Shown here: one piece after another, positions 1 to 64,000 of the stretch
How positions within the stretch are numbered: position 1 is the stretch's first letter
How the letters are laid out: each line of letters opens with the position of its first letter
Origin: Endomicrobium sp.
GTDB lineage: Bacteria; Elusimicrobiota; Endomicrobiia; Endomicrobiales; Endomicrobiaceae
NCBI GenBank assembly: GCA_031290155.1
Contig: JAITOB010000013.1
Coordinates: 1 to 64,000 of the forward strand
Direction: 5' to 3'
Length of the DNA stretch: 64,000 nucleotides
Program-made: the position numbers and the translations under genes
The notes under the pieces: generated by a model
Databases searched by the model: none
What the model was told of the DNA's origin: nothing
Seen by the model: only the letters and a program-made list of their open reading frames with translations

Positions 1-2
1 AG

Positions 3-1328
3 AGACAGTTTATAAAAAATGCAGAAAATAGAATTACTCAGCGCGAAGAAAACTTAGATCGTAAAATAGATGTAGCTGACAGGAGAGAAAAAGATTTATC
101 CGATAAAGAAAAAAATCTTGATACAAAAGAACAGTCGCTTTCTGGAAAACTTTTTGAAATAGAGAAAATAAAAGAAGAACAAAGAAAAGCGCTTGAAGAA
201 ATTTCAAATATGACAAGAGAAGAAGCGAAGAAAATTCTTATAAACGAAATGGAAAAAGAGGCAAAACAAGATGCTGCGGTTTTAGTGCAGAGAATTGAGC
301 GGGATATGCTAGAAAATGCCGATAGAAAATCCAAAGAAATTCTTTCTATTGCAATCCAGCGCGTGGCTGCAGAACATACGGCAGATATAACTGTTTCAAC
401 TGTACATATATCAAATGATGAAATAAAAGGAAGAATTATAGGAAGAGAAGGCAGAAATATAAGAGCTTTTGAGCAGGCGACAGGTGTTGATTTAATAGTT
501 GACGATACTCCGGAAACAATTAGTATTTCAGCTTTTGACGGTGTAAGAAGACAAGTAGCAAAGATTGCTCTGGAAAGATTAATTGCCGATGGAAGAATAC
601 ATCCTACAAGAATTGAAGAAGTTGTTGAAAAAGTAAGTAAAGAAATGGAACAACATCTCAAAGATGTCGGGGAGCAAGCAGCAATCGATGTCGGAGTTCC
701 TGGTCTTAATCCGGAGATCGTTAAACTGCTTGGAAAATTAAAGTATAGAACTTCTTATGGCCAAAACCAGCTTCAGCATACGCTGGAAGTTACGTGGCTT
801 GCAGGCGCTATAGCCGGTGAGCTTGGACTTGATGTAATGTTTTGTAAAAAAGCGGGATTACTGCACGATATAGGCAAAGCGGTTGATCATGAAGTTGAAG
901 GCACTCATCACCAGATTTCTGCAGATGTAGCTAAAAGATACGGTGAATCCTCAAAAATGATAAATGCAATTTTATCGCATCATGAAGGTTTTGAATTGCC
1001 GGCAAGTCCGGAAGCATTTGTTATAGCAGCAGCTGACGCAATTTCAGCGGCAAGACCTGGTGCAAGAAGAGAATCAATAGAACATTATATAAAACGTCTT
1101 GAAAAGCTTGAAAGAGTTGCAAAAGAATTCCGTGGTGTTTCAACGGCATATGCAATACAGGCTGGAAGAGAGGTGAGAATACTTGTAGAACCTGAAGAAA
1201 TAGATGACAGGCGGGCTCGTGTTCTAGCTCATGATATAGCTAAAAAAATTGAACAAGAACTAGAGTACCCCGGACAAATTAAAATAACGGTAATAAGGGA
1301 AACAAGAGCTCAGAACATAGCAAAATAA
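3..1328 (+). CDS. rny: Ribonuclease Y (5' end outside window)
   Basis: Endoribonuclease that starts mRNA decay, normally tethered to the inner membrane by an N-terminal helix. The frame is open from base 3, so the gene begins before the window and the membrane anchor is not visible; a Met codon at 210 is internal. About 70 residues of Lys/Glu-rich coiled coil come first. A KH RNA-binding domain follows ([10 protein letters not shown] near base 429), then the HD hydrolase domain (HD pair near 862, later a LSHHEG stretch near 975). The C-terminal region is the usual RNase Y tail and the end looks complete. xseA follows after about 140 bases on the same strand. Family assignment is secure; only the start is missing. 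Confidence 0.95.
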
Positions 1329-1470
1329 TTATAATGAGAGCGTAGTAAAACAGTTAAAAAAAGTAAAAAGCATTTTGTTGTTCGGGGATTATTCAACAGT
1401 TTGTGCCGATTGTTTTGTTAATATAATGAAATTTAGCGGCTGTATTTATTTTAATTTAAGAAAGGTTTAA

Positions 1471-2709
1471 ATGTCTGAAGAGTTAGAATATGATTTCATT
1501 AATAATAATGACGGCAGATTAGTATATACCGTCACTCAAATAAGTAATGAAATAAAATCAATCCTTGAGGATTCATACTCTTCCGTTTGGATACAAGGAG
1601 AAATTTCAAATTTTAAACTCTATAATTCTGGACATATGTATTTCCATGTTAAGGACGTCAATGCCCAAATAAAAGCTGTAATGTTTAAAGGAGCAAATAT
1701 AAGTTTGACTTTTACTCCGGAAGAAGGAATGAGAGTTTTAGTTTACGGGAGAATCAGTTCTTATCCTAAGAATGGCGATTATCAAATAATTGTAAACCAT
1801 ATGAAGCAGTATGGCAAAGGCGATTTATATCGATCATATGAACAATTAAAAAAGAAATTGGAGTCCGAGGGACTTTTTGACGAGAATGTAAAAAAAATGA
1901 TACCGAGTTTTATAAATAAAATAGGAATTGTTACTTCTCAAGACGGCGCCGCGCTGCATGATATTTTAAAAGTAATAGATAATTTAAATGTAAATGTTGA
2001 AGTTTTAATATATCCCGTGAGAGTACAGGGAAAAGAAGCCGAAAAAGAAATACCAAAAGCAATAGAATATTTAAATTTATATCATAAAAACTTAGAAGTT
2101 TTGCTTGTAGGCAGAGGCGGCGGTTCAATAGAAGATTTATGGGCTTTTAACACGGAACCTGTAGCCAGAGCAATTTTTGCTTCGGAGATACCTGTAGTGT
2201 CGTGCGTAGGACATGAAGTTGATTTTACTATAGCAGATTTTGTTTCAGATATGAGATCTCCGACGCCGTCTGCAGCGGCCGAAATGATTTTAAGAAACAG
2301 AAGCAATACTGAAAACCGTATGAAACTTTTAAAAGAATCTCTTAGTGGGTTGATGCGTTTTATATTAGATGACCGCAGGAGCAAACTCGACAGATTTATG
2401 TTGTCAAGAGCAATGACAAAGCCCTACTTGATATATGAAGATAAAATATCTTATGTAGATGAACTGGACAGTCGTATGTTAAGAAATGCTAACAGAATAT
2501 TTGAATCAAAATTTGGAAAATTAAAAAATGTTTCTCACAAATTGGATATTATATCTCCGCTGTCTGTTTTAAAAAGAGGTTTCGCTATTTGTTTTGACAA
2601 TAATAATAAAATTGTTACAGATTCAAAAAACGTTAGCCCCGGAGATAATATTAACATACATCTTTCTAAAGGAAGTTTTACAGCAAAAGTTGAAACAAAA
2701 AAGCAGTAA
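1471..2709 (+). CDS. xseA: Exodeoxyribonuclease VII large subunit
   Basis: Catalytic and DNA-binding large subunit of exonuclease VII, which trims single-stranded DNA ends to acid-soluble oligonucleotides. At 412 residues it has near-usual length. The N-terminal OB fold (VWIQGEISNFK... GHMYFHVKD, residues about 39-62) is followed by the family core with the signatures GIVTSQDGAALHD, GRGGGSIEDLWAF and VGHEVDFTIADFVSDMRSPTPSAAAE cut across residues about 151-268. A long helical C-terminal arm ends with the usual LKRGFAI segment. The ATG at 1471 follows AAGAAAGG. The small subunit xseB lies 82 bases downstream, as in many bacteria. Confidence 0.96.
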   Translation: MSEELEYDFINNNDGRLVYTVTQISNEIKSILEDSYSSVWIQGEISNFKLYNSGHMYFHVKDVNAQIKAVMFKGANISLTFTPEEGMRVLVYGRISSYPKNGDYQIIVNHMKQYGKGDLYRSYEQLKKKLESEGLFDENVKKMIPSFINKIGIVTSQDGAALHDILKVIDNLNVNVEVLIYPVRVQGKEAEKEIPKAIEYLNLYHKNLEVLLVGRGGGSIEDLWAFNTEPVARAIFASEIPVVSCVGHEVDFTIADFVSDMRSPTPSAAAEMILRNRSNTENRMKLLKESLSGLMRFILDDRRSKLDRFMLSRAMTKPYLIYEDKISYVDELDSRMLRNANRIFESKFGKLKNVSHKLDIISPLSVLKRGFAICFDNNNKIVTDSKNVSPGDNINIHLSKGSFTAKVETKKQ

Positions 2710-2791
2710 AATTTATTTTTTCCAACGCATTACGTACAGATAATAATCAAAAATCTGCATTGTATTTTGCTGTTAAGGATAGGTAAAATCT

Positions 2792-3007
2792 ATGACTAAA
2801 AAACAATTAAATTTTGAAAAATCTTTGGAAAGACTTGAAGCGATAGTTTCTGAAATGGAAAATGCCGATCCTGATTTAGATAAAGCTTTAACTTTATTTG
2901 CAGAAGGGACTGAACTTATAAAGTTTTGTTCGGCAAAATTAAATGAAACAAAGAAAAAAGTGGAGATTATAACTTCTTCCGGGGAAATAGAGACTTTTAA
3001 GGATTAA
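2792..3007 (+). CDS. xseB: Exodeoxyribonuclease VII small subunit
   Basis: Small helical subunit that decorates the XseA arm. The 71-residue product has the family pattern FEKSLERLEAIVSEMENAD-DLDKALTLFAEGTEL (residues about 7-46) followed by a Lys-rich tail. An AAGGATAGG element precedes the ATG at 2792. It stands between xseA and ispA, and only four bases separate its stop from the ispA start, so the genes are probably cotranscribed and ispA translationally coupled. Confidence 0.95.
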   Translation: MTKKQLNFEKSLERLEAIVSEMENADPDLDKALTLFAEGTELIKFCSAKLNETKKKVEIITSSGEIETFKD

Positions 3008-3011
3008 ATTC

Positions 3012-3908
3012 TTGAAAAAACAAATTAATTTTAAAAAATATTTTTCTCAGAAAACAGAATATGTAAATTCAGCCTTAAAAAAATTTCTGCCGCAGGATAA
3101 TTCTATTATTTCTAAAAGTATGCGGTACAGTGTTTTAGCCGGCGGCAAGAGGCTGCGTCCTATTTTTGTTATTATTGCAGCCGAACTGTTCGGTGTAAAG
3201 CCTGGCGATATAATCCCGGCGGCTTGCGCTGTTGAGTATTTTCATACTTATTCTTTAATACACGATGATTTGCCTGCAATGGACAATGACGATCTTCGCA
3301 GAGGAATACCTGCCAATCATAAAAAATTTGGAGAGGCAGCCGCTATTTTATGCGGGGATGCGCTGTTAACAGAATCCTTTAATCTTATAACAAAATCAAA
3401 AAGCAGCGGTAAAAATATTAATTCGGCCGTAAGAATTCTTGCAGATTACGGCGGGTATAAAGGTATGATTGCAGGGCAGGCTGAAGATACTATTGAACCC
3501 GGCAAATGGAATGAAAAAAATAGAACTTTACTAGAGAGAAAATTAAAATTTATAGAAATCCAAAAAACGGCGGCTTTAATAGTTGCCAGCTTAAAAATAG
3601 GCGCAGTTTTAGCAGGCGCAGGTAAAAGAAGTTTAAAAGCTCTTGAAGTTTACGGTATGAATGTAGGTATAGCTTTTCAGATGACAGATGATATTTTAGA
3701 TTTATATGCTGATAAAAGATTGCTGGGTAAAAAAGGCAGCGATGCGGAAAATGACAAACTTACGGCTCTTTCATTGTATGGTAAACAAAAGGCTGAAATG
3801 AAAGCAAATGAACATATCGTAAAAGCAAAAAAAGCAATAACAATATTTGGCAGTAAGTCTGAAATATTTATACAGCTGGCAGATTATGTGATATTTAGAT
3901 TATATTGA
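3012..3908 (+). CDS. ispA: Polyprenyl diphosphate synthase (farnesyl/geranylgeranyl type)
   Basis: Condenses isopentenyl diphosphate with allylic diphosphates to make the C15-C20 precursors of undecaprenyl phosphate and quinones. The start is a TTG at 3012, four bases after the xseB stop; no ATG lies between the stop and the conserved N-terminus. First Asp-rich motif DDLPAMDNDD at residues 85-94, upstream GGKRLRP at 44-50, second Asp motif DDILD near residue 226. The two-residue insertion in the first Asp motif is typical of bacterial short-chain enzymes. The xseA-xseB-ispA-dxs-tlyA order is a conserved bacterial neighbourhood. The exact chain length cannot be read from sequence alone. Confidence 0.92.
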   Translation: MKKQINFKKYFSQKTEYVNSALKKFLPQDNSIISKSMRYSVLAGGKRLRPIFVIIAAELFGVKPGDIIPAACAVEYFHTYSLIHDDLPAMDNDDLRRGIPANHKKFGEAAAILCGDALLTESFNLITKSKSSGKNINSAVRILADYGGYKGMIAGQAEDTIEPGKWNEKNRTLLERKLKFIEIQKTAALIVASLKIGAVLAGAGKRSLKALEVYGMNVGIAFQMTDDILDLYADKRLLGKKGSDAENDKLTALSLYGKQKAEMKANEHIVKAKKAITIFGSKSEIFIQLADYVIFRLY

Positions 3909-4078
3909 TAAGACCATATAATTAATTTATCTCATTGGTTTTTTTTGTTTATTTAGAGTGTTAATGAATAACACAAGGGGTTAAAACGGATTATAGAATA
4001 TGAATATAATCAGAGGCAATGTGTTTAAAACTGCGAATATTGGTTAAAGATAAGGAGTAGTCGTAAAGGGAGTGTTGT

Positions 4079-5923
4079 TTGGTGAAAATATTAAATAATA
4101 TATACAATCCTCAAAATTTGAAAAAAGTAAAAAAAGAGGATCTTGGCAGGCTTGCAAAAGAAATAAGAGAAGAAATAATCAATACAACTTCAAGAAACGG
4201 CGGGCATTTAGCTTCAAGTCTTGGAGTTGTCGATTTGACTATTGCGATCCACTATGTATTTTATGCGCCGTACGACAAAATAATTTGGGACGTAGGCCAT
4301 CAGTCGTATGCGCATAAAATTCTTACTGAAAGAAAAAATAAATTTAATACGTTAAGGACTTATAATGGTTTAAGCGGATTTCCTAGAATAGCTGAATCAG
4401 AATACGATTCTTTTGGCACAGGACATTCTTCAACTTCAATTTCTGCAGCGTTAGGATTTGCTGTCGCAAGAGATTTAAAAAAAGAAGATTATAAAGTAAT
4501 AGCTGTCATAGGAGACGGTTCTATGACAGCAGGGCTTGCTTTTGAAGGTTTGCAAAACGCCGGGCATTTAAAAAAAGATATGCTCGTTATATTGAACGAT
4601 AATGAAATGTTTATTTCGCAGAAAGTAGGCGCTATTGCTGGGTATTTTGCAAAATTGCTGACTGCCAGTATGGCAAGAAAATTTGAAGAAAAAGTAATGC
4701 AGACCGTAAGCAGATTTCGTGGTTTTGGCTCGCCGTTTAGCAAATTGATAAAAAGAGTAAAGGTTATGCTTTTCCCGGGCATGCTTTTTGAAGAAATGGG
4801 TTTTACATATATAGGTCCTGTTCAAGGACATGATATAAATAATCTTGCTGATATACTTGAAAATTTAAAAGATATGAAAGGCCCGGTATTGCTGCATATT
4901 ATTACTAAAAAAGGCAAGGGATATGCGCCTGCGGAAGATGACCCCGTGAAATTCCATGGGGTTGGAAAATTTGATATCTTAACGGGTAAAACAGCGCAGA
5001 ACAAAGAAATTACTTATACAAGTGTTTTTTCTGATACGCTTGTCAAATTAGCTCAGACTGACAGTAAAATAGTTGCAATAACAGCAGCTATGCCTGAAGG
5101 AACCGGCCTTGATAAATTTGCAAAATCTTTTAAAAATAGATATTTTGACGTAGGCATTGCCGAAGGACATGCTGTAACTTTTGCAGCGGCGATGTCCGCG
5201 GACGGTATGCGTCCCGTATGTGCTATATATTCAACTTTTATGCAAAGAGCCCTTGACAATATTATACATGATGTTGCTTTGCAAAACCTTCCGGTCATTT
5301 TTGCTTTAGACAGGGCAGGTCTTGTTGGGGAAGACGGAGGAACGCATCATGGAGTTTTTGATTTATCATATTTAAAATATATTCCAAACCTTATTATTAT
5401 GATTCCGTCTGACGAAAATGAGTTGCAGCATATGCTTAAAACAGCGTTAAATTCAAATAAACCATGTGTTATAAGATATCCTAGAGGCGCAGGTACAGGG
5501 GCCACATTAGATAAAACACCGCATATGCTGCAAATAGGAAAGGCTGCGGTTTTAAAAGACGGGGACGATATTTGTTTTCTTTCAGTTGGTAATCATGTTG
5601 AAACATGTTTGCAGGCTGCAGATTTGCTTGCTGAGAAAAATATAAGAGCCTCTGTTGTGAATATGAGATTTTTAAAACCTCTTGATGTTTATGCTATAAC
5701 AGGAATGTTTGCAAAAACGAAAAAATTTATTACAGTTGAAGAGAATGTTTTAATTGGAGGTTTTGGCGAAAGTATAAAATCTCTTTTATATAACAGCGGC
5801 GCTGTTGTTGAATGTGTTGGGCTTCCTGATAAATTTATAGAACATGGAAATGTCAAACTGTTAAGAAAAAAGTATGGGCTTACTCCGGAAAGTATAACAG
5901 AAAAAGCGTTAAAAATACTTTAA
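4079..5923 (+). CDS. dxs: 1-deoxy-D-xylulose-5-phosphate synthase
   Basis: Thiamine-diphosphate enzyme joining pyruvate and glyceraldehyde-3-phosphate, the entry step of the MEP isoprenoid pathway that feeds the adjacent ispA. 614 residues, full length. Thiamine-diphosphate binding is seen as GDGSMTAG at 145-152 with a downstream Asn (LNDNEMFIS); the N-terminal His of GGHLASSLG (residue 43) and GHQSYAHK (73-80) are present. The pyrimidine-domain and transketolase C-terminal domains follow. AAAGGGAG at about 4065-4072 precedes a TTG at 4079 and a GTG at 4082; either could be the start. Confidence 0.95.
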   Translation: MVKILNNIYNPQNLKKVKKEDLGRLAKEIREEIINTTSRNGGHLASSLGVVDLTIAIHYVFYAPYDKIIWDVGHQSYAHKILTERKNKFNTLRTYNGLSGFPRIAESEYDSFGTGHSSTSISAALGFAVARDLKKEDYKVIAVIGDGSMTAGLAFEGLQNAGHLKKDMLVILNDNEMFISQKVGAIAGYFAKLLTASMARKFEEKVMQTVSRFRGFGSPFSKLIKRVKVMLFPGMLFEEMGFTYIGPVQGHDINNLADILENLKDMKGPVLLHIITKKGKGYAPAEDDPVKFHGVGKFDILTGKTAQNKEITYTSVFSDTLVKLAQTDSKIVAITAAMPEGTGLDKFAKSFKNRYFDVGIAEGHAVTFAAAMSADGMRPVCAIYSTFMQRALDNIIHDVALQNLPVIFALDRAGLVGEDGGTHHGVFDLSYLKYIPNLIIMIPSDENELQHMLKTALNSNKPCVIRYPRGAGTGATLDKTPHMLQIGKAAVLKDGDDICFLSVGNHVETCLQAADLLAEKNIRASVVNMRFLKPLDVYAITGMFAKTKKFITVEENVLIGGFGESIKSLLYNSGAVVECVGLPDKFIEHGNVKLLRKKYGLTPESITEKALKIL

Positions 5924-6047
5924 ATATTATTTGTTTCCTCAGCATATCCGTTTATTTTTAAGTATACAGCGCCAAGCTGCCGTATAAAAATTAATATTAT
6001 GTTGCTGCGCTTAAATGATTATGCTCCGTGGCAATGTGGATTGTATT

Positions 6048-6800
6048 ATGAATGTATCATTAGAAAAAAATAAAAATAAAAAACGTCTGGATATTTTACT
6101 TTTTGAAAGAGGACTTGCGCAAACCCGCGCAAAAGCGCAGGCTTTTATAATGAGCGGCAGTGTTTTTGTAAATAATGAAGCTCAATATAAATCCGGCGCT
6201 TTAATCGGTAAAGAAGAGATCATCGAAGTTAAAAATACAAATCCTTATGTTTCCCGCGGCGGCTTAAAATTAGCTTCAGCTTTAGGCGCTCTTAATATTG
6301 ACTTAAAAGGATATATTTGTTTGGATATAGGAGCGTCAACAGGCGGCTTTACGGATTGTATGCTGCAGCAAGGGGTGGTTAAGGTTTATGCAGTAGATGT
6401 CGGAACAGCCCAGCTGCATTACAAATTAAGACAGGATAAACGCGTGATAAATATTGAAAATGTCAATTTCAGATATTTTGACGGTTTCTTGTTAAAAGAC
6501 AATATAGATTTTGCGACTATAGATGTTTCTTTTATATCTCTTGATAAAATTTTGCCGGTAGTGCATAAGATTGTTTCATCGGATTGTTTTGTTTTGGCTA
6601 TGGTAAAACCTCAATTTGAACTTGAGTCATTTGAAATAAAGAAAGGTGTTGTCAGAGATGAAAAATTAAGACAAAAAGCTATAAATAAAATTAAACAAAC
6701 TGCTTTAAGTTTAAAATTTAAACTTATTTCTGAAGTGGATTCAGCGCTTAGAGGTCCGAAAGGAAATTTGGAACATTTTTTACTGCTGCAAAAATTGTAA
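6048..6800 (+). CDS. tlyA: TlyA-family rRNA 2'-O-methyltransferase
   Basis: SAM-dependent RNA methyltransferase of the TlyA (so-called hemolysin A) family, which 2'-O-methylates rRNA cytidines. An N-terminal S4 RNA-binding domain (KRLDILLFERGLAQTRAKAQ, residues about 12-31) is followed by an FtsJ/RrmJ fold with SAM motif LDIGASTGG at 92-100, Lys in GGLKL (74), Asp in TIDVSF and Lys in MVKPQFE, consistent with the K-D-K-E tetrad. I chose the ATG at 6048; an in-frame ATG at 6015 would add 11 residues with no family resemblance. Neither has a clear ribosome-binding site. It follows dxs in the isoprenoid/exoVII cluster. Confidence 0.88.
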   Translation: MNVSLEKNKNKKRLDILLFERGLAQTRAKAQAFIMSGSVFVNNEAQYKSGALIGKEEIIEVKNTNPYVSRGGLKLASALGALNIDLKGYICLDIGASTGGFTDCMLQQGVVKVYAVDVGTAQLHYKLRQDKRVINIENVNFRYFDGFLLKDNIDFATIDVSFISLDKILPVVHKIVSSDCFVLAMVKPQFELESFEIKKGVVRDEKLRQKAINKIKQTALSLKFKLISEVDSALRGPKGNLEHFLLLQKL

Positions 6801-6872
6801 TATGTAGCGTTCTCTATTTTAAATTGAAATAATATATCCTAAGTAAATAAAATATACTGGTTGAGGTAAAAA

Positions 6873-9311
6873 ATGTTAGAGTATAATTCTGCTGAAGTTG
6901 AAAAGAAATGGCAAAGAAAATGGGAAGAAAATAGAGTTTTTGAAAGTAAAGAAATACTTGGGAAAGAAAAATACTATTGTCTTTCTATGTTTGTTTATCC
7001 TTCGGGCAATTTACATATGGGGCATGTCAGAAATTACAGTATAGGAGACGTTTTTGCGCGTTTTTATAAAATGAAAGGAAAAAATGTTTTACATCCCGTA
7101 GGGTGGGATGCTTTTGGACTTCCTGCGGAGAATGCGGCTATAAAAAACAATATTCATCCGTCGAAATGGACAAAGCAAAATATTAACCGTATGAGAGAGC
7201 AGTTTAAGTCTCTGGGGATCTCTTATGACTGGAGCAGGGAATTTGCAACCTGTGATCCGGAATATTATAAGTGGAATCAATGGTTTTTTATAAAAATGTG
7301 GCAGAAAGGACTGATTTTCAGAAAAAACGCAAACGTCAATTGGTGTCCGTCATGTAATACTGTTCTTGCAAATGAACAGGTTTTAAATGGTATGTGCTGG
7401 AGATGCGACAGCCGTACGGAACATATAAATTTAGAGCAGTGGTTTATAAAGATTACAAATTATGCCGATAAACTTTTGGAAGGAAATAAGAGCTTAAATG
7501 GATGGCCGGAACAAGTTTTAGCAATGCAAAGAGACTGGATAGGAAAATCTTTCGGCGCGGAAATAGATTTTGTATTGAATGGACTTAATAAAAAATTAAA
7601 GATATTTACAACAAGACCGGATACGCTTTTCGGCGCAACTTTTATGGTTACGGCGCCGGAACATGAAATTATCAGTGAAATTAAATCTGAAATTACAAAT
7701 TACAATGAAGTCTTAAAATATATAGCCGCAAGCAGTTGCAAATCAAATATAGAGAGAGCTTCAAGCAGGCATAAAACCGGCGTAAAACTTGAAGGAATTA
7801 AAGCAATAAATCCTGCAACCGGAAAAGAAATTCCGGTTTTTACAGCCGACTATGTTTTAACAACATACGGTACTGGAGCAATTATGGCTGTACCCGCACA
7901 CGATCAAAGAGACTGGGAGTTTGCAAAAAAATACAATATACCTGTTACAGAAGTTATAAAGGGGAATAATTCTTCAATTGAAAAATGCGCCTATGAAGAT
8001 GAAGGGATTCTTGTAAATTCCGGACAATTTAGTGGCATAAAATCCGCTGAAGCGTTAAATTTAGTTTCAGAATGGGTTGAAAAACAAGGTTTTGGTAAAA
8101 AAACAGTAAATTTTAAACTTAAAAACTGGCTTATATCAAGACAAAGATATTGGGGAACTCCAATACCCATGATTCACTGCAAAGAGTGCGGTATTGTTCC
8201 TGTGCCGGAGAAAGATTTGCCGGTAGTGCTTCCGGAAGATGTTAAATTTACAGGTAAAGGAGAATCTCCTTTAAAATCAAGCGAAACTTTTTTAAACGTA
8301 AAATGTCCGTTGTGCGGTATGGATGCAAAAAGAGAAACCGACACCATGGATACTTTTGTAGATTCTTCATGGTATTATTTAAGATTCTGCGATCCCCTTA
8401 ATAATCATTCAGCTTTTGACACTGCAAAAGCTGATTACTGGATGCCTGTAAATCAATATATCGGAGGCATAGAACATGCGTGCATGCATTTGGTATATTC
8501 AAGGTTTTGGTATAAAGTTATGAGGGATTTAAATCTAGCCAAACAAGATGAGCCCTTTACAAATCTTTTGACTCAAGGAATGGTGACATTAAACGGCAGC
8601 GCTATGTCTAAGTCAAAAGGAAATATCGTAAGTCCGGACAAGATAATTGAAAAATACGGCGCGGATACCGCAAGGCTTTTTATTCTTTTTGCAGCTCCGC
8701 CGCAAAAACAACTTGATTGGTCGGCAGAAGGCGTTGAAGGATGCTGGCGGTTTATAAATAGAATATGGCGCCTTTTTGATATAGTTAACAAAAAAACTGA
8801 ATTTGCCGCATCTGAAAAAGATAAAACTGATATTTTAAGAATAATGCATCGGACAATAAAAAAAGTTTCTATAGATATTGAAAAAAAGACTCAGTTTAAT
8901 ACAGCAATTTCTTCTGTTATAGAACTTGTAAATGTTTTATATAGCTATAAATATCATTCAAATGACGATGGAATTTCTATGGAAGCATATAAAACGGTAA
9001 TTCTTTTAATGACTCCTTTTATACCTCACATTTGCGAGGAAATATGGGAAATGTTAGGGTATAAAGAATATGTATCGACGCATATGTGGCCTGGATATGA
9101 CGAGAGTATAATAGAAACTTCTTACATCGAACTTCCCGTGCAGATAAACGGCAGATTAAAAGGAAAAATAATGGTACCTGTACAAATTGATGAAGATGAA
9201 GTTAAAAAGACCGTAAATACCAATGGGAAAATAGCGCCGTATTTAAAAGATAAGCAGATAATAAAATTTATATATGTTAAAAATAAAATTGTTACAATAG
9301 TTGTTAAGTAA
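6873..9311 (+). CDS. leuS: Leucyl-tRNA synthetase
   Basis: Class I aminoacyl-tRNA synthetase charging tRNA-Leu. 812 residues, normal for the bacterial form. The HIGH motif appears as HMGH (residues 48-51, in YPSGNLHMGHVRNYS). The zinc-binding insert carries CPSC and a later Cys pair. The CP1 editing domain includes TTRPDTLFGATFM and the YGTGAIMAVPAHD segment. KMSKS appears as AMSKSKGN near residue 577, with the anticodon-binding domain after it. ATG at 6873 follows a weak GAGGT. It heads the leuS-lptE-holA group. Confidence 0.97.
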   Translation: MLEYNSAEVEKKWQRKWEENRVFESKEILGKEKYYCLSMFVYPSGNLHMGHVRNYSIGDVFARFYKMKGKNVLHPVGWDAFGLPAENAAIKNNIHPSKWTKQNINRMREQFKSLGISYDWSREFATCDPEYYKWNQWFFIKMWQKGLIFRKNANVNWCPSCNTVLANEQVLNGMCWRCDSRTEHINLEQWFIKITNYADKLLEGNKSLNGWPEQVLAMQRDWIGKSFGAEIDFVLNGLNKKLKIFTTRPDTLFGATFMVTAPEHEIISEIKSEITNYNEVLKYIAASSCKSNIERASSRHKTGVKLEGIKAINPATGKEIPVFTADYVLTTYGTGAIMAVPAHDQRDWEFAKKYNIPVTEVIKGNNSSIEKCAYEDEGILVNSGQFSGIKSAEALNLVSEWVEKQGFGKKTVNFKLKNWLISRQRYWGTPIPMIHCKECGIVPVPEKDLPVVLPEDVKFTGKGESPLKSSETFLNVKCPLCGMDAKRETDTMDTFVDSSWYYLRFCDPLNNHSAFDTAKADYWMPVNQYIGGIEHACMHLVYSRFWYKVMRDLNLAKQDEPFTNLLTQGMVTLNGSAMSKSKGNIVSPDKIIEKYGADTARLFILFAAPPQKQLDWSAEGVEGCWRFINRIWRLFDIVNKKTEFAASEKDKTDILRIMHRTIKKVSIDIEKKTQFNTAISSVIELVNVLYSYKYHSNDDGISMEAYKTVILLMTPFIPHICEEIWEMLGYKEYVSTHMWPGYDESIIETSYIELPVQINGRLKGKIMVPVQIDEDEVKKTVNTNGKIAPYLKDKQIIKFIYVKNKIVTIVVK

Positions 9312-9461
9312 TAATACGAAACTTATCCGTATAATTTAAAACCATATTGAAAAAATGAAAATGAAGAGTATAAGTCGCGCTGTATGTGTTGCCGCAGCGG
9401 CATTTTCAAAGATTGCGGGTTTATATGTAATAAAGTAATAGTTATAAGTATTGGAGGAATT

Positions 9462-10034
9462 GTGAGGAAATTAATAGTAAGCTCATTTTTATCCGTGTTG
9501 TTTTCTATAACTTTGATATCATGCGCTTCGCTCTACGATCCTGCTGTGCAGATTTTACCGGAACATGTCAAGAAAGTGTATGTGAGACCTTTTATCAACA
9601 ACACTAAACAGTTTGGACTTGAAGCAAAATTTATGAATGCTGTTATAGGCGAGCTGTTAAGCGACGGTCGTCTTTCGCTTGTGAACACTGAAGGGCAGTC
9701 TGATGCCGTTCTAACTGTTACAATTAAAAGATATATCTTGCAACCGCTTATTTATGATATAAATGGTATAACTGAACAATATAAACTTTGGGTTATAGTA
9801 GGCGTTTCGTTTATTGATAAATATAACAACACGATTCTATGGACTGAATCTAATATGGAAGGAGTGCATATTTACAGAGACAAACGGCAGAGCAATGATG
9901 AAATAGACGATGCAATGAACGAAGACGAAGCAAGAGAAATTGTATGGGAAAAATTATCAAGAAATATAGTGAAAAGAATAATAAAAGGATTTGGTTCTGT
10001 GACTAGCATATCAGAAAAGTGCCGAGTTAAATAA
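9462..10034 (+). CDS. lptE: LPS-assembly lipoprotein LptE-like
   Basis: Outer-membrane lipoprotein predicted to plug the LptD pore and help insert LPS in the outer leaflet. I take the GTG at 9462, seven bases after a strong GGAGG (9453-9457). The longer frame from 9384 has no ribosome-binding site. The signal peptide VRKLIVSSFLSVLFSITLIS ends at a Cys in a lipobox (LISC). After it comes the LptE-type fold VKKVYVRPFINNTKQFGLEAKFMNAV... DGRLSLVNTEGQSDAVLTV. The leuS-lptE-holA gene order is the same as in enteric bacteria. About 190 residues. Sequence identity in this family is always low, so the assignment leans on lipobox, pattern and synteny. Confidence 0.8.
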   Translation: MRKLIVSSFLSVLFSITLISCASLYDPAVQILPEHVKKVYVRPFINNTKQFGLEAKFMNAVIGELLSDGRLSLVNTEGQSDAVLTVTIKRYILQPLIYDINGITEQYKLWVIVGVSFIDKYNNTILWTESNMEGVHIYRDKRQSNDEIDDAMNEDEAREIVWEKLSRNIVKRIIKGFGSVTSISEKCRVK

Positions 10035-10138
10035 CAGTTTTACCTTCTTATACGCCTGTTGGCTTGTGTGTAGATTAGATATTGCAAGAAGTATTTAAAC
10101 TTAAGTAAAATTCTTTTGGTCGGGGTAAAATTATTTAA

Positions 10139-11188
10139 ATGGCTATGTTAAAAATTCAGGATTTTAATAATTTGACATTATCTAAAAGAGTATCGTCGGT
10201 TTATTTATTTGCAGGTGAGGAGACTTATCTTATAGATGTGTGTCTCAATAAAACTGAAAAACTTCTTGTAATAGACGATTTGAATAAGGAGATTTTTTAT
10301 TCTTTAGAATCTTCTGCAGAGGATATTTTAAATGCTGTTCAGACGGTGCCTCTTTTAAATGAAAAAAGGATAGTTATTGTTAAAGATCTTAATAAGATAA
10401 GACCGTCTGATGCAGAGAGGCTTACAAGTTATTTGTCAAATATAATAGAAACTTCATGCCTTATACTTTTGTATTATGATAATTATAAGAAAGAAACCGT
10501 CGCAAAAAGAAAAGAGCTTATAAATAAGTGTATTACTTCAAAAAACTGTGTATCCGTAGATTGCAGGAAACAATATGAGAGTGAGGCAAGAGAGTTTATA
10601 AAAACTGAATTTATTCAAAAAGATAAGGCAATTTCAAATGATGTAGCTTTAAGAATTATTGAAGAAAATGGCACTGACTTGTTAAATATTTCAAACGAAA
10701 TAGAAAAGCTCTCATTGTTTACAGGCAAAAATAGCAAAAATATTACACTGGAAGATATAGACAAAATCAGCGGGCATACAAAAGAAGCAAATATATACGC
10801 TCTATCTTCTTATATTGAAGCTAAGAATTTAAAAAAAGCAGTATTTATTATGGAAAAACTTTTAAATGAAGGTGAAGAGCCAGTTATGATATTGTCTGCA
10901 GTTGCTTCAACGATAAGAAGAATGCTCAATGCTAAAAGTATTATAGAAGAACAGTCTATGTCTGCAACTGAAGCTGCTTTAACGCTAAAAATACATAATT
11001 TTTATGCGGGAACTTTTTTTACAAATTTAAAAAAACACAGCGGGCATATATTAAAAACAAGTTTAAAAGTAATATTAGAAGCGGATATTGCGATAAAAAC
11101 AGGCAGTAATGATGCAATATCGATATTAGAAAAAATTGTATTATATATCTGCAGAGCAGATGAATATATTAAATCTCATTTATTTTGA
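10139..11188 (+). CDS. holA: DNA polymerase III delta subunit
   Basis: Clamp-loader subunit that opens the sliding clamp; it works with the DnaX product encoded at 25.1 kb. 349 residues, the usual length. The N-terminus (SSVYLFAGEETYLID) and the LLNEKRIVIVKDL strand match the delta family, followed by the three-domain AAA-like layout and a helical C-terminal collar (YALSSYIEAKNLKKAVFIMEKL-NEGEEPVMILS). The start ATG at 10139 follows GGGGT; a second in-frame ATG lies two codons later. It is the last gene of the leuS-lptE-holA set. Confidence 0.92.
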   Translation: MAMLKIQDFNNLTLSKRVSSVYLFAGEETYLIDVCLNKTEKLLVIDDLNKEIFYSLESSAEDILNAVQTVPLLNEKRIVIVKDLNKIRPSDAERLTSYLSNIIETSCLILLYYDNYKKETVAKRKELINKCITSKNCVSVDCRKQYESEAREFIKTEFIQKDKAISNDVALRIIEENGTDLLNISNEIEKLSLFTGKNSKNITLEDIDKISGHTKEANIYALSSYIEAKNLKKAVFIMEKLLNEGEEPVMILSAVASTIRRMLNAKSIIEEQSMSATEAALTLKIHNFYAGTFFTNLKKHSGHILKTSLKVILEADIAIKTGSNDAISILEKIVLYICRADEYIKSHLF

Positions 11189-11229
11189 TATAAAAAAATT
11201 ATTACATTTTTATTTATTTTTTATCAAAA
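11183..11229 (+). terminator. AT-rich inverted repeat after holA
   Basis: TTTTGATA (11183-11190) is mirrored by TATCAAAA (11222-11229), and the inner bases are also nearly complementary A and T runs. It overlaps the holA stop and could end that transcript, but it has little G+C and no clear T-tract beyond it, so it is a weak call. Confidence 0.3.
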
Positions 11230-11241
11230 AAAGGAAAAATT

Positions 11242-12585
11242 TATGTTTGAATTTAGCAAAAGATACCGCGGTATCTTTTTCAATGCGCCCCTATTTTAAT
11301 AATATTGTTCGTATTTTTTTAGTATTAAATTTTTACGCCGCTTCTTGTTGACGATTGTGCTTATTCAATGGTTGGTAAAAATGGAGGTCATACATCGTCT
11401 ATTGCAGATATTTTTAATGCGCTGCACAGTTATTATATGGGTTGGGGCGACAAGGTATTAGCGCATTTTTTAGCTATGTTTCGGTTGTTTGTTGGCAAAT
11501 CTTTTTAACATTGCCAACACTATAGTATATTGTTTTTTTATTCTGCTCATACAGTTTCATGCAACGGAGTCATTGAAAAATATAAGTTCTTTATTCTTTT
11601 TGGAATAACAGCGCCTTATGGTTTTTAGTGCCTGTCTGGGGCAGAATTTTTTATGGCTTGACGGAAGTTGTAATTATCTGTGGACAACGACAATAATACT
11701 TTTATTTCTTGTTCCATTTAGAAAAATAACAGATAATAATCTATACGCAATGAATGCTGTATCATCAGTTTTATTTATGTTTTTGGGAGCGTTGGCTGGG
11801 ATTAGTAATGAAAATTCGAGCGCTGCAGTATTGTTCCTTGCTGATTGCTTACTTTGATAAAAGTTATTAAAAAAGAACGAGCTGCAATGTTTGAAATATT
11901 AGGCGGAGTTGGTTTTTAATAGACTTCATTTTACTTATAGCTTCCCCGGGGAAATTATTTGCGGATTAAAGCTTATGCATGGGCTGAGCTTTTATTGACT
12001 CAAAACGGCATTAACTTTAAAGAGTCAATACATCGATTCAGAGTGTTACGCATAAACTTACTAGTAAAAGCGGTTTTATACTTTCATTTTTTTCTGCATT
12101 GTTAGGATCATATATTATATTTTATCAAAAAAACGGCTTAATTTATTTACATATTTTTTGCTGGATTGGTAAGCGTATACTCAATGATAGCATCCCCTTC
12201 ATTTCCCGATAGAGCTTATTTAAGCGTAGTTGTCTTTTTTGTATAAGCACATTAAGTTTGCTGTCGCAAATTAAAATCAGGCTGCAGCAAATAATTAAAA
12301 GATTTATACTTTTATCGACAGCTGTAATACTAATTATTTTTTTCTTGTTCATTTATATATGTGACAGTAAATATTGCGGGAGTATATCTGAAGTTTAAAA
12401 ATCGTTGGAATACATACTTTTACAAAAAGAAAAAGGTATCGTAGATATATTAGCATAAGCGCCTATTACTATTAAAAATAGACATGTTACGTTCTATGGG
12501 CTAAGGATATATCTGATGATATTATTAGGTGGTATTATGGAATTCATTCAATAAAAAGTATTAAAAATTAAGATATTTTCAAAAT
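11242..12585 (+). pseudogene. Broken DUF6056-like polytopic membrane protein
   Basis: Remnant of a large multi-spanning membrane protein. A GGAAAAA site precedes an ATG at 11242, but that frame stops after 18 codons. Further pieces appear in shifting frames: DDCAYSMVGKNGGHTSS near 11350, YYMGWGDKVLAHFLAMF near 11430, LWLDGSCNYLWTTTIILLFL (11650-11720), LIASPGNYLRIK near 11940, and IASPSFPDRAYLSVVVFF near 12190. The DG-CNYLWTT and ASPSFPDRA patterns recall DUF6056 proteins, which are associated with polysaccharide or O-antigen decoration. At least five frame changes and several stops show it is dead. It sits directly before a dead glycosyltransferase, suggesting a lost envelope-modification pair. 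Confidence 0.6.
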
Positions 12586-12629
12586 AATTTTATGAAAAAA
12601 GGAAAAAAATTAATATTACGTCATCTATA

Positions 12630-13501
12630 GTGCTTTCACTTGTCATTCCTTATTTTAATGAAGCTTCCGCAATTACTGTCTTTTATACAGAGACAATGAA
12701 AGTAATATCGACAGTTTTAAAATCAATACAAAATTTTAACTATGAATTATGATGGTTCTGCAGACGGTACTTTAAATATATTGAAAAATCTTGCGCCGCA
12801 AGATAACAAAGTACATTATGTTGCTTTCTCTCGTAACTTTGGGAAGGAATCGGCAATACTTGCCGGATTACAAAAAACTCAAGGGCGGTATATGCTGTAT
12901 TAGATGCAGATCTGCAAGATCCGCTTGCGCTTTAGTACAAATGCTTGAAGCGGTTGCATCATGCAGATATAATTGTGTCGGGACGCGTCGTGTGATGCGA
13001 AAGGAGAGTCGTTTATTTTATTTGGTTATGTCTAAAATATCAGATGTGGAAATTATAGATGGTGTGCGTGATTTCAAATTGATGAATCGTGAATATGTTA
13101 ATGCTGTTTTGTCATTATCGGAAAGAAATAGATTTTCTAAAGGTATTTTCCCCTGGGTTGGATTTAAAACAAAATAAATTGGGTATGAGAATATAGAACG
13201 TATTGCTGGAATTACCAAATGGTCTTTTTGGAAGCCTTTCTTATATTTCATTGACGGCATTATTGCTTTTTCATCAAAATTGCTTAGTATTGCTTCAATT
13301 TTCAGTATAATGTTTTTTATTATTCGTAAAATGGTCTGGTGGGGGGGGGATTCTGTTGTTGGTCGGGCGTCAACTATAAGTATTCTTTTATTTTGCAGCA
13401 GTATTCAGCTGTTTAGTGTGGGCATTCTTGGACAGTACCTTGCTAAAATTTATATGGAAGTAAAACAGCGTCCTCATTATATTATAGTCGAAGAAAAATA
13501 A
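12630..13501 (+). pseudogene. Broken GtrB/DPM1-like glycosyltransferase (GT2)
   Basis: Decayed undecaprenyl-phosphate sugar transferase. The N-terminal LSLVIPYFNEA (about 12640-12670), the DGSADGT-type segment near 12750, the NFGKESAILAGL stretch near 12840 and LDADLQDP near 12900 (the DXD-region of these enzymes) lie in different frames. The middle (SKISDVEIIDGVRDFKLMNR, 13030-13090) and the C-terminal membrane helices ending QRPHYIIVEEK (13280-13501) are well kept. At least four frameshifts or stops. A G-run of nine at 13342-13350 is a plausible mutation spot. The live enzyme would have loaded a sugar on a lipid carrier for the neighbouring polytopic protein. Confidence 0.8.
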
Positions 13502-13626
13502 ATTATATCATTTTAAGTTTATCAACATTATATACAAAATGTTATTTAGTGGCTGTGAAAATAAAATTTTACAATTACAATATAGATGTTATGAGCGCAA
13601 ACAAAAATTACAGAATAAATATGCTG

Positions 13627-14337
13627 TCAATTACCGATAATGTATTCAATTATAAAAATAAATATTGCGCCGGCAAACAGCATTAAAGGAGTAAATCTAT
13701 TTTTACATTTATGTGTTTCTGGAATTAAATCTGAAGCTGAAAGGAAAATGAAAGATCCTGCTGTTATTCCAAGTAAAGATCCCAGAACAGGCATAGATAT
13801 ATTTTTAAGTAAAAACATTCCCGAGATTGTTCCTATTGGTGTAAAACATGCTGTAAGAAATGAAAAAATAAAAATTTTCTTTTTAGAAACGCCCTTGTGC
13901 AGTAAAATACCTGAAATTGTTATTCCGTCTGGAAGTTTGTGTAGTAAAATTGCAAGCGTCGTAAGAACTCCTATATTAGCATTTGCTTCAAAGCTTACAG
14001 CGATTATTAATCCGTCAATTATAGAATGTAAGGAAAACCCTACAATAGAAGTTACGCCCATATGCTTGGAACATTCATCATCATAACACGGGTGGAATAA
14101 AAGAACGAACTGTAAAAAAAACATAATTAAAAAACCCAACAGCGCATACATCATTATTTTGGAATTGAATTCCAGTCCTTCCGGTATTAAATGAGTGAAT
14201 GCAAGCGTAAGCATTACGCCGGCTGAAAAATTTATTATAAGAAAAGAATTTCTTTCAGACCATTTATGGAATGTTAATACTATAACAGCGCCCAGCATTG
14301 CCGCGCTTGCGGCTATAAGCGAATAAATAATTTCCAT
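13627..14337 (-). CDS. ZIP-family metal transporter
   Basis: Predicted divalent-metal importer (zinc, iron or manganese) of the ZIP family with about eight membrane helices. The ATG at 14337 is preceded by AGGAG with ideal spacing; the frame is open for 16 more codons upstream but these look non-coding. 236 residues. Family features are FTHLIPEG (helix II region), SLHSIIDGLIIAVSFEAN (helix IV, with the metal-binding H and D) and LLHKLPDGITI (helix V). Helix V has HKLPDG where many ZIPs have HKxPEG, so the Glu of the metal site is replaced by Asp. The gene stands alone on the minus strand close to the Feo iron locus. Substrate cannot be read from sequence. Confidence 0.88.
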   Translation of the reverse strand: MEIIYSLIAASAAMLGAVIVLTFHKWSERNSFLIINFSAGVMLTLAFTHLIPEGLEFNSKIMMYALLGFLIMFFLQFVLLFHPCYDDECSKHMGVTSIVGFSLHSIIDGLIIAVSFEANANIGVLTTLAILLHKLPDGITISGILLHKGVSKKKIFIFSFLTACFTPIGTISGMFLLKNISMPVLGSLLGITAGSFIFLSASDLIPETHKCKNRFTPLMLFAGAIFIFIIEYIIGN

Positions 14338-14566
14338 TGTTTCTCCTAATATTTTAATAATAAAAAATTGAATTTGAAACAACAATTTATAATTAACAGT
14401 ATATTTATTTTAAACTATGCACAATAAAGTATTTCTGTAAATATTAAACCCGGATTTTGTTTTTTACCGCTTAACAATCTTATAAATTTAATTGAAAATG
14501 AAATACTGTGCTATCTTTTTAAATAATGAATAGAATTTTTTATTAACAATATAGCCTTTATAATAA

Positions 14567-14998
14567 TTAAAACAGTGAAAAGATACTCAAGTAATAATTT
14601 AAAAGCGCAATTCTTCTAAAAACAGGAATTGCAAATCCTGCTATAATTATAGGAGACAATAAACTCATCAAAATAAATTGCCTGTAAATAAAGGAATATA
14701 TAATAAATCCGGTAAATGTTATAACTGTCGTTATTTTGGCAAGCTTTACATTTATAATTTTTGGAGATGCCATTTATATAAAAGCTTTAACTATTATAAT
14801 CAAAGCTAGAATAAAGAGAGCAAAAATGTTTAAAATAATCGAGGTAAATAAAACTCTTCTAAAATCTTCATACCCGTCATTTAAATCCGCAAGTTCTATA
14901 AACAGTGAAAAAGCGCTTGCAATAATGACCCCTGAAGAAAATAAAGCCAGACTTTTAGAATAAAAAGCACCTGCCGTTTGTATGAATATTAAAAAAGA
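14567..14998 (-). pseudogene. Membrane-protein remnant, unidentified
   Basis: Reading the minus strand from about 14998 gives an uninterrupted hydrophobic frame (AGAFYSKSLALFSSGVIIAS, then FIELADLNDGYEDFRRVLF and another helix) that ends in TAA at 14776-14774. In the same frame an ATG follows at once (14773) and 68 more residues with two membrane helices end at 14567. This looks like one four-helix protein split by a stop codon, or the C-terminal part of a larger protein, since no start codon is found at the upstream end. I do not recognise the family. Confidence 0.45.
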
Positions 14999-15018
14999 CT
15001 AATACTCAAAACGACAGG
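14971..15018 (-). terminator. Hairpin downstream of pyk
   Basis: On the minus strand ACCTGTCGTTT is followed about 26 bases later by AAACGGCAGGT and then GCTTTTTATT. The 11-bp stem has one G-T pair and a T-rich tail. It lies about 55-100 bases after the pyk stop, so it is a reasonable terminator for pyk, although the loop is long. Confidence 0.45.
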
Positions 15019-15071
15019 TAGTTTTTACAGATTCTTTCATATTATAAAAACTTCTTACGTATAAATTTGCA

Positions 15072-16109
15072 TTACCATTTTATCCCGTCTAATTTGCAAC
15101 TATTTTTCTCAGTGAATCTTATAATATTTCCCATCATTTCCACAGCTTTATCCGGATATGTTCCGATGGCTGTCTCGGCGGAAAGCATAACGTAAGAAGT
15201 CCCGTCTAGAACAGCGTTTGCGACATCGCTTACTTCTGCTCTTGCAGGCATAGGATTTTTGATCATACTTTCAAGCATTTGAGTTGCGGTTATTGCAAAC
15301 TTACTATGAGCCCTGCATTGGTTTATTATATATTTCTGTACTATTGGAAGCGTCCATAGAGGAATTGAGATTCCCAAATCTCCTCTTGCAACCATTATAC
15401 CGTCAGAGAATTTAAGAATATCTGCAAGGTTGTCAATCCCGGCTCTGTCTTCAATTTTTGCGATAAGTTTGCAGGAAGTATTGTTTTTTGTTTTTAAAAT
15501 ATCTACCAGCGGGTTCATATCATCAGCATTTCTAACAAAAGAATTTGCGATAAAATCTACTCCATGCTTTAATGCAAACATCGTATGTTCTCTATCTTTT
15601 TCTTCCAGAAGAGGGAAATTCAGATTAGCCTCTGGGATATTTATGCCTTTGTTCATTTTTAAAACATAATCATTTTGAACTTCGGCAATAAGCTCTTCTT
15701 TCTTTGAAGATAAAACTTTAAGCGCAAGATTGCCGTCATCTATAAATATACAAAGTCCGGCTACAATATCTGTAAGCGGACCATTATAATCGATAGAGAT
15801 TTTTTCATTATCTCCGATAATTTCTTTATTTGTGAAAATAAGTTTTTGTCCTTTTTTAAGTTCCGTTTTACCGCCTTTAATATTACCTACTCTTATTCTA
15901 TGGCCTTCAAGATCTGCAAGAACTTTTATATTCTTCCCATGTTCTTTATTTAAGGTTTTTATCAAGATAAAATCTTTTTCATAATCTTCATAAGTACCGT
16001 GTGAAAAGTTGAATCTTATTACTGTCATACCGCCGTCAGACATCCTATTCAAAACATCAATAGAACGCATTGACGGTCCCATGGTGCAAATAATTCCTGT
16101 CTTGGCCAC
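15072..16109 (-). CDS. pyk: Pyruvate kinase, short form without C-terminal domain
   Basis: Last step of glycolysis, phosphoenolpyruvate plus ADP to pyruvate plus ATP; its pyruvate can feed the oxidoreductase encoded at 27.5-30.8 kb. The start is a GTG at 16109, five bases after AAAGGAG; upstream in-frame codons to 16133 lack a site. Catalytic parts are present: [16 protein letters not shown], the B domain, the [10 protein letters not shown] Lys and Glu, VARGDLGI and [29 protein letters not shown]. The chain ends at about 345 residues, just after the TIM barrel, so the usual allosteric C-terminal domain (about 120 residues) is absent. The DTKGPEIR motif is changed to ADLEGHRIR. No frameshifted remainder is seen downstream, so the short form looks genuine. 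Confidence 0.88.
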   Translation of the reverse strand: [345 protein letters not shown]

Positions 16110-16133
16110 ACTTACTCCTTTAAATCTATACAC

Positions 16134-16642
16134 TGCGTTTTTATGCTAGACCCTGTCACGATTCTTTATGATAAGACAATTTTATCCTGCTCTACTGCAT
16201 CGGTTTGGTTTCAGCGGCAATTCTTTTAGCACCATCGTTCGTAAAAGCTTTTAAGATTTTGAAGGATCGGTATGTTTAAAGAAAAAACACTACTTAAAAC
16301 TTAATAAGAAAATACAAAAAAAAACGAATAGATATATATGGTACTCACGTATTGTATATAAATATAGTTATTAAAGTCAAATTTATAAATGTTAATTCGT
16401 AATATTATAATATTTTAGAATTCTGCAAGGTAACTCTGCAAAGAAGTTTCGAGTTTAAAATAAAAACATTATATTTTATTATTTTAATTTTAGGCGCCAG
16501 AACAAACAATCTTGTTTATAAACTTAATATTCATTATCATCTTTAATATCGATAAATTTGTTTAAGTGCGTCTTGCCGTTAAAGTACATAATTTTTAATA
16601 AAGCGTACATTGATTAAGCGTAATACAAATAATTATTATATC
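16134..16642. other. Intergenic region between divergent pyk and DtxR regulator genes
   Basis: About 500 bases with no convincing gene. Minus-strand codons around 16190-16260 read FTNDGAKRIAAETKPMQ before a stop, which could be the tail of an eroded gene, but there is no supporting context. The promoters of pyk and of the regulator gene should lie in it or at its edges. Confidence 0.5.
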
Positions 16643-16683
16643 TTGACAAGAATATTATAAAAAGTTATATTAATCTAACTTTT
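16643..16683 (+). promoter_or_regulatory. Promoter and palindromic operator of the DtxR-family gene
   Basis: TTGACA (16643-16648) and TATATT (16666-16671) are 17 bases apart. A perfect inverted repeat AAAAGTTA (16660-16667) / TAACTTTT (16676-16683) with an 8-base spacer covers the -10 element. This is the expected place for autorepression by the regulator encoded 19 bases downstream. The GTTA...TAAC core resembles DtxR/IdeR half-sites, but the match is loose. Confidence 0.55.
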
Positions 16684-16701
16684 ATATTTTGAGGTGTTTT
16701 A

Positions 16702-17169
16702 ATGACAAGGTTTAAAAGAAGTGAAAAAATCAATAATTTAAGCGCATCTCTTGAAGATTATCTGGAAACTATTGCAATGTTAAAGAAAGAAAAGAAACAT
16801 GCAAGAGTGGGAGATATCGCTAAATCTTTAAATGTCAAAAATTCAAGCGTTAATGTTGCAATTAATTTTTTGGCAAAAAACGGTTCAGTAATGCATGAAA
16901 GATACGGATATGTTGACTTGACTCATCAAGGGAAAAAAATAGCTTATGAAGTTCAAAAAAAACACGATATATTAAATAAGTTTTTAAATAAATTATTATT
17001 TATAGACACTGAAATCGCAGCCAAAGAAGCCTGTGAAATAGAACATGCGGTCAGTGTGGCAACCACGCACAGATTTGAAAGACTGTATATGTTTTTAAAT
17101 AAATATTTTTTTAAAAAAGATGAAGATATTATTAATTTGAAAAAATATTTAGAAAAATGGGAAGAGTAA
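16702..17169 (+). CDS. DtxR/MntR-family metal-dependent repressor
   Basis: Predicted Fe2+ or Mn2+-responsive repressor of metal uptake. 155 residues, the length of MntR rather than of full DtxR, so there is no SH3-like third domain. Residues about 14-75 form the winged helix (LEDYLETIAML-KEKKHARVGDIAKSL, then the recognition helix NSSVNVAINFLAKNG). The dimerisation and metal domain has H99-type contacts in KHDILNKFLNKLLF, EACEIEHAVS and HRFERLYMFL, matching E-x2-C/E-x2-EH and H ligands of the family. It is followed after 114 bases by feoA-feoB, and palindromes lie in both promoters, so iron control of Feo is the natural reading. MntR-like metal choice cannot be excluded. Confidence 0.88.
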   Translation: MTRFKRSEKINNLSASLEDYLETIAMLKKEKKHARVGDIAKSLNVKNSSVNVAINFLAKNGSVMHERYGYVDLTHQGKKIAYEVQKKHDILNKFLNKLLFIDTEIAAKEACEIEHAVSVATTHRFERLYMFLNKYFFKKDEDIINLKKYLEKWEE

Positions 17170-17232
17170 TCATAAGTTGCTTTACAGCCTGCATTTGAAA
17201 GTAATGTGTTGCGTAATGGAATAGGAACATAA

Positions 17233-17269
17233 TTTAGATTGACCTAAAATATTTAAATATATCTAAAAT
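17233..17269 (+). promoter_or_regulatory. Candidate feo promoter and repressor site
   Basis: TTGACC (17239-17244) lies inside an interrupted palindrome TTTAG (17233-17237) / CTAAA (17244-17248). Downstream there is TATCTA (17260-17265) or TAAAAT (17264-17269) as a poor -10. TTAG...CTAA half-sites are characteristic of iron-dependent DtxR-type boxes. The site stands 15-50 bases before feoA. Support is moderate because spacing to the -10 is not ideal. Confidence 0.4.
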
Positions 17270-17283
17270 AAGGCTGGTATGTA

Positions 17284-17616
17284 ATGACTAAAAAGATTAT
17301 AAGATGTATCTATGAACGCTGGCATAAGCGCTGGATTAAAGCCCACTGCCGAAAATTCAAATCATTTAATAAATGTCTTGAATACCGCAGTATGGCCACA
17401 CTGAGCAGCGCTGCTCCGGGAGGTTATAAATTTGTTGCGGCTGATTGTGATGAAAAATTATGCCACAGGCTTCTTGAAATGGGTTTTGTTCCGGGCAAAA
17501 AGTTAAGCGTTATTTCAAATACAGGGCATAAAGGAAGCATAATGGTTAAAGTAAAAGGTTCCAAAATTGTTTTAAGCAATAAAATTGCTGAAAAAATCCT
17601 TTTAAAAAGGAAATAG
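17284..17616 (+). CDS. feoA: FeoA with an N-terminal Cys/His-rich extension
   Basis: Small SH3-fold partner of the FeoB ferrous-iron transporter. The FeoA domain occupies residues 37-110 (GGYKFVAADCDEKLCHRLLEMGFVPGKKLSVI, then GSIMVKVKGSKIVLSNKIAEKILL). The first 36 residues are extra for the family and carry C8, H14, H21, C22 and C31 among many Lys and Arg. The ATG at 17284 follows AAGG; an internal ATG at 17392 would give a standard 74-residue FeoA but has no ribosome-binding site. feoB begins one base after the stop, so translation is probably coupled. The extension may bind metal; that is inference. Confidence 0.88.
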   Translation: MTKKIIRCIYERWHKRWIKAHCRKFKSFNKCLEYRSMATLSSAAPGGYKFVAADCDEKLCHRLLEMGFVPGKKLSVISNTGHKGSIMVKVKGSKIVLSNKIAEKILLKRK

Positions 17617-17617
17617 T

Positions 17618-19708
17618 ATGGACGCCGCTAAAAATATCATTGTTTCTCTTGTGGGTAATCCTAACAGCGGTAAATCTACGATTTTCAACGCTTTGACAGG
17701 CTCTGATCAGCATGTGGGTAATTACCCCGGAATTACAGTAGAAAAAAAAGAAGGCCTAAGAAACCATAAAGGGTATAACATAAATTTTATTGATTTGCCA
17801 GGCATATATAGTCTTTCTGCTTATTCTGATGATGAAATGGTGACAAGAGATTTTTTGTTAAGCGAAAAGCCAGACGTTGTCATTTATGTAATTGATGCGG
17901 CTAACATAGAACGAAATCTTTACTTGTTTACTCAGATTATAGAACTGAAAGCGCCTGTTATAATGGCTTTAAATATGATTGACATTTTACGCCTGCAGGG
18001 GGAAACTGTCAATCAAGAAGCAATGTCGGAACTTTTAGGAGTGCCTGTATTTGGCACAATCGCAAATAAAAATATAGGCATCGGCGATATTTTAGATTCT
18101 GTTTTAGATATTTATGAAAACGAAAAATTTAAAAAGCAGACAAGGGCTAAAATAGACTATGGAGAAGTTATAAAAGATGAAACTGACAAACTTGAAAATC
18201 TTATCGTAAAAAATTCTGAACTGTCTAAATTTCCTAAAAACTGGCTTGCAATAAAACTTTTAGAAAAAGAACCGTCAATATTAAAACTAATTTCTAGAGT
18301 ATGCGACATAACTGAGATTTTGTATCAGATTGAAAAAAGCAGAAATCACATTAAAGAGCACTTTGGCGAGAAAGCTGAAACTGCGATGGTTGACAAACGT
18401 TACGATTTTGCAAACGATATTGTAAAAACAGTTGTAAAAAAAACTGAGCAAAAGAAAATTGATATTACTGAAATTATAGACAATTTTGCGCTAAACAGGT
18501 ATCTTGGGATTCCAATTTTTGCGGCAGTAATGTATATAATTTTTAAATTTACATTTACTTTTTCAACGCCTGCGGTTAATCTTTTCGGTTTATTTTTTGA
18601 ATGGTTCGGCGGCATAATCACGGGTATTATTCCTAACGGACCGGTGCAGTCTTTAATTGCTGACGGAATACTCGGCGGAGTCGGCGGAGTTCTGGGATTT
18701 TTCCCGCTCATATTATTTATGTTTTTTGCAATTGCGTTTTTTGAAGATTCCGGATATATAGCAAGGGCGGCCTTTATTATGGATAAAATTATGAGTAAAT
18801 TCGGGCTTCATGGCAAATCGTTTCTGCCTTTAATGCTTTCAACCAACGGATGCGCTGTTCCGGGCATTCTTGCGACGAGAACCTTAGATTCAAAACAGGA
18901 CAGACTTATCACTATGTTTATTGTGTCGTTTATGATATGCGGCGCTAAACTTCCGGTATTCGCTCTGGTCATAAGCGCTTTTTTTTCTGTAAAATATCAG
19001 ACAGCAATAATGTTTTTTATGTATGTTTTAAGCATTGTTATTGCTTTAAGCATTGCAAAACTCTTAAGCGCAACAGTCTTAAAAGGACAAGAAGCTCATT
19101 TTGTTATGGAACTTCCGCCTTATCATATTCCGACGCTTAAAGGTTTACTTTTAAAAATGTGGGAAAGAGGCTGGCTTTATATAAAAAAAGCCGGAACCGT
19201 AATTGTTTTAATATCAATTTTAATATGGGCATTATTTGCCTATCCTAAAATCCCGGTAAACAAAAATCTTAGCAAAGCGGAAAATATGTCGGTGCAAATG
19301 CAGCATAGCGCCGCCGGAAAAGCGGGAAAAATTCTTGACCCTTTCTTTAAACCTATAGGTATGGACGGTGGCAGAGCGATTGCTTTAATAGCCGGATTTG
19401 CTGCTAAAGAACTAATTATAAGCACTTTAGGCACATTTTATTCCATAGAAAAAGTTGATTCTAAAATCCCGCAGTCTTTAAAAAAGAAAATTTCGGCGGA
19501 TAAAAACTGGTCGCCGCTTAAAGCTATAACTTTTCTTATTTTTTGTTTAATATATGCGCCGTGCATAGTTGCCGTTATAGTTTTTTTTAAAGAAACCGGA
19601 TCAAGTTATAAATGGCTTGCTCTGCTTGTTTTGGGAAATACAACTTCTGCATGGATAGCATCTTTTATTGTTTTTCAATTTGGAAAACTGTTGAAAATAG
19701 GAGCATAA
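17618..19708 (+). CDS. feoB: Ferrous iron transport protein B
   Basis: Inner-membrane GTP-dependent Fe2+ importer. 696 residues. The G domain has GNPNSGKS (13-20), the switch region around GNYPGIT, DLPG (59-62) and NMID (119-122). A helical spacer follows, then the two Gate/FeoB_C membrane cores: GGVLGFFPLILFMFFAIAFF, the signature GCAVPGILATRTLDS and MICGAKLPVF, and the second GFAAKELIISTLGT segment. The C-terminus ends in membrane helices near residue 690. Translation is coupled to feoA (one-base gap). The upstream DtxR-type regulator and the downstream small Cys protein complete a standard Feo locus. Confidence 0.97.
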   Translation: MDAAKNIIVSLVGNPNSGKSTIFNALTGSDQHVGNYPGITVEKKEGLRNHKGYNINFIDLPGIYSLSAYSDDEMVTRDFLLSEKPDVVIYVIDAANIERNLYLFTQIIELKAPVIMALNMIDILRLQGETVNQEAMSELLGVPVFGTIANKNIGIGDILDSVLDIYENEKFKKQTRAKIDYGEVIKDETDKLENLIVKNSELSKFPKNWLAIKLLEKEPSILKLISRVCDITEILYQIEKSRNHIKEHFGEKAETAMVDKRYDFANDIVKTVVKKTEQKKIDITEIIDNFALNRYLGIPIFAAVMYIIFKFTFTFSTPAVNLFGLFFEWFGGIITGIIPNGPVQSLIADGILGGVGGVLGFFPLILFMFFAIAFFEDSGYIARAAFIMDKIMSKFGLHGKSFLPLMLSTNGCAVPGILATRTLDSKQDRLITMFIVSFMICGAKLPVFALVISAFFSVKYQTAIMFFMYVLSIVIALSIAKLLSATVLKGQEAHFVMELPPYHIPTLKGLLLKMWERGWLYIKKAGTVIVLISILIWALFAYPKIPVNKNLSKAENMSVQMQHSAAGKAGKILDPFFKPIGMDGGRAIALIAGFAAKELIISTLGTFYSIEKVDSKIPQSLKKKISADKNWSPLKAITFLIFCLIYAPCIVAVIVFFKETGSSYKWLALLVLGNTTSAWIASFIVFQFGKLLKIGA

Positions 19709-19722
19709 AGGGAGGAAATAAA

Positions 19723-19869
19723 ATGATTCAAAACATAATAATATTTGTAGTTGTAGTTACTGCAGGTATATTTGCGGCAAGACGTTTAATAAAAGGCGAC
19801 CGCATCTGTTGTAAGGCAAAATATAAAAAAGATTTAAATTGTCAAAGCAGGTGTATATTAAAAAAATAA
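19723..19869 (+). CDS. FeoB-associated Cys-rich membrane protein
   Basis: 48-residue protein: one N-terminal membrane helix (MIQNIIIFVVVVTAGIFAAR), then a basic tail with four Cys (CC, then CQSRC). This is the layout of the small FeoB-associated Cys-rich proteins found after feoB in many anaerobes. The ATG at 19723 is preceded by GGAGG and lies 14 bases after the feoB stop. Its role is not settled; it may handle iron or an Fe-S cluster at the inner face of the transporter. Confidence 0.8.
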   Translation: MIQNIIIFVVVVTAGIFAARRLIKGDRICCKAKYKKDLNCQSRCILKK

Positions 19870-19883
19870 AAGGAAATTTAATA

Positions 19884-21543
19884 ATGAAAAAATCTTTATA
19901 GTGTGCGCTGTTTTTTCATGCATCACAATGATTGTTACAAAAGACGCAAGCACTGATGGAAGTGTTTTTGTAGCCCATTCTGACGACGATGATTTAAGCG
20001 ATCAAAGTATTGTTTATGTTCCGGCAAAAAATTACCCTAGGGGAGCAAAAGAGCGGTTCATGGAAGCGCTGTCGCTGCGGGTGGTTTGCCGCGTTACGGA
20101 GATTTTTCAGTACCGCGGCTTGTTGACCTCAGCGTTCTCCGGGGTATGCTCACTCTGATTATTCTCGTTCTATACCTTTAGCTATATACCCCAGGTTTCT
20201 CATGCGTATGCATATTTGACGGCAACTATGGAATTGTTAACGAATACGGTTTAATATTTGGGGGAATGCACAGATAGCGCCGATATTCAAAATAACCCCG
20301 AACCTGGTAAGCGTATTTTTTTACTCAGCTGAGCTTTCCCGCGTGGCTTTAGAGCGCCGCCGTACGGCGGAGAAGCAGTGCGGCTATTTATGGTACAGGC
20401 GAAACTCTGCCGGTTGCAGACTCACAGGAAGCTTGGGTTATAAAAATGGCGCCTTCTCCAGAAGGGTCAGGTGGTTTATGGGTAGCGCAGCGTGTGTGCC
20501 GGATGGAGAATATTTTATCGCTGCAAACGAGTTTCGCATAAGAGATGTTATACCCGGGAATCCTGACCAAATGTATGAGAAAACTCTTTTTGAAGTTATT
20601 GAACGCAATAAAATGCGTAGTCCGCAGATAAAAGCAAAAGCATATGGACTGGCTTACGACTGTAAGCAAAGGAGAATACAATCATCCTTATTATTCGCTG
20701 CGCAGAGTCTAGAGATGTCTGTCATTAGTTGCGCCGTCTCTTAATTTATCGCCCTGGGTTAAAAACGGTGCGACAAAAGAGTATCCTTTTTCTATTAAAC
20801 CGGATAAAAAACTTTTCTCTTGAAGATATAAAAAGAATTTACCGCGACTATTATGAGGGCACTGAATTTGATTTAACAAAAGACACCGCCGCAGGTCCTT
20901 TTGGAAGTCCTGCGCGTTATTTAGGACCGAAAGATCCAAGCGGCGACGTGGGAAATCCAGATAATAAACTTGAAGGCACATGAGAACGTCCAATTTCAAT
21001 GTTTTATACCGGTACGTTTTTATTAATCAAAATAAACCTGACTGTCCGTTTCCTTTAAATGTAGTTTCCTGGATAGCGCTCTTGACACTCCCGCGGAATC
21101 CGTATTTATTCCTTTTGCAGTAAGCGGAATGCCTGTTTCTTATTAAACACCGGAGGGAACACCAAAAAGTTCAGCATTGACAGCGCATGGCGGATTTACA
21201 ATCTTGTCTCTGAATATGCCAATACAAAACATAGTTATATAATAAAAGACATTCAAAAGCGCGCGTTTCAACATGAAATATCTTCAGAACTGCTTGTAAA
21301 CAATTTGGCGGAAAAATTGAAACCTCTGTCTAAGTCTGATCCAAAAAAGCGCTTGAAGAATATTCTAAAGCAATTAGGCAAAACGCCGAAAATATTCGCA
21401 GCTACTGGAAAAATTTATTTATAGAACTGGTTGTAAAGTACAATCAAGAATTTATAAATTACCCCGGAAATATGGCGCAAAAAGTTGGTTATTCCGATGA
21501 ATGGTTGAAAAATACAAACTATAAAAAGGGCCTACGTCCTATA
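19884..21543 (+). pseudogene. Broken C69-family dipeptidase (PepD-like)
   Basis: Remnant of a secreted or periplasmic Ntn-hydrolase dipeptidase. An ATG at 19884 opens a frame that stops after five codons. The nucleophile region survives in another frame (SCITMIVTKDASTDGSVFVA, 19915-19975), with HSDDDDLSDQSIVYVPAK after it. Later pieces include ADSQEAWVIKMAPSPEGSGG near 20415-20475, VPDGEYFIAANEFRIRDVIP near 20500-20555, LSLEDIKRIYRDYYEGTEFD near 20820-20875, and the family C-terminus GYSDEWLKNTNYKKG near 21490-21530. At least eight frame changes. It follows the Feo locus and runs up to tRNA-Ala. Confidence 0.8.
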
Positions 21544-21580
21544 AGAAAAAGTAAAAGATCGAAAGCAATATATAATAAAA

Positions 21581-21651
21581 TGGAGCCAGCGGGAATTGAA
21601 CCCGCATCTTATCGTTGCGAACGATACATTCTCCCGTTTAACTATGGCCCC
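21581..21651 (-). tRNA. tRNA-Ala (anticodon CGC)
   Basis: Minus-strand cloverleaf: acceptor GGGGCCA paired with TGGCTCC, including the G3-U70 wobble pair that identifies alanine; anticodon stem TATCG/CGATA with loop TTCGCAA, giving CGC; variable loop AGAT; T-arm GCGGG-TTCAATT-CCCGC; discriminator A. The D-arm is small and weakly paired (GTTA / GAAT). CCA is not encoded. 71 bases. Confidence 0.85.
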
Positions 21652-21682
21652 GCTTGTGTTGCAGTATTATTGAAATAAGCGT

Positions 21683-21691
21683 ATTATATCA
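21683..21691 (-). promoter_or_regulatory. Extended -10 promoter of tRNA-Ala
   Basis: On the minus strand TGATATAAT (TG one base before TATAAT) lies 31 bases before the tRNA 5' end. The -35 region is poor, which an extended -10 can compensate. Confidence 0.5.
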
Positions 21692-22062
21692 ATATTTTAT
21701 TTAACAATTTTTGTATGCGGTTATTTATGACGTATTGATAAGTATTTATGAAAATAAAAATATTTTTATGCTTTTATTTTTTTGAAGGAGGACAAAACAA
21801 AAATATAAGTTAGCAGAGAGAAATAATAATAAAGAATACTATAATCTTAAAGCGGATTATACTTCGGCAAACATTGCGTATATAATCAGCATTATTTTAG
21901 ATATCTGAAAATTAAAAATTCTGAAAACTTTATGGATATAAGATGTTATTTAAAATTAAATATTTTAAAGGAATAATGCTTATTTTGACAAATAAGAAAA
22001 TAAATTATTGCATCAGAATACGAACCATATCTGCTTAAATAGCAAATATGATTATTTTTTTG

Positions 22063-22090
22063 TTGTTAACAAATAAGAAAAATATATAAT
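22063..22090 (+). promoter_or_regulatory. Promoter of the surface-protein pseudogene
   Basis: TTGTTA (22063-22068) and a perfect TATAAT (22085-22090) are 16 bases apart, 16 bases before the ATG at 22107. The predicted leader is about ten bases, only just room for the GGAG site at 22094-22098. Confidence 0.5.
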
Positions 22091-22106
22091 AACCGGAGAA
22101 TAAAAA

Positions 22107-24749
22107 ATGAAAAAAGTTTTAATGTTGTCTCTGCTTTTGTTATTTTTTAGCGGCGCCGAATTAAGAGTTCTGGCAGATGATGTTGATGATTTTGGAACGC
22201 TAAATTCTTTTCTAAGCTCAGCAGACCAAAAAGAAATAACATTAGAAGCATCAACAAGAATTGTTTCTACATCTGACCACAGCGATGTAGTAGAAATAGT
22301 AGATCCGGTAAAACAATAACCGGGTAGGGCGCAACTTTAGACGGACAGTCTTTTAAAGGGTTTACCCTATTGGAAATTCCACTTTAACTATAGATAGTTT
22401 AAAAATGGAAAATTTTAGTGATTATTCAATAAACTTGAAAAGAAATGCAGAATTATTTTTGGCAGAGACTGTAACGATAGATGGTAATATAAGCGGCGAA
22501 GTCGGAGCAGTAATAAAAGCAGAAAGCAGTTCAGCTTCAATAAAAATATCAAAAGTGGAATTGTCAACAATAAATCAGACGGAGGTAATGGAGGAACTTT
22601 ATACGCTGGTAACGGCGCAGCTATTACGGTGGATACTGTAACTTTTCAGGAAAACTGAGCAGTTGACGGCGATACTTTGTATATAAATAATGCGACAATG
22701 ACGTGCAGGGGCGTAATTTTATGGTAATATTGCCGCACCTGCCGGCGGAGCAGTAGATGTCTGACGCAATGACAAGCGAGGGTCCTGACGCAGCCGTAAA
22801 TATACAAGATGACGTAACGTTTTTTAGACATCATAGAAAAAACAACAATAGCTAATAAACGTAAACGATAACAGCATATTTAAATTGAGATCTCATACAA
22901 GTATGGAAGTAACGGAGAATAGGGATAATGTTGAATTAGATATGCAGGATTATAATGAAAGTATTAGAAGCCGGCAGATATGAGCAGGACGGTAAATTGT
23001 CAGTAGATTTATTTGCAGAAGAAAGAAATTTAATAAAATCTGTTGATGGAGAAACAAGTTTTTATATAAGCGATACAATAAAAGTAAAAGGGGATGTAAT
23101 TTTAAGCTCAAGCAGCAGTAAATTATATGTAAATTTTGCAAGCAAAGAAGCGTATGACGACAGCGTTACAAGAGCATATACAGCTTATAAATTACGGCGG
23201 TAAAAGAGAAGGAGAATTCCGCGACGTGAGCCTCGGCAATATAAGTTCAGCGCCAGCGCATAAATAGTGTATGATTATAATAACAGCTGGATAGTGCTTG
23301 AATTGAAAGAATTAAGAGCAGGAACGTTTTCAGATATTGAAGGTTTAAGTTTTAATCAAAGAGAAACGGCAAGAGTATTAGACTAAAAAGTTCAGAAATA
23401 GAGACTCTAATAAGTTTATTAACTTCGATAAGCGATGGAGAAAAGAGAGAATCGTTATACGATATATTAAGGGCATTTTATATCTGACGTAAATAATAAG
23501 CCAGGAGATAAATAATATAAACAATGGAAGGAAAGAAATATATGAGCATATATCAATACAAGAAACACGAAGGAATATCAAAAGGGGTATGGGGACAGTT
23601 AGAAGGATCTTTAATAAAACTAGATACTGATAAAATCTCCGTCTAAATTAAAAATAAACAACGGAGGAGTGACGGCGGGCATAGATATAATGAACAAAGA
23701 TGAAATATTTAAGGATATACGGGAAATTTAATAAAGGCAGTATAAAACAAAATGCAGGCAACAAAAGCGGATACAAGGTAGGAATTTTACGGGGAGGGAT
23801 TGTAAAAGACAGGATTGATGTAAAAGCAATGATTAGCGACGGAATAAACAGATATGAAACAACAAGATATATAAGATGACAGTATTACTGCAAAAGGCAA
23901 GTTTGAAGGAATATGCTGAAATATAGATGTAGAGGCGGGGTACAGGATACCGTTGAGTAATAAGAAAAATATAAGTTTTAGACTGCATGGAGGAATAAGA
24001 GCGGGTATAGAATATACAAATGGATTCTGCGAGAAAGGAAGCAGCGCGGTATGCCTGGATGTAAAAAGGAATATTTACAGCAGGATGTCGATGAGAGCGG
24101 GAGCAGGATTAATAGAAGAAGGTAGGCGGTTTAGGCGGAATGCGTCGTTAGGTATGGACTGTCTGGCTGCAGGTAATAAGGCAGAAATAGAGGGCAGATT
24201 TGTCAGGATAGATGAAAAGTTTAAATCAAGAAGCGTAAAAGAAGAGATATTTTCAGCAGAAGGGAATATGGGAGGGGATATTGTATAATAAGTGAAAGAT
24301 TGGAGGTATATGCAGATGTGAGAAAGGCGTTAAGGAATAAATACAGTAATCTTTACGGCAACATATGGTTCAAGGTATTATTTTGGGAGAAACGAACTTA
24401 ACTGATAAAAAAATAATAAAAGAAGAGGAAAAAGCTCAAAAGGATATAGGGAAATAAAGGCAAAGAATCCTTATAAAAGAGCGTTTAGGGTAAATGCAGT
24501 AATATTTGAAACTAATAAAGCTGATTTAAAAGCAGAAGGCGAGAAAGAAATAGAAAGTCTTACAGAATTACTAGGCAGTAAATACAAATATAAAAGAATA
24601 GTAGTAGAAGGGCATACGGGTTCAACCGGAACAAATGAAGTGAATGAAAAACTGTCTTTAATGAGGGCGGAAGTGGTGTATAACGAATTTCTAAGACAAA
24701 GACGAAAAATTCTGAAAAAAGAAGATATTTTATGCCCCGTTTATTGCTG
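22107..24749 (+). pseudogene. Broken outer-membrane protein: beta-helix passenger, autotransporter barrel and OmpA domain
   Basis: The intact 5' end codes a Sec signal peptide (MKKVLMLSLLLLFFSGAELR, cut after VLA) and about 50 more residues up to a TAA at 22317. Repetitive passenger-like sequence follows in several frames (GNSTLTIDSLKMENFSDYSI near 22370-22425; GTLYAGNGAAITVDTVTF near 22595-22645). From about 23690 the pieces look like a beta-barrel (GYRIPLSNKKNISFRLHGG near 23940-23995, continuing to 24288, and ISERLEVYADVRKAL near 24290). The 3' end is an OmpA-like peptidoglycan-binding domain: VNAVIFETNKADLKAEG (24490-24540) and VEGHTGSTGTNEVNEKLSLM (24605-24665). More than ten lesions. 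The live protein was probably a large surface adhesin. Confidence 0.7.
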
Positions 24750-24766
24750 AAATGTTAATAAACGGG
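24736..24766 (+). terminator. Hairpin at the end of the surface-protein pseudogene
   Basis: A perfect 10-bp stem CCCGTTTATT (24736-24745) / AATAAACGGG (24757-24766) with an 11-base loop overlaps the stop codon. No T-tract follows, so it may be a 3'-end stabiliser or a decayed terminator. Confidence 0.45.
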
Positions 24767-25142
24767 ACAGTCTGTTGTAGTATAAAAATACTAAAATTTT
24801 ATGGTAATAAAACAGAGAAATTGAAGTTAATTTTTAACGTTTTCGTTAGTTTTCAACATAAATTCGACGCAATCTGCCTGCCGTACGAATGCTGCCTGTT
24901 TTTTTCAGTTTGGCGGTTAGTTTTATAAATATATTACTAATATAATTAAAATAAAGAATGCTGTCAACAATGTAGTTAAGTAAAAAATAGAGTTTTTTGA
25001 ATTATAAAAATCCAGCTTTAAAAGATAATATATATCTGAGGCTGTTTATAGAAATAGCTGGCAATATTATGTATAATGTTTGTTGTTTTTATTGAATGAA
25101 TATTTATCGTGCTAGTTGTACTTAAAGGTAAAGGTATTTGTT
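24767..25142. other. Intergenic region before dnaX
   Basis: About 375 bases, AT-rich, without a recognisable gene, RNA or repeat. It must hold the dnaX promoter, but I see no convincing -35/-10 pair. Confidence 0.5.
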
Positions 25143-26801
25143 ATGACATATCTTGTTTTGGCTAGAAAATTTAGACCGCGGAGTTTTGATGAAGTTGTAG
25201 GACAGGAACATATCTCTCAAACCCTTAAAAATGCAATTTCTGAAAAACGTATAGCTCATGCGTATTTATTCAGCGGGCCTAGGGGTTGCGGTAAAACTAC
25301 TATGGCAAGGATTCTCGCTAAAGCTTTAAACTGTAAAAATGGACCTGCGCCCGAGCCTTGCGGAGTATGTGAAAACTGTATAGAAATTTCAAAAAGCGCA
25401 AATATTGATGTTTTAGAAATTGACGGAGCATCAAATAACGGCATAGATGAGATAAGGGCTTTAAGAGAAAATGTAAAATTTTCAAGCGCTAATTCAAAGT
25501 ATAAAATTTATATTGTAGATGAAGCCCACCAGATAACTGTCCAGGCATTTAACGCGCTGCTTAAAACGCTTGAGGAGCCGCCTGCTCATGTTGTTTTTAT
25601 TATGGCTACAACTGAGCAGCATAAAATTCCGGTTACTATTCTTTCAAGATGCCAGAGATACAGATTTAAACTTATATCAAGCGCTGAAATGGCGTATGCA
25701 ATAAAAAAAATAGCGCAAAAAGAAGATTTTGAAATAGATGACGAAGCGTTAAACATAGTTATTACAGCCTCCGGAGGCTCTATGAGAGATGCTTTAAGTC
25801 TTTTAGATCAAGCCGTGTCTTCCAATACAGGCAAAATAACCGGAGAATATATAAGAGGACTGCTTGGACTTCTTCCTAAAGATATAGTAGCTTCGGTTAC
25901 TGACAATATTGCCAAAGGCGATATACATACAATTTTAAAAATTGTAAAAGAAACTGCAGAACAAGGGTATAATATTTTACAATTTGCAAGAGATTTAAGG
26001 GATCATTTAAGAAAAGTTATGATTTATTCTGTAAATCCCGAAGTTGCCGAAATTTCTTCTGAAGATAGAAAACTTTTTGATATTCAAAAAACTTTATTTA
26101 CCATTTCGCGCCATATACGCATGAATAATCTTTTGTCAAAAGTTATTGAAGAAATGCGCTGGTACGACCAGCCGAGAATCCTTCTTGAAATGTATCTTCT
26201 TAAAATGTCCGAGCCGTATTATAATGTCGGCGAACTGATAAACAGGATTAACGAACTGGAAAAAAATATTAAAACTGACAGCAATGTGGAGGTATCTTTT
26301 GAAAAGCAGTCTACTGCGTGGGATAAAGCACATACCGAAGATGAAACCGCAGTCCCCGCAGACTTAACAGGCGTATGGAATGAAATTGTTTCAGAGATAA
26401 TAAAAAAACATCCTCTTACTGCTCAGTCATTGAAACAAGCATTAATGAAAGCAGTTGACGCTTCGTCAATACAGCTGACAGTTTCAAGGCAATTTGATTA
26501 CAACGGTGTTTTAGAGTTTAAGGAACAGATTTTAAAGCTTTTTAAAAGAAAAACCGAACTGAATATAACAATGAAAGTTATAATTGAAAAAATTGCGCGT
26601 GAAAATAAAATAACTAGGGAAGATATAATTATTACAGAAGAAAAACCGCCGCCGGTCGTTGAATACAACGTTGAGGAAGATTTTCAAGAAAGCGCAAAAA
26701 CGGCAATACCAAAACACATAGAAGAAATAGCAAAAAAATTTGGCTCAACTGCAAAAAAATTTAGTATTTATGCACTATTTGCCCTGTATCTGTATTATTA
26801 A
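25143..26801 (+). CDS. dnaX: DNA polymerase III subunit gamma/tau
   Basis: ATPase of the clamp loader; partner of HolA (10.1 kb). I take the ATG at 25143 (MTYLVLARKFRP), the standard family start; the frame is open nine codons further up. AAA+ motifs: Walker A GPRGCGKTT (45-53), a zinc-binding Cys set (CK...PEPCGVCENC), Walker B VDEAH near residue 128, and the arginine finger in ILSRCQRYRF. 552 residues. The last codons contain CAAAAAAATTT twice (26731-26741 and 26752-26762); a -1 slip at either run ends the protein at TAG 26762-26764, whereas the zero frame adds a hydrophobic tail FSIYALFALYLYY. recR follows 85 bases downstream, as in many bacteria, but without the usual ybaB. Confidence 0.93.
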   Translation: MTYLVLARKFRPRSFDEVVGQEHISQTLKNAISEKRIAHAYLFSGPRGCGKTTMARILAKALNCKNGPAPEPCGVCENCIEISKSANIDVLEIDGASNNGIDEIRALRENVKFSSANSKYKIYIVDEAHQITVQAFNALLKTLEEPPAHVVFIMATTEQHKIPVTILSRCQRYRFKLISSAEMAYAIKKIAQKEDFEIDDEALNIVITASGGSMRDALSLLDQAVSSNTGKITGEYIRGLLGLLPKDIVASVTDNIAKGDIHTILKIVKETAEQGYNILQFARDLRDHLRKVMIYSVNPEVAEISSEDRKLFDIQKTLFTISRHIRMNNLLSKVIEEMRWYDQPRILLEMYLLKMSEPYYNVGELINRINELEKNIKTDSNVEVSFEKQSTAWDKAHTEDETAVPADLTGVWNEIVSEIIKKHPLTAQSLKQALMKAVDASSIQLTVSRQFDYNGVLEFKEQILKLFKRKTELNITMKVIIEKIARENKITREDIIITEEKPPPVVEYNVEEDFQESAKTAIPKHIEEIAKKFGSTAKKFSIYALFALYLYY

Positions 26802-26886
26802 AAGTAAATTGTTATAACTAGCGTAATTTACGGAAAATATAACAAAATTGTATAAAAACATAAACTAGATTAGGCCTTTAAAATAA

Positions 26887-27483
26887 ATGAACAGACCGCA
26901 GTCTGTAGAAAGAATGATTGAAATAATAAAAAAACTGCCCGGCGTAGGACCGAAAATGGCAGAAAGATTAAGTTATCATATATTAAAAATGCCTCAGCCG
27001 GAAGTTGACAGACTTACAGATTCTATACAAAAAGCAAGACAGATTATGAAATACTGCAGCGTCTGTTATAATTTTAGCGAACAAGATCCTTGTCAGATAT
27101 GTTCTGACGCAGCAAGAGAGCGCAGCACCATATGTGTTGTGGAAACTCCGCAGGATTTAATTGCTGTAAGTAAAGTGAAAGATTATCAAGGTCTCTATTT
27201 TGTTCTCGGGGGTGCTTTATCTCCCCTTGATGCTGTAGGGCCTGATGATATAAGAATTAATGAGTTGATAAAGAGATTAAAAAATGCTAATATTAGCGAG
27301 GTTATAATAGCTACAGATACAGATTCTAAAGGTGAAATGACTGCTGTTTATGTTGCAGAAATTATCAAAACATTAGGTATCAAGGTTACTAGACTGGGTT
27401 ACGGCTTGCCTGTTGGTGGCGATATTGAGTATGCTGACGAAGTTACAATTTCGCGCGCTATTGCAGGGCGGCAGGAAATGTAA
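26887..27483 (+). CDS. recR: Recombination protein RecR
   Basis: RecFOR-pathway protein that helps load RecA on gapped DNA. 198 residues, normal size. Helix-hairpin-helix LPGVGPKMAERLSYHIL (residues 17-33), Cys4 zinc finger with C57, C60, C69, C72, then a Toprim domain (ICVVETPQDLIAV, YFVLGGALSPLDAVGPDDI) and a C-terminal TRLGYGLPVGGDIEYADEVT with the Walker-B-like end. The ATG at 26887 has no obvious ribosome-binding site nearby. It lies downstream of dnaX, a conserved pairing. Confidence 0.96.
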   Translation: MNRPQSVERMIEIIKKLPGVGPKMAERLSYHILKMPQPEVDRLTDSIQKARQIMKYCSVCYNFSEQDPCQICSDAARERSTICVVETPQDLIAVSKVKDYQGLYFVLGGALSPLDAVGPDDIRINELIKRLKNANISEVIIATDTDSKGEMTAVYVAEIIKTLGIKVTRLGYGLPVGGDIEYADEVTISRAIAGRQEM

Positions 27484-27504
27484 AATAATTAAGGGGTGGA
27501 CATA

Positions 27505-28083
27505 ATGGCAGAAAAAATGATTGAAGTTCGCTGGCATGGACGTGGAGGGCAAGGCGCAAAAACTGCTGCACTTTTGTTTGCCGAGGCAGTTTTGACAACA
27601 GGCAAGTACATTCAGGCATTCCCGGAATACGGACCGGAAAGAATGGGAGCCCCTGTACGATCTTTTAATAGAGTAAGCGAGGAGCCTATTACAATTCATT
27701 CAGACATTATAAATCCGGAATACGTAATTATTTTAGATCCGTCTCTTATAGACTCAGTTCCAGTAACAGATGGTGTGGACAGGGTAGGGAAAGTTATAGT
27801 AAATACTTCTTTCAGCGCCTTAGATGTCGCGCAAAAACTAGGTATCTTTGCAAGTCAAGTTTACGTAGTGAATGCAAGTAAGATTGCTGTGGAAACAATC
27901 GGCAGCGATATACCTAATACTCCCATGCTTGGCGCTTTGGTAAAAGTTATAGGAACTTTAGATATTAATGGTGTTTTAGAAGATACAAAAGTTAAACTTA
28001 CTGCAAAGTTTAGGCATAAACCGGAAGTTATTGAGGGTAATCTGGCTTCAATAAAACGCGCTTTTGACGAAGTAACGAATTAA
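27505..28083 (+). CDS. porG: Pyruvate:ferredoxin oxidoreductase gamma subunit
   Basis: Gamma subunit of a four-subunit 2-oxoacid:ferredoxin oxidoreductase that oxidises pyruvate to acetyl-CoA, CO2 and reduced ferredoxin in anaerobes. 192 residues from the ATG at 27505 (AAGGGG at 27491-27496); a GTG at 27496 in frame overlaps that site and is less likely. Family motifs: EVRWHGRGGQGAKTAA at the N-terminus, AFPEYGPERMGAPVRSFNR, and NTPMLGALVKV. It follows recR by 21 bases and precedes porDAB after a 185-base gap. Confidence 0.93.
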   Translation: MAEKMIEVRWHGRGGQGAKTAALLFAEAVLTTGKYIQAFPEYGPERMGAPVRSFNRVSEEPITIHSDIINPEYVIILDPSLIDSVPVTDGVDRVGKVIVNTSFSALDVAQKLGIFASQVYVVNASKIAVETIGSDIPNTPMLGALVKVIGTLDINGVLEDTKVKLTAKFRHKPEVIEGNLASIKRAFDEVTN

Positions 28084-28268
28084 TAGGAATTTTTTATCTA
28101 TTGTTTATTCGGCGTTTGATACTAATTATCTGCTGTAGTTGTAACATAACTTGGTGTTTGGTTTTACAGAAAAAGCAAAATTTTTTTTAAATTTGTTAGT
28201 TAAAGTGAAAAATTATATTAATTTTGTTCTATTGATTAATAAATGGTTTTTATCTTCGGAGGAATAAA

Positions 28269-28613
28269 GTGAAAAAAGAAGAAATTGAAGAGTGTCATAG
28301 CGAACATATCCATGACAAAAAATTGACAGCTGTCGAACTCCCGGTCGGCGACATAGTAGAGGCTGGAACAGCAGTCAGCTTTCATACCGGAAGCTGGCGT
28401 TCGCAAAGACCTGTATGGAATAAAGAAAAATGTATTAATTGTTTAGTATGCTGGATTTCATGTCCAGACTCTTGTATAAAAATTATTCCTGACGAGAAAA
28501 AAGTTAGTGTGATTGACGGTATAGATTATGAACATTGTAAGGGCTGCGGAATTTGCGCAAGAGAATGTCCCCCCAAAATTAAAGCGATTGCTATGGAACA
28601 AGAAAAGAAATAA
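28269..28613 (+). CDS. porD: Pyruvate:ferredoxin oxidoreductase delta subunit (2[4Fe-4S])
   Basis: Ferredoxin-like subunit passing electrons out of the enzyme. The start is a GTG at 28269, seven bases after GGAGG. 114 residues with two cluster motifs: CINCLVCWISCP and CKGCGICARECPP, each C-x2-C-x2-C-x3-CP. The N-terminal 40 residues contain the TGSWRSQRPVW segment common to PorD proteins. porA starts 23 bases later. The 185 bases before it could hold a second promoter, separating porG from porDAB. Confidence 0.94.
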   Translation: MKKEEIEECHSEHIHDKKLTAVELPVGDIVEAGTAVSFHTGSWRSQRPVWNKEKCINCLVCWISCPDSCIKIIPDEKKVSVIDGIDYEHCKGCGICARECPPKIKAIAMEQEKK

Positions 28614-28636
28614 ATTAAAGACAAAAGGTTAATTAA

Positions 28637-29842
28637 ATGATAAAAACAATATATTCAAAAGGGAAAATTGTCGCAAAAACCGGTAATGAAGTTATGGCTG
28701 AAGCAATGCGTCAAATAGAGCCGGATGTAGTAGCGGCTTATCCTATAACTCCAGCTACGGAAATAGTGCAGATTTTTTCACAGTTTGTTGCAGATGGAGT
28801 AGTAAAAAGTGAATATGTGGCTGTAGAAAGCGAACATTCCGCAATGTCGGCGACAATAGCGGCATCAGCAGCAGGTGCAAGAGCAATGACGGGCACTTCT
28901 TCACAAGGGCTGTCTCTTATGTGGGAAATGCTCTATATAGCTTCAGGATTAAGGCTTCCTATAGTTATGGCGGAGGTAAATAGAGCTCTTTCTGCGCCTG
29001 TCAATATTCACGGCGACCAGTCGGATACTATGGGAGCAAGAGACGCGGGATGGATACAAATATATTCAGAAAATTCGCAGGAAGCCTATGACAATATGAT
29101 TCAAGCGGTAAAAATAGCAGAAAAAGCAAAACTTCCAGCTCTTGTAACTACGGACGGATTTATTATTTCTCACTGTATGGAGGTTGTAGAGACTTATCCT
29201 GACGCTGACGTAAAAGTATTTGTCGGCGAATACAAGCCTGACAGATATTTATTAGACATAAAAAAACCTTACACATTAGGAGCGATTGACTTGCAGGATT
29301 ATTATTTTGAACACAGATATCAGATAGCCAAAGCTATGATAGATGCAAAAAGTATAATTTTAGATGTGGCAAGGGATTTTGAAAAAACTTTTGGGCGTGA
29401 ATATGATTTATACGAAAAATATATGCTTGATGACGCAGAAATTGCAATAGTAGTTATTGGTTCCGCGGCAGGAACTACAAAAGTTGTAGTAAAAGAATTG
29501 AGAGAAAAGGGTATTAAAGCAGGACTTTTAAAAATAAGAGTTTATAGACCTTTCCCTTCGCAACAAATAGTAGAAGATTTAAAACACGTTAAAGCCGTTG
29601 CAGTTCTTGACAGAGCAGATTCTTGTTCCGGAGCGTTTAATCCTGTTTATTCAGATGTTGCTGCATCTTTATATTCGGCGGGATTGACAAGCCCTAAAAT
29701 TATAAATTATGTTTACGGTCTTGGCGGAAGGGAAATCAACACTGAGCATATTTCAGGCGTTTATGAAAAGTTAAAAAGAATTGCGTCAGGTATAGAAAAA
29801 CCCTCAAATCAAGTTGAATATATAAATGCGAGAATAAAGTAA
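28637..29842 (+). CDS. porA: Pyruvate:ferredoxin oxidoreductase alpha subunit
   Basis: Alpha subunit holding the pyrimidine-binding half of the thiamine-diphosphate site. 401 residues. Conserved stretches are GNEVMAEAMRQIEPDVVAAY, PITPATEIVQ, VESEHSAMSATIAASAAGAR and TSSQGLSLMWEMLYIASGLRLP. The C-terminal part has VIGSAAGTTKVVVKELREKG and GLGGREI. RAGTTG-like residues and pyruvate-type features support POR over KOR, but substrate choice between pyruvate and related oxoacids is an inference. ATG at 28637; porB follows 27 bases downstream. Confidence 0.94.
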   Translation: MIKTIYSKGKIVAKTGNEVMAEAMRQIEPDVVAAYPITPATEIVQIFSQFVADGVVKSEYVAVESEHSAMSATIAASAAGARAMTGTSSQGLSLMWEMLYIASGLRLPIVMAEVNRALSAPVNIHGDQSDTMGARDAGWIQIYSENSQEAYDNMIQAVKIAEKAKLPALVTTDGFIISHCMEVVETYPDADVKVFVGEYKPDRYLLDIKKPYTLGAIDLQDYYFEHRYQIAKAMIDAKSIILDVARDFEKTFGREYDLYEKYMLDDAEIAIVVIGSAAGTTKVVVKELREKGIKAGLLKIRVYRPFPSQQIVEDLKHVKAVAVLDRADSCSGAFNPVYSDVAASLYSAGLTSPKIINYVYGLGGREINTEHISGVYEKLKRIASGIEKPSNQVEYINARIK

Positions 29843-29869
29843 AAGTATAGAGTTTTGAGGAGATATAAA

Positions 29870-30805
29870 ATGGCAAATTTAAAAGAATTAAGTAAAAATC
29901 CAGAGCGAATAACGTCGGGACATCGTCTTTGCGCAGGATGTGGTGCAGGGGTGGTTGCAAGACAGACTTTAATAGCTGCCGGTAATATCCCTGTGATTGT
30001 TACAAGCGCTACTGGTTGTTTGGAGGTTTCTACGACAGTTTTTCCTTATACTTCATGGAAGACTTCATTTTTTCACAGCGCATTTGAAAACTCTGCGGCA
30101 ACATGCAGCGGTATTGAAGCGGCATATAGAAGTTTAAAAGCGCAGGGAAAAATTAAAGAAGATATTAGGTTTATAGCTTTCGGAGGTGACGGAGGAACAT
30201 ATGATATAGGTTTGCAGTCTTTGTCCGGTGCAATGGAAAGGGGTCATAGAATGCTTTATATATGTTACAACAACGAAGCGTATATGAACACTGGAATTCA
30301 AAGATCGGGCGCAACTCCCAAAGGAGCTCATACTACGACTGCTCCTGCAGGTAAGGTTCGACAAGGCAAAGAACAGCATAGAAAAGATTTAACGCAGATT
30401 ATGGCTGCCCATGATATTCCTTATGTCGCTCAAAGTTATATTGGAAGTTGGAATGATTTCATAACAAAAGCGCAAAAAGCTTTGGCAGTTGACGGCCCGT
30501 CATTTATAAATGTCCTTACGCCGTGCAGACTGGGGTGGAGTTATAAACCTGAAGATACAATGGAACTTGCAAGACTTGCAGTTGAAACTTGTATGTGGCC
30601 TTCCTATGAAGTTGAAAACGGGGTTTATAGAATAAACGTTAAACCTAAAGAGAAAAAACCTGTAACAGAATTTTTAAAGCTGCAAGGGCGGTTTAAGCAT
30701 CTTTTTAAACCGGAGAATGCCCATATTCTTGAAGAAATACAAAAAAATATTGACGAAAAGTGGGCGCTTCTACAGTTTAGAACGGAAGCCGGCTGCAGAG
30801 CATAA
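29870..30805 (+). CDS. porB: Pyruvate:ferredoxin oxidoreductase beta subunit
   Basis: Beta subunit with the pyrophosphate-binding half of the thiamine site and the proximal [4Fe-4S] cluster. Start ATG at 29870 (MANLKEL), after GAGGAG; the frame extends to a TTG at 29855 that overlaps this site. 311 residues. Motifs: CAGCGAGVVARQ (cluster Cys), ATGCLEVSTTVFPYTSW, the thiamine signature GGDGGTYDIGLQSLSGA, then YNNEAYMNTGIQRSGATP, and a later Cys in LTPCRLGWSY. It ends the por operon; tRNA-Asn and a strong terminator follow. Confidence 0.95.
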   Translation: MANLKELSKNPERITSGHRLCAGCGAGVVARQTLIAAGNIPVIVTSATGCLEVSTTVFPYTSWKTSFFHSAFENSAATCSGIEAAYRSLKAQGKIKEDIRFIAFGGDGGTYDIGLQSLSGAMERGHRMLYICYNNEAYMNTGIQRSGATPKGAHTTTAPAGKVRQGKEQHRKDLTQIMAAHDIPYVAQSYIGSWNDFITKAQKALAVDGPSFINVLTPCRLGWSYKPEDTMELARLAVETCMWPSYEVENGVYRINVKPKEKKPVTEFLKLQGRFKHLFKPENAHILEEIQKNIDEKWALLQFRTEAGCRA

Positions 30806-30902
30806 AATTGTATCTTAAATATAATTCTTGAAAACTTTTTTAATTAAGGAATATATTAGATAGCAAGATTAAACTCGTATAAACATTAAATTTATTTTGA
30901 AT

Positions 30903-30974
30903 TCCGACGTAGCTCAATGGTGGAGCAATCGGCTGTTAACCGGTTGGTTGCTGGTTCGAGTCCAGCCGTCGGAG
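30903..30974 (+). tRNA. tRNA-Asn (anticodon GTT)
   Basis: Acceptor TCCGACG/CGTCGGA, D-arm GCTC...GAGC, anticodon stem ATCGG/CCGGT with loop CTGTTAA (GTT), T-arm GCTGG-TTCGAGT-CCAGC, discriminator G. 72 bases, CCA not encoded. Confidence 0.96.
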
Positions 30975-30989
30975 CATTCTGAAACAATT

Positions 30990-31029
30990 AAACCCTTCGG
31001 CATAACTATTTTGCCGAAGGGTTTTTTTT
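30990..31029 (+). terminator. Rho-independent terminator after tRNA-Asn
   Basis: AACCCTTCGGCA (30990-31001) is complementary to TGCCGAAGGGTT, with a loop of about 11 bases, and is followed by a run of T. It is the strongest terminator in the window and closes the por/tRNA-Asn unit. Confidence 0.93.
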
Positions 31030-31243
31030 ACAGGTAAAATTTAATTTTTTCTATTCCAAAGTTAAGTTCGAGACGGTAAAATTTATTAATTGCCTTTTTC
31101 TTAAATATCCAAACTTTTAAATAAATTATTACTAATACATTGATCAATAAATAAAGGTTATAAAATGTACGGTAGGAAATCTACAACCAGTACAGGATCA
31201 TAATGTTTATTTATGTTGTTTTAATAATTTTCAATAAACAGAG

Positions 31244-31756
31244 TTGTATAAAAAATCTCATTCTATCCTTGCTAAATTGATATTATTTATTTGCTTGAAA
31301 AATAATCGTAAAATATCTATTATTATCCACAAGAAGAAAAGGAGGAAAAGTGAAACTAAAATTTCTTTATTAACTGCGTGTGCAATTTTATATCAACCTA
31401 GCGGATTTAGCGGTGGATATACTGAAACACAACCAGGGGGAAATGTATGGCAGTTTGTTTTATAGGTAATAAAAGGGATAACTGGGAGAGAAAGAGTTGA
31501 AGATTTTGCCATATTAAGAGAGGCTGAATTGGCGGTAATGAATGGATTGATTATTTTGTCATTGTAGATGAGGATACCTATACTTCATCTCATTTATATA
31601 CAACTCCTGGTTATGCAACTACATCGTTTTACGGGAATCCGAGCGTATACCAATTTTTATGGCGGACAAGAATATAATATTGAGAAATATGAAAGTGTGA
31701 ATACTGTTGTAGGATTGAAAGATAAGAAAGATGCACGAGATGAAAATAGTATATAA
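31244..31756 (+). pseudogene. Fragments of an unidentified protein
   Basis: Three partly open frames on the plus strand read like one eroded protein: FSGGYTETQPGGNVWQFVL (31403-31463), VEDFAILREAELAVMNG (31497-31547), then DYFVIVDEDTYTSSHLYTTP (31550-31608, another frame) and NFYGGQEYNIEKYESVNTVV (31655-31715). The sequence is protein-like (Tyr, Thr and Gly-rich, as in surface or phage-tail proteins) but I do not recognise a family and no start or ribosome-binding site is clear. Confidence 0.4.
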
Positions 31757-32199
31757 AACAAAAATTGTTATAAATGGTCTTAGAAGAAAGTATGGATTAG
31801 TAAATCAGGAATATTAAATTTATAGTTTATTTCTAAGGCAATTTCTGTCATACCGTTGTGTCAATATAAAACATATACAAATGCTTCCGTATTCCCAACA
31901 ATATAAATAAATAACAGATGCATCCTCTTGATAATTTACTTCCAATCATCATTCAGATTATTCAAGTTCAAATTAGCTTTGCTGTGATTTTACTTTTTTA
32001 CGAGAATAAGTCTATTTTCAAATAAAATCTTCAGAAATACTAATTCCAAAATAACTTAAGTGTTTTATAATGAAATATTGTCCTATAAAAACATACTAAA
32101 ATCAATCAGTTATATTCTATAAATTAGTAAAATATCATACAATAACCATACTAGCACTTATTAATAAATAATATATATTTTTAAATATACAGAGGTATT
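31757..32199. other. Intergenic, nothing recognised
   Basis: About 440 bases, very AT-rich, with no reading frame that resembles protein and no RNA gene. An AGAGG site lies at its right end, before the ATG at 32200. Confidence 0.5.
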
Positions 32200-33757
32200 A
32201 TGAAGAGTTTAAAGGGAAGACTATCGGTGTTCTTTCCGCTTTCTCTATTTTTAATTTTTCATTTTGTCGTTCAAAAATATTCTGTTGGATTAATAAGTTT
32301 TAACGTCGTGAAAGGACGGCGCTTTTTTGTTATTAGCTGTTTTATGCTTTCATTTGTATACGGACAAGCAACCGGCGCAGCAGTTGATAAAGAGTTCGGA
32401 GTTAAAACTGTATATTTGGAAGGCGCATACGATCAGTTGGACACATCATGGTTGGCAAATAATAAAAATAAAGCGGCAGATTCTATATTAAAACAGGATT
32501 GTTGACAGTAGCAGAATACTATTCTGTAAAATCAAATCGTACAGATTTAGTGAGAGGGCTGGAAAATAAAGATACATACTCGCAAAATCTTAAACGATTC
32601 GGCGATATTCTTTTTTCGCAAGATCAAAATCGTCTATACTTAAAAGCATGGATGACAATTTAACATATCTTAAATCGTTATATTTCAACGAAGTGCAGAA
32701 AGATATTGAAGAACTTTCCCAATCGTATGTTTCAGGCAATATTCAAGAAAACAAATTATTTTGCTCTAATGTTAAAGTATGCTCAAAAGCTGGGCGTAGA
32801 TATAAATAATTTATGAAAATATAACTGGGTATATAAATCTTTTAAAAAAATAAAAATATAGATTATAATCGTGCAATGAAAGAATTGGAGTTGTTTGTAT
32901 CAAAACTTAAGGAAATCTTGCCTTATGTGGCGTATGAAATGATAGTTGAAGCTACTGAAAATTTTAAAGAGTTGGATAAACTGTGCACGTATCTTATAAA
33001 ACTTTCCAGAGAAAACCATATAGATTTATCAATAAATTTTCCAGAATTAAATAAATTTTTAAGTTACACAGAATTAAGGCAAAAAATAGACCCCGTAGAA
33101 CTGTTTAAAGAGGAAGAGAGATTAAAAACTGAAATAAACGCAGCTTTTTCTATGGATCAATCCAGAAGAGATATAGTATTTTAGCCGGGTTCAGCAGGTA
33201 TTTAAAAGATTATTTGTCAAGCAAAATAACATCAGATGATTATGAATATTGTAAAGCGAACATATAAGAGTTTAAAAGATTGTGGGTGAAAATATGTCGA
33301 TAATAAAAAATTAGCGACGATAGGGCCTTATGAAAAGACGGCAGATACGTTTTATGATATTAATGTCGCCAGAAACCAATGTTTCATAGATAATATAGAC
33401 AGCATTAAAGATTCAAATAAAATAACAGCCGTACATGAGCCTAGCCTTTTGGCAGCGGATAAAGTAATAAAATTCTTAAAAGAAGCAAAAACATTTCGGT
33501 AATAATTGCCAGCGGTTTTCACACTCAAGGAGTATCGGAATTATTAACAAAACAGGGAATATCTTACGCCAATTATAAACGAAGACGTTAAAACAGCTGG
33601 AAATACATATTATACGTTAGCAAAAGAACAAAGCAAAGTGTTATTTCAGACTTTGGCGGTAGAGTTTCTTTCGCCGCTAAACCCTGAACAGCGGGCAATA
33701 GAAATTGCGCCATTTCTAGGACAAAAAAGATATACGATAGGAAGCAATGAATGAATA
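32200..33757 (+). pseudogene. N-terminal module of a decayed large protein
   Basis: ATG at 32200 with AGAGG upstream. The first 101 codons are open: two hydrophobic segments, then FGVKTVYLEGAYDQLDTSWL. The reading continues in other frames: LLTVAEYYSVKSNRTDLVRG and LENKDTYSQNLKRFGDILF (32500-32620), a helical stretch from 32876 to 33184 that is intact for 102 codons (LSRENHIDLSINFPELNKFL), IIASGFHTQGVSELLTKQGI (33500-33562) and INEDVKTAGNTYYTLAKEQS (33577-33640), ending near 33757. The VxLEG...DTSWL, GLENK and GFHTQGVSELL patterns recall large uncharacterised proteins of related phyla, perhaps with a TraB/EreA-like fold; that fold is only a guess. About six lesions. Confidence 0.55.
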
Positions 33758-34620
33758 TTTCCAAGAAACTTTGCGGGAAGGAATTCAAACAAGAATTTCG
33801 GGAAATCTTGATAATGAAAAACAGCGTTAGGCTTACTGCCGCTAAAGACGGGCGTATTACGGAATATGAATACAGTAAAGAAACGAGTTTTTTACCGATA
33901 ACAGAAGAAATTCAAACGACGCCGTCGTCAGTTGAATCGTCAACGAAACAGTCAGGCGGCGTGATATGGACAACAATCGTCAAGATAATTATTTCTGCAT
34001 TTACTGCATTAGATCTGGCAATAACGCTGATTGTATGTCCTCATTTTTGGTGTGTTGCTATAATTCCTATGCTGATGGCGCTTTTTAAACTTTCTTCAGG
34101 AATTTATGAGTTAGTGTATATAAGAAATGCAAAGATGGCAGTAGAAATGGCGTCGGCAAATTTAATATCAAGCGATACGTCTGATTTACCTGATATTGTG
34201 CTAAAAGAATTGATTGAATCGCTGCCTGAAGATATTGGACTTCCTGCGGAAAATTTTGCATTAGACAATAGTACGGAATTTGATATTTTTATGCATTACG
34301 ACGACAACGACGGATTTATACATTTAAACCCTTTAATGATCGGAGCTTTCTTTTTTGATAAAGCTGGCAAGAACATAATGAACGAAAAGCTGTTAGAAAT
34401 ATTTATAAAGCACGAGCTAAAACGTAAAGATTTTGCTCAATCTGCCGTCATTATTCATAAAATACCATTCATAGAAAATTTTTTAGTTTCAGTTTTTGAC
34501 ATTTTTAATTTGCTGATCATAATGCCAAAAACAATAATATCGGCAGTAATGCATCAAGCTAATGCTCCGGTAAAAGAAACAGCTAAAACTTCTGCTGCCT
34601 CAGAGCGGCTGTATTATTAG
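33751..34620 (+). pseudogene. Membrane plus HEL-type module of the same decayed protein
   Basis: An open frame of 289 codons, but its first 27 codons are probably out of frame: another frame there reads MNEYFQETLREGIQTRISGN and joins better to the previous fragment. After it come a Thr/Ser linker, two membrane helices (IWTTIVKIIISAFTALDLAI and a second to residue about 112), then a soluble part with DGFIHLNPLMIGAFFFD and LLEIFIKHELKRKDF. The layout 'IHLNP...HEL' resembles M48-type metallopeptidases, yet the second His of HExxH is missing, so activity is doubtful. A closely similar module recurs at 38.8 kb. The frame could be expressed on its own, although no ribosome-binding site is seen. Confidence 0.5.
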
Positions 34621-34622
34621 GA

Positions 34623-37600
34623 GTGTTGGAAGAGACAATTCCAGGTATTCAGCAGCTTCCCGACGCAGCGGCAGCTCTTAAAGATGCGATAGTCAGTTCT
34701 GCTGCCGGCATAACTACGGAGAAAGAAACAGCTGCTGGAGAAGAAGTAAAATCTAAAACGACTAAGAGAATAGACGTGGCAATGAATATAGTTACGGCTG
34801 TTTTATTTATTTTCTTAGTATTTCCGATATACCGGCGTGAGTAGTTACCGCGGTGCCGATAGCTATAGCTGTTTTAGGGATATTAACAGTGTATATTAGG
34901 AAGTGGATAGAAACAGGACATATTGAATGGAATGATTTGACAAAAATTGCTCTTGCAGTTATGCCTTCGTCGGTAGGCGTATTTGGGTACAGGAGTAGGA
35001 AAAGCAGTAATATACATAGAACCTTAATAATAGTAACTGTATCAACAGGAGCAACGCAAACATCAAATACTGTTCCAGCAGTTTCTGCTGCGCAGCAGAA
35101 ACGTTTAGTAACGGGAGATTCCTATTCTGTTAAAACGGGAGCCGCAGAAGAAACAATGGGATTACTTTCAGAAACAACAGAATTAACTGCAGTAACAATG
35201 AGCAGCGGTATCGGCAATAACAGAAGGAGCTTCAAAAGCATCAATATTAGAAGCCGTATCAACAATAACAAGAGCGGCATTGATAACGCCAAAACAAGAT
35301 GCAGGTATAATTTGCCCTGCAAAAGTCAGTATCGCCGGTTATAGCAGGAGCTTTAGGAGCGCCGCCGCCAGTTTTAAGGCAGCTTGGAGTTGCCGAAGGT
35401 TTAGATGAAATTTTAGCGCAGGCTGCTGTGAAAGACGTTAAATTTTATTCAGTAAAAACCGTTCCGCCTGATTTTAAAAATATGTTTGAAATTGAATCAG
35501 TACAGGAAGAGGGAAATTATATTCAAACATTATTGTCAAAATTAATGAACTCCGGGAGCGCCGATGCTGTTATTATAGCGAGTGCGGTAAAGATTTTGGA
35601 TTTAAATAAAAAAGATTTGCAAGAGATTATAAACACTGTGGCGGCGAGCGGTAATTCTGCAAGAATGTTTATCAGACTTAGATATAGATTAATCACTAAA
35701 GTGTATGAGAAAATATTAGAAAGATTAAAAAATAATGAAAACCCTGACGCAGTTCTCAATTGGGCGCTGCCTACGAGTTCGGTAATGGTGTTGAGAAATA
35801 TGAGCGGCTTAGGGATAATTGATGCCGAAAGTATTAGAAATATTGTTGCTTCTCTTCCTGCACAGGCGGATTTATTCAGCGAAATTATGTATCAAAAAAA
35901 GTTGTAATGCTGGAATACGATAAAATAAAAGATTATCTGCCTAAAAATTTTACCGATAAGAAATTTAAAAATGAGTTTACAAATAAAATATTGGGTGATG
36001 CAATGACGTCTGTTTCAGACAACCCTGTCACTATCGCCAACAACGTATTTGCCTGTGCTATGACAGACGAACTTACATCCAGGCTTTCCAGCGCCGGCAG
36101 TTTTAACAGGAAAGATTTGGAACAGCTTAAATTTATTTTTAGATCTTTACCGGATGTTCTTAGCGAGCAAGAGTATAACAATTTAACCGTTGATTCTATA
36201 CCGTTAATGGAAATATTAACGTCAGCGGCTAAGTTAATAAATTCAGCCGCAGGACGCGCATGGAAATTACGCGCGGCTGCCGTTCTTGCAGATTTGGAAA
36301 TTGTATATATTGATGCCGTAAAATAAATATTAAAGATACTCTGCCCTATTTACAGAAAAGAGCCGGAAAAATGGGTATTTTGGTTGAAGCTTTAGAGCGG
36401 TCAGCCAAAGTGTAGGGATTATCTGACGTCCAGCAAGAATCAGTAAAACAAAAGCTGATTATAGTGCGGCAAGAAGAAATTAATTTGAGATATATGGAAC
36501 TATTATTTTCTAAGGCAGACGATTATAATAGGTATGTCGGACCAAATGACATAATTCCTTCTACAAACATATCTATGAAAAGCATAATAAATGCTTTGCC
36601 GGTAGATGATGATATTATAAATATAAACAAAATAGCAGATAAGGATATTAGTAAATACGCTTAATGATTTTGCCTCAAATCCTAATGACTTTTTTGATAA
36701 GGACAAACTGCAGCAACTCAGAGTAGTTTTGTTCCAGTTTATCAATCAGATAATAAGCAAGTTGCTGAATTTAATTACGCATTTAATAAAATTTTTGAAA
36801 ATTTAGTAAATAGCAAAACTTATTTAAGATATATATTAAGAACAACAGCGGAATATTTGCTAAGGTCGGCAGATGGAAATGTCGGGAAAATAAAATTTGC
36901 CGCTGTTATAGATAAATTTGCGCTTGACTTCACAGAGTCTAATTCAGATAACATACTAGCACAACAAAGATAATAAATACTTTGTCAAATGCATTGAATC
37001 AATTAATTACTGCGATTCCAAATACCAACGAACGTGAACGTATACAAAAAACATTATTAACTGAAATATTACGTCAAGAGATTAATATAATCAACGGGCA
37101 ATTCTGCATATACAATACTTTAATTGACACTGGAACTGATGTCGAAGCTGAATCTAAATCTGAATTCGACTCTGAATTCGATCCTAAAAACAGATCTTTA
37201 AAAGATGAATTAAAAAAATTGGTTGAATATAGAAACTCTGTAGAAACTATATTGTATAGTCTGGGCGTTTCTGATAATTTGCGGGCTGTAAGATATATTA
37301 GGCAGAGAAATCTGATTATAAAAAATGAACCGGATTTTGAATTTTCTTCTTTAGCGACTGCAAGTTATAAAACGACGATTTCATATTTAGACAAAATGAT
37401 GGCGTTCAACGTATCGTCTGAGCCGATACAGGAAAATTTGCCGCAGGAAGCAAAAATTTTGAAATTATTAAAAATTCTGCAAATGACGCTTACCTGTTTA
37501 ACTTAATGCAGAATTCTAAAATAAGATATAAACTCCAGATTATATGCTTTTGGACAGTTGAAGGCCAGGGGCGTAGATAAAGTAAATGGCGTTAACATAG

Positions 37601-38640
37601 ATACATATTCACAAACTTTAATTCCTATTGTTATTTCAATGTTACAAGCCAAAAGTTTAAAAGTGTCGGCTTCTTATTTTAATTTAAGGGTGCTGTGTTA
37701 GAAATAAATCTAGTATCCGGCTCAGAAGTAACGAAAGCGGTAATTAAAAGAGGATTTTCACAAGACGGCATTAAGACGGGAGAGCAAAATTTGTACGCAA
37801 AGATGTTACAAGCCAATTTTTTTAAAGAAACAGAAACGTCGGGACTTAATGCAAATTCCGGTCTTAATTTTGTACGTTTTCAAGATCAGCATAAACACGT
37901 TATGAAGATGAATATAATTCTATTATTGGGTTATAGCCCACGAGCTCGGGCATATTTATCTAAATACGTTAGATACAAATAAGAAACTGGTTGCCAGAAC
38001 GTCTGCAGGGAATATGTTTCATGAATTTACTGCCGATGCGGTTTCAGGAGTATTTAATTCTATTTTGCAGAATAATATATTAAGAATACAAAGCGTCAGC
38101 AGGCGCGAGCTGAAATTTAAAGTATTTACAGATAAAAAACAAGACGAAAAAAAGCGCAGGAAGAACATGGAGCGGCAAGAGGCTTGTTAAATGCTCTTAA
38201 GGCTGCTTTGAAAAAAGCAGACAGATTATCGATTTAATCATTTATTAAAAGTTTCTATTATGATCGCTATGACCGCGATACCGTCTTTTTTGGCGAAGGA
38301 CAACAGTCCGCAGTAGCTAAAGAGCTTATTGTTTCTGCCGCTGACATTATAAAAGAAATTGAACCCGGTATCGACAGAGGAGAATTTCTTTTATAATTTT
38401 TTGCTTCTGTTTGGATTAAACTATTTGACATTAAACGCGTTGTTTTCGATACAAGTTCAAGCGGTATTGTTTTTAGATTGGAACCTAAAGAATTGGAACA
38501 ATCCATAAGCGTTGTCTTAGATACTATTGCAGATGCTGCCAGAGGCGGCACAGCTGCAGAGCTTTACATAAAATGACGGTTGGTCACGCGGCGCAGTTGA
38601 CCTTTGAAATGATGTTGCAATTTATGTCTTAAGTGAAAAA
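34623..38640 (+). pseudogene. Helical C-terminal part of the decayed large protein
   Basis: About 4 kb in which the plus strand is always protein-like in one frame but switches often. Main pieces: 34623-34844 and 34853-35100 (two membrane helices, the second WIETGHIEWNDLTKIALAVM), 35350-35907 (LGVAEGLDEILAQAAVKDVK to an end at 35907), 35907-36326 (139 intact codons), 36464-36960, 36982-37506 (174 intact codons), 37695-37982, 37980-38190 and 38280-38574 with one in-frame TAA. All are acidic, alpha-helical and Leu/Ile/Asn-rich without Cys-rich or catalytic motifs I can name. At least twelve lesions. It reads on from the two modules upstream, so the original protein may have exceeded 2,000 residues. 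Confidence 0.5.
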
Positions 38641-38739
38641 TTTTGAAGAATCTGCAGTGCAACTTGTACAGCAAGTGTCAAACGCTGTAAAAACGGGCGA
38701 TTATTTTATAAATAATACTAATAAGAGATTTTAGATAAA

Positions 38740-41010
38740 ATTATTGGAATTTTATCTCTGGAACGCAGAGAAGAATTTGAACAAGCTGTTTCAAATGAAG
38801 AGGATATATCCGAAGACGCTGCGATGTCTTATAACAGTAAAGACGGTAAAATACATTTAAATTACGCAATGCTTCGCACAATGTTTTTTGACTTGAACGG
38901 GGATATTAAAAATAAAGAGCTTTTAGAACTGATAGAAATGCGCGAACTTAAATATAAAAATTATTCGGAATCTTCAAATCCTGTTAAAATGGCTATTAGA
39001 AATATTCCAAAGTTGGAAGAATTTATGATTTCACTAGGAGATATCTATAATTGGATTCGTTTACACAGAGGTATGGGAGATGATCCCGCTTGAAAATGAA
39101 ACGCCGGTAAATCCGTTATTGTCAAGAGGAGAATTTACAGGGAATGCTGTTTTAGCAGGATATGATGCGTTTAAAAATGTACCGGATGAACAAATTAAAG
39201 TTCATAAGACAATAAAAGACAGGGTCGTCAGACTTTTGGATACTGGGCCTCTGCAAGAGTCTTCAGCAACAGATACAACGTATCGATAAAATCTCCAAGA
39301 TTTGCTTATCGTTAATGCCGATGAAAGAACACCCGCTTATATTAACGCTTTTGCACAAGCAGGATTATTAAAAAGAAAGGTTATTCAGCGGCAGTTGTTG
39401 AACGCATAACTGGCGAAGTTAATATGAGAGACTATTATAGAATTCCGGTGAATGTTTCATTTACTATAGATAATAATGATTTTGTTTATGAAGCATATGT
39501 AAGACAGATAGACGGAATACACGTTATAGGATTAAAATTAAAAGGCAGTTATGCCGGTACGGATTTAGATGCTGAGAAAAATTCCACCGCGGCTTCCTTG
39601 GCTTTTGTAAAAGATATTAACACAAGCAGCCTTCGTAATAATTTAAATACGTTAAAAGAAAACGGCGCATTAGCAACGAATGCAATAACAAGCAGTTTGG
39701 AAATAAATCAAAATGGCGCGGCTATGGTAAATTTTGTCGGATTTTAAATAAATACAGATTCTTTGTTTGTCGATGAAACCGGCGGCGCAAGAACGATAAA
39801 AAGAGCGATTTTAAAGGCATTAGTTATATTGTAAACGGAGCAGATATAATCGAAGAAAATCTGACGACAATAGATCAGGATATTAAAGCAGAACGGCTTT
39901 TTAAACTCGGCAATTCAGAAAAGTATTATCAAATTGATGTAAAAAGCGGCAGACTTGACGAAATGTTTATTGATAATGCAGTAAAAGGGAAAATAAACTA
40001 GGAAGCTGCGGCTATAATTCTAGATATTACTGACGGGTTTAATACTAACGCTGCCGAAACAAGAAAAAATTAATTATCGCAGTAGAGATAATTCATTCTT
40101 ATGAGTTAAAAGCAACGATTAAAGTGGATATTACAAGACTCTCGGGCAGTTTTGAAAGCGCGTTTAATGCTTTGTTTGGGTTAAATTTTGACGGAATAAG
40201 TATTGAAGCTGTCAACGTTGAAGATATTACTGTACTGCAGTCAGCTCTTTACAGCTTTAGCGGTAAAAGAAGAAGATTACAATACTCTCTTTATAACAGA
40301 ATTTGACATAGAAACCAGGCATGCGGCGATTAAAGCCCGCAAAGCTGTTGAAGCGTTTGAAGGGTATCAAAGGGGAAAAGAAACAGCAGAGATGGATATT
40401 ATTGTTAATGCGTCAAATATAGTGGCATTATCCGATAGGATGCCGCATCTGTTTCAGCCGGTAAAATTAAGGAAGTTGTAAAACTGCCGGTATGAATTCA
40501 GAGTTGGTAAAAATTTTGATAAAATGCTCAGTGGAACAGACGCTGATGTAACGGGAACGGAGAATATCCTGGAGTCAGCAGGGTTTTTTAAGGGCATTGT
40601 TTATTTCAAGTCCGGCAGTGTTTAAGAGTAAAGAATCTTTAACAGCATTTTTTAAAGAGATAAATGATAATTTAATGAATAGTCAAAACGGGCGGAGAAC
40701 TTTGCCGGATGAGAAAAAAGATACAGTAAGTTTTGTTAATAGTCCTATTAATAAATTTGAATCTGAAAGATGTGTTGGCAATGAATCTGAACAGATAGTG
40801 GCTCTTTCTATGAATTTGGCTGTTATAAATGATACTATGAACGAACTTACATTTAGAAGAATTGCGGACGAGGCTAAAAAATCGCCGCATTATCTACAGC
40901 CGTTTTGTCAAGCATACCAGGAGCGGCATAATTTCAAGTTTCAAAGAATTTTTTATTATATTTTATTGTTGATAATATTTGTTGCAGATACTTTGTTTTA
41001 TGTTTTATAA
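38740..41010 (+). pseudogene. Second, paralogous copy of the large-protein module
   Basis: The piece at 38760-39093 reads DGKIHLNYAMLRTMFFD, then LLELIEMRELKYKNY and IPKLEEFMISLGDIYNWI, matching the module at 34.3 kb position by position, but with HEL changed to REL. After it, helical pieces follow at 39080-39289, 39290-39420, 39424-39747 (107 intact codons, YRIPVNVSFTIDNNDFVYEA), 39800-40000, 40060-40300, 40203-40481 and 40597-41010, the last being 137 intact codons ending in a membrane helix (YYILLLIIFVADTLFYVL). I read it as a tandem duplicate whose N-terminal half is lost. At least eight lesions. Confidence 0.5.
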
Positions 41011-41099
41011 TCATTACCAGTATACTTTAAATTATTTATTTACTTATTTTTACTAGATGTTTATATATCTCAGCATGGTAATAATTAATTGTTAATTGA

Positions 41100-44000
41100 A
41101 GGGATATATGCCAAAATTATTTAGGTTATCTATAATCTCTTGAATAACGTGATTCTGATCATTATAGAAATCGCTACCCCATATATACGGCAATATTCCA
41201 TCCCATTGTTTTTCAATCGTCGTTGTCTTAAATTGTCGTTAAACCACTCTTCTGTAGGATGAAATCTATCTCCATCACATTCAATACCAAATCTCGCTTC
41301 AGATCCCTCATTGCTAAATCAATTTTGTAATGACCTACTTTAACTTGAGGTGTTACAATATATCCTTTCCTGGTAAACATATTATATACATTTTTTTCAA
41401 ACTTAGATTCAAAAGCTAAGCTATCTCCTTTCTTTTTTCTCAGCTAATTATCCAGAGTTTATAAATTCAAGTAATCTATATCTCATACAATTAGGATTTG
41501 AAATTTCTTTTAATTTTATAGAATGTACTAAAATAATCTTATCTTTTGCTCTGCTAACAGCAACATTAAATCTTTGTTTATAAACGTCGGTTGTTAAAGC
41601 CATTGGTTTTTTATATCGCTCGGACTTACTACCATAGATAACAATATTATGTCTCTTTCATCTCCCTGGAAAGTTGCTGCATCGCCTACTTTAATATTGT
41701 GTTTAGAATAATCATCCATTGTAATATAATCAGTTAACATATTATCAATATCTTTTGCTTGATCATTCTGTTAATGATATCACTCCCATTGTTTTATTTT
41801 AGTTTTTCATCAGATATCATTTCTTTAATTTTTCATCTCTAATACCTTCAGAGAGATATATAGTTTCTAAAACCGGATTAAGTTTCTTATGCGGAGATTC
41901 ATATCGTAGAGGTATAATTTTGCCATCGTAACATAAATCACTATCGAAGTGTATAATTTCAGGCAAGCATCTAAAATGTTCTTTTAGCATTAATTCACTG
42001 CTAGAACCAAGAGACATTTTTGCAATATCATATATACTTATTTTAAGATCGTAGTACTTTCCGCAAGGAATACCTATTAAATATTCTTTAATTTTGTTTT
42101 GAACTTGGCTTTCATCTGTACCTATACTAAGTAGACTAATTTGTCCTGGGTTGCCAACAATTATTATTTTTTCCCCTCTAATCAATGCCAGAAATGCCCT
42201 AATATCACTTTGACTTGCTTCATCAACAATTACAACGTCAAAACTGGAAATCTCGGAAGGTAGGACATTTGAAATTTTATCCAATGGCATAATCCACACA
42301 GAAATTGAATTTTTTGCTTTTTGAGTGACAGCTTGTAGTTCACGTCTTCTTTGAGGTGCAGATTTACCAGTACCTTTGCCTAGTTTTTTATAGCCATCTT
42401 CCATTCTTCAAGTGCTCTTTTATTTCGAGGAGTAACATTTTATGTTTATTACAGCATTTAATATTAAATCTTCTTTTTGACTTCCTAAATGATTATTTAA
42501 GTCATTAAACTCTTTCTCTAAATAATTTCCAATTTTTATCTTGTCATTCAGTTCTAAAAGATAAGCAATCCATGCTTTATATTGAAAAGTTTCCTGCCAG
42601 TATGAAGGGTAAAAATTATTCTCTTTATTATTCGTAAATAATTTTGACCAAGAAGGCAAACTAGAGTTTAATTTATTAAATATTTAGATATATTTTCTCT
42701 AAGCTCTTTTTCTTTTTTCCTGGTTTTTTACATAAATATTTTTTTAGAAATACATTCAATAGATTCTAATATTTTATCTGTATAAAATTTTATAATATAT
42801 TCAGCTCTTTCAAGAAATTGTGATGAAGATTGTTTTATACTTTCATCATGCTCTCTCTGTTTCATAATTGCTTCTATAGATGAGACGAATGATTTCAATT
42901 TCCTATATGCATTATTTTAGAAATTAAAGCCAATGAATATTTTTTGCAATTTTATTTCATAAGTCAGATAAGTTCTTTATATTTTCTAATATTTCAATAT
43001 AATTAATTATTTTCTCCCAATCTGAAGTGTTTCTAGGATTCTTATTATTAATTAAAATATTATTTAGTGTTGATTTTTCTTTTTTGGATAATTTAATTTT
43101 GTTAAAAAAACTATATATATTTTTTTATTTTCTATTTTTTTAAATTGTTTTTTAATAAAAGTTTTTAGTTCTAAAATATTAAATGGAGCTGTAATAATAA
43201 TTTCATTTAAGATATTATTATGACTATCATAAATAATTTGGGTGCTATTTCGTTGTTCAAGTAATTTGGATATTGCACAAATAAATGTTTTTTTTCTGAA
43301 TCATCCTGTATAATTTTTATTAACTTACTCTCCCGTCAAAAATTATTTTTTTATCATTATTCAGTTTTTCTTCTAATACTTCAATAAACTTATCTATATC
43401 TTTTATCATTAAATCTGGAGTAAATGAATTTATCTGACTATCTAAATCTTTAATTTTTAAAAGGTTGTCAGAAAGTTCTTCAAATTCTTTAGGCGATATT
43501 AATATTATCTAAAAGAACTTTTTTAGTATTGAAATCTTTCAAATCATTTAAGTACTCATTTAGTTCTGTTGATAGACTTGTCAATTGTTTTAATTCAGAT
43601 TCTCGTATTGGGATATTAGGTATGATTGAAACTGATCCTTGCGATTCTTCAATGACTTTATATGTAACATCATCAGTTAATCACATATGTTTTTTCGTCG
43701 GATTTTAGTTTCCGAACAGCTTCTATTGGAAGACATTTTTCGTCGAATAATTTGATTTTTGTTAATTGATGTTTAGCAATAATTTTCATCTTGTATTGCA
43801 ACTCAATTAATTTATCGCTTGTATTTTAAATTTTATTATTTAACTCTTCTATTTCTTTTGTTATATCGTTAGTGTTATAATTTAAAACTTCGTTTATTTC
43901 ATAAAAAGCTTCTTTCATTTTTTGTTTTTCATATGGAACTATTGGGTAATATTGGAATACAAAATTTACTGAGTTTTTTAGGGATTTTTTTATTAAAACA

Positions 44001-45226
44001 TCTAGTGCTTAATCTTTTCGATTAGTAACCAAAACTTTTTTACCTTTTGCTAAAAAGTGAGAGATTAAATTAGCTATTGTATGACTTTTTCCTGTTCCTG
44101 GAGGTCCATGAATAATTACAACGCCAGATTTCTCTATTTTTGACAAAATATTAATTTGCTCATCATTAAAAAGAAGCGGAAATAAAATTTTTGTATCTTG
44201 TAAAACTTCAATCTCAGTGTATGTTTTTTTTGGGAAGAACTTTCTTCAATATCCGATGGGTTTAGTATGCTTTTTAATGGATTTTCTGATATCTTATCTA
44301 TATATTTTGAAGGCTCTTTAAAAATATTTATAAAATTATCTAAATCTTTTAGTACCGCATCTTGTCTTTTTTTCTGTAAAAATACCCTATGCATCTATCA
44401 ATTTTAAATTTTGATCTGTTTTGTATGATTCATATTGTTTGTCTTCAATAAGTTTTGCATTAATAATGTCTTTATTTCTGTTACTAAACATATTATAGTT
44501 TTTTTTGAAGAATTCTATATATGACTCTTTTTCAGTTATATTATAATTAAGTTTCTCAAATGATTCTTTTATTGATGATAAATCTCTAACATAATTCTGA
44601 ATAACTAAATTTTCAATAGTGTAATATTTATCGTCGATAAACGTTACTTTTATTGTTTTAGATTTTCATCATACCAAACATTTAGTTCTCTGGTTATTAG
44701 AGGATAATATATTTTTTGCAGTTAATTCTGATTAGATTTCCAAGCTATAATCCCATGTCCTAAAATAAATTCATAATTTTCATCTCTATGGCTGGGATGC
44801 CTAATAAACGCTGAACATCTTTTTATATCAATATATCTTTATTTACTTCCTTCCATTCTTTTAATTTAAGTAAAACTTCATTAAATAATGTTTCTCTTGT
44901 TTTATTCTGTTGTTATTTCTTCATAGTTATTATCGTTTCTCTGCAGTATTAGAGACGGATTATTTGGATAATTGTCAATATAGCTGTTTAGCCTGGGATA
45001 TTATTTAGAAGACTCAATATCAGGGTATTTAATAATACTTCTTGTTTTGGATTGTTAAAAATGAAGAGATATATTGGTTATTTTGAAATTCTGATTCAAA
45101 TTTCTTAAAAGGCATATCAGCTAAATTAGTTTGAATTTTTAAATTAAGTTCTATTACTGATTTTATGTACTCAAATAAGTTTAACATGCGTTTTTGTGTA
45201 ATATTTTCGTTTTCGTTCACAAACAA
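41100..45226 (-). pseudogene. Broken SF1 helicase with C-terminal Vsr/DUF559-type nuclease
   Basis: Minus-strand remnant of a very large protein (over 1,300 codons). The N-terminus starts at the ATG at 45226 (LFEYIKSVIELNLKIQTNLA). Walker A GVVIIHGPPGTGKSHTIANL lies at about 44075-44130. A long coiled-coil insert follows. Walker B VVIVDEASQSD is at 42204-42238 inside the longest intact piece (41817-42404). The late helicase motifs TFQGDERDIILLSMV (near 41650-41690) and RFNVAVSRAKDKIILVHS (41520-41577) are present. After them comes a PD-(D/E)XK nuclease: TPQVKVGHYKIDLAM near 41330-41375 and GIECDGDRFHPTEEWFND near 41240-41294. UPF1-like helicases with such a nuclease are typical of anti-phage or repair islands. 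Fifteen or more lesions. Confidence 0.8.
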
Positions 45227-45477
45227 TCCTTTTTATTACAAAAACTTTTATACACTTTGAAATATATTCATTTTATATATTTTTTTAAGTTAACTCAAAG
45301 CTTTAAGATTTTCAGTTGCCCGATAATATTGTCGCTTTTAACATTGTTTATTTAAGTATAGAGAAAAAATTAAGCATATTTTCATATTTTTCAGCAGTAT
45401 CACTTACTATACATAATCTTATAAGAATATATATAAGAATTTTTTGTAAACAGATTATTTGATTTTGGGATTTTTCG

Positions 45478-46767
45478 TTAAAAAGTTCTTTTGAAAATAT
45501 AATCTATATTTTTAAATTGTGATTTAACGTCGCATGCTGTTTTTATTTCTTGTACAGTTAAATATTTTTTTATATTTTGATTTTTTAAGCATGCTTCTTC
45601 AAAAGATATTTTATTATTTCTTGCGTCAAAAGCCGAGGTTTGTAACATTTCATAAGCAGCTTCTCTGGACATTCCTTTATCTACAAGAGAAAGAAGTAAT
45701 GTTCCTGAAAAAATAACGTCCCTTGTTTTATCTAAATTTGTCTGCATATTTTTAGGATAAACATTGAGATTTGACAATAAAGTTTTCATTCTGACAAGCA
45801 TATAATGCAAAACTATGGAAGCGTCAGGAAGCATAATTCTTTCAGTGGATGAATGGCTTATGTCGCGTTCATGCCAGAGCGTAATGTTTTCCATTGCGGT
45901 TACGGCGTAACCCCTGAGGAGCCTTGAGAGTCCGCATATATTTTCAGAAATTATAGGATTTTTTTTATGCGGCATAGCAGAAGATCCTTTTTGTCCTTTT
46001 GTAAATGGTTCTTCGGCTTCTCCTACCTCGGTTCTTTGAAGATGTCTTATTTCTGTCGCAATTCTTTCGAGAGCCGTTCCTAAATGGGCAAGAGTCGAAA
46101 AATAAATTGAATATCTGTCGCGCGGAATAATTTGCGTTGAAACGGGTTCTGGTTTTAATCCCATTTTTCGGCATACGTATTTTTCAATTTTTGGATCTAA
46201 ATGCGCCATAGTGCCTACTGCTCCGGAAATTTTTCCATAACTTACAGTTTCAAGAGCAAATCTAAGCCTGTCTAAAGATCTGATAATTTCACAATACCAT
46301 GAAGCCGCTTTTAGACCGAATGTCATAGGCTCGGCGTGAATGCCGTGAGTTCTTCCCATAACGGGAGTCATTTTATATTTTTTTGCCAGTTTTGATATTA
46401 TAACCGCCAGGCGTTTTGTTTCATCAATAAGCAGTTTTACCGACTGCTGCAGCTGCGCTCCGGTAGCAGTATCAAGAACATCTGAAGAAGTCATACCTAA
46501 ATGCAGGAATCTGCCTTCCGGTCCAATAGTTTCTACAACGGCAGTTAGAAAAGATATTACGTCATGCTTAACGGTAAGTTCAATTTCATTAATTCTTTTA
46601 ATGTTAATCTGAGCTTTTTTCTTTATTGTTTCCACAGCTTTTTGCGGAATCGTGCCGAGTTTTGACATAGCTTCAGCGGCAAAAATTTCAACTTTAAGCA
46701 TTTTTTTGAATCTGTTTTCGTCTGACCAAATCGCTGCCATTTCCGGTTTTGTATAACGTGGAATCAT
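45478..46767 (-). CDS. purB: Adenylosuccinate lyase
   Basis: Acts twice in purine synthesis: SAICAR to AICAR, and adenylosuccinate to AMP, each time releasing fumarate. I start at the ATG at 46767 (MIPRYTKPEMAAIW), after GAGG; the frame is open 40 codons further but that part has no family character. 429 residues. The fumarase/aspartase signature GSSAMPHKKNPI is intact, as are HDVISFL, LHLGMTSSDVLDTA and MGRTHGIHAEPMTFG. It is the last gene of the minus-strand nucleotide cluster, 163 bases after purN. Confidence 0.96.
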   Translation of the reverse strand: MIPRYTKPEMAAIWSDENRFKKMLKVEIFAAEAMSKLGTIPQKAVETIKKKAQINIKRINEIELTVKHDVISFLTAVVETIGPEGRFLHLGMTSSDVLDTATGAQLQQSVKLLIDETKRLAVIISKLAKKYKMTPVMGRTHGIHAEPMTFGLKAASWYCEIIRSLDRLRFALETVSYGKISGAVGTMAHLDPKIEKYVCRKMGLKPEPVSTQIIPRDRYSIYFSTLAHLGTALERIATEIRHLQRTEVGEAEEPFTKGQKGSSAMPHKKNPIISENICGLSRLLRGYAVTAMENITLWHERDISHSSTERIMLPDASIVLHYMLVRMKTLLSNLNVYPKNMQTNLDKTRDVIFSGTLLLSLVDKGMSREAAYEMLQTSAFDARNNKISFEEACLKNQNIKKYLTVQEIKTACDVKSQFKNIDYIFKRTF

Positions 46768-46930
46768 TTTTAACCTCATTCTCGGCGGATGATTTAAAAA
46801 TATCTTTATATGCGGTCCCATCTGTTTGCTGTTGCGCTTATAAAAATTTAAAATGAATTTAAATTCTATCAACGGCAGATACAGCATTTTTGGATAACAA
46901 CATAAAGAATCTTAAAAAAACAATCAGCCT

Positions 46931-47524
46931 TTATTTTAAATTCTCAATAACTTTTTTTATTGCTTTAGGGTATATTTGATGTTCTACATTTAAAATTCTG
47001 TCTGCCAAATCCTGAGGAGTGTCGTTTTCAAGTATTTCTACTTCCTGTTGTATAATGATTTCACCCGTATCATAATTTTCATCTGCGAAATGTACCGTCG
47101 CGCCGGACTTTTTTTCTTTTAAGTTTATAACGGCTTCATGAATATGACGACCGTACATTCCTTTTCCGCCGAACTTTGGCAAAAGCGCCGGATGTATGTT
47201 TAAAATTCTCTTGCGGTAAGCATCGGTTATATCTTGCCCGACAATCCTAATATACCCTGCAAGGCAGACAATATCTGTTTTAACGTTTTGAAGTTCTTTT
47301 AATATTGAGTAGTTAAAAGATTTTTCATTTTCAAATTTTTTTCTTTCCATACAAACAGTTTTTATGTTTTTATTTTCAGCTCTTTTGAGAGCATAAGAGC
47401 TTGGATTATTTGAAATAACTAAAACAACTTCAACGAGTCCCTTTAATATGCCATTATCTGCAGCATCTATTACAGACTGCATATTTGAGCCGTTTCCTGA
47501 AACTAGAACAGTAAGGCGCTTCAT
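46931..47524 (-). CDS. purN: Phosphoribosylglycinamide formyltransferase
   Basis: Folate-dependent GAR transformylase, third step of purine synthesis. 197 residues. N-terminal VLVSGNGSNMQSVIDA, the catalytic region ILNIHPALLPKFGGKGMYG with Asn and His, and VHFADENYDTGEIIIQQEV with the catalytic Asp. Its ATG overlaps the purM stop by four bases (ATGA), a clear coupling. Confidence 0.96.
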   Translation of the reverse strand: MKRLTVLVSGNGSNMQSVIDAADNGILKGLVEVVLVISNNPSSYALKRAENKNIKTVCMERKKFENEKSFNYSILKELQNVKTDIVCLAGYIRIVGQDITDAYRKRILNIHPALLPKFGGKGMYGRHIHEAVINLKEKKSGATVHFADENYDTGEIIIQQEVEILENDTPQDLADRILNVEHQIYPKAIKKVIENLK

Positions 47525-48483
47525 ATAAGCTCAACACCTCTTTCGCCTTTTTCAACAGAACCTATTATTTTTGCATTTTTAAAAAATTTTTTAATTTGTA
47601 AAGCCGCATCAGAACGCACAATTAAAACCATACCTATTCCCATATTAAGAGTTCTGTAAATATCCTTTTCAGGCGCCCCGCCTTTTTTTTGAATAATTTT
47701 AAAAATTTCAGGGACTTTCCATGAATTTTTCTCAATAACAACCCTTATTTTCTGCTGCAATATTCTTTCTATTTTATCGTAAAAACTTCCGCCTGTAATG
47801 TGGGCAATGCCGGTTATATTTTGTGTTTTTAAATTAAATTTTGCAAGAGCGGCAAGAATTTCTCTAACATAGATTTTTGTAGGAGCAAGCAATCGGGAAG
47901 AGTATTTTTTTAATTCAGCGTTTGAAAAAACTTTTCTTATAAGGGAATATCCGTTTGAATGAGGTCCGCTCGAAGGCAGCCCTATTATAACATCGCCCGG
48001 CTTTATTTTACTTCCGTTTATTTCTTTGCCCTTTTCAACTATGCCTACGGAAAATCCTGCTAAATCGTATTCGCCTTCTTTATAAAAGCCAGGCATTTCG
48101 GCAGTCTCGCCGCCGATAAGCTGTGAATCTGCCAATTCGCATCCTGCAGCTATGCCTTTAATAATTTGCTCCGCCTGGGCCACATTTAGTTTACCGCAGG
48201 CAAAATAGTCTAAAAAGAAAAGAGGCTTTGCTCCTACACATATTAAATCGTTGACGTTCATTGCAACTAAATCTATACCTATGGTATCATGTTTATCCAG
48301 CATAAATGCAAGTTTCAATTTTGTGCCTACGCCGTCAGTTGAGCTAACAAGATTATATTTTGTTCCAGCGATAGGAAATAATCCGCCGAATCCTCCGATT
48401 TGCGGAAGTTTCTTTTTAAGTCTTTTAACAAGTTCGTTGCCCGCATCAATGTTTACACCCGCTTTTTTATATGCAGTAGACAT
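47521..48483 (-). CDS. purM: Phosphoribosylformylglycinamidine cyclo-ligase
   Basis: AIR synthetase, fifth step of purine synthesis. 320 residues, slightly shorter than the usual 340-350. Motifs: MSTAYKKAGVNIDAGNELV, GTKLKLAFMLDKHDTIGIDL, AMNVNDLICVGAKPLFFLDY, GGETAEMPGFY, HITGGSFYDKI and NMGIGMVLIV. AGGAG precedes the ATG at 48483. The stop TGA is inside ATGA shared with purN, which also shows that UGA is a working stop codon here. A dead gltS lies upstream, between purM and pyrE. Confidence 0.95.
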   Translation of the reverse strand: MSTAYKKAGVNIDAGNELVKRLKKKLPQIGGFGGLFPIAGTKYNLVSSTDGVGTKLKLAFMLDKHDTIGIDLVAMNVNDLICVGAKPLFFLDYFACGKLNVAQAEQIIKGIAAGCELADSQLIGGETAEMPGFYKEGEYDLAGFSVGIVEKGKEINGSKIKPGDVIIGLPSSGPHSNGYSLIRKVFSNAELKKYSSRLLAPTKIYVREILAALAKFNLKTQNITGIAHITGGSFYDKIERILQQKIRVVIEKNSWKVPEIFKIIQKKGGAPEKDIYRTLNMGIGMVLIVRSDAALQIKKFFKNAKIIGSVEKGERGVELI

Positions 48484-48503
48484 AGTTAACTCCTGTTTCT
48501 TCG

Positions 48504-49640
48504 TTATTTGAATATATTTGCTAAAATCGAAATAATCATCGCATTAGTTAAATCCACTAAAAAGCGCTTACTATAGAGGACCACAAAAAACGCTTTTATT
48601 GCGGCTCCGTGTTTTTTGACGTTACGGTTTTCATATTTGCCAAAGCGTTTGGCGTTGCCCAAGCCCAGAACCGACAAGTCCAGCAGACATAACTGTAGCA
48701 TCATAATCTTTTCCCAGAAGCCGGAAAACTATAAAGTAAGGTATTATTAGTATTAAAATTGGCGCCGCTAAATTCATTGTCTGACCTAGATGCAAAGACA
48801 TTATTGCCGTTGTAACAAAAATGGCAAGCGATCGGATATCATACCTACGGCTTTTGTATTTATTTTAAATAATTCCGTACTGTCTCCTATGTTGCGAACT
48901 ATCACAGCAATAATCATTGCGTATAAATACGAGGGGAATATAACTATTCATCTCCCAATATTTATAGTGCCGAAATAATGGCTTAATACCGTACCGCACC
49001 CCAGCGCGACTAAAATCCAAGCTAAATTTTTCATTAAATGGGGACCGCTTATAACATCTTCTTTTTCAGAATTTACAACAACTACCCCTTCTTTCTGAGC
49101 TAGAACACTGATTTCTTCATAATCGGAAGATTGATCGCCGGCATCGCTTCCGTTACTCCAAAATCCAGCGTAAAAGATTTTCCATAACCTCCGGCAGTAG
49201 CCAAACCGCCCATCATAGATACGGAACCGCATATTATCCCCATAGAGAATTCATTCCAAAAAATTTAGCTACAGAGATACCTACAAAATTTTGTACAAGA
49301 ATCACAAAAGAACAAATTCCCCAAAAAGCAATAATTAACAAACCTTCGTTTAGAAGCAGTTTATAACTGGCATTTATACCGACTGTAGCGAAAAACGTAA
49401 GCATTAAGAGATTTTTTAAAGTAGGATCAAATCCAACTTTTGCTAAATTCATATACTGCAAAAAGACAATAGAGCGGCAATTATTAAACCGCCAAGAGCA
49501 GATGCAGGTATTGATAATTTTGTGAAAAAGTATTTTATTTCTAATAAAAAACACCGCAGTAGTACATAATTGCGCCGAGAGACAATAGTTTGTACCATAT
49601 CTAAATTTAAATTTAAGCAACCGTTTAGCGTTTCTCCACA
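48504..49640 (-). pseudogene. gltS: Broken sodium/glutamate symporter (GltS)
   Basis: Minus-strand remnant of the Na+-glutamate symporter. Pieces in order: LDMVQTIV and IPASALGGLIIA near 49480-49600; FDPTLKNLLMLTFFATVGIN with VGISVAKFFGMNSLWG (49234-49435, the best-kept part); FRHYKYWEMN-like segment near 48960; IMSLHLGQTMNLAAPILILI near 48740-48805; and the C-terminus GAAIKAFFVVLYSKRFLVDL with NAMIISILANIFK (48504-48610). At least eight lesions. It interrupts the nucleotide cluster between pyrE and purM, so it was probably a chance or operon-borne passenger now decaying. Confidence 0.85.
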
Positions 49641-49734
49641 ATGTTCTCCTGATAAGCTGACTAATTCGTATGCAAAAACACAGGCAAAAATAAAAAATAC
49701 ACTATAGTATTATACTATAATATAAATATGGATT

Positions 49735-50310
49735 TTATTTTCTACTACCGGGTTTTACTGCTTTGCTGCCTTCCTTGCACATAGGGCACTCGGCTTCTTT
49801 ATAACTTTTTACTTCAAGACTTAAAAGGGAAAATCTTGGCACCCCGAAATCAACTTTTCCTGTGCTTCTATCGACAAGCGACACAACGCCGGCTATTTTA
49901 ACGGATGCAGTTTTAAGAGAATCTATAACTTCTTTAGTGGAAAGTCCTGTAGTTATAACGTCTTCAGCCACCAAAATTTTTTCGCCTTTATTTACTGAAA
50001 AACCTCTTCTTAAAAGCACATTTCCATCAACTCTTTCAGTAAATATTGAGCGTACATTTAATGCTCTTCCAATTTCATAGCCTATAATAATACCGCCTAC
50101 CGCGGGCGATACGACAACATCAACCTTTATATTATTTTTTTTTATTTTGCTTATAAGTTCTTCAGCAAGGCGCGCAGCCTCTTGCGGATGTTGTAAAATT
50201 AAAGCAGATTGAAAATATCTGTCCGAGTGACGTCCGCTGGATAGTTTGAAATGTCCGTTTAAAAGAGCGTTGTTTTGTTTAAATAGTTCTTTAAGTTCAT
50301 TTTGCCACAT
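49735..50310 (-). CDS. pyrE: Orotate phosphoribosyltransferase
   Basis: Transfers phosphoribose from PRPP to orotate, giving OMP for PyrF. 191 residues. KLSSGRHSDRYFQSALIL near the N-terminus, VVSPAVGGIIIGYEIGRAL, and the PRPP motif ILVAEDVITTGLST with two acidic residues. The C-terminal segment has an extra SYKEAECPMCKEGSKAVKPG tail with a Cys pair, seen in the archaeal/anaerobe-type subgroup. ATG at 50310. The gene is separated from pyrF by a dead transporter. Confidence 0.93.
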   Translation of the reverse strand: MWQNELKELFKQNNALLNGHFKLSSGRHSDRYFQSALILQHPQEAARLAEELISKIKKNNIKVDVVVSPAVGGIIIGYEIGRALNVRSIFTERVDGNVLLRRGFSVNKGEKILVAEDVITTGLSTKEVIDSLKTASVKIAGVVSLVDRSTGKVDFGVPRFSLLSLEVKSYKEAECPMCKEGSKAVKPGSRK

Positions 50311-50331
50311 TGTTTATCCTCTCATTTTAAT

Positions 50332-50952
50332 TTAATTTCTTAAAAAAATGTTTTTTACTCCCAAATATATCAAAATAAATCCCATAGCAGCATTCAGCGT
50401 TTTTATGATAATTTCAGGCATAATTATGCCTGCGAGATTGCCGATAATAATTATACAAGTCATAAATATAGGCGTTGCCAGTAAAAATCCAAATGCGAAA
50501 ATGCTTACGTCTTTTAAATTCATATGACGTCTGCTTATTTCAAACGAAAATATTCCCGTTATAAATAGAATGTTATTGGATTTACAATAGTTAATCCAAA
50601 CAGCCATAAAAACAGATCCTGGCCCTGAAGGTATCAGTATTGATATTTTGCCCCGCTGTTATAAACAATATTCCAAATATATTAATGCAATACCTACCAG
50701 AATATCAAAAATTCTTTGAAAACGCTGTAATTTTTTTATAACGACGGATATTGAAATGACTGCTAAAAAAATATATATAATGTCGGCAAGAGTAATACCT
50801 ATAATTCCTAAGATTAATTTGCGAAACGACATTGACAATGACAATTTAAAAATCAATACACAAATAGGTCCCATACCCATTATTTTCAGCAAAAGACCTG
50901 TCTTTAATCCGTCAAATAACAAATTATTTTTTTTATTTATAATAATATCCAT
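50332..50952 (-). pseudogene. Broken LysE-type amino-acid exporter
   Basis: Two halves of a six-helix LysE/RhtB-like translocator. The first (50659-50952) starts with an ATG and reads GLLLKIMGMGPICVLIFKLS and LADIIYIFLAVISISVVIKK. The second (50332-50607) has NILFITGIFSFEISRRHMNL and FGFLLATPIFMTCIIIIGNL, then a terminal helix with ILIYLGVKNIFLRN. The join near 50610-50660 contains frame changes and a stop. It lies inside the pyrimidine cluster, seven bases after the pyrF stop on the minus strand. Confidence 0.7.
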
Positions 50953-50958
50953 AAATAG

Positions 50959-51603
50959 TTATTTTATCAATGTAGTCTCATAAATATTTTTTGCGGCATC
51001 AGCCGGATTTACAGCTTCTAATATAGGTCTTCCTACAACTATAAAATCTGCGCCTTCTTTCACTGCAGTTTCTGGCGTTGTCACTCTTTTTTGATCGTCC
51101 CCGGCTTTGACAGGTCTTATGCCCGGAGTTACAACGTTAAATTCTTTTCCGCATTCCTTTTTTATAAGCGATATTTCCAGCGGCGATGATATTACGCCGT
51201 CAGCCCCGCAGGATTTTGCAAGTCTTGCTCTTTTTAGAACTTCTCTTGGAGTTGTAATTCGGCTTGTTAAAACGGTGACAGCCCATATTTTAGGTTTATT
51301 TTCCACCGCCGCGGCTGCCTTAAGCATTTCTTCGCCTCCGGCAGAATGTACCGTCAAACTAAAAACGCCTAGTTCTTTTGCGGATTCTACGGAACGTTTT
51401 ACTGTAGTGGGAATATCATGAAATTTCAGATCCAAAAATATCTTTTTTCCGTTATCTTTTATTATTTTTATTATTTCTTTGCCGTATTGTAAAAATAATA
51501 TAGGCCCTACTTTATAAATATCTATGTAAGGGGATGTTTCTTTTATAAGTTTTTCAGCTTTTTTTAAATCATAAACATCAAGAGCCAGAATGGTCTTTTT
51601 CAT
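50959..51603 (-). CDS. pyrF: Orotidine 5'-phosphate decarboxylase
   Basis: Final step to UMP. 214 residues from the ATG at 51603, five bases after GAGG; a GTG at 51609 is in frame. The catalytic Asp-Lys array is seen in IFLDLKFHDIPTTV, with ILALDVYDLKKA at the start and VTPGIRPV and ADFIVVGRPI near the phosphate site. TIM-barrel of the subfamily found in most bacteria (short form). It follows pyrD by about 35 bases. Confidence 0.95.
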   Translation of the reverse strand: MKKTILALDVYDLKKAEKLIKETSPYIDIYKVGPILFLQYGKEIIKIIKDNGKKIFLDLKFHDIPTTVKRSVESAKELGVFSLTVHSAGGEEMLKAAAAVENKPKIWAVTVLTSRITTPREVLKRARLAKSCGADGVISSPLEISLIKKECGKEFNVVTPGIRPVKAGDDQKRVTTPETAVKEGADFIVVGRPILEAVNPADAAKNIYETTLIK

Positions 51604-51638
51604 TTTCACCTCAATTTAATATTTATGTATTGTTATGC

Positions 51639-52550
51639 TCAAGTATTCTTGACAATACCAATTATTTCTTTTATTGATTTTATATTCTTATATTTCAATA
51701 TACTTTCAATTTCGTCAATAATTTTTATTAAATTTTCAGGAGAAACCAAACTCGCGCTTCCAACGCTTACGGCCGCCGCTCCGGCAAGTATAAATTCAAC
51801 GGCATCTCCTCCAGTCATTATACCGCCGCATCCTATAATAGGTATTTTTATGCGCTGATAAGCATCATACACGCAGCGTATAGACATTGGTTTTACGCAG
51901 GCTCCGGACATCCCGCCTTTTACTGTGGATAGTCTAGGTTTAAAATTTTTGACATCTATAGCCATTGCGGGATAAGTATTTGTAAGCGTAATTCCGTCTG
52001 CGCCTGCATTCTGGGCCGTTAATGCGAGTTCAGATATATCAGTAACAAGCGGAGAAAGTTTTGCGATAACAGGAACTCTCGATACTTTTTTTACGCTTTT
52101 TATTATGTTTTGCATTAAAGACAAGTCGTGGCAGATTATTTTCTTTTTTAAATTAGGACAAGATAAATTAAGTTCTACCACCGATATGCCTTTTTGCATG
52201 CTTAATATTTGAACTGTTTCCGTGTATTCTTCCGCCACGGCTCCCGCAACACTTACTATTACGGGTACGCCGATTTTAGATAATTTTTCAAGCGGCTCTT
52301 CGACAAAAGCTTTGACGCCAATATTTTGCAATCCTATTGTATTTAACAAGCCGCCTTCAACTTCAGCAATTCTCGGCTGTGGATTTCCTGAACGCGGCTG
52401 CAGAGTAATTGTTTTTGTTACAATGCCTCCAAGCTTTTTTAAAGGAATCAAATCTGCGATTTCGTATCCGTAACCGAAAGTTCCCGATGCTGTAAACACG
52501 GGATTTTTAAATTTAATTCCTGCAAAATTTATACTTAAATCCGTTTTCAT
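51639..52550 (-). CDS. pyrD: Dihydroorotate dehydrogenase B, catalytic subunit
   Basis: FMN enzyme oxidising dihydroorotate to orotate. 303 residues, class 1B: the catalytic base is the Cys of VVELNLSCPN. Other motifs: NPVFTASGTFGYG, NTIGLQNIGV, VIAKLSPLV, LTNTYPAMAID and IIGCGGIMTGGDAVEFILAGA. Class 1B needs the PyrK partner, which is present but lies about 0.9 kb upstream on the minus strand because a dead methyltransferase separates the two. NAD+ would be the electron acceptor. Confidence 0.95.
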   Translation of the reverse strand: MKTDLSINFAGIKFKNPVFTASGTFGYGYEIADLIPLKKLGGIVTKTITLQPRSGNPQPRIAEVEGGLLNTIGLQNIGVKAFVEEPLEKLSKIGVPVIVSVAGAVAEEYTETVQILSMQKGISVVELNLSCPNLKKKIICHDLSLMQNIIKSVKKVSRVPVIAKLSPLVTDISELALTAQNAGADGITLTNTYPAMAIDVKNFKPRLSTVKGGMSGACVKPMSIRCVYDAYQRIKIPIIGCGGIMTGGDAVEFILAGAAAVSVGSASLVSPENLIKIIDEIESILKYKNIKSIKEIIGIVKNT

Positions 52551-52583
52551 ATTTTTTCTTTTTATTACGTGTTTTGCTTTAGA

Positions 52584-53289
52584 CTAAAAAAAACAGGTTG
52601 TACCCTCATAACTAGGTTTATTTTTTCTAATTTTTAATTTATAATTCCTTTTAATTATTCCATTATTATTTAGTCTGTCAATTATCATATCGTAATACGG
52701 TTTATGCAGTTCGCTTGAAATAAAATTTCTATCTAACTTCTTACAAAAACAATCTCAGATCCGGATCCTCCAAATAGTATTTGTACTAAATCAGTACCAC
52801 CAGGAATACAGCATCCGTTCATTTGATCCCTTTGCTATTCTTTGCTGTATCCTTTTGTCTACGGGGTTCTGATAAGGAACAGAAACTTGTTCTTTATAAA
52901 AATTATACTTCCTGATTTTGTAGCGTGTAATATTGACCTGTGAGCTATTGTAAATTTCTATAAGAATGTCCTACATTAGTATAAACCCAAACGTAGTCAA
53001 AAACTCCATAGGCATCGCCGTCTAGATATCGTACTCTTAAATATGCGTTTTGCTTTGGATAATTCATCATAAATAAATTACCTTCCGGTTTTAACACTCT
53101 CATACATTCTCTGGTCAATTTTATATACCAGTTTATATATCCATCCCATTTTTGAGTATATTTTTTCTCGTTGTATTAAAATACCTACATTATAATCCGG
53201 ATCACCGTATATCAAACAGAATTATTCGGAATCCTCTTTAATGTTAATAAAACATCTTCATTAAATACTTTATTTATAATTTTATTCAT
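52584..53289 (-). pseudogene. Broken DNA adenine methyltransferase
   Basis: Minus-strand remnant of a site-specific N6-adenine methyltransferase. ATG at 53289. NEDVLLTLKRIPNNSV is followed by the catalytic motif YGDPDYNVGI near 53185-53215 (DPDY in place of DPPY). Then RECMRVLK/ LFMMNYPKQNAY-like pieces, FTTAHRSILHATKS near 52890-52945, and the AdoMet motif FGGSGSE near 52755-52776. It ends YEGTTCFF at 52584. At least six lesions. Lies between pyrK and pyrD and is preceded, two bases upstream, by the end of another open frame. Confidence 0.8.
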
Positions 53290-53291
53290 TT

Positions 53292-53460
53292 TCAAAGTCT
53301 TTCTTTCTTTTTTATTAGTTTTATACTCGTCATGTCAAAAGGATTGTCAAATGTGTAATTATACAGTCTAACTATAGAATTACTTTTGTTTTTCCATCTG
53401 ATAATATAACATGCAGTTAATTTTTTATTGATTCTATTATCTGCTTTTTGCCATTATATT
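53292..53460 (-). pseudogene. C-terminal fragment of a protein coupled to the methyltransferase
   Basis: A 50-codon minus-strand frame (NKKLTACYIIRWKNKSNSIV, then YNYTFDNPFDMTSIKLIKK) ends at TGA 53294-53292, two bases before the methyltransferase ATG. No start is present because pyrK occupies the upstream DNA. The close join suggests it was the gene before the methyltransferase in the same operon; a restriction endonuclease is the obvious candidate, but the sequence itself does not prove that. Confidence 0.4.
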
Positions 53461-53463
53461 CCC

Positions 53464-54249
53464 TTAAAAATCAATATCTTCTATTTTAAAAATACTGCCG
53501 TCTTTGCACGTCATTTTATTCTGTCCTTTTATTTTAACGGCGCAGCCTTGGCAGTTCCCTACGCCGCACGCCATTATTTCTTCAAGAGAAGCAAAACCTC
53601 TTATGTTTTTTTCTTTAGCAATCTGTAAAATTTTTTTAAGCATAGGCATAGGGCCGCATGCAAACAGCGTATCGCCGCTTTTTAAATTTTCTGGCAGTAT
53701 ATTGGTAATGTATCCTTTATGCCCTTTTGAACCGTCTTCTGTGGAAACAATAATTTTCCAGCCTATTTTTCTAAATTTATTAAGACATAACAAGTCTTTT
53801 TTTGAACGAGCGCCGTAATAGAGAGTCCCCCTAGTTTTTAATTTAGCGGCAAGAAAATGAACGGAAGCTATTCCTGTGCCGCCTGCTATGATAACAGGGC
53901 TGAAGCCGGGACTTTTTTTTTCTGATTTTAAAGAGGAAGAAGCAGTGTTTGGGGGCAAATCATAACCATTGCCTAGAGGACCTAAAAGCTGGATTGTTTC
54001 CGATTTAATTTCTGATAAAATTTTTGTGCCTTTGCCGGTTATTTTATATAAAAAGCTTACAGTATCTTTTTTAACATCGTAAATACTTACCGGTCGGCGT
54101 AAAAAAACTCCTGGAATGCTGATCATAAAAAACTGTCCGGGATAACAATACCCGGCGGCAGCGGGAGCTTTGACTTTTAATTCAAAATAATCTGTACATA
54201 TTTCTTTATTAGAAATTATTCTGTAACTTTTATCAAATTTTTTATTCAT
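53464..54249 (-). CDS. pyrK: Dihydroorotate dehydrogenase B, electron-transfer subunit
   Basis: Iron-sulfur flavoprotein passing electrons from PyrD to NAD+. 261 residues. FAD-binding RRPVSIYDV (with PGQFFMIS upstream), NAD-binding GPLGNGYDL and VIIAGGTGIASVHFLA, and the [2Fe-2S] Cys set ACGVGNCQGCAVKI plus a later MTCKDG near the C-terminus. It lies between pyrC and the dead methyltransferase. A poly-Ser/Lys insert follows the GNGYDL motif. Confidence 0.95.
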   Translation of the reverse strand: MNKKFDKSYRIISNKEICTDYFELKVKAPAAAGYCYPGQFFMISIPGVFLRRPVSIYDVKKDTVSFLYKITGKGTKILSEIKSETIQLLGPLGNGYDLPPNTASSSLKSEKKSPGFSPVIIAGGTGIASVHFLAAKLKTRGTLYYGARSKKDLLCLNKFRKIGWKIIVSTEDGSKGHKGYITNILPENLKSGDTLFACGPMPMLKKILQIAKEKNIRGFASLEEIMACGVGNCQGCAVKIKGQNKMTCKDGSIFKIEDIDF

Positions 54250-54390
54250 TTTGCTTTAATTTGTTATTAAACCGTAAAATTTTGCAACAAAATCTACGAT
54301 ACGGAATATTTTATCTTCATCTAAGCATGCATTAGTAAAGTTTAATTAAGAGTGCAAATTATAAAACAAGTAAAAAAATGAGAATACGAC

Positions 54391-55659
54391 TCAAACCTGC
54401 CAGACTATTTTTCCTGCTACTATTGTCATAACGGCGCCGCCTTTAAACCGTCTTCCTATAAAAGGCGAATTTTTGCTTTTAGAAACTATGTTTTCTTTTG
54501 TTAATTCATAAGAATAATTTGTGTCTATTATTGTAATATCTGCAATACTTCCCTCTTCGAGAGAACCTCTACTTTTAAGATTAAAAATTTTTGCAGGGTT
54601 ATAAGTCATTTTTGATATCGCCTGGGAAAAACTTAAAACGCCGCTGTCAATAAGTTCTTCTAAAGCAAGACTTAAAACTGTTTCAAACCCTATAATTCCA
54701 AAAGGAGCTAAATCAAATTCTCTGTTTTTTTCTTCTTGGGTATGTGGAGCGTGATCTGTAGCTATGCAGTCTATGGTTCCGTCTAAAAGACCTTGTTTTA
54801 CGGCATCTATATCCCTTTGCTCTCTTAATGGAGGGTTAATTTTTGTATTTGTATCATAAAATTTTACAGCATCATCAGTTAAAGTAAAGTAATGCGGACA
54901 AGTTTCTGCTGTAACTTTTATATCTTTTTTTTTCGCCTGTCTTATTAGATCAACAGAACCTGCAGTGGAAACGTGCGCAATGTGCAGATACCCGCCTGTA
55001 AGTTCAGCAAGCATAATGTCGCGGCTTACCATAACTTCTTCCGCTTGTTTGGGAATGCCTCTTAAACCCAATATCATAGAGTTTTTCCCTTCGTTCATAA
55101 CACCGTTTTTGCTCAGCTCTTTATCTTCACTGTGTGAAATAACCGGAAGTTTAAACATTTTTGTATATTCTAAAGTGCGGCGCATAATTTGTGAATTTAA
55201 GATTGGAAGCCCGTCGTCGCTTACCGCAACAATTCCTGCTTTTTTAAGAATTCCTATTTCAGAAAGTTCTTCGCCTTGCGAGCTTTTAGTTGCGCATCCT
55301 ATGGGGAAAACGTTTACGAGACCTTCTTTTTGAGCTTTTAGAAGAATAAATTCAACAGTCGGAGCATTGTCAATAAAAGGTTTAGTGTTGGGCATACAAA
55401 AAACAGTCGTTATACCACCTTTTGCGGCAGCCCGCGTGCCTGTATAAATAGTTTCTTTGCCTTCCTGCCCGGGTTCTCTTAAATGAGCGTGAACATCAAT
55501 AAGACCTGGGACCGCAATTTTTCCTTTACCGTCAACAACTTTATCTGCTCTGTTAGAAAAATCAGACGCAATTTTATCATCTTCAATAAAAATATCTCCG
55601 ATGAAATCTTTGTTCTGTGAAGGGTCAACTATTCTAATATTTTTAATTTGAAGACGCAT
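54391..55659 (-). CDS. pyrC: Dihydroorotase
   Basis: Zinc amidohydrolase cyclising carbamoyl-aspartate to dihydroorotate. 422 residues (type I, the longer class). Metal ligands: DVHAHLREP (H57, H59), later HSEDKEL, HIAHVSTAGS and ATDHAPHT with the catalytic Asp. N-terminal and C-terminal beta-sandwich parts are complete. Its ATG lies inside the end of pyrB (17-base overlap), a normal pyrB-pyrC arrangement. A short gap of about 140 bases leads to pyrK. Confidence 0.96.
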   Translation of the reverse strand: MRLQIKNIRIVDPSQNKDFIGDIFIEDDKIASDFSNRADKVVDGKGKIAVPGLIDVHAHLREPGQEGKETIYTGTRAAAKGGITTVFCMPNTKPFIDNAPTVEFILLKAQKEGLVNVFPIGCATKSSQGEELSEIGILKKAGIVAVSDDGLPILNSQIMRRTLEYTKMFKLPVISHSEDKELSKNGVMNEGKNSMILGLRGIPKQAEEVMVSRDIMLAELTGGYLHIAHVSTAGSVDLIRQAKKKDIKVTAETCPHYFTLTDDAVKFYDTNTKINPPLREQRDIDAVKQGLLDGTIDCIATDHAPHTQEEKNREFDLAPFGIIGFETVLSLALEELIDSGVLSFSQAISKMTYNPAKIFNLKSRGSLEEGSIADITIIDTNYSYELTKENIVSKSKNSPFIGRRFKGGAVMTIVAGKIVWQV

Positions 55660-56581
55660 TTTTCCTCTTTGGATTTAAAAGGTATAATACTGCCATTCTT
55701 ACTGCTATTCCGTTTGTAACCTGCTCGTTAATTACAGCGTTTGGACTGTCTGCGACGTCAGAAGATATTTCTATGCCTCTGTTCATGGGTCCGGGGTGCA
55801 TAATTAAAACTCCGTGTTTTGCTGTAGCAAGTCTTTCTTTTGTCAATTGGTAAAGCTCTACATATTCATGAACAGACGGAAATAAGTTTTCCTGCTGGCG
55901 CTCAAGCTGTATTCTTAAAATATTTATGACATCCGCTTTTTTAACGGCTTCATCTAAATTGTAATATATCTTTACACCCAGCTTTTCAATAGTTGGAGGA
56001 ATTAAAGTTGGAGGGCCCGCGACGACAACTTTCGCCCCCATTTTTGTCAGCGCCCAGATATTTGATTTTGCCACCCTTGAATGCAGGATATCTCCTATAA
56101 GCAGCACTTTTAAATTTTCAAATTTTTTCTTTTTTTCATATATGGTGTACAAGTCTAAAAGTCCCTGAGTAGGATGTTCATGAAAGCCGTCGCCCGCATT
56201 TATTACAGATGCGTTGAGATTGTTTGCAAGTATATACGGCGCTCCGGCCAGGGAATGTCTTATTACTATATAATCTGCTTTCATTGCTTCAAGAGTCTTA
56301 CCGGTATCTATAAGACTTTCGCCTTTAACAACGCTTGATGTGTTTATCACAACATTTACAACATCGGCAGAAAGTCTTTTTGCCGCAATTTCAAATGAAG
56401 TTCTTGTGCGTGTGGAGGGTTCATAAAAAAGCGTTACTACAGTTTTTCCAATCAGTGTTGGAGCTTTTTTAACAGACCTTGTAAAAAGCGTTTTAAAAGG
56501 TTTTACTGAATCCAAAACTGTTTGCAAGTCCTTTTTATCTAAATGTTCAAGTCCAAGAAGATCTTTACGGTTAAGAGACAT
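55643..56581 (-). CDS. pyrB: Aspartate carbamoyltransferase, catalytic subunit
   Basis: Commits carbamoyl phosphate and aspartate to pyrimidines. I start at the ATG at 56581, six bases after AAGGGA; an ATG at 56587 directly touches that site. 312 residues. Carbamoyl-phosphate site STRTRTSFE (56-64), SVVKGESLIDTGKTLEAM, VIRHSLAGAPY, HPTQGLLDLYTIYE and HPGPMNRGIEI. No pyrI regulatory subunit is seen. The upstream pyrR is broken. Confidence 0.96.
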   Translation of the reverse strand: MSLNRKDLLGLEHLDKKDLQTVLDSVKPFKTLFTRSVKKAPTLIGKTVVTLFYEPSTRTRTSFEIAAKRLSADVVNVVINTSSVVKGESLIDTGKTLEAMKADYIVIRHSLAGAPYILANNLNASVINAGDGFHEHPTQGLLDLYTIYEKKKKFENLKVLLIGDILHSRVAKSNIWALTKMGAKVVVAGPPTLIPPTIEKLGVKIYYNLDEAVKKADVINILRIQLERQQENLFPSVHEYVELYQLTKERLATAKHGVLIMHPGPMNRGIEISSDVADSPNAVINEQVTNGIAVRMAVLYLLNPKRKNASSN

Positions 56582-56611
56582 CTTCATTCCCTTATAACGA
56601 CTGTGATTAAA

Positions 56612-57122
56612 TTAACTGCCTGCAACTTTATCTATTCCGTCCGTTTCTTTACATTCAACTTTTATAAACTTTTTAGCATTGTATTTTATCCCGACATATT
56701 TTGCTTCTATTGGAAGTTCGCGGGAACCTCTGTCAACTAAAACCGCAAGTTGTATGGATTTAGGTCTGTCGAAATCCATTAAAACGTCTAAAGCTGCCCT
56801 TATCGTTCTGCCGGTGTAAAGAACATCGTCAACTAAAATTATATTTTTACTGCTTATATCAAAAGGCAGTACAGTATCTTTTATAATGGGCATTTTAAAA
56901 TTGTCAAGATCATCTCTGTGAAGCGTAATATCTAATGTCCCAAATGGAATTTTAGATTGATCAACATTCGTCAATTTTGCAATTTCAGCAAGAATTCTTT
57001 TTGCCATACATACGCCCTTCAATTGCAAGTTCTTGAATATTTTTACTGTTATCAACAATATCCTGGGCAATCTTGCATACTACGTTTTGAAATAGTTTCT
57101 CATCAAGTATAATATCTGTTAT
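56612..57122 (-). pseudogene. pyrR: PyrR regulator with disrupted N-terminus
   Basis: Attenuation regulator / uracil phosphoribosyltransferase of the pyr operon. The C-terminal two thirds are intact from about 57005: MAKRILAEIAKLTNVDQS, GTLDITLHRDDLDNF, the PRPP loop NIILVDDVLYTGRTIRAALD and LVDRGSRELPI. Upstream codons for residues 1-35 (DEKLFQNVVCKIAQDI, ELAIEG) are in another frame, and the switch falls at about 57003-57020. The expected start, after AAAAGGA, reads ATA (57122). An internal ATG at 57005 with GAAGGG seven bases before it could give a shortened protein. I list it as broken; expression of the short form is possible. Confidence 0.6.
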
Positions 57123-57140
57123 CTTATCCTTTTAATTTTT

Positions 57141-57680
57141 CTATAATTTTTTTCCTATAGATGCTAGATATTTTTCTAGCCCGTATTTTTGCAGTTTTAA
57201 GTCCTCTTTAACAACTTCGTCCGCTGTTTTATTTTTAAAGATTTTAAGTTTTTCTTTTAAATCGTCATTTGTTACGGCTATTATCTGGGCGGCTAAAATT
57301 GCCGCATTCACTGCTCCCGCTTTTCCTACGGCAACTGTCGCTACCGGCACGCCTTTAGGCATTTGCACTATTGAAAACAAAGAGTCAAGGCTTGAAAGAT
57401 TCTTACTATCAACCGGAATACCTATAACCGGAAGCACTGTTTCAGATGCAATAACTCCCGGCAGCGCGGCAGACATTCCCGCGGCGGCTATAAAAACCTT
57501 TGCGTTTAAACTTTCTGCGGATTGAATACTCTGCTTTAAATGTTGAGCAGTTCTATGGGCTGAAGCGATATTCAAACTGTAAGACAACCCAAAATTTTCT
57601 AAGACTTTAACAGTTTCGCCAATTAGCGGTATATCCGAGCCCGACCCTACGATAATTGCTACATCAATTGTGTTTATCAT
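57141..57680 (-). CDS. purE: N5-carboxyaminoimidazole ribonucleotide mutase
   Basis: Converts N5-CAIR to CAIR in purine synthesis. 179 residues. Nucleotide-binding VAIIVGSGSDIPLI at the N-terminus, catalytic His in ASAHRT, the loop FIAAAGMSAALPGVIAS (E. coli-type enzymes have GGAAHLPG there), and SLFSIVQMPKGVPVATVAVG with KAGAVNAAILAAQI. This fits the bacterial class I enzyme, which needs PurK; no purK is in the window. AAAGGA precedes the ATG at 57680; purD is 33 bases upstream. Confidence 0.94.
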   Translation of the reverse strand: MINTIDVAIIVGSGSDIPLIGETVKVLENFGLSYSLNIASAHRTAQHLKQSIQSAESLNAKVFIAAAGMSAALPGVIASETVLPVIGIPVDSKNLSSLDSLFSIVQMPKGVPVATVAVGKAGAVNAAILAAQIIAVTNDDLKEKLKIFKNKTADEVVKEDLKLQKYGLEKYLASIGKKL

Positions 57681-57712
57681 TTAACGTTCCTTTAACATAA
57701 TTTATACTAAAT

Positions 57713-58996
57713 TTAAGTGTAATTATCGTTCAAGCAGGCTTTTCCTATATCTTTTCTATAGTGCATATTTTTAAAGCTTACAAGTTTAACATTTAAATAA
57801 ACTTTATTTATAGCGCTTTTTATATTATCAGATGTTGAAGTAATTCCCAAAACTCTTCCTCCGGAAGTAATAAGTTTACCGTCTTTGCGTTTCGTTCCGG
57901 CGTGAAATACTGTTGTGTATTTACAATTAATATTGTCAAGTCCTTTGATTTCAAAAGCTTTTTCAAAACTTCCGGGATATCCTCCTGAAGCAAGCACTAC
58001 GCATACTGAAAATTCTTTTTTCCAGTCAATTTTTATATTCGAAAGTTTCCTATCTAGAACTGCCCCGCAAATATCAGCTAAATCCGTATCAAGCAACGGC
58101 AGTAGCGCCTGCGTTTCCGGATCGCCAAAACGACAGTTAAACTCCAAAACATACGGAGAAGAATTATTCAGAATCACGCCGACATATAAAATGCCTTTAT
58201 AATTAAGTTTTTCAGCCTTTATGCCGTTAATAACTTTGCGGATTATGTCCGTCTCAACTTTTTTGTTTAATTTTTGGGTGGCTAAAGGAGCAGGAGCATA
58301 CGCTCCCATACCGCCGGTATTGGGACCCCGATCATTATCATTCAATCTCTTATGATCCTGAGAAGCGGGCATCATTGAATATGATATGCCGTCAGTAAAT
58401 ATCAAATATGAAAGTTCAGGTCCGTTTATATATTCTTCTAGAATTATACTTGTTCCTGCATCGCCTAATACTTTATTGCCCATAATTTGTTTAGCCGCAG
58501 AGCGCGCGTCTTCCCTGCCGTCGCATACATAAACGCCTTTTCCGGCTGCAAGGCCGTCTGCTTTCACTACAATTTTTTTATTTTTATCCCAGTTTTCCAA
58601 AAATTTTAAAGCATCGTCAATTTTTTCAAAACTGTTATGCCGCGCCGTGGGTATGTCGTACTTTTGCATAAATTCTTTTGCATATATTTTACTTGATTCA
58701 AGTTTTGCGGCATTTTTTGACGGTCCGACTATTTTTAAACCCTTAGCTTCAAAATAATCAACTATTCCGTATGACAGAGGAACTTCCGCCCCGATAAATG
58801 TAAAATCTATATTATTTTCTTTTACAAAATCGGTAAGTTTATCAAAATCACTAATTGAAATATCTATATTTTGTGCTATCTCTGATATGCCGCCGTTTCC
58901 AGGCGCGCAGTATATTTTCTCTATTTTAGAACTTTTTGAAAACTGCAGGCATATTGCGTGCTCTCTGCCGCCTGAACCTACAACTAATACTCTCAT
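57713..58996 (-). CDS. purD: Phosphoribosylamine-glycine ligase
   Basis: GAR synthetase, second step of purine synthesis, ATP-grasp fold. 427 residues. VLVVGSGGREHAICLQF at the N-terminus, FIGAEVPLSYGIVDYF, VVKADGLAAGKGVYVC, EEYINGPELSYLIFTDG, the signature SQDHKRLNDNDRGPNTGGMG, EFNCRFGDPETQALLPLL and VVLASGGYPG. GAGAGGA precedes the ATG at 58996. It is the first gene of the nucleotide cluster; only about 100 bases separate it from a tiny gene upstream. Confidence 0.96.
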   Translation of the reverse strand: MRVLVVGSGGREHAICLQFSKSSKIEKIYCAPGNGGISEIAQNIDISISDFDKLTDFVKENNIDFTFIGAEVPLSYGIVDYFEAKGLKIVGPSKNAAKLESSKIYAKEFMQKYDIPTARHNSFEKIDDALKFLENWDKNKKIVVKADGLAAGKGVYVCDGREDARSAAKQIMGNKVLGDAGTSIILEEYINGPELSYLIFTDGISYSMMPASQDHKRLNDNDRGPNTGGMGAYAPAPLATQKLNKKVETDIIRKVINGIKAEKLNYKGILYVGVILNNSSPYVLEFNCRFGDPETQALLPLLDTDLADICGAVLDRKLSNIKIDWKKEFSVCVVLASGGYPGSFEKAFEIKGLDNINCKYTTVFHAGTKRKDGKLITSGGRVLGITSTSDNIKSAINKVYLNVKLVSFKNMHYRKDIGKACLNDNYT

Positions 58997-59099
58997 TCAA
59001 TCCTCTCTTATCTTACTAATAATGATTTATCTAAAAGACAAACTACAAAATAAACTCATTTATTATGTGTTAATAAGAACTAAAAAACTTATACAATAA

Positions 59100-59174
59100 T
59101 TAGAAAATATATTTATCAAAAAATTTCACAGCTGCAATAAATAAAACAAAAGCTAAAATGAGCGTAATAATCAT
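59100..59174 (-). CDS. 24-residue membrane peptide, doubtful
   Basis: MIITLILAFVLFIAAVKFFD followed by four residues: a single predicted membrane helix. GGAAAG lies just before the ATG at 59174, and the frame begins 11 bases after the stop of the small Cys-rich gene upstream. Short enough to be chance; the position and site make it worth recording. Confidence 0.3.
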   Translation of the reverse strand: MIITLILAFVLFIAAVKFFDKYIF

Positions 59175-59185
59175 TGCTTTCCAAC

Positions 59186-59374
59186 TTAGTTTTCACGTAC
59201 TCCAAACGCATACTTGCTGCGTATTTCTTTACTTAAATCAGCATATTCTGTAAAATTTTCACAAGAATTATTTTCAGACAGCTGTCAATTTTTTAACAAA
59301 CAAAAAATTCTGCCGTTGCCTTGTTCGTCAAGATTACTATTTCCTTGTAATAAACAGTTTACGCAGTAACCCAT
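59186..59374 (-). pseudogene. Small Cys-rich protein with an in-frame TGA
   Basis: A minus-strand frame of 62 codons with a strong AAAGGAGG nine bases before the ATG at 59374. It reads MGYCVNCLLQGNSNLDEQGN, then GRIFCLLKN, TGA at codon 30 (59287-59285), QLSENNSCENFTEYADLSKE and a short basic end to TAA at 59188. Cys are at positions 4, 7, 25 and 38. The frame is protein-like on both sides, so TGA most likely replaced a Cys or Trp codon. Recoding cannot be ruled out. Not a family I know. Confidence 0.55.
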
Positions 59375-59430
59375 TTTCAACACCCTCCTTTATAAAACGT
59401 TTTATATCAACAAAAAAATTAATTTATTTG

Positions 59431-59459
59431 ATTCTACAAAATAATAAATTTATTGACAA
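59431..59459 (-). promoter_or_regulatory. Promoter of the small Cys-rich gene
   Basis: Minus-strand TTGTCA (59459-59454) and TAGAAT (59436-59431) are separated by 17 bases and lie 57 bases before the start codon. It may also serve purD and the cluster behind it, as no better promoter was seen before purD. Confidence 0.5.
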
Positions 59460-59477
59460 TTTTTATAAATAAAACAG

Positions 59478-59506
59478 TTGACCATGAGATGTTATTTTTA
59501 TATACT
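59478..59506 (+). promoter_or_regulatory. Promoter of tRNA-Cys
   Basis: TTGACC (59478-59483) and TATACT (59501-59506), 17 bases apart, 21 bases before the tRNA-Cys 5' end. It is back to back with the minus-strand promoter at 59431-59459. Confidence 0.65.
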
Positions 59507-59527
59507 CAAAAATTGATTGTTTTGAGT

Positions 59528-59599
59528 GGTGCGGTACCCAAGCGGCAAGGGAACAGTCTGCAAAACTGTTATTCGCCGGTTCAAATCCGGCCCGCACCT
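59528..59599 (+). tRNA. tRNA-Cys (anticodon GCA)
   Basis: Acceptor GGTGCGG/CCGCACC with discriminator T (U73 is a Cys identity base), anticodon stem ACAGT/ACTGT with loop CTGCAAA, T-arm GCCGG-TTCAAAT-CCGGC. 72 bases, CCA not encoded. Confidence 0.95.
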
Positions 59600-59654
59600 T
59601 ATATTACAATACGATAATGAATTATGTGTTTTTTATTACATAATGTTGTACACA

Positions 59655-59728
59655 GCCCGGTTAGCTCAGTTGGTTAGAGTACTTCCTTGACATGGAAGGG
59701 GTCAGAAGTTCGAGTCTTCTACCGGGCA
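59655..59728 (+). tRNA. tRNA-Val (anticodon GAC)
   Basis: Acceptor GCCCGGT/ACCGGGC, D-arm GCTC...GAGT, anticodon stem CTTCC/GGAAG with loop TTGACAT (GAC), T-arm GAAGT-TCGAGTC-type pairing, discriminator A. 74 bases, CCA not encoded. It lies 55 bases after tRNA-Cys and 25 bases before the decarboxylase start, so all three may share a transcript. Confidence 0.93.
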
Positions 59729-59752
59729 TTTCTTTAAAAATTTGAGGGTATA

Positions 59753-61231
59753 ATGAAAAAAATATCTAAATCATTGTTGGTAAAGCAGTCCAAAACTCCT
59801 CTGTTTGATATTCTTTTATCACATGCAAAAAGAGATGTTGTTTCTTTTCACTGCCCCGGACATAAAAACGGCAGAAGCATAGATAAAGAATTAAAGAATT
59901 ATACCGGTGAAGAAGTCTATAAATTTGATGTAACCGTTTTTGATGAAGTTGATTCTTTGCATGACCCTGTAGGTCCGATAAAAAAAGCTCAAGAGCTTAT
60001 GGCTCAAGCGTATGGAGTTAAGAATTCTTTCTTTTTAGTTAACGGTACTTCAGTCGGGAATATAGCTATGTTGCTTTCGACGTGCGATTCCGGAGACTCC
60101 ATAATAGTTTCAAGAAGCTCGCACAAGTCTATTATGGCTGGAATTATAATGTCTGGAGTATGGCCTATCTGGATTCAGCCTAAAATTGACCAAAATCTCG
60201 ATTTGATTTTTAATTCAACTTATAACCAAATAAAAGACGCTTTAGACAAATATCCTGAAGCTAAAGCCGTTTTTGTCACGAGTCCTACTTATAACGGAGT
60301 GGTTACTGAATTAAGCAAAATTGTTGATTTGTGCCACAGAAGAAAAAAAATAGTTTTAGTTGATGAAGCCCACGGCGCGCATTTATCGTTCAATAGACAG
60401 CTGCCTGAATCTGCCGTTGCTGCCTGGGCTGATTTATGCGTTCAGTCGACACATAAGATTTTATCTGCAATGTCACAGGGGTCAGTGCTTCACTTTAATT
60501 CAAAGCTTGTCGATTTAAACAGAGTAAAAAAAATAGTTTCAATGCTCCAGACAACAAGTCCAAATTATTTAATTCTTGCAAGTCTCGACTTAGCTAGAAG
60601 ACAAGCGTTTTTATACGGGGAAGAAAATTTTAATAAAGTCATAAAAGATGCGGAATGGGGACGTCAATATATAAATAATATCCATTCAATGAAATGTTTT
60701 ACGCGTCAAGAAATACAGAAATTAGGGTTTGATTTAGATGTTACAAAACTTACTGTAAATGTTACAAAAACAGGACTTTCCGGATATGAGATTGAGAATA
60801 TACTTGCAAAAGAATACAATATACAGCTTGATTATGCCGATTTGTTTAATTTAGTTGCAATTATGGGCGAAGGTTCAAATAAATTGGATGTTGAAATTTT
60901 TGTAAATGCACTTGAAAATATAAGCAAAAAATATCATGGAGAGCAGAAAAACTGGATACTTAAAATTCCGTCTCTTGCTACGGAAATGGTTATGACTCCC
61001 AGAGAAGTATTTCTTTCAAATAATATGAAAAAAGTGAGTTTGAAAAAGGCTGTAGGGCATGTAGCGGCGCAGACTCTCACTCCTTATCCTCCAGGTATTC
61101 CGGTTGTAATTCCCGGCGAAAGAATTACAAAAGAAATATGCAATTATCTTATAGATATGTCTTCTAAAAAAGTAAGAATAAGCGGGCAGGAAACAGAAAT
61201 GTTAAAAACAGTGAAAGTTTTTACAAATTAA
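59753..61231 (+). CDS. speA: Orn/Lys/Arg decarboxylase (SpeA-like)
   Basis: PLP enzyme of fold type I, related to the Bacillus SpeA arginine decarboxylase; would make agmatine (or cadaverine/putrescine) for polyamines. 492 residues, lacking the N-terminal wing domain of the inducible enterobacterial enzymes. Motifs: SFHCPGHKNGR, FDVTVFDEVDSLHDPVGPIK, LVNGTSVGNIAML, VSRSSHKSIM, TSPTYNGVV, LVDEAHGAH and the PLP-Lys in VQSTHKILSAMSQG. The C-terminal domain with LTPYPPGIPVVIPGE is complete. GAGGG-type site before the ATG at 59753. Substrate is an inference. Confidence 0.88.
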   Translation: MKKISKSLLVKQSKTPLFDILLSHAKRDVVSFHCPGHKNGRSIDKELKNYTGEEVYKFDVTVFDEVDSLHDPVGPIKKAQELMAQAYGVKNSFFLVNGTSVGNIAMLLSTCDSGDSIIVSRSSHKSIMAGIIMSGVWPIWIQPKIDQNLDLIFNSTYNQIKDALDKYPEAKAVFVTSPTYNGVVTELSKIVDLCHRRKKIVLVDEAHGAHLSFNRQLPESAVAAWADLCVQSTHKILSAMSQGSVLHFNSKLVDLNRVKKIVSMLQTTSPNYLILASLDLARRQAFLYGEENFNKVIKDAEWGRQYINNIHSMKCFTRQEIQKLGFDLDVTKLTVNVTKTGLSGYEIENILAKEYNIQLDYADLFNLVAIMGEGSNKLDVEIFVNALENISKKYHGEQKNWILKIPSLATEMVMTPREVFLSNNMKKVSLKKAVGHVAAQTLTPYPPGIPVVIPGERITKEICNYLIDMSSKKVRISGQETEMLKTVKVFTN

Positions 61232-61242
61232 CGGAGAAAATA

Positions 61243-61596
61243 ATGAATAAAAAAGATTTAACAAGTTTTAAAAAAATCTTAATACAGAAAAGAACTGAAC
61301 TCTTAAACAAAACAAACAGCGCCCAAAGAGAAATGGATAATGATTCAGATATTAATGTCGGCGATGAAATAGATACGGCAAGCCATAACAGCGAAAAAGA
61401 AATGTACTTTGAACTTGCCGCAAGCGATAAAATAACTTTAGATTCAATAAATTGCGCTATTGCCAAAGCAGAAAAAGCTGCTTATGGAAAGTGTGAATGC
61501 TGCGATAATATTATTCCCAAGGAGAGATTAAAAGCAATTCCATGGACAAGATACTGCATACAGTGCCAGGAAGAAGCCGAAAATCCTAAAAAATAA
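61243..61596 (+). CDS. DksA/TraR-family zinc-finger protein
   Basis: 117 residues: coiled-coil N-terminal half and a C4 zinc finger with C84, C87, C105 and C108 (GKCECCDNIIPKERL-AIPWTRYCIQC). The coiled-coil tip has acidic DSDINVGDEIDTA, the position of the catalytic-like Asp pair in DksA. It may bind the RNA polymerase secondary channel. Typical DksA is longer by about 30 residues at the N-terminus, so it could also be a YocK-type relative. It starts 11 bases after the decarboxylase stop and ends three bases before the channel gene. Confidence 0.85.
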   Translation: MNKKDLTSFKKILIQKRTELLNKTNSAQREMDNDSDINVGDEIDTASHNSEKEMYFELAASDKITLDSINCAIAKAEKAAYGKCECCDNIIPKERLKAIPWTRYCIQCQEEAENPKK

Positions 61597-61599
61597 AAA

Positions 61600-62610
61600 A
61601 TGATAGTATCTTTTTGTAATCATCCTGTAACGTTATGGTTAAAAAGCGCAGGTGTATTTGTATTAGTGCTTTTTATCGGTTTTTTATTTAAAAAATATGT
61701 TGCAAAATTTATTCAAAATATTTTATTAAAAACCGGACATAGCTTATTTGATGAAATGATTACAATGTCAAGGAAATATGTTTCTTTTTGGTTTTTCCTT
61801 ATAGCTTCATACATTGCTTTTTTGCAGGCGCCTATCCGTACAATCGCAGGTATCAATAAATTATTTTATATGGTATTTGCATTTTCTGTAGTCATTTTTA
61901 TTGCGTCTATTATTTCCAAACTTGTTCAGAAATCAATTACGAAAGAAATAGGAACAAATACAATAAGGTTCGGCATAATATTTATAGGTTTAATATTAAT
62001 ATTAAATCAGGCTGGCATTAAATTTCCACCTATTTTAACAGCGCTGGGCTTTGTCTCGGCGGCAATAGCCCTTGCGCTTAAAGATACTTTTGCCATTTTC
62101 TTTGCAGGTATAAATATTATTGCGAGCAAGCGAATAGCAAAAGACGATTATATTAAACTTGATTCCGGGCAGGAAGGCACAGTAATTGAAGTTAATTGGA
62201 GAACGACATTGCTAAAAGAAATATCTAATACGGTTATTATAGTGCCGAATGATAAACTGTCATCTGCAATAGTAACAAGTTTCCATTTTAATAAAGAAGG
62301 CGTTACCGCTACGGTAACCTGCGGAGTGGCATACGGAAGCGATTTGGAACGCGTAGAAAAAATTGCGCTTCTTGCCACTCAAGAAATAATAGATAAAAAT
62401 AATGATGCTGTAAAAACTTTTACGCCGATAGTACGGTTTATAAGTTTTACAAATTCTTCAATAGAATTTACTGTTTTTTTTAGGGTAAAGAGTGTGTATA
62501 AAAGACTTTTAATTCAAAGCGAAGTGCTGAAAAATCTCAATAAAAAATTAAAAGAAGAAAAAATAGAAATTCCATTTCCCCAGAGAATTGTTACACTTAA
62601 AAAAGAATGA
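61600..62610 (+). CDS. MscS-family mechanosensitive channel
   Basis: Small-conductance osmotic safety valve. 336 residues. Four or so membrane helices in residues 10-175, the pore helix region ILTALGFVSAAIALALKDTFAIFFAGINII (in the middle the ALGF/ A-G packing typical of TM3), then the beta domain DYIKLDSGQEGTVIEVNWRT, TVIIVPNDKLSSAIV and a C-terminal alpha/beta domain. The ATG at 61600 is three bases after the previous stop, so translation is probably coupled. End of a decarboxylase-DksA-MscS operon. Confidence 0.92.
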   Translation: MIVSFCNHPVTLWLKSAGVFVLVLFIGFLFKKYVAKFIQNILLKTGHSLFDEMITMSRKYVSFWFFLIASYIAFLQAPIRTIAGINKLFYMVFAFSVVIFIASIISKLVQKSITKEIGTNTIRFGIIFIGLILILNQAGIKFPPILTALGFVSAAIALALKDTFAIFFAGINIIASKRIAKDDYIKLDSGQEGTVIEVNWRTTLLKEISNTVIIVPNDKLSSAIVTSFHFNKEGVTATVTCGVAYGSDLERVEKIALLATQEIIDKNNDAVKTFTPIVRFISFTNSSIEFTVFFRVKSVYKRLLIQSEVLKNLNKKLKEEKIEIPFPQRIVTLKKE

Positions 62611-62802
62611 AAAATATATACTAACGGACAGGCTTCTTACGAACTTTAAATATCTGCCGTTATCAATCTTTGCTGTATTCGTATTCTTAAATAATAAGAT
62701 TCCTATGAATAACTAATAAAAGACTGTGATATCATAACAGTAATAAATACGTTGCAGCTTGGCGAATTATTATATATTTAGCTATGCAAGGAGGGGCATA
62801 AA

Positions 62803-63112
62803 ATGAAGTTTGTTTTAAGTTCAAAAATATTTAAAGCTACTGCAACACATGCCGATTTACAATGTCAAGGCAGCATAACAATATATATGGACCTTTGTGA
62901 TAAAGCGGGTTTTTGGACAGGTGAAAAAGTTCTTGTCGTTTAATACAACAGGAACGCGTCTAGAAACTTATATTATTCCCGGCAAATATGGTTCCGGGGT
63001 AATTTGTATGAACGGCGCCGCCCACCTTATAAAAAAGGGTGAAGAAGTAATAATTATGGGGTTTGAACTTTCCGATAAACCAATTACTCCTAAAATTGTT
63101 TTTGTCGATTAA
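62803..63112 (+). pseudogene. panD: Aspartate 1-decarboxylase with a one-base frameshift
   Basis: Makes beta-alanine for pantothenate; pyruvoyl enzyme that cleaves itself at Gly-Ser. GAGGGG precedes the ATG at 62803. The first frame reads MKFVLSSKIFKATATHADLQ, CQGSITIYMDLCDKAG (cleavage site GS intact), WTGEKVLVV and stops at TAA 62941-62943. Removing one T from GTCGTTTAAT restores NTTGTRLETYIIPGKYGSG, VICMNGAAHLIKKGEE and the C-terminus at 63112. All other residues fit the family over the full length, so the lesion is very recent, a sequencing error, or bypassed by recoding. Catalysis is otherwise expected. Confidence 0.9.
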
Positions 63113-63147
63113 GATAATAAGATAATAAAAGTAACGCAGTAAATTTT

Positions 63148-63221
63148 CGGGGCGTGGCTCAGCTGGCTAGAGCGCTCGGTTCGGGACCGTGAGGTCGCTG
63201 GTTCAAATCCAGTCGCCCCGA
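63148..63221 (+). tRNA. tRNA-Pro (anticodon CGG)
   Basis: Acceptor CGGGGCG/CGCCCCG with discriminator A, D-arm GCTC...GAGC, anticodon loop TTCGGGA (CGG) with one T-T mismatch in the stem CTCGG/CCGTG, T-arm GCTGG-TTCAAAT-CCAGT. 74 bases, CCA not encoded. Located 35 bases after panD. Confidence 0.92.
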
Positions 63222-63457
63222 TTTTATTTATCTTAAAATTAATATAAAACACATATAAATTTACTTTTGCCGCTGACAGCGTAAAAGTATATAAGAAGTG
63301 GATATCGATTTTATCAGTTTATAAATAAAAGAACAACTGTGCATATTATAACTAGTAAATTTATAATTAAAATTGAAAATACAATATAAGCACTGATTGT
63401 TTTTAGATGTGCCGTTGTGTTTAAAAATAGTCTCTTTTTAAATATTTAAATTATATT
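63222..63457. other. Spacer between tRNA-Pro and tRNA-Arg
   Basis: 236 bases of AT-rich DNA with no reading frame or structure I can support; a promoter for tRNA-Arg should lie near its right end. Confidence 0.4.
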
Positions 63458-63531
63458 GCCCTGATAGCTCAATTGGATAGAGCAGATCCGTCCTAAGGAT
63501 AAGGCTGGAGGTTCAACTCCTCTTCAGGGCG
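63458..63531 (+). tRNA. tRNA-Arg (anticodon CCT)
   Basis: Acceptor GCCCTGA/TCAGGGC, discriminator G, D-arm GCTC...GAGC, anticodon stem GATCC/GGATA (outer pair mismatched) with loop GTCCTAA (CCT), T-arm GGAGG-TTCAACT-CCTCT. 74 bases, CCA not encoded. Reads AGG codons. Confidence 0.92.
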
Positions 63532-64000
63532 TTTTAATGTTAGAATTTTTTCTTGCCCCGTTTATAAAAATCACAAATAATATAATGAAGTATTTAAAAA
63601 TTTATGGTAAAAAGCTTGCATATTTTTATGTACCTAAATTTTATAGGGCAGTAAATGATTTTATTTGTTTTTCAAATTTTATAAGATAGTTACAAATCAA
63701 ATTGTGAAATTATAAAATGTCGTATATTTTTAATGACTAATTACCCATATACTGATTTAAAAAAATATAGTGTTCTACTGAGATAAAGCCAGTATTTATT
63801 ACCTATAATTATTTACAATCTTGAAATAGCTTTGGATAAATGAGGGTAAAAACTGTGCAGATGCTATTTTTGAAAATAGATATTCAAAACCATAAATATT
63901 GTAATTTAGATGTGGAATAATTAAGGAGCAATAAAAAAGAAATATATCTTTACCCTTCAGATAGATCTGCAAATGGTATAAATCCAACGCCAACAATTAT
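63532..64000. other. Terminal region, nothing recognised
   Basis: 469 bases, very AT-rich. A minus-strand frame (63799-63996) reads protein-like near its start (VGVGFIPFADLSEG in one frame, FLFYCSLIIPHLNYNIYGFE in the next), which may be the eroded end of a gene lying beyond the window, but I cannot name it. Confidence 0.4.

Follow-up and report, generated by a model that had tools for sequence, protein, structure and literature searches.

Relic of one giant gene in an Endomicrobium genome and its intact relatives, putative exported multi-site hydrolases

The window, the whole 64,000-nucleotide stretch of DNA that was analysed from the termite-gut symbiont Endomicrobium sp., harbors a long plus-strand stretch of broken coding sequence (Table 1) flanked by intact housekeeping genes (dnaX, recR, pyruvate:ferredoxin oxidoreductase, and a purB/purN/purM-like group), and a search for RNA families in it found tRNAs alone. 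The genome amounts to 1.11 Mb in 36 contigs, of which the window represents contig 12. In tblastn searches, intact giant proteins of relatives matched about 7.6 kb of positions 32188-40881, in order, on the plus strand and with at least 20 frame switches, as counted by per-position frame assignment over the matched 7.6 kb, and open blocks were recognisable across all three frames between 32.2 and 40.9 kb. An earlier reading made from the letters (the sequence-only reading) had described the plus strand of 32200-41010 as protein-like almost throughout, in many frames, which was borne out, while its extent of "ten kilobases" is reduced to 8.7 kb, with the gene stopping at 40931. When the 8,305-aa protein of G019 was compared with the window, its residue 120 matched at 32386 and its residue 8289 at 40881, with the matches between them in order; large central parts of this protein are missing from the relic. 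Of the two HEL modules, module 1 found its best partner in the N-side copy of G019 (about residues 790-865), and the best partner of module 2 was the C-side copy (7490-7602). Because single intact proteins of sister species match 32.2-40.93 kb colinearly, the locus is interpreted as a single gene that carries one HEL module towards either end, and it is nearly certain that 32200-40931 is the decayed relic of one giant gene of the family described below. The gene is dead in this genome, with ligands lost at both HEL sites, the first Tiki catalytic stretch deleted, and the frame broken throughout.

Table 1. Features of the decayed giant gene in the window
Feature	Positions	Strand	Basis and remarks
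Whole relic, one decayed giant gene	32200-40931	+	tblastn matches colinear with single intact ORFs (7,325-8,305 aa); frame count; open blocks; present length about 2.9 kaa, with no fewer than 20 frame changes
N-terminus, basic leader plus hydrophobic stretch to SFVYGQA, export-signal-like	32200-32385	+	tblastn to G009C1 residues 19 onward
Tiki/Ere/ChaN-superfamily-like domain, broken	32386-33739	+	E 1.5e-99 to the A1 profile; 11 stops
Hydrophobic, membrane-spanning-like segments behind the N-terminal domain	34000-34110	+	IIISAFTALDLAITLIVCPHFWCVAIIPMLMALF, by inspection
HEL module 1, IHLN...HELKR (34411-34425)...FIENFLVS	34312-34509	+	Second His and invariant downstream Glu replaced
Helical middle region, broken	35401-37695	+	tblastn blocks; homologous to the middle of giants
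HELGH gluzincin-like module	37525-38470	+	Motif intact, flanks frame-shifted; tblastn; AF2/Foldseek of relatives
HEL module 2, IHLN...RELKY (38941-38955)...LEEFMIS	38725-39090	+	Both His lost, downstream Glu kept
Conserved C-terminal region, about 600 aa, several frames	39346-40881	+	tblastn; conserved within the genus
C-terminal tail STAVLSSIPGAA plus stop, LxAA-tail equivalent	40893-40931	+	Sequence against family tails

Searching the ORF of module 1 against 60 relatives revealed homologues in 10 of them, every one a member of the window's genus. The open frames concerned extend to 8,358 aa and frequently contain the HEL module more than once, and single frames of 7,325-8,358 aa were confirmed on the relatives' contigs. 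The intact polypeptides of these related gut bacteria start with a leader, a Tiki/Ere/ChaN-type domain, hydrophobic stretches, and a HEL module, followed by a variable middle that contains zero to several HELGH modules or, in some members, a SecA-like motor instead; the chain is completed, after a second HEL module in the longer members, by a conserved C-terminal region with LxAA at its end.

At the N-terminus, where the signal peptide was called by inspection alone, the VYGQ of the relic is also found in intact relatives. The intact domain behind it spans about 530 aa, with a mean column identity of 71% in its alignment (A1) and with D45, H47, E75, G460, G461, and H463 invariant among 65 sequences, giving a pattern of D45-x-H47, a Glu 28 residues past that His, and the late GGFH His H463. 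The same His-Glu spacing of 28 occurs in RRSP (H3902/E3930) and Bcr135 (H85/E113) (PMC6254334). The set of two His and two Glu with this spacing is present in intact domains, with Asp for the first Glu, and incomplete in the relic, in which the IQDLHLHP stretch is deleted and VYLEGAY and GFHTQG are still there. Moreover, VYLEGAYDQLDTSW, GLENK, and GFHTQGVSELL, to which the sequence-only reading had drawn attention, have counterparts in the intact proteins. The A1 HMM found distant giants of the phylum (L157, L160, and L163) at E values of 2e-20 to 3e-23, and L157 (2.9e-23) in turn matched PF04187 (Haem-binding uptake, Tiki superfamily, ChaN) over the same region as A1 with 27.8 bits against a cut-off of 27.7, a link with a margin of 0.1 bit via this one intermediate. 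PF04187 gave no direct match in the close relatives of the window, PF01963 gave none above its cut-off, and a PDB sequence profile search with the domain returned chance-level matches. The AF2 model of L069 residues 74-964, covering the domain and the HEL module (pLDDT 80.9, pTM 0.65), was mostly confident for the domain, and, with regard to the parallel beta-sheet core expected of the superfamily, its Foldseek matches, none at E < 0.001 and the best at 0.5, included EreC (6xcs, E 0.57) and the Ere-family Bcr135 (3b55, E 2.8). The N-terminal domain of intact relatives probably belongs to the Tiki/Ere/ChaN hydrolase superfamily, an assignment made with good but not complete confidence.

The two IHLN...HEL modules of the sequence-only reading were located where it had placed them, with DGFIHLNPLMIGAFFFD in the ORF 33751-34620 and DGKIHLNYAMLRTMFFD in frame 1 at 38725-39090, and their proposed relationship was confirmed (41% over 80 aa, BLASTP E 6e-16); a whole-genome search with module 1 as query recovered module 2 at E 8e-12. 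Both intact homologues and inter-module similarity, for which that reading had proposed to look, were found. In 19 intact HEL modules (A5), which were chosen for having HExxH, the two His and the Glu of the motif were invariant, as was a further Glu 22 residues downstream. This minigluzincin combination of HExxH and downstream Glu, present in relatives so selected, is absent from the window copies (HELKR, RELKY), and the second His had already been recognised as missing from the HEL box. In addition, a class of intact paralogues carries HELRR or HELRK at this site; therefore, loss of the second His alone is not decay, and, judged by the residues of this class, HEL modules are not always enzymes. 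In Foldseek searches, selecase minigluzincins were the best named matches of the HEL module (probabilities of 0.72, 0.69, and 0.54; E 0.7-1.3), and on probability and motifs, with no significant E value, the HEL modules of intact relatives appear to resemble these small zincin-like proteins. The metallopeptidase likeness previously suggested for the HEL box is retained, with M48 no longer the best comparison: the selecase minigluzincins lead the named structural matches, and Pfam scans of window fragments, two whole giants, and single modules gave no M48 match.

The relic also harbors an HELGH site, complete in motif and overlooked by the sequence-only reading, which matches M4 peptidases best. 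Here, HELGH at 37939-37953 and a third-ligand-like Glu at 38023-38025 in HEFTAD form a canonical zinc motif (37.94-38.04 kb), and positions 37930-38046 read VIAHELGHIYLNTL...MFHEFTADAVSG. HELGH and a later HExxAD (ExxxD) were invariant in 10 intact modules, and the same motif set is present in the window at 37939-38037. For the AF2 model of relatives (pLDDT 82.3, pTM 0.84), M4 peptidases led the Foldseek matches, with probabilities of 0.98 and 0.95 for the first two and a best E of 0.15; since none of the Foldseek matches reached E 0.001, motifs and probabilities carry most of the weight in assigning folds. The modelled copy has a Glu 20 and an Asp 24 residues past the second His, which is the spacing of thermolysin. 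The HELGH modules may be described, by their leading matches (best E 0.15), as resembling M4 gluzincins. HEL and HELGH are treated as two different modules because their profiles align at the motif only (17 columns, probability 5.8).

The conserved C-terminal region of about 600 aa yielded chance-level matches among PDB sequence profiles and no convincing Pfam match, and, as far as these profile searches reach, the C-terminal third is without known relative. A TIM-barrel impression of this region remained unproven, with a GGGP-family match at E 0.008 below the NCBIfam cut-off. Pfam scans of window fragments, two whole giants, and single modules gave nothing above cut-off, and NCBIfam likewise; weak SUB1 prodomain and M1 matches in the Pfam scans were set aside, and the viral structure library search returned nothing significant. 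The last codons of the relic (40893-40931) encode STAVLSSIPGAA and a stop in another frame, the counterpart in the family being STNAVKSILGAA and a stop. An LxA[AS] end was found in 15 of the 19 complete ORFs with the N-terminal domain and in 3 of 298 other complete ORFs (at least 250 aa), two of the three being 3.2-kaa ORFs upstream of a giant with the N-terminal domain and the remaining one a 1,161-aa ORF directly behind a truncated giant. Endomicrobiia members mostly keep LxAA, and the tail fades to LxAG or vanishes farther out in the order and phylum. The C-termini of distant members aligned at the last residues alone.

Across the phylum, A1 was matched in 64 of 295 genomes, in ORFs of up to 12,656 aa, with about 18 loci in each of two relatives, three copies in G009, and two in G030. 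Decayed copies were found in the genome of the window, in G014, and in G115, and no copy was present in G075, a single-contig 1.6-Mb genome from another genus of the same family. One decayed copy in G115 (cryptotermitis) shares in places >90% of its residues with the intact G030 protein and is a recent stage of the same decay process. Among intact orthologues, dN/dS was 0.09-0.15 for the N-terminal domain, 0.14-0.47 for HEL 1, 0.40 for HELGH, and 0.31 for HEL 2; intact copies are under purifying selection, including those in other members of the flagellate-endosymbiont genus. All known and characterised flagellate endosymbionts belong to this genus, Endomicrobiellum (PMC11257099). Since other flagellate-endosymbiont members keep intact, selected copies, symbiosis itself does not explain the loss. 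The sequence-only view that a very large protein, anchored in the membrane and carrying one module twice, has decayed here is supported, and its phrase "abandoned during symbiosis" is too simple, given the intact low-dN/dS copies in other Endomicrobiellum species and their absence from G075.

The best explanation of the whole, to which we assign a rough probability of 0.55, is a single-gene relic whose relatives encode an exported, membrane-anchored multi-site protease or hydrolase. As inspection of the sequences suggests, the intact protein would be exported, and its membrane segments would keep it within or at the surface of the envelope. Strung along a single chain, several distinct hydrolytic sites would act beyond the cytoplasm, cleaving or processing proteins and peptides on neighbouring or host cells or in the cell's own envelope, and copies with lost zinc ligands would serve as scaffolds. 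Motif conservation and weak structural matches point to catalysis; that the intact members are multi-site hydrolases is fairly probable, whereas an outward, cell-cell role, with its target taken from lifestyle alone, falls somewhat short of even odds. More tentatively still, Endomicrobiia may possess a lineage-specific, multi-copy system of exported giant multi-hydrolases whose central modules are exchangeable and whose dedicated LxAA tail would be recognised by a machine for export or processing; selection would maintain the system in eroding flagellate endosymbionts, and it would have been lost repeatedly.

Alternatively, the giants could be contact-dependent or otherwise delivered polyvalent effectors, multi-domain chains, some with a SecA-like motor, that would be passed into other cells and whose peptidase and Tiki-like domains would act on targets inside the recipients. 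A GTGGGK-type Walker A occurs behind the HEL module region in 12 of the 65 giants, most with DEAH further on, and L058 additionally has a RAGRSG-type motif and weak Pfam matches to Helicase_C and SecA_PP_bind (E 1.3e-4 and 6e-4), below the cut-offs; "SecA-like" is our own name for this putative motor, and its segment matched PRP28 alone among PDB sequences (E 0.006). Paralogues are also numerous per genome and variable in size, and Tiki-superfamily effectors exist (PMC6254334). However, judging by its leader and several membrane segments, the chain would be anchored in the envelope, and the motor is missing from the window type of giant, and we regard delivery as unlikely. Comparably doubtful is the reading as a giant adhesin or a scaffold of the envelope, whose enzyme-like modules would for the most part be non-catalytic binding domains: the HELRR/HELRK paralogues, a weak match of one giant's middle part to the Listeria-Bacteroides repeat (E 0.047), and the proposal of giant ORFs of Omnitrophota as adhesins (PMC10066038) would fit it, but the Tiki motif residues are invariant in 65 sequences, as are HExxH and ExxxD in the HELGH modules. 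Two tandem paralogous genes, as the sequence-only reading had it from two related modules 4.5 kb apart with helical sequence behind each, are very improbable, as single intact polypeptides span the whole stretch, both modules lie within single intact ORFs with positional best matches (module 1 as the N-side and module 2 as the C-side copy), and no second leader, N-terminal domain, or LxAA tail was seen between them. Despite the open blocks in all three frames, it is hardly credible that the gene is intact and was merely misassembled or misread, or that its frameshifting is programmed, as the housekeeping genes on either side are undamaged, the frame changes come together with deletions and lost ligands, and decayed copies occur in other genomes of the genus (L169, L170, and L171).

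For the preferred reading of exported multi-site hydrolases, each module can be set against a known system. The N-terminal domain shares with the Tiki/EreA/ChaN superfamily (PF04187, PF01963, PF05139) the acidic-x-His, the Glu at +28, and the late His, but its first acidic residue is Asp rather than Glu, a helical insert of about 380 aa separates the motifs, and it is fused to giant chains. The HELGH module has the HExxH and ExxxD of M4 peptidases (thermolysin, vibriolysin), its top Foldseek matches, but shows no Pfam M4 match, mostly helical surroundings, and several copies per chain. Similarly, the HEL module recalls minigluzincins (selecase of Methanocaldococcus) in its small sheet, HExxH helix, and Glu helix about 22 residues on and in Foldseek probabilities of up to 0.72, whereas its E values are not significant, it is repeated within a giant protein, and some copies are without ligands.

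At the level of whole proteins, Elusimicrobiota are enriched in proteins >5,000 aa with no COG assigned (PMC11573180), and that survey of the same phylum was not found to describe any family or domain among them. The main text of the Endomicrobia genome paper contains neither "giant", "peptidase", "effector", nor "pseudogene" and does not mention the giants, and no published description of this giant family was found (preprints and most subscription papers lay outside the search). The huge proteins of Elusimicrobiota, so far a statistic (PMC11573180), hereby gain a family with conserved architecture; its plausible active sites can be expressed singly, and one endosymbiont genus offers a natural contrast of intact, decaying, and missing copies, so that what giant proteins do in host-associated bacteria can be tested one module at a time. 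Set beside this Endomicrobium family by description, the giant ORFs of Omnitrophota, e.g., the 39,678-aa protein of Velamenicoccus (PMC10066038), are likewise huge, rich in membrane segments, and from host- or prey-associated lineages; they are described as poorly conserved and have been proposed as adhesins or polysaccharide degraders.

A carboxy-terminal LxA[AS] tail was present in 15 of the 19 giants (complete ORFs with the N-domain), as against 3 of the 298 other complete ORFs of at least 250 aa, all three of which were giant-linked. Apart from this tail, the C-termini of the giants (loci L042-L121) could not be aligned. In addition, SecA-like motor motifs were detected inside giant proteins on the C-terminal side of the HEL module (in L058, L047, L056, L060, L063, L065, L070, L072, and others), and an ORF of ~200-225 aa with a hydrophobic N-terminus was located immediately upstream of the giant gene in five species.

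A decayed giant copy of cryptotermitis lacked some internal stretches of the giant and shared >90% identity in places with the intact incisitermitis protein; it is much younger than the relic in the window. Within the same family, the 1.6-Mb genome G075, assembled as one contig, had no N-domain match; it is possibly that of the free-living isolate.

A second decayed gene in the window comprised SF1 helicase pieces (GPPGTGKSHTIANLI and VSRAKDKIILVHS; AAA_11 match, E 2.4e-5) and a nuclease-like C-terminal end, and may be a lost defence gene. Elsewhere in the window, a region with few long ORFs carried broken, surface-protein-like fragments and an OmpA-like end (VNAVIFETNKADLKAEGEKEIESLTELLG), and is probably a further decayed surface gene.

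Positions of the features in the window and in relatives (G, genome; C, contig; L, giant locus)
Feature	Sequence	Position	Strand
Decayed surface gene (probable)	window	20-25 kb	plus
OmpA-like end	window	near 24.4 kb	plus
Decayed SF1 helicase gene	window	41.1-45.4 kb	minus
Decayed giant copy, cryptotermitis	L170	2583-12533	
Small ORF before giant	G019 C16		
Small ORF before giant	G004 C17		
Small ORF before giant	G017 C16		
Small ORF before giant	G022 C6		
Small ORF before giant	G030 C13 (incisitermitis)
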